From the NCBI GenBank assembly GCA_003153585.1, contig PLZZ01000072.1, positions 4,335-10,032 on the forward strand: a stretch of DNA of 5,698 bases, written 5' to 3'. The DNA comes from Acidobacteriota bacterium. GTDB lineage: Bacteria; Acidobacteriota; Terriglobia; Acidiferrales; UBA7541. The notes beneath the pieces are model-generated. The model had not been told where the DNA came from and made no database searches. It saw only the letters and a list, made by a program, of their open reading frames with translations. A program made the position numbers and the translations under genes. The stretch's first letter is position 1. Each line of letters starts with the position of its first letter. Below, piece by piece: positions 1 to 5,698 of this stretch.

Positions 1-67
1 TCTCATTGGCAGTTTTCTGGACTAGAGAAAAATAACAGGGCGAATCGCCGGTGAAAATGGGCCTCTA

Positions 68-93
68 GTACTAAGGAGGTGCCTCTTAAGTAC
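68..93. repeat. 26-bp imperfect palindrome (10 of 12 pairs)
   Basis: The arms GTACTAAGGAGG (68-79) and CCTCTTAAGTAC (82-93) surround a TG centre; 10 of 12 positions pair. It could be a dimeric-regulator operator or part of a dispersed intergenic repeat. The 4-bp core GAGG-TG-CCTC is too tight for a stable RNA loop, so a DNA-level role is more likely. Function unknown. Confidence 0.4.
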
Positions 94-235
94 CTGATTC
101 TATTCGCGGATAGAAGCCCTATTTCGTCCGCAACCCGCAATTAACTAAGATGGTTAGCAACGACCGGGCGAACGGCGGAAGCCCCGACGCGACGAGGGTC
201 TGCGAATTCGGCTTTCTGACCTGGCTACGTGTTTC

Positions 236-260
236 GCCTTAAATGCTTTAAGCACAAGGC
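236..260. repeat. Two-tier stem-loop
   Basis: Outer arms GCCTT (236-240) and AAGGC (256-260) enclose inner arms TGCTT (244-248) and AAGCA (250-254) about a single T at 249. The unpaired parts are AAA on the left and C on the right. There is no T-tract after it, so it is not a standard terminator. It may be an operator or a chance fold. Confidence 0.3.
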
Positions 261-309
261 AATACTGAATGCCCCCCTGCAATCTACCCCGTTCCCTGTA
301 TAGCTCCGG

Positions 310-321
310 TTCAATATTGAA
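310..321. promoter_or_regulatory. Perfect 12-bp palindrome, candidate operator
   Basis: TTCAATATTGAA is a perfect 12-bp palindrome about 105 bases upstream of the BON start. Outside it, TAGCT (301-305) and AGCTA (321-325) form a further, offset dyad. The position suits a repressor or activator site. One such palindrome is expected by chance in a window this size, so the call is tentative. Confidence 0.3.
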
Positions 322-412
322 GCTACGATTTCTCTCGCAAGGTTAAGAACGGTTTGTTTAGCGTCGTTGAAATTTGTGATTTCATTTTTCACACGGACGT
401 CATTCTTGATGA

Positions 413-418
413 AAGGAG
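413..418 (+). promoter_or_regulatory. Shine-Dalgarno deciding the BON start
   Basis: AAGGAG lies 8 bases before ATG 427. It fixes the start there rather than at an in-frame TTG at 367, which would put 20 extra residues in front of a clean signal peptide. Confidence 0.85.
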
Positions 419-426
419 ATTTAAAA

Positions 427-822
427 ATGAAATTCGGGAAGCGTTTTTCAGTATTGGGGGCTACCTTATTTTTCGGCGCTTCACTGCTCGCAAGTCCCAT
501 CCCGCAGAGCGGTCAGCAGCCTGCCCCTGACAACACCAAGATGAATCAGGGGGACGCCAGCAAAGATGCAACGACCGCCGATCAGCAGAAGATGAATCCC
601 GCCGATCGCAACACCACCAGGCAAATTCGCAAATCCATCATGCAGGATAAATCGCTCTCCACCTACGCCCATAACATCAAGATCATCACCCAGGACGGCA
701 AGGTCACTTTGAAGGGGCCGGTTCGCACTGCAGATGATAAGGCGAGCCTAGAAGCCAAAGCCGTTGCCGTCGCTGGCGCGGACAACGTGACCGACCAGCT
801 CGAAATCGCTCCAAAGCAGTAA
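427..822 (+). CDS. Secreted BON-domain protein (OsmY-like)
   Basis: The 131-residue protein begins with a basic N-terminus (MKFGKR) and a hydrophobic stretch, residues 7-22, ending LLAS, which reads as a Sec signal peptide cleaved near residue 22. A polar, low-complexity linker rich in Gln, Asp, Lys and Thr (about 24-60) follows, then one BON domain (about 62-127) with the typical IRKSIMQDKSLSTYAHNIKI, DGKVTLKGPVRT and GADNVTDQLEI blocks. BON domains (OsmY and relatives) are small alpha/beta folds tied to envelope interactions and osmotic or desiccation stress. No enzyme activity is expected. It most likely acts in the periplasm. A stress-type protein gene follows after 55 bases with almost the same ribosome-binding leader and no terminator between, so the two are probably co-transcribed. 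The domain call is strong; the exact role is inferred. Confidence 0.88.
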   Translation: MKFGKRFSVLGATLFFGASLLASPIPQSGQQPAPDNTKMNQGDASKDATTADQQKMNPADRNTTRQIRKSIMQDKSLSTYAHNIKIITQDGKVTLKGPVRTADDKASLEAKAVAVAGADNVTDQLEIAPKQ

Positions 823-877
823 CCAGTTAATCTGTACTGAGTTCGTCTTTTACTTATAGAAAAAAGGAGAAATAAAA

Positions 878-1456
878 ATGTCAGGAAAGAAAACGGCAGT
901 GTTCGGAATCTACGGTTCGCGCGAGACAGTCGAGCGCGCCGTCGATACATTCGTAAAGAGCGGCTTCTCAACTTCAGATGTTTCGGTCCTTTTGCCCGAA
1001 AATCTGGGCGCGAAGCCCATCGCAACGGACAAAGCTACAAAGGCTCCTGAAGGCGCAACGGCTGGCGCAGGGTCTGGCGCCGTCATTGGCGGAACTCTGG
1101 GACTCTTGGCCGGAATTGGCGCTCTCGCAATTCCAGGCGTGGGTCCGTTCATCGCCGCAGGCCCGATCATGGCCGCCTTGGCCGGCATCGGTGTAGGTGG
1201 CGCAGTGGGCGGTTTCACAGGTGCTCTGATTGGTTTGGGTATTCCGGAGTACGAGGCAAAACGCTACGAAGGCCGCATTCAAAAGGGCGGAATTCTCTTG
1301 TCGGTGCATTGCGATACTTCCGACGAGATTAAGCGCGCGAAGGAAGTCATGAAGAACACCGGCGGGGAAGATATTTCCTCCACCAGCGAATCTTCTTCCG
1401 ACGTGTCAAAATCCGACCGCGACCTCAACCGTCGTGCAGCCGGCGCCACTGACTAA
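878..1456 (+). CDS. Glycine-rich YflT-like general stress protein
   Basis: The 192-residue protein opens with a ferredoxin-like half, TAVFGIYGSRETVERAVD (about 6-23) and a GFSTSDVSVLLPE segment (29-41), as in the YflT / general-stress-17M group. A long Gly/Ala-rich hydrophobic centre follows (62-122) with AIPGVGPFIAAGP and repeated GGxxG steps, then GIPEYEAKRYEGRIQKGGIL (121-140), the usual motif closing this family. The tail (165-192) is Ser/Asp-rich and probably disordered. The hydrophobic centre may insert in or pack on membranes, but the family has no established biochemical activity. AAGGAG at 864-869 sits 8 bases before the ATG, matching the upstream BON gene's leader almost base for base. 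Family membership is likely; names in use vary (low-temperature-induced, general stress, DUF3341-like). The role in stress is inferred from family and neighbours. Confidence 0.8.
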   Translation: MSGKKTAVFGIYGSRETVERAVDTFVKSGFSTSDVSVLLPENLGAKPIATDKATKAPEGATAGAGSGAVIGGTLGLLAGIGALAIPGVGPFIAAGPIMAALAGIGVGGAVGGFTGALIGLGIPEYEAKRYEGRIQKGGILLSVHCDTSDEIKRAKEVMKNTGGEDISSTSESSSDVSKSDRDLNRRAAGATD

Positions 1457-1460
1457 ATCC

Positions 1461-1500
1461 ATTGAGGAGGAGGGCCTCGCGGCCTTCCTCCTCAATTTTT
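1461..1500 (+). terminator. Strong intrinsic terminator after the stress operon
   Basis: The arms 1461-1476 (ATTGAGGAGGAGGGCC) and 1481-1496 (GGCCTTCCTCCTCAAT) pair over 16 positions with a single G-T wobble around a TCGC tetraloop. A run of five T follows (1496-1500). It starts 4 bases after the stop codon of the stress gene and separates that unit from the metallothionein gene. Confidence 0.95.
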
Positions 1501-1535
1501 GCTTGGGCTTTTCTCACCCCAGCGAACTTCGATGC

Positions 1536-1553
1536 AATTTCAGCTTTGAAATT
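1536..1553. promoter_or_regulatory. Inverted repeat in the metallothionein leader
   Basis: AATTTCA (1536-1542) and TGAAATT (1547-1553) form a 7-bp dyad with a 4-base centre, ending 5 bases before the GGGAGG ribosome binding site (1559-1564). It could be an operator for a metal-responsive repressor or a leader hairpin. The half-site order (TTCA then TGAA) is not the usual SmtB/ArsR operator order, so I do not name a regulator. Confidence 0.4.
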
Positions 1554-1569
1554 TTGGTGGGAGGTACGC

Positions 1570-1722
1570 ATGGCTGGCGAAGGAAGAAAGTGCGCTCACC
1601 CAGTATGCTCCTGCACTGTAACGTCCAAGAAGTACTGCAGCGAGGCCTGCGAGGCAATGGAAAAAACTCCCGATATTGACTGCCACTGCGCTCACCCCGG
1701 CTGCAAAGGGCGAGTCAGTTAG
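1570..1722 (+). CDS. Small bacterial metallothionein (SmtA/BmtA-like)
   Basis: This 50-residue protein has eight Cys (8, 13, 15, 23, 27, 38, 40, 45) and three His (10, 39, 42). The central KKYCSEAC (20-27) is the signature of the prokaryotic metallothionein family (cyanobacterial SmtA, pseudomonad BmtA), where the zinc-finger-like part carries YYCSEAC. CAHPVCSC (8-15) corresponds to the family's CxCxxCxC start, and CAHPGC (40-45) to CGHTGC. These proteins chelate Zn, Cd or Cu through Cys and His clusters in the cytosol. Differences from SmtA: the second Cys is His10, the last Cys is absent (KG follows Cys45) and Cys38 is extra; the total of 11 potential ligands equals SmtA's. The start is ATG 1570, with GGGAGG 5 bases upstream; a longer in-frame start would lie inside the preceding terminator. 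It is probably its own transcription unit. Product call strong; metal preference unknown. Confidence 0.87.
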   Translation: MAGEGRKCAHPVCSCTVTSKKYCSEACEAMEKTPDIDCHCAHPGCKGRVS

Positions 1723-1748
1723 AAGTCTGTTGATCGTCGTAAGCGGTC

Positions 1749-1785
1749 GGAATCGTGTTTGGTGGAATCGTGTTTGGTGGAATCG
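1749..1785. repeat. 15-bp tandem repeat, 2.5 copies
   Basis: GGAATCGTGTTTGGT occurs at 1749-1763 and 1764-1778 without a gap, followed by a 7-base partial copy GGAATCG (1779-1785). It lies between two convergent genes, 26 bases past the metallothionein stop. It looks like a slippage-type duplication. No function is evident. Confidence 0.85.
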
Positions 1786-1805
1786 CGGGTTTGCCCAACC
1801 GGAAG

Positions 1806-1988
1806 CTATTCGGCAATCTTAAAAAATCGATTGTGGCACTCCTGGCAACGGTAAGGCCGAAATCGAACTATCTGCAATATTCGGTCAACCACTCCATGCC
1901 TGTGCGATCGGCGAACTATAGCACTGCCGCATTGAGGACATGTACGTTGTACTGCGCTAGCTGTATGTTGCAACGTATTGGTCGACAT
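1806..1988 (-). CDS. 60-residue zinc-ribbon protein, function unknown
   Basis: The protein carries two CxxC knuckles, Cys17/Cys20 (TCPQCGS) and Cys48/Cys51 (YRCQECHNRF), about 27 residues apart: a zinc ribbon. The middle RRSHRHGVVDRILQI and RFRPYRC segments match my memory of a small-protein family frequent in acidobacteria and relatives, with pattern CPxCGS..RRSHRRG..ER....RPFRC..C..RF. The many Arg and His residues would allow nucleic-acid binding, but no function is established. Support for it being real: the ATG at 1988 is preceded by GGAGGTGAT, a full complement of the 16S tail, and the zinc-ribbon pattern is intact. It is convergent with the metallothionein gene, whose stop is 83 bases away. 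A zinc site next to a metal-binding protein may be coincidence. Confidence 0.78.
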   Translation of the reverse strand: MSTNTLQHTASAVQRTCPQCGSAIVRRSHRHGVVDRILQIVRFRPYRCQECHNRFFKIAE

Positions 1989-1990
1989 AT

Positions 1991-1999
1991 ATCACCTCC
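1991..1999 (-). promoter_or_regulatory. Full-length Shine-Dalgarno for the zinc-ribbon gene
   Basis: Read on the - strand, GGAGGTGAT is complementary to nine bases of the usual 16S rRNA 3' end, with GGAGG 6 bases before the ATG. Such a long match implies high translation initiation and fixes the start. Confidence 0.85.
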
Positions 2000-2041
2000 G
2001 CTTGCGGACAGCACCAGACCGCGCGGCTTCCGAAGTGACAG

Positions 2042-2083
2042 TTATCCCCGCCGGCTGTGGGTCAAACCTGTGGATTAGCCGGC
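2042..2083. repeat. Cluster of DnaA-box-like 9-mers with flanking dyad
   Basis: Three 9-mers resemble the DnaA box TTATCCACA: TTATCCCCG (2042-2050, 7/9), TGTGGGTCA (2056-2064, reverse, 7/9) and TGTGGATTA (2069-2077, reverse, 8/9). GCCGGCT (2050-2056) and AGCCGGC (2077-2083) form a 7-bp inverted repeat around the last two. No dnaA, dnaN or AT-rich unwinding element is nearby, so a replication origin is not claimed; a DnaA titration or regulatory site upstream of the zinc-ribbon gene is possible. Confidence 0.3.
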
Positions 2084-2130
2084 CGCAAGTACCTCTCCGT
2101 GAGTCTGAATCTTACCCCCGGCGAATCCTG

Positions 2131-2182
2131 CAATCAATTCCAATTTAACTCGGCCGCTAAAAGTTACTCGCCCCGTTGATTG
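2131..2182. repeat. Nested inverted repeat
   Basis: Outer arms CAATCAA (2131-2137) and TTGATTG (2176-2182) are 7 bp. Inside them TAACT (2146-2150) and AGTTA (2162-2166) form a 5-bp stem with an 11-base loop. The internal loop is nearly symmetric, 8 and 9 bases. A structured RNA is possible, but the arms are short enough to arise by chance. Confidence 0.25.
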
Positions 2183-2477
2183 AGGCAGTAGTACAGTCGG
2201 GCAAGAAAGTATTACATTTCTCTAATCCCGGGCCATGCCGGAAACCCTGTAATCCGGTTCCACAGCCACCGTAGCCATTTCTCGTCACTCGGCCGTCGGG
2301 TACTGCGCTTACCGCCTTGCAGCCCACCTGTCTGCAGACCGATTCAACCCAAACTCTAGATTTTTGTTGCGCAGAATCGCTCGACGAAATCAGGTGGGCC
2401 GAAATGAAGCAGGCAACCTTGCGGAGGGAAAAACCCCCATTTTCTGACCGAGAGCCCCAACACCGGGCCTCAATACG

Positions 2478-3593
2478 TCAGCCGTACCATTCCACTTCGC
2501 GCAGCAAGCGCATGAATTCGCAAGAATCGAATTCCAGAATCAGCTCGCAAGTTCGGGCAATCCGGAATTTTCTCGACAGGTTCTTGGCCTTGCCCATCTC
2601 CACATTTAGCCCTTCCAGCGAATGAAGCGTTGCGCGATGGCGCAAAGCGTTCCTCTCGAACTCGCGAGAGGCGCGGTAGGTCCGAATTCCCGCAACCATC
2701 GCCGGCAACAACGCCGCCCCTAAAACTAAGACACCGGCCAGCGATTCATTCGGCTTGTCTTTGTGCACATATTCTGTAGAAACCAGCGAAGCATGAAACA
2801 GCACGAGTCCAAAACTGACAAAGAACAAAACAGTCGTCAACAAACGCGACATCGTACCGCCCTTTTCTTCTTCATCACTTTTGGCCGCAAGATAGTCCAT
2901 TTGTGTGCCAAGACGTTTCTCGCAGTAATACTGGATTATTTCGTGCAGTGCTTCATGGCAGTTATCAGGGCAATGTATTTCCGAGACGTCCGGTATCACA
3001 CCTTGCGCAGCACGCTCCTGCACGTCTTCGTAAACCAATCCGTGCAGGGCCCGGACCGCCGCGCGCACGTCGTCGCGAACATGGTCGGACGACGTTTCGC
3101 CGCTTCTGTCGATCCCTCCGCTCTCATCGCACCAGAGACGAGAGTCCATGAGCGTCTTAAATTTTAGAAGTCGGAGGTTTTCGGCTTGGTACCGCGCCAA
3201 GAGCCAATGATTTTTCGGCTTTTTGACGGTTCCTCTAAAAATACACCACAGGCACAAGAAGGTTGCGGAGCTTTCCAGCAGTATGAAGGGCAGTTCGCTG
3301 GCATGAGGCCGGAATTTCGCCAAACCAATTTCGCAGATGCCAAGGAGCACCGCGGCCAATCCCGAACCCACCGCAGCCAACGAAAGGTGCTGATAGCTCT
3401 TTCGAGAGTTCTTTGCGCGCTCGTCCGCCGCCCGAAATTCGCCGAGGATCAATTCCTCAGCCAGCTTCAACGCATTGAAAAGAGGCAGATAACGTTTGTG
3501 ACCCGCTTCTACTTTCTCGCGGCAAAACGAAATCTCAAACGAATCGTCCATGTCGTCGAACGAACGGGTTAGTGGCGAAGCCGAGGTTGCCAT
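2478..3593 (-). CDS. Four-helix membrane protein, tandem SLATT/DUF4231-like
   Basis: The 371-residue protein has four predicted membrane helices in two pairs: about 71-90 and 100-119, then about 250-270 and 285-305. Each pair has cytosolic helical flanks. Before the first is FRAADERAKNSRKSYQHL (53-70); after it HWLLARYQAENLRLLKFKTL (129-148). Before the second is YYCEKRLGTQMDYLAAKSDE (222-241), matching the Y..xRlxxQxxYyxxKA pattern I know from SLATT/DUF4231 proteins; after it YRASREFERNALRHRATLHS (306-325). SLATT modules are two-helix membrane domains predicted to act as pore-forming or membrane-disrupting effectors in nucleotide-signal defence systems. Two copies in one chain would fit a duplication. 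A Cys-containing segment (HCPDNCHEALHE, 207-218) lies between the pairs. The start is 3 bases after the RyR gene's stop, so translation is probably coupled. The domain assignment is by pattern and moderate; the four-helix membrane topology is well supported. Confidence 0.72.
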   Translation of the reverse strand: MATSASPLTRSFDDMDDSFEISFCREKVEAGHKRYLPLFNALKLAEELILGEFRAADERAKNSRKSYQHLSLAAVGSGLAAVLLGICEIGLAKFRPHASELPFILLESSATFLCLWCIFRGTVKKPKNHWLLARYQAENLRLLKFKTLMDSRLWCDESGGIDRSGETSSDHVRDDVRAAVRALHGLVYEDVQERAAQGVIPDVSEIHCPDNCHEALHEIIQYYCEKRLGTQMDYLAAKSDEEEKGGTMSRLLTTVLFFVSFGLVLFHASLVSTEYVHKDKPNESLAGVLVLGAALLPAMVAGIRTYRASREFERNALRHRATLHSLEGLNVEMGKAKNLSRKFRIARTCELILEFDSCEFMRLLREVEWYG

Positions 3594-3596
3594 TTC

Positions 3597-3887
3597 TCAC
3601 CGCTTTACGATGCGATACCCCAATGCAAGAATTGTTTTAAGCGTTTGATTCACCAGCTCTCGGTCGTATTCCTTCTCGGATTCCGGAAGCTGCTCGTAGG
3701 GAACCAGGCACGGATGCGTATGCTGGGCATCGTCACGCCTCGGCCCCAGCGTCCACCCATCTTCGATCCGTTTTTGCGCCCACACCTCATGCGCATTTCG
3801 CGCCAGGTCTTCCAGCAAAGGCTGCACCTCGCTGAGGCTGACGTGCGATGTATCTATCGGGTGGGGAATGTATGGTTTCTCTGCCAT
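3597..3887 (-). CDS. Stand-alone RyR (ryanodine receptor repeat) domain protein
   Basis: The 96-residue protein is essentially one RyR domain. YIPHPIDTSHVSLSEV (6-21), ARNAHEVWAQKRIEDGW (29-45), RRDDAQHTHPCLVPYEQL (50-67), ESEKEYDREL (69-78) and LKTILALGYRI (83-93) follow the family pattern: YxPxPiDts, lAxNxHexWa..r..GW, hPxLvPYxxL.exeKxxDR, lk.l..lGY.i. In animal ryanodine receptors this domain occurs as repeats in the cytosolic part of the calcium channel. Bacterial and phage versions are small soluble proteins of uncertain function, found near conflict and nucleotide-signalling genes. It is cytosolic: no signal peptide or membrane helix. I chose ATG 3887 because the RyR homology begins immediately there; GGAG lies 11 bases upstream, slightly far. 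A longer frame reaching 4109 has no family similarity in its extra part and would cross the likely promoter. First gene of a two-gene unit with the membrane protein. Confidence 0.87.
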   Translation of the reverse strand: MAEKPYIPHPIDTSHVSLSEVQPLLEDLARNAHEVWAQKRIEDGWTLGPRRDDAQHTHPCLVPYEQLPESEKEYDRELVNQTLKTILALGYRIVKR

Positions 3888-3975
3888 TCGATTGCCATCT
3901 CCGCTTGCTAATAGAGAACTTGGGACTTCTTCGGAACTTGCCGCTACTGTCCCGCCAAATCGCCTGGAGCGCGCC

Positions 3976-4004
3976 ACTATACCAGAAGACCAAACCCCGC
4001 CCAA
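3976..4004 (-). promoter_or_regulatory. Candidate promoter of the RyR-membrane protein operon
   Basis: On the - strand, TATAGT (3981-3976) is a five-of-six match to a -10 box. TTGGGC (4004-3999) lies 17 bases upstream as a poor -35. A start near 3969 would give a leader of about 80 bases. That leader contains two CAAGTTC copies 18 bases apart (3940-3934 and 3922-3916). Confidence 0.45.
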
Positions 4005-4031
4005 CAACTCCCCGGCCGCAGTCCTGCACCA

Positions 4032-4053
4032 GAGTCGAACAGTACTGTTACTC
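4032..4053. promoter_or_regulatory. Palindrome in the divergent region, candidate operator
   Basis: AACAGTACTGTT (4038-4049) is a perfect 12-bp palindrome. GAGT (4032-4035) and ACTC (4050-4053) extend it after a 2-base offset on the left. It lies upstream of both the RyR promoter candidate and the TIR gene, where one dimeric regulator could control both directions. It does not match a LexA box that I know. Confidence 0.42.
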
Positions 4054-4062
4054 GCTTTCAGT

Positions 4063-4092
4063 TTGCAAAAGCCGCAATGGGTATTAGACAAT
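4063..4092 (+). promoter_or_regulatory. Weak candidate promoter for the TIR gene
   Basis: TTGCAA (4063-4068) and GACAAT (4087-4092) are each four-of-six matches to -35 and -10 boxes with an 18-base spacer. The call is weak, but I see no better pair before the TIR start. The putative -10 falls inside the hairpin at 4073-4099. Confidence 0.25.
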
Positions 4093-4099
4093 ACTTGCG
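4073..4099 (+). promoter_or_regulatory. Hairpin upstream of the TIR gene
   Basis: GTATT (4081-4085) and AATAC (4090-4094) form a stem with an AGAC loop. CGCAA (4073-4077) and TTGCG (4095-4099) continue it to 10 pairs with a TGG bulge on the left. No T-tract follows. It may be an operator or leader structure 40 bases before the start codon. Confidence 0.38.
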
Positions 4100-4129
4100 T
4101 TTCTTGCAATCATAGCCGAGCGGTCCTTC

Positions 4130-4134
4130 GGGAG
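4130..4134 (+). promoter_or_regulatory. Ribosome binding site deciding the TIR start
   Basis: GGGAG lies 5 bases before ATG 4140. The in-frame GTG at 4134 overlaps this site and is therefore an unlikely start. Confidence 0.7.
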
Positions 4135-4139
4135 TGCGC

Positions 4140-5693
4140 ATGGATTCAGGGCCAAAAAAGGTTTTTGTCAGCTACGTTGAGGAAGACGGCGGCGTAGCGC
4201 ACGAAATTGCCAAGCAGCTCGAATCGCACGGCTATAGCAGCTGGTATTACGAACGCGATTGCCCCGCGGGCGCGGATTACTTCGAAGAAACCTTCAAAGC
4301 AATATCGGACTGCGAGGCGATGGCCATCATTATTTCTCCTCGCTCGCTGCCCTCCGACCAAATTACGCGTGAGATCGTCCGCGCCGTCGAAGCTAACAAA
4401 GCCACCCTGCCGCTGCTTCTGGACTTGACCCACGACGAGTACGCGCACCGCAGGCCCGGTTGGAAGCAGGCCATGGCTGCCGCCAATGCCACTCGCGTGC
4501 GCGCCGATCAAATCCCCACTATCATTCCAGCCCTAGTTGCCGGCCTCCATGCCAAGGGCATTCGTGCCGACGTGGAGAATTCAGCTCCGCCTGCTCCGCC
4601 CGCCGCTGTCGCGCGCCCGGCGCCCGACGTCGCTCCCACCGCTCCGCCCGCGCCCGTGAAAGCGGTTGCTCCGCCTAGTGCGCGTGCCGTTCCGCCTCCC
4701 GCGCAAAGCGCGCAAATTGCAACCAACTCCCCTGTCGCCGCGACGAAACCTCCGTGGATTCCGATCGCCGCAGGCGCCGCAGTTGTCATCGCTGCTCTTG
4801 CTGGATGGCATTTTCTCAAGCCGCATCCAAAGCCTGCTCCTGTGCCGGTTGCGCCTGCCACCGCCACCATCGTCTTGAAATATAACGTGGACCGCCATCT
4901 GTGCACGCCGAATCTGAATATGACCGTCGCCGGCAAAACCTTTCATCTGGCCACGAATCCTTATGCTGCTAACGACGTGCCCAAAGGCCAGCAGCAGTAT
5001 TCCATTGATGGGCTGGTCTCCTGCCCCGGTAGAAAGCCCAGCAATGCTTCAGGCTCGGGCGTCATTGACGTCCACGAAGGCGTGGTCTTCGATATGAACT
5101 GGCAAAGTAAGCCGGGCGGCGCTGGAATTATCGAAGTGGTAGACGCCAGCACCGAGCCGGTCAAAGCGCCTGAAGAAAACGTGCGCGTTACCAAGCCGGC
5201 CGCTACCGCATCAACCGTTCCCGTATCTTCCGCCAATCCGAGTCAAGCCATGTTTGCAAATGCGCAGGCCGCCTACGCGCAGGCGCGCTACTTCGAGCCG
5301 CCGAATGATTGTGCGCTTCACTGGGCTATACTCGCCGGGAAAGCGGGTAATCCCGCCGGTAAAGCGATGGAGCAGCAACTCGGCAATCAGTTTCGCGCGC
5401 AGCTCAACCAGCTTTCTCAGCAGCAGAATTTTCCTGCCGCTCTCCACTTGGTGAACGCGATGCTGGTTTATTATCCGAGTAGCCCTGAGCTCGCCGGCGA
5501 TCAACAAAGACTAATTGCCGCACAAAATGGTGCGCCACCAGGACCTGGTCAGATGAACCCGCTCAATCCCGGTCTGCGCCCCGGCTTTCCGCCTCAACCG
5601 GGCCCAGGTTACCAATATAACGCGCAAGCCCAGGCCAGAGCCGCGGCAGCCGCAGCAGCACAACAACGAGCCGCGCAGCAAAGGCCTCACTAA
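4140..5693 (+). CDS. Membrane-anchored TIR-domain protein with extracytoplasmic C-terminus
   Basis: The 517-residue protein starts with a TIR domain (about 6-140): KVFVSY (7-12) is box 1, YYERDCPAGADYFEE (36-50) covers the BB-loop region, and AIIISPRSLPSDQITREI (62-79) has the Ser-rich turn followed by Glu78, where TIR NADases carry their catalytic glutamate. ATLPLLLDL (88-96) is the next strand. A Pro/Ala-rich linker (148-206) leads to one membrane helix (about 207-226). Beyond it are a beta-rich segment (about 240-340) with Cys255 and Cys295, possibly a disulfide; a helical, TPR/Sel1-like region (about 369-462) containing NDCALHWAILAGKAGNP; and a Pro/Gly/Gln tail ending in polyalanine. With the TIR in the cytosol, the C-terminus would be outside. 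TIR domains of this kind cleave NAD+ or act as protein adaptors; which applies here is unproven. It is divergent from the RyR-membrane protein operon. The TIR call is firm; the C-terminal domains are unrecognised. Confidence 0.88.
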   Translation: MDSGPKKVFVSYVEEDGGVAHEIAKQLESHGYSSWYYERDCPAGADYFEETFKAISDCEAMAIIISPRSLPSDQITREIVRAVEANKATLPLLLDLTHDEYAHRRPGWKQAMAAANATRVRADQIPTIIPALVAGLHAKGIRADVENSAPPAPPAAVARPAPDVAPTAPPAPVKAVAPPSARAVPPPAQSAQIATNSPVAATKPPWIPIAAGAAVVIAALAGWHFLKPHPKPAPVPVAPATATIVLKYNVDRHLCTPNLNMTVAGKTFHLATNPYAANDVPKGQQQYSIDGLVSCPGRKPSNASGSGVIDVHEGVVFDMNWQSKPGGAGIIEVVDASTEPVKAPEENVRVTKPAATASTVPVSSANPSQAMFANAQAAYAQARYFEPPNDCALHWAILAGKAGNPAGKAMEQQLGNQFRAQLNQLSQQQNFPAALHLVNAMLVYYPSSPELAGDQQRLIAAQNGAPPGPGQMNPLNPGLRPGFPPQPGPGYQYNAQAQARAAAAAAAQQRAAQQRPH

Positions 5694-5698
5694 GACCG

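What the first reader, a model, noticed from the sequence alone, without database searches (positions are those of the whole stretch)
2478..5693. Compact TIR / RyR / four-helix SLATT-like locus: candidate signalling or defence module
Three adjacent genes carry domains that recur in bacterial conflict and nucleotide-signalling systems: a TIR domain with a candidate NADase Glu78, a stand-alone RyR domain, and a membrane protein with two SLATT-like two-helix units. RyR and membrane genes are coupled (3-base gap); the TIR gene diverges from a shared 252-base region. This exact combination is not one I can match to a named system. Seen: domains and layout. Inferred: that they work together.
Basis: partly seen in the sequence, partly recalled or inferred. 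Interest (0 to 1): 0.82.

Follow-up and report, generated by a model that had tools for sequence, protein, structure and literature searches.

The report
Bacterial ryanodine-receptor-domain signalling and pore module
Three neighbouring bacterial genes, whose relatives sit together in genomes of at least six phyla, encode a TIR protein, a small protein that closely matches the nucleotide-binding repeat of animal ryanodine receptors, and a predicted membrane protein; together they likely act as an alarm in which the TIR enzyme would make an ADP-ribose-type signal that the ryanodine-like protein would sense to switch on the predicted membrane pore.

Summary
The window encodes a TIR protein (4140-5693, +), a 96-residue RyR-domain protein (3887-3597, -) and a predicted four-helix tandem-SLATT protein (3593-2478, -), with the stated 3-base gap and 252-base divergent region. 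The association recurs: a genome scan with SLATT patterns alone gave 14 relatives in seven phyla. All 14 stretches carry RyR, and all 18 RyR domains found in those 14 genomes lie there. A TIR_2 gene lies in 11 of 14 (about 0.15 expected by random placement), and a DUF4062 gene (TIR-like NADase family) in a twelfth. Two homologues fuse RyR to SLATT. Against: one full-length relative (G372) lacks RyR and TIR, and three more distant SLATT relatives stand beside TIR without RyR. [quoted passage not shown] Best reading: TIR makes a (c)ADPR-type signal, RyR receives it, SLATT permeabilises the membrane: a Thoeris-like system with a RyR receptor. Ligand, pore activity and anti-phage role are inferred. 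The key preprint on new TIR systems (Yirmiya 2025) was not held, so priority is unsettled.

The parts
4140..5693 (+). TIR-TM gene, 517 aa: N-terminal TIR, Pro-rich linker, one transmembrane helix, C-terminal region modelled (low confidence) as beta-sandwich plus TPR-like helices
   Evidence: Pfam TIR_2 58.6 bits; homologues start at this ATG; TM 207-225; model pLDDT 57
4161..4430 (+). TIR domain (TIR_2 match)
   Evidence: residues 10-99 of the 519-aa frame from 4134; Foldseek places it among TIR structures incl. AbTir, BtTir, SARM1
4371..4373 (+). Glu78, candidate catalytic residue
   Evidence: invariant in 25 of 25 family rows; the same column is Glu in the 11 TIR rows aligned across loci, read by eye
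4758..4814 (+). transmembrane helix of the TIR protein
   Evidence: hydropathy; helix 207-226 in the model
3888..4139 (.). 252-base divergent intergenic region
   Evidence: one weak promoter-like site 4085-4113 towards the TIR gene, none towards RyR
3597..3887 (-). RyR-domain gene, 96 aa
   Evidence: Pfam 119.2 bits; 80.5 bits to the first repeat of RyR1 and of RyR3; start set by homologues
3663..3791 (-). nucleotide-pocket residues H33, W36, R40, R51, H58, D75 of the RyR protein
   Evidence: invariant in A3, 26 rows chosen from the 120 listed hits; match RyDEP spacing and RyR3 Trp880/Lys884/Arg895
2478..3593 (-). tandem-SLATT membrane protein gene, 371 aa
   Evidence: SLATT_1 26.9 bits, SLATT_3 15.6; four predicted TM helices
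3237..3380 (-). first two-helix unit (SLATT_3-like)
2685..2837 (-). second two-helix unit (SLATT_1-like)

Best explanation
The locus encodes a TIR protein, a RyR-domain protein and a tandem-SLATT membrane protein that likely form one TIR-triggered signalling cassette, in which the TIR enzyme would turn NAD+ into an ADP-ribose-type signal (such as 2'- or 3'-cADPR), the RyR protein would bind that signal, and the bound RyR would be predicted to open the SLATT protein as a membrane pore that disables the cell. Shown here: domains, layout, conserved pocket residues, recurrent linkage across phyla, RyR-SLATT fusions. Inferred: NADase activity, identity of the ligand, RyR as receptor rather than hydrolase, pore formation, and phage as the trigger. 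In this clade the TIR protein has one predicted helix, and its C-terminal part (with two invariant cysteines, C255 and C295) would lie outside the cytoplasm, so the trigger may be sensed at the envelope; in other lineages the TIR carries other parts (TPR, HEAT, FGE-sulfatase, kinase, NACHT-like plus WD40) while RyR and SLATT stay.
For: (1) Linkage. The genome-contig scan used SLATT-only patterns and confirmed with the RyR-free window protein; it gave 14 loci. RyR is in 14 of 14 stretches, within 700 bp of the SLATT frame in 13 of 14; all 18 RyR domains found in the 14 genomes lie in these stretches. TIR_2 is in 11 of 14, against 0.15 expected by random placement from each genome's own TIR count; 10 of those 11 lie within 600 bp of the RyR or SLATT frame. 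L047 has DUF4062 instead, a family described as TIR-like NADases (PMC13174449, abstract in the listing). (2) RyR fused to tandem SLATT in P0147 and P0148, 2 of 87 homologues. (3) Pocket. H33, W36, H58, D75 have the exact spacing of RyDEP H75, W78, H100, D117, which contact the 3'cADPR-derived ligand (PMC13232231). W36, R40, R51 align to RyR3 Trp880, Lys884, Arg895, which hold adenine and phosphates (PMC12627627 passages; alignment). Six of eight further phage RyR domains bound cADPR signals. (4) A related SLATT pair beside RyR in G116 is fused to a LSDAT/SLOG domain. (5) NUDIX genes beside the TIR in L048 and L052. (6) SLATT has been predicted to be an ADPr-derivative-regulated membrane effector, and TIR-SLATT neighbours occur in firmicute phages (PMC9503650 passage).
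Against: No ligand, pore or phage data. G372 has a full-length SLATT relative with no RyR in its genome (absent) and no RyR or TIR on its 14.0 kb contig. More distant SLATT relatives in G102 (C16), G376 and G460 have TIR beside them but their genomes have no RyR, so SLATT can pair with TIR without RyR. L056 has RyR and SLATT but no TIR in 13.6 kb; L055 cannot be judged (3.1 kb contig). Stand-alone RyR genes occur without SLATT or TIR nearby by these profiles (G173, G358, one G258 copy). The pocket keeps the catalytic dyad of RyDEP, so RyR could hydrolyse rather than sense. DUF4062 is reported to give plain ADP-ribose, so a cyclic signal is not assured. The window's flanks (BON, YflT-like stress genes, histidine kinase, cupin-like) are not an evident defence island. 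The random-placement figure ignores clustering of defence genes. The SLATT profile matches no solved structure by sequence.
Confidence: 0.58

Rival explanations
1. RyR is the off-switch. As in phage RyDEP, the RyR protein hydrolyses the TIR signal to linear ADPR and so holds back a SLATT effector that senses the signal by itself; TIR, RyR and SLATT then resemble enzyme, antidote and toxin.
For: Both RyDEP catalytic residues (H75, D117) have counterparts at the same spacing, H33 and D75, invariant in 26 rows; the RyR gene precedes SLATT with a 3-base gap; distant SLATT relatives in G102, G376 and G460 pair with TIR and lack RyR.
Against: RyR is fused to SLATT in P0147/P0148, as a receptor would be; of eight further phage RyR domains tested, six bound cADPR signals and none of the eight cleaved them; human R12 binds adenine nucleotides.
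Confidence: 0.19
2. Guard logic. The TIR makes a signal all the time that keeps RyR-SLATT closed; phage RyR-type or other sponges that remove the signal open the pore, in the manner of Panoptes.
For: Panoptes uses decoy cyclic nucleotides to detect phage indirectly (PMC12657218, abstract start in the listings); phages carry RyR proteins that strip TIR signals, and 219 of 50,697 phage records hold a RyR match.
Against: The TIRs are fused to sensor-like parts that differ between lineages, which suggests triggered rather than constant synthesis.
Confidence: 0.08
3. Envelope or stress signalling rather than phage defence: a TIR receptor with an external domain controls ion flux through RyR-SLATT in a housekeeping pathway.
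For: TIR-TM protein with a C-terminal region bearing two invariant cysteines; flanking genes are stress-type (BON, YflT).
Against: Patchy presence: RyR in 2 of the 6 genus genomes and 8 of the 200 class genomes sampled; sensor parts vary as in conflict systems.
Confidence: 0.12
4. Chance neighbours with no joint function.
For: The TIR gene is divergent, not in the RyR-SLATT operon.
Against: 14 of 14 RyR and 11 of 14 TIR linkages across seven phyla, with changed gene order and same-strand runs in L046, L049, L051.
Confidence: 0.03

Closest known systems
Thoeris anti-phage systems
   Same: TIR protein paired with an effector; TIR makes cADPR-type signals, 3'cADPR in type I and 2'cADPR in type VI (PMC13232231)
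   Different: No SIR2-SLOG (ThsA) partner here; the candidate receptor is a RyR domain and the candidate effector a tandem SLATT. PADLOC's best matches to the TIR are SAVED_TIR 29.9 and ThsB 22.2 bits; NCBIfam ThcB4 is 17.1 bits against a cut-off of 220. What the effectors of the other types are is recalled, not checked
RyDEP, phage RyR-domain defence-evasion proteins
   Same: Same domain family; pocket residues at the same spacing
   Different: RyDEP is phage-borne and inserted in a NARP1 operon; this RyR is chromosomal, next to or (in homologues) fused with a membrane protein and linked to TIR
Animal ryanodine receptor R12 repeat and the B. thetaiotaomicron RyR protein (3nrt)
   Different: Separate 96-aa gene or fused to SLATT, not part of a calcium channel; by the alignment repeat 1 of RyR1 has Asn at the D75 position
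TIR-SLATT pairs of firmicute phages and SLATT in nucleotide-signal conflict systems
   Same: TIR next to a 2TM SLATT effector (PMC9503650 passage; PMC7159879 passage)
   Different: Tandem SLATT plus a RyR protein; bacterial chromosomes; the one viral-contig scan found no relative of this SLATT family

Membership tests
RyR domain family (PF02026) | Profile match over curated cut-off | tested here: met
   119.2 bits against 27.4
RyR domain family (PF02026) | Nucleotide-pocket residues of R12/RyDEP | tested here: met
   H33, W36, R40, R51, H58, D75 present; invariant in 26 rows; RyDEP mapping is by spacing only
RyDEP-type cADPR glycosidase | Cleaves 2'/3'cADPR | not testable with these tools
   Dyad residues present, but eight further phage homologues did not cleave
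SLATT superfamily | Profile match and 2TM unit | tested here: met
   PF18181 26.9 against 26.3, narrowly; NCBIfam models under cut-off; two TM pairs
Thoeris | TIR protein of a ThsB/ThcB family | tested here: inconclusive
   TIR_2 yes; PADLOC ThsB 22.2 and 14.9 bits; NCBIfam ThcB4 far under cut-off
Thoeris type I | ThsA effector with SIR2 and SLOG (recalled definition) | tested here: not met
   Partners are RyR and SLATT; no SIR2 or SLOG match in the three proteins
Thoeris | TIR-made signal activates the partner; phage protection | not testable with these tools
   Needs biochemistry and plaque assays
CBASS and other SMODS systems | CD-NTase (SMODS) gene at the locus | tested here: inconclusive
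   No such match for the six window ORFs scanned with Pfam; the contig's other ORFs were listed but not profiled

The most novel reading that the evidence does not exclude
Bacteria have their own cADPR-to-ryanodine-receptor-domain-to-membrane pathway: TIR enzymes make cyclic ADP-ribose isomers, a RyR domain of the animal R12 type is their receptor, and it opens a tandem-SLATT pore. This is a new, widely spread TIR signalling type, and one node of a larger RyR-reader network that also includes the TrkA_N-RyR, AAA-RyR and RelA/SpoT-RyR proteins found at some of the same loci.
Probability: 0.44. Interest if true: 0.92.

Novelty: new variant of a known kind. Interest (0 to 1): 0.8.

Why it matters
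Whether cADPR acts directly on ryanodine receptors has long been an open question (recalled; PMC13232231 also calls for studies of it). A bacterial locus that links a TIR enzyme, a RyR domain of the animal R12 type and a membrane effector makes the question testable with small proteins. It would also suggest a host-side origin for phage RyDEP proteins (phages taking over a receptor domain as sponge or hydrolase), add a receptor class to TIR immunity, and give a function to a domain family with 1,557 hits in one protein search here.

Tried and rejected
Chance neighbours: set aside after the survey. Viral origin of the SLATT family: the viral-contig scan found no relative. The 170-aa RyR ORF: set aside for the 96-aa start; of the 24 best homologues P0001 is 172 aa (74% identity over 98% of the long frame, a point for the long frame) and 19 of the other 23 are exactly 96 aa. 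Empty-site comparison in the genus: a near-identical histidine-kinase flank gene occurs only in G000 and G134, and the right-flank cupin-like gene is found in G000 and, in pieces, G182, not G134, so no clean empty site. Whole TIR protein model: low confidence (pLDDT 57); in the 50 rows shown the matches are to TIR structures and a few unrelated folds such as EF-Tu; the external region stays unidentified. SLATT part: no solved relative by sequence; Foldseek and VIA rows outside RyR are helical look-alikes, inconclusive, no evidence of a new fold. Literature: nine searches showed me no held paper describing RyR-SLATT or TIR-RyR-SLATT systems, going by listings and passages; the 2015 paper that (recalled) named SLATT and the Yirmiya 2025 preprint are not held, so earlier description there cannot be excluded. 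Equal contig lengths between hit lists were used as a lead only.

SLATT relatives outside the core, told in full: G102 C16 (TIR next door, no RyR in genome), G102 C39 (only 3.4 kb looked at), G376 (TIR next door, no RyR in genome), G460 (four TIR frames, no RyR in genome), G276 (RyR next door, then DUF4062), G443 (10 kb, neither; RyR on other contigs), G497 (17 kb, partly unread bases, neither; RyR about 550 kb away). So RyR is adjacent in 1 of these 7 places and TIR or DUF4062 in 4.

RyR-centred counts, told in full: in the class sample 8 of 200 genomes have RyR. A SLATT of this or a related family is next to it in 5 of 8 (G000, G134, G120, G122, G116); TIR is in the stretch looked at in 4 (G000, G134, G120, G122), plus a weak one about 4 kb away in G014; G173 has neither, and G088 lies on a 4.6 kb contig. 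In the phylum sample 14 further genomes have RyR; I fetched wider surroundings of 4 of the 14: G276 (above), G204 (TIR, no SLATT), G358 (neither), G258 (no SLATT; one TIR about 12 kb off one copy). The wider surroundings of the RyR genes in the other 10 were not examined.
Full report
WHAT IS THERE. Three genes make up the finding. The TIR gene (4140-5693, +, 517 aa) has TIR_2 at 58.6 bits; the RyR gene (3887-3597, -, 96 aa) has PF02026 at 119.2 bits; the SLATT gene (3593-2478, -, 371 aa) has SLATT_1 at 26.9 bits, just over its cut-off, and a sub-threshold SLATT_3. The genome (74% complete) has one RyR match and one TIR_2 match, both here.

DOES IT RECUR. I aligned 29 SLATT proteins (A1) and scanned the genome collection (84,980 species) once. 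The two patterns used were SLATT stretches, and confirmation used the window's RyR-free protein, so the sample is not chosen for RyR. It gave 14 loci, by record title Acidobacteria/Terriglobia (4), Planctomycetota (2), Nitrospirae/Thermodesulfovibrionia (2; Thermodesulfovibrionia belong to Nitrospirota), Gemmatimonadetes (2), Verrucomicrobia (1), Lentisphaerae (2; a phylum of its own at NCBI) and Myxococcota (1): seven phyla. RyR is in all 14 stretches; the nearest RyR frame is within 700 bp of the SLATT frame in 13 of 14. In 10 loci it is a small stand-alone RyR gene; in L048, L050, L054 and L056 the nearest RyR sits near the end of a frame of 849-1146 residues. A whole-genome search of those 14 genomes found 18 RyR domains, every one inside the stretches held, at most about 8 kb from the SLATT match.

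TIR LINKAGE. TIR_2 is present in 11 of the 14 stretches: L045, L046, L048, L049, L050, L051, L052, L053, L054, L057, L058; all seven phyla are among them. L047 has a protein with DUF4062, a STAND-type ATPase region and TPRs directly downstream; DUF4062 is described as a TIR-like NADase family that yields ADP-ribose (PMC13174449, abstract as shown). L056 has no TIR in 13.6 kb and L055 is only 3.1 kb. From each genome's own number of TIR_2 proteins and the length held, random placement would give 0.15 loci with a TIR; the figure ignores clustering of defence genes, so the formal probability (3e-21) should not be taken literally. In 10 of 11 cases the TIR frame is within 600 bp of RyR or SLATT. 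Gene order varies: divergent TIR in the window and L045, same-strand RyR-SLATT-TIR in L046, L049 and L051. In an alignment of 11 TIR domains (window plus 10 from nine loci) each has Glu at the Glu78 column, read by eye.

EXCEPTIONS. A profile search of 396 phylum and 200 class genomes found four full-length relatives: the window, G134 (the genome of L045), G120 (that of L046) and G372. G372 has no RyR in its genome (absent) and neither RyR nor TIR on its 14.0 kb contig. So this SLATT family has RyR at the locus in 15 of 16 distinct genomes seen. More distant SLATT relatives behave differently: in G102 (C16), G376 and G460 a TIR stands beside SLATT, but the genome has no RyR. RyR itself also occurs without SLATT or TIR in view (G173, G358, one copy in G258). 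RyR is thus a near-constant partner of the core family, not of SLATT at large.

FUSION AND RELATED ARRANGEMENTS. Two of 87 SLATT homologues (P0147, P0148) are single proteins with RyR at the N-terminus and both SLATT units behind it. P0147 and the TIR homologue P0227 are listed with the same longest-contig length, so they probably share a contig. In G116 the RyR gene is divergent from a LSDAT/SLOG-SLATT_3-SLATT_1 protein. In G276 a double-RyR protein, a SLATT protein and a DUF4062-WD40 protein follow each other.

WHY RyR IS LIKELY THE RECEPTOR. A 2026 preprint (PMC13232231; I read parts 1, 2, 5 and 6 of 6 and passages; [quoted passage not shown] Spacing from the first His is +3, +25, +42; the window's protein has H33, W36, H58, D75 at +3, +25, +42. 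In human RyR3, Trp880 stacks on adenine and Lys884 and Arg895 hold phosphates (PMC12627627, passages); they align without gaps to W36, R40 and R51. All six are invariant in a 26-row alignment drawn from the listed homologues, and 17 of 19 stand-alone RyR rows from the window and loci keep all six (L045 and L097 are one gene; two fragments of L098 left out). Of 13 rows from large RyR proteins only 3 keep all six. The mapping to RyDEP rests on spacing, as its sequence was not in hand.

MECHANISM. Best reading: a trigger activates the TIR, which makes a (c)ADPR-type signal; RyR binds it; SLATT, predicted in the literature to be an ADPr-derivative-regulated or nucleotide-responsive membrane effector (PMC9503650 passage; PMC7159879 passage), permeabilises the membrane. 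In the window's clade the TIR protein has a TM helix and a C-terminal region with two invariant cysteines (C255, C295) that would be outside. Elsewhere the TIR is fused to TPR, HEAT, FGE-sulfatase, kinase or NACHT-like/WD40 parts, which fits a receptor-effector core with exchangeable sensors. NUDIX genes beside the TIR in L048 and L052 could clear the signal. Every step after the sequence features is inference.

A WIDER RyR NETWORK. At five of the 14 loci (L048, L050, L052, L054, L056) there are proteins with RelA/SpoT in the N-terminal half and RyR at the C-terminus, with a LSDAT/SLOG match between that passes its cut-off in two of the five (L052, L054); L052 adds a TrkA_N-RyR protein and L056 an AAA-RyR protein. 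RyR may be a general reader domain for one class of signal in these systems.

NOVELTY AND LIMITS. NCBIfam names none of the three proteins over a cut-off; PADLOC gives nothing for SLATT and RyR and only partial, weak TIR matches. Nine library searches showed no paper that describes the combination; the two most relevant unheld works are named under Tried and rejected. I therefore call it a new variant of TIR-receptor-effector signalling, with the receptor domain as the new element, and leave priority open.

Noticed in passing
L048:7630-10152, L050:4507-7167, L052:11846-14338, L054:13014-16448, L056:2830-5523: RelA/SpoT proteins with C-terminal RyR and a LSDAT/SLOG match (over cut-off in two of five) at the SLATT-RyR locus in five genomes; possibly a second nucleotide synthetase wired to the same reader domain.
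   Followed up: partly
L052:9056-10867; L056:9104-11959; L120:5793-8429: TrkA_N-RyR and AAA-RyR proteins; RyR as a reader domain on other effectors or regulators.
   Followed up: no
L048:10158-10577; L052:14415-14840: NUDIX genes directly before the TIR gene, possible signal-clearing enzymes.
   Followed up: no
L052:10867-11826; L056:12134-13108: Inositol monophosphatase-family genes next to RyR-bearing genes in two loci; role unexplained.
   Followed up: no
L089:6305-8077: LSDAT/SLOG-SLATT_3-SLATT_1 fusion divergent from a RyR gene, no TIR found in the 15 kb contig.
   Followed up: partly
L095:8454-9554; L122:7888-8940; L121:7410-9011: Distant SLATT relatives beside TIR genes in genomes without RyR: TIR-SLATT pairs that must sense the signal, if any, by another route.
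   Followed up: partly
L057:6238-7515: TIR protein with a sub-threshold CD225 (interferon-induced transmembrane) match at its C-terminus.
   Followed up: no
phage records MT836850.1 and MT837259.1: Two phage contigs from human faecal samples encode RyR proteins 57% and 55% identical to the window's over nearly full length, closer than the other listed phage matches.
   Followed up: no
window 1570-1722 (+): 50-residue Cys-rich protein with a sub-threshold prokaryotic metallothionein match.
   Followed up: partly
window 427-822 and 878-1456 (+): BON-domain protein and YflT-like glycine-rich stress protein; ORFs with similar ends lie next to each other in L045.
   Followed up: no
window 1806-1988 (-): 60-residue zinc-ribbon-like ORF, all matches under cut-off.
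   Followed up: no
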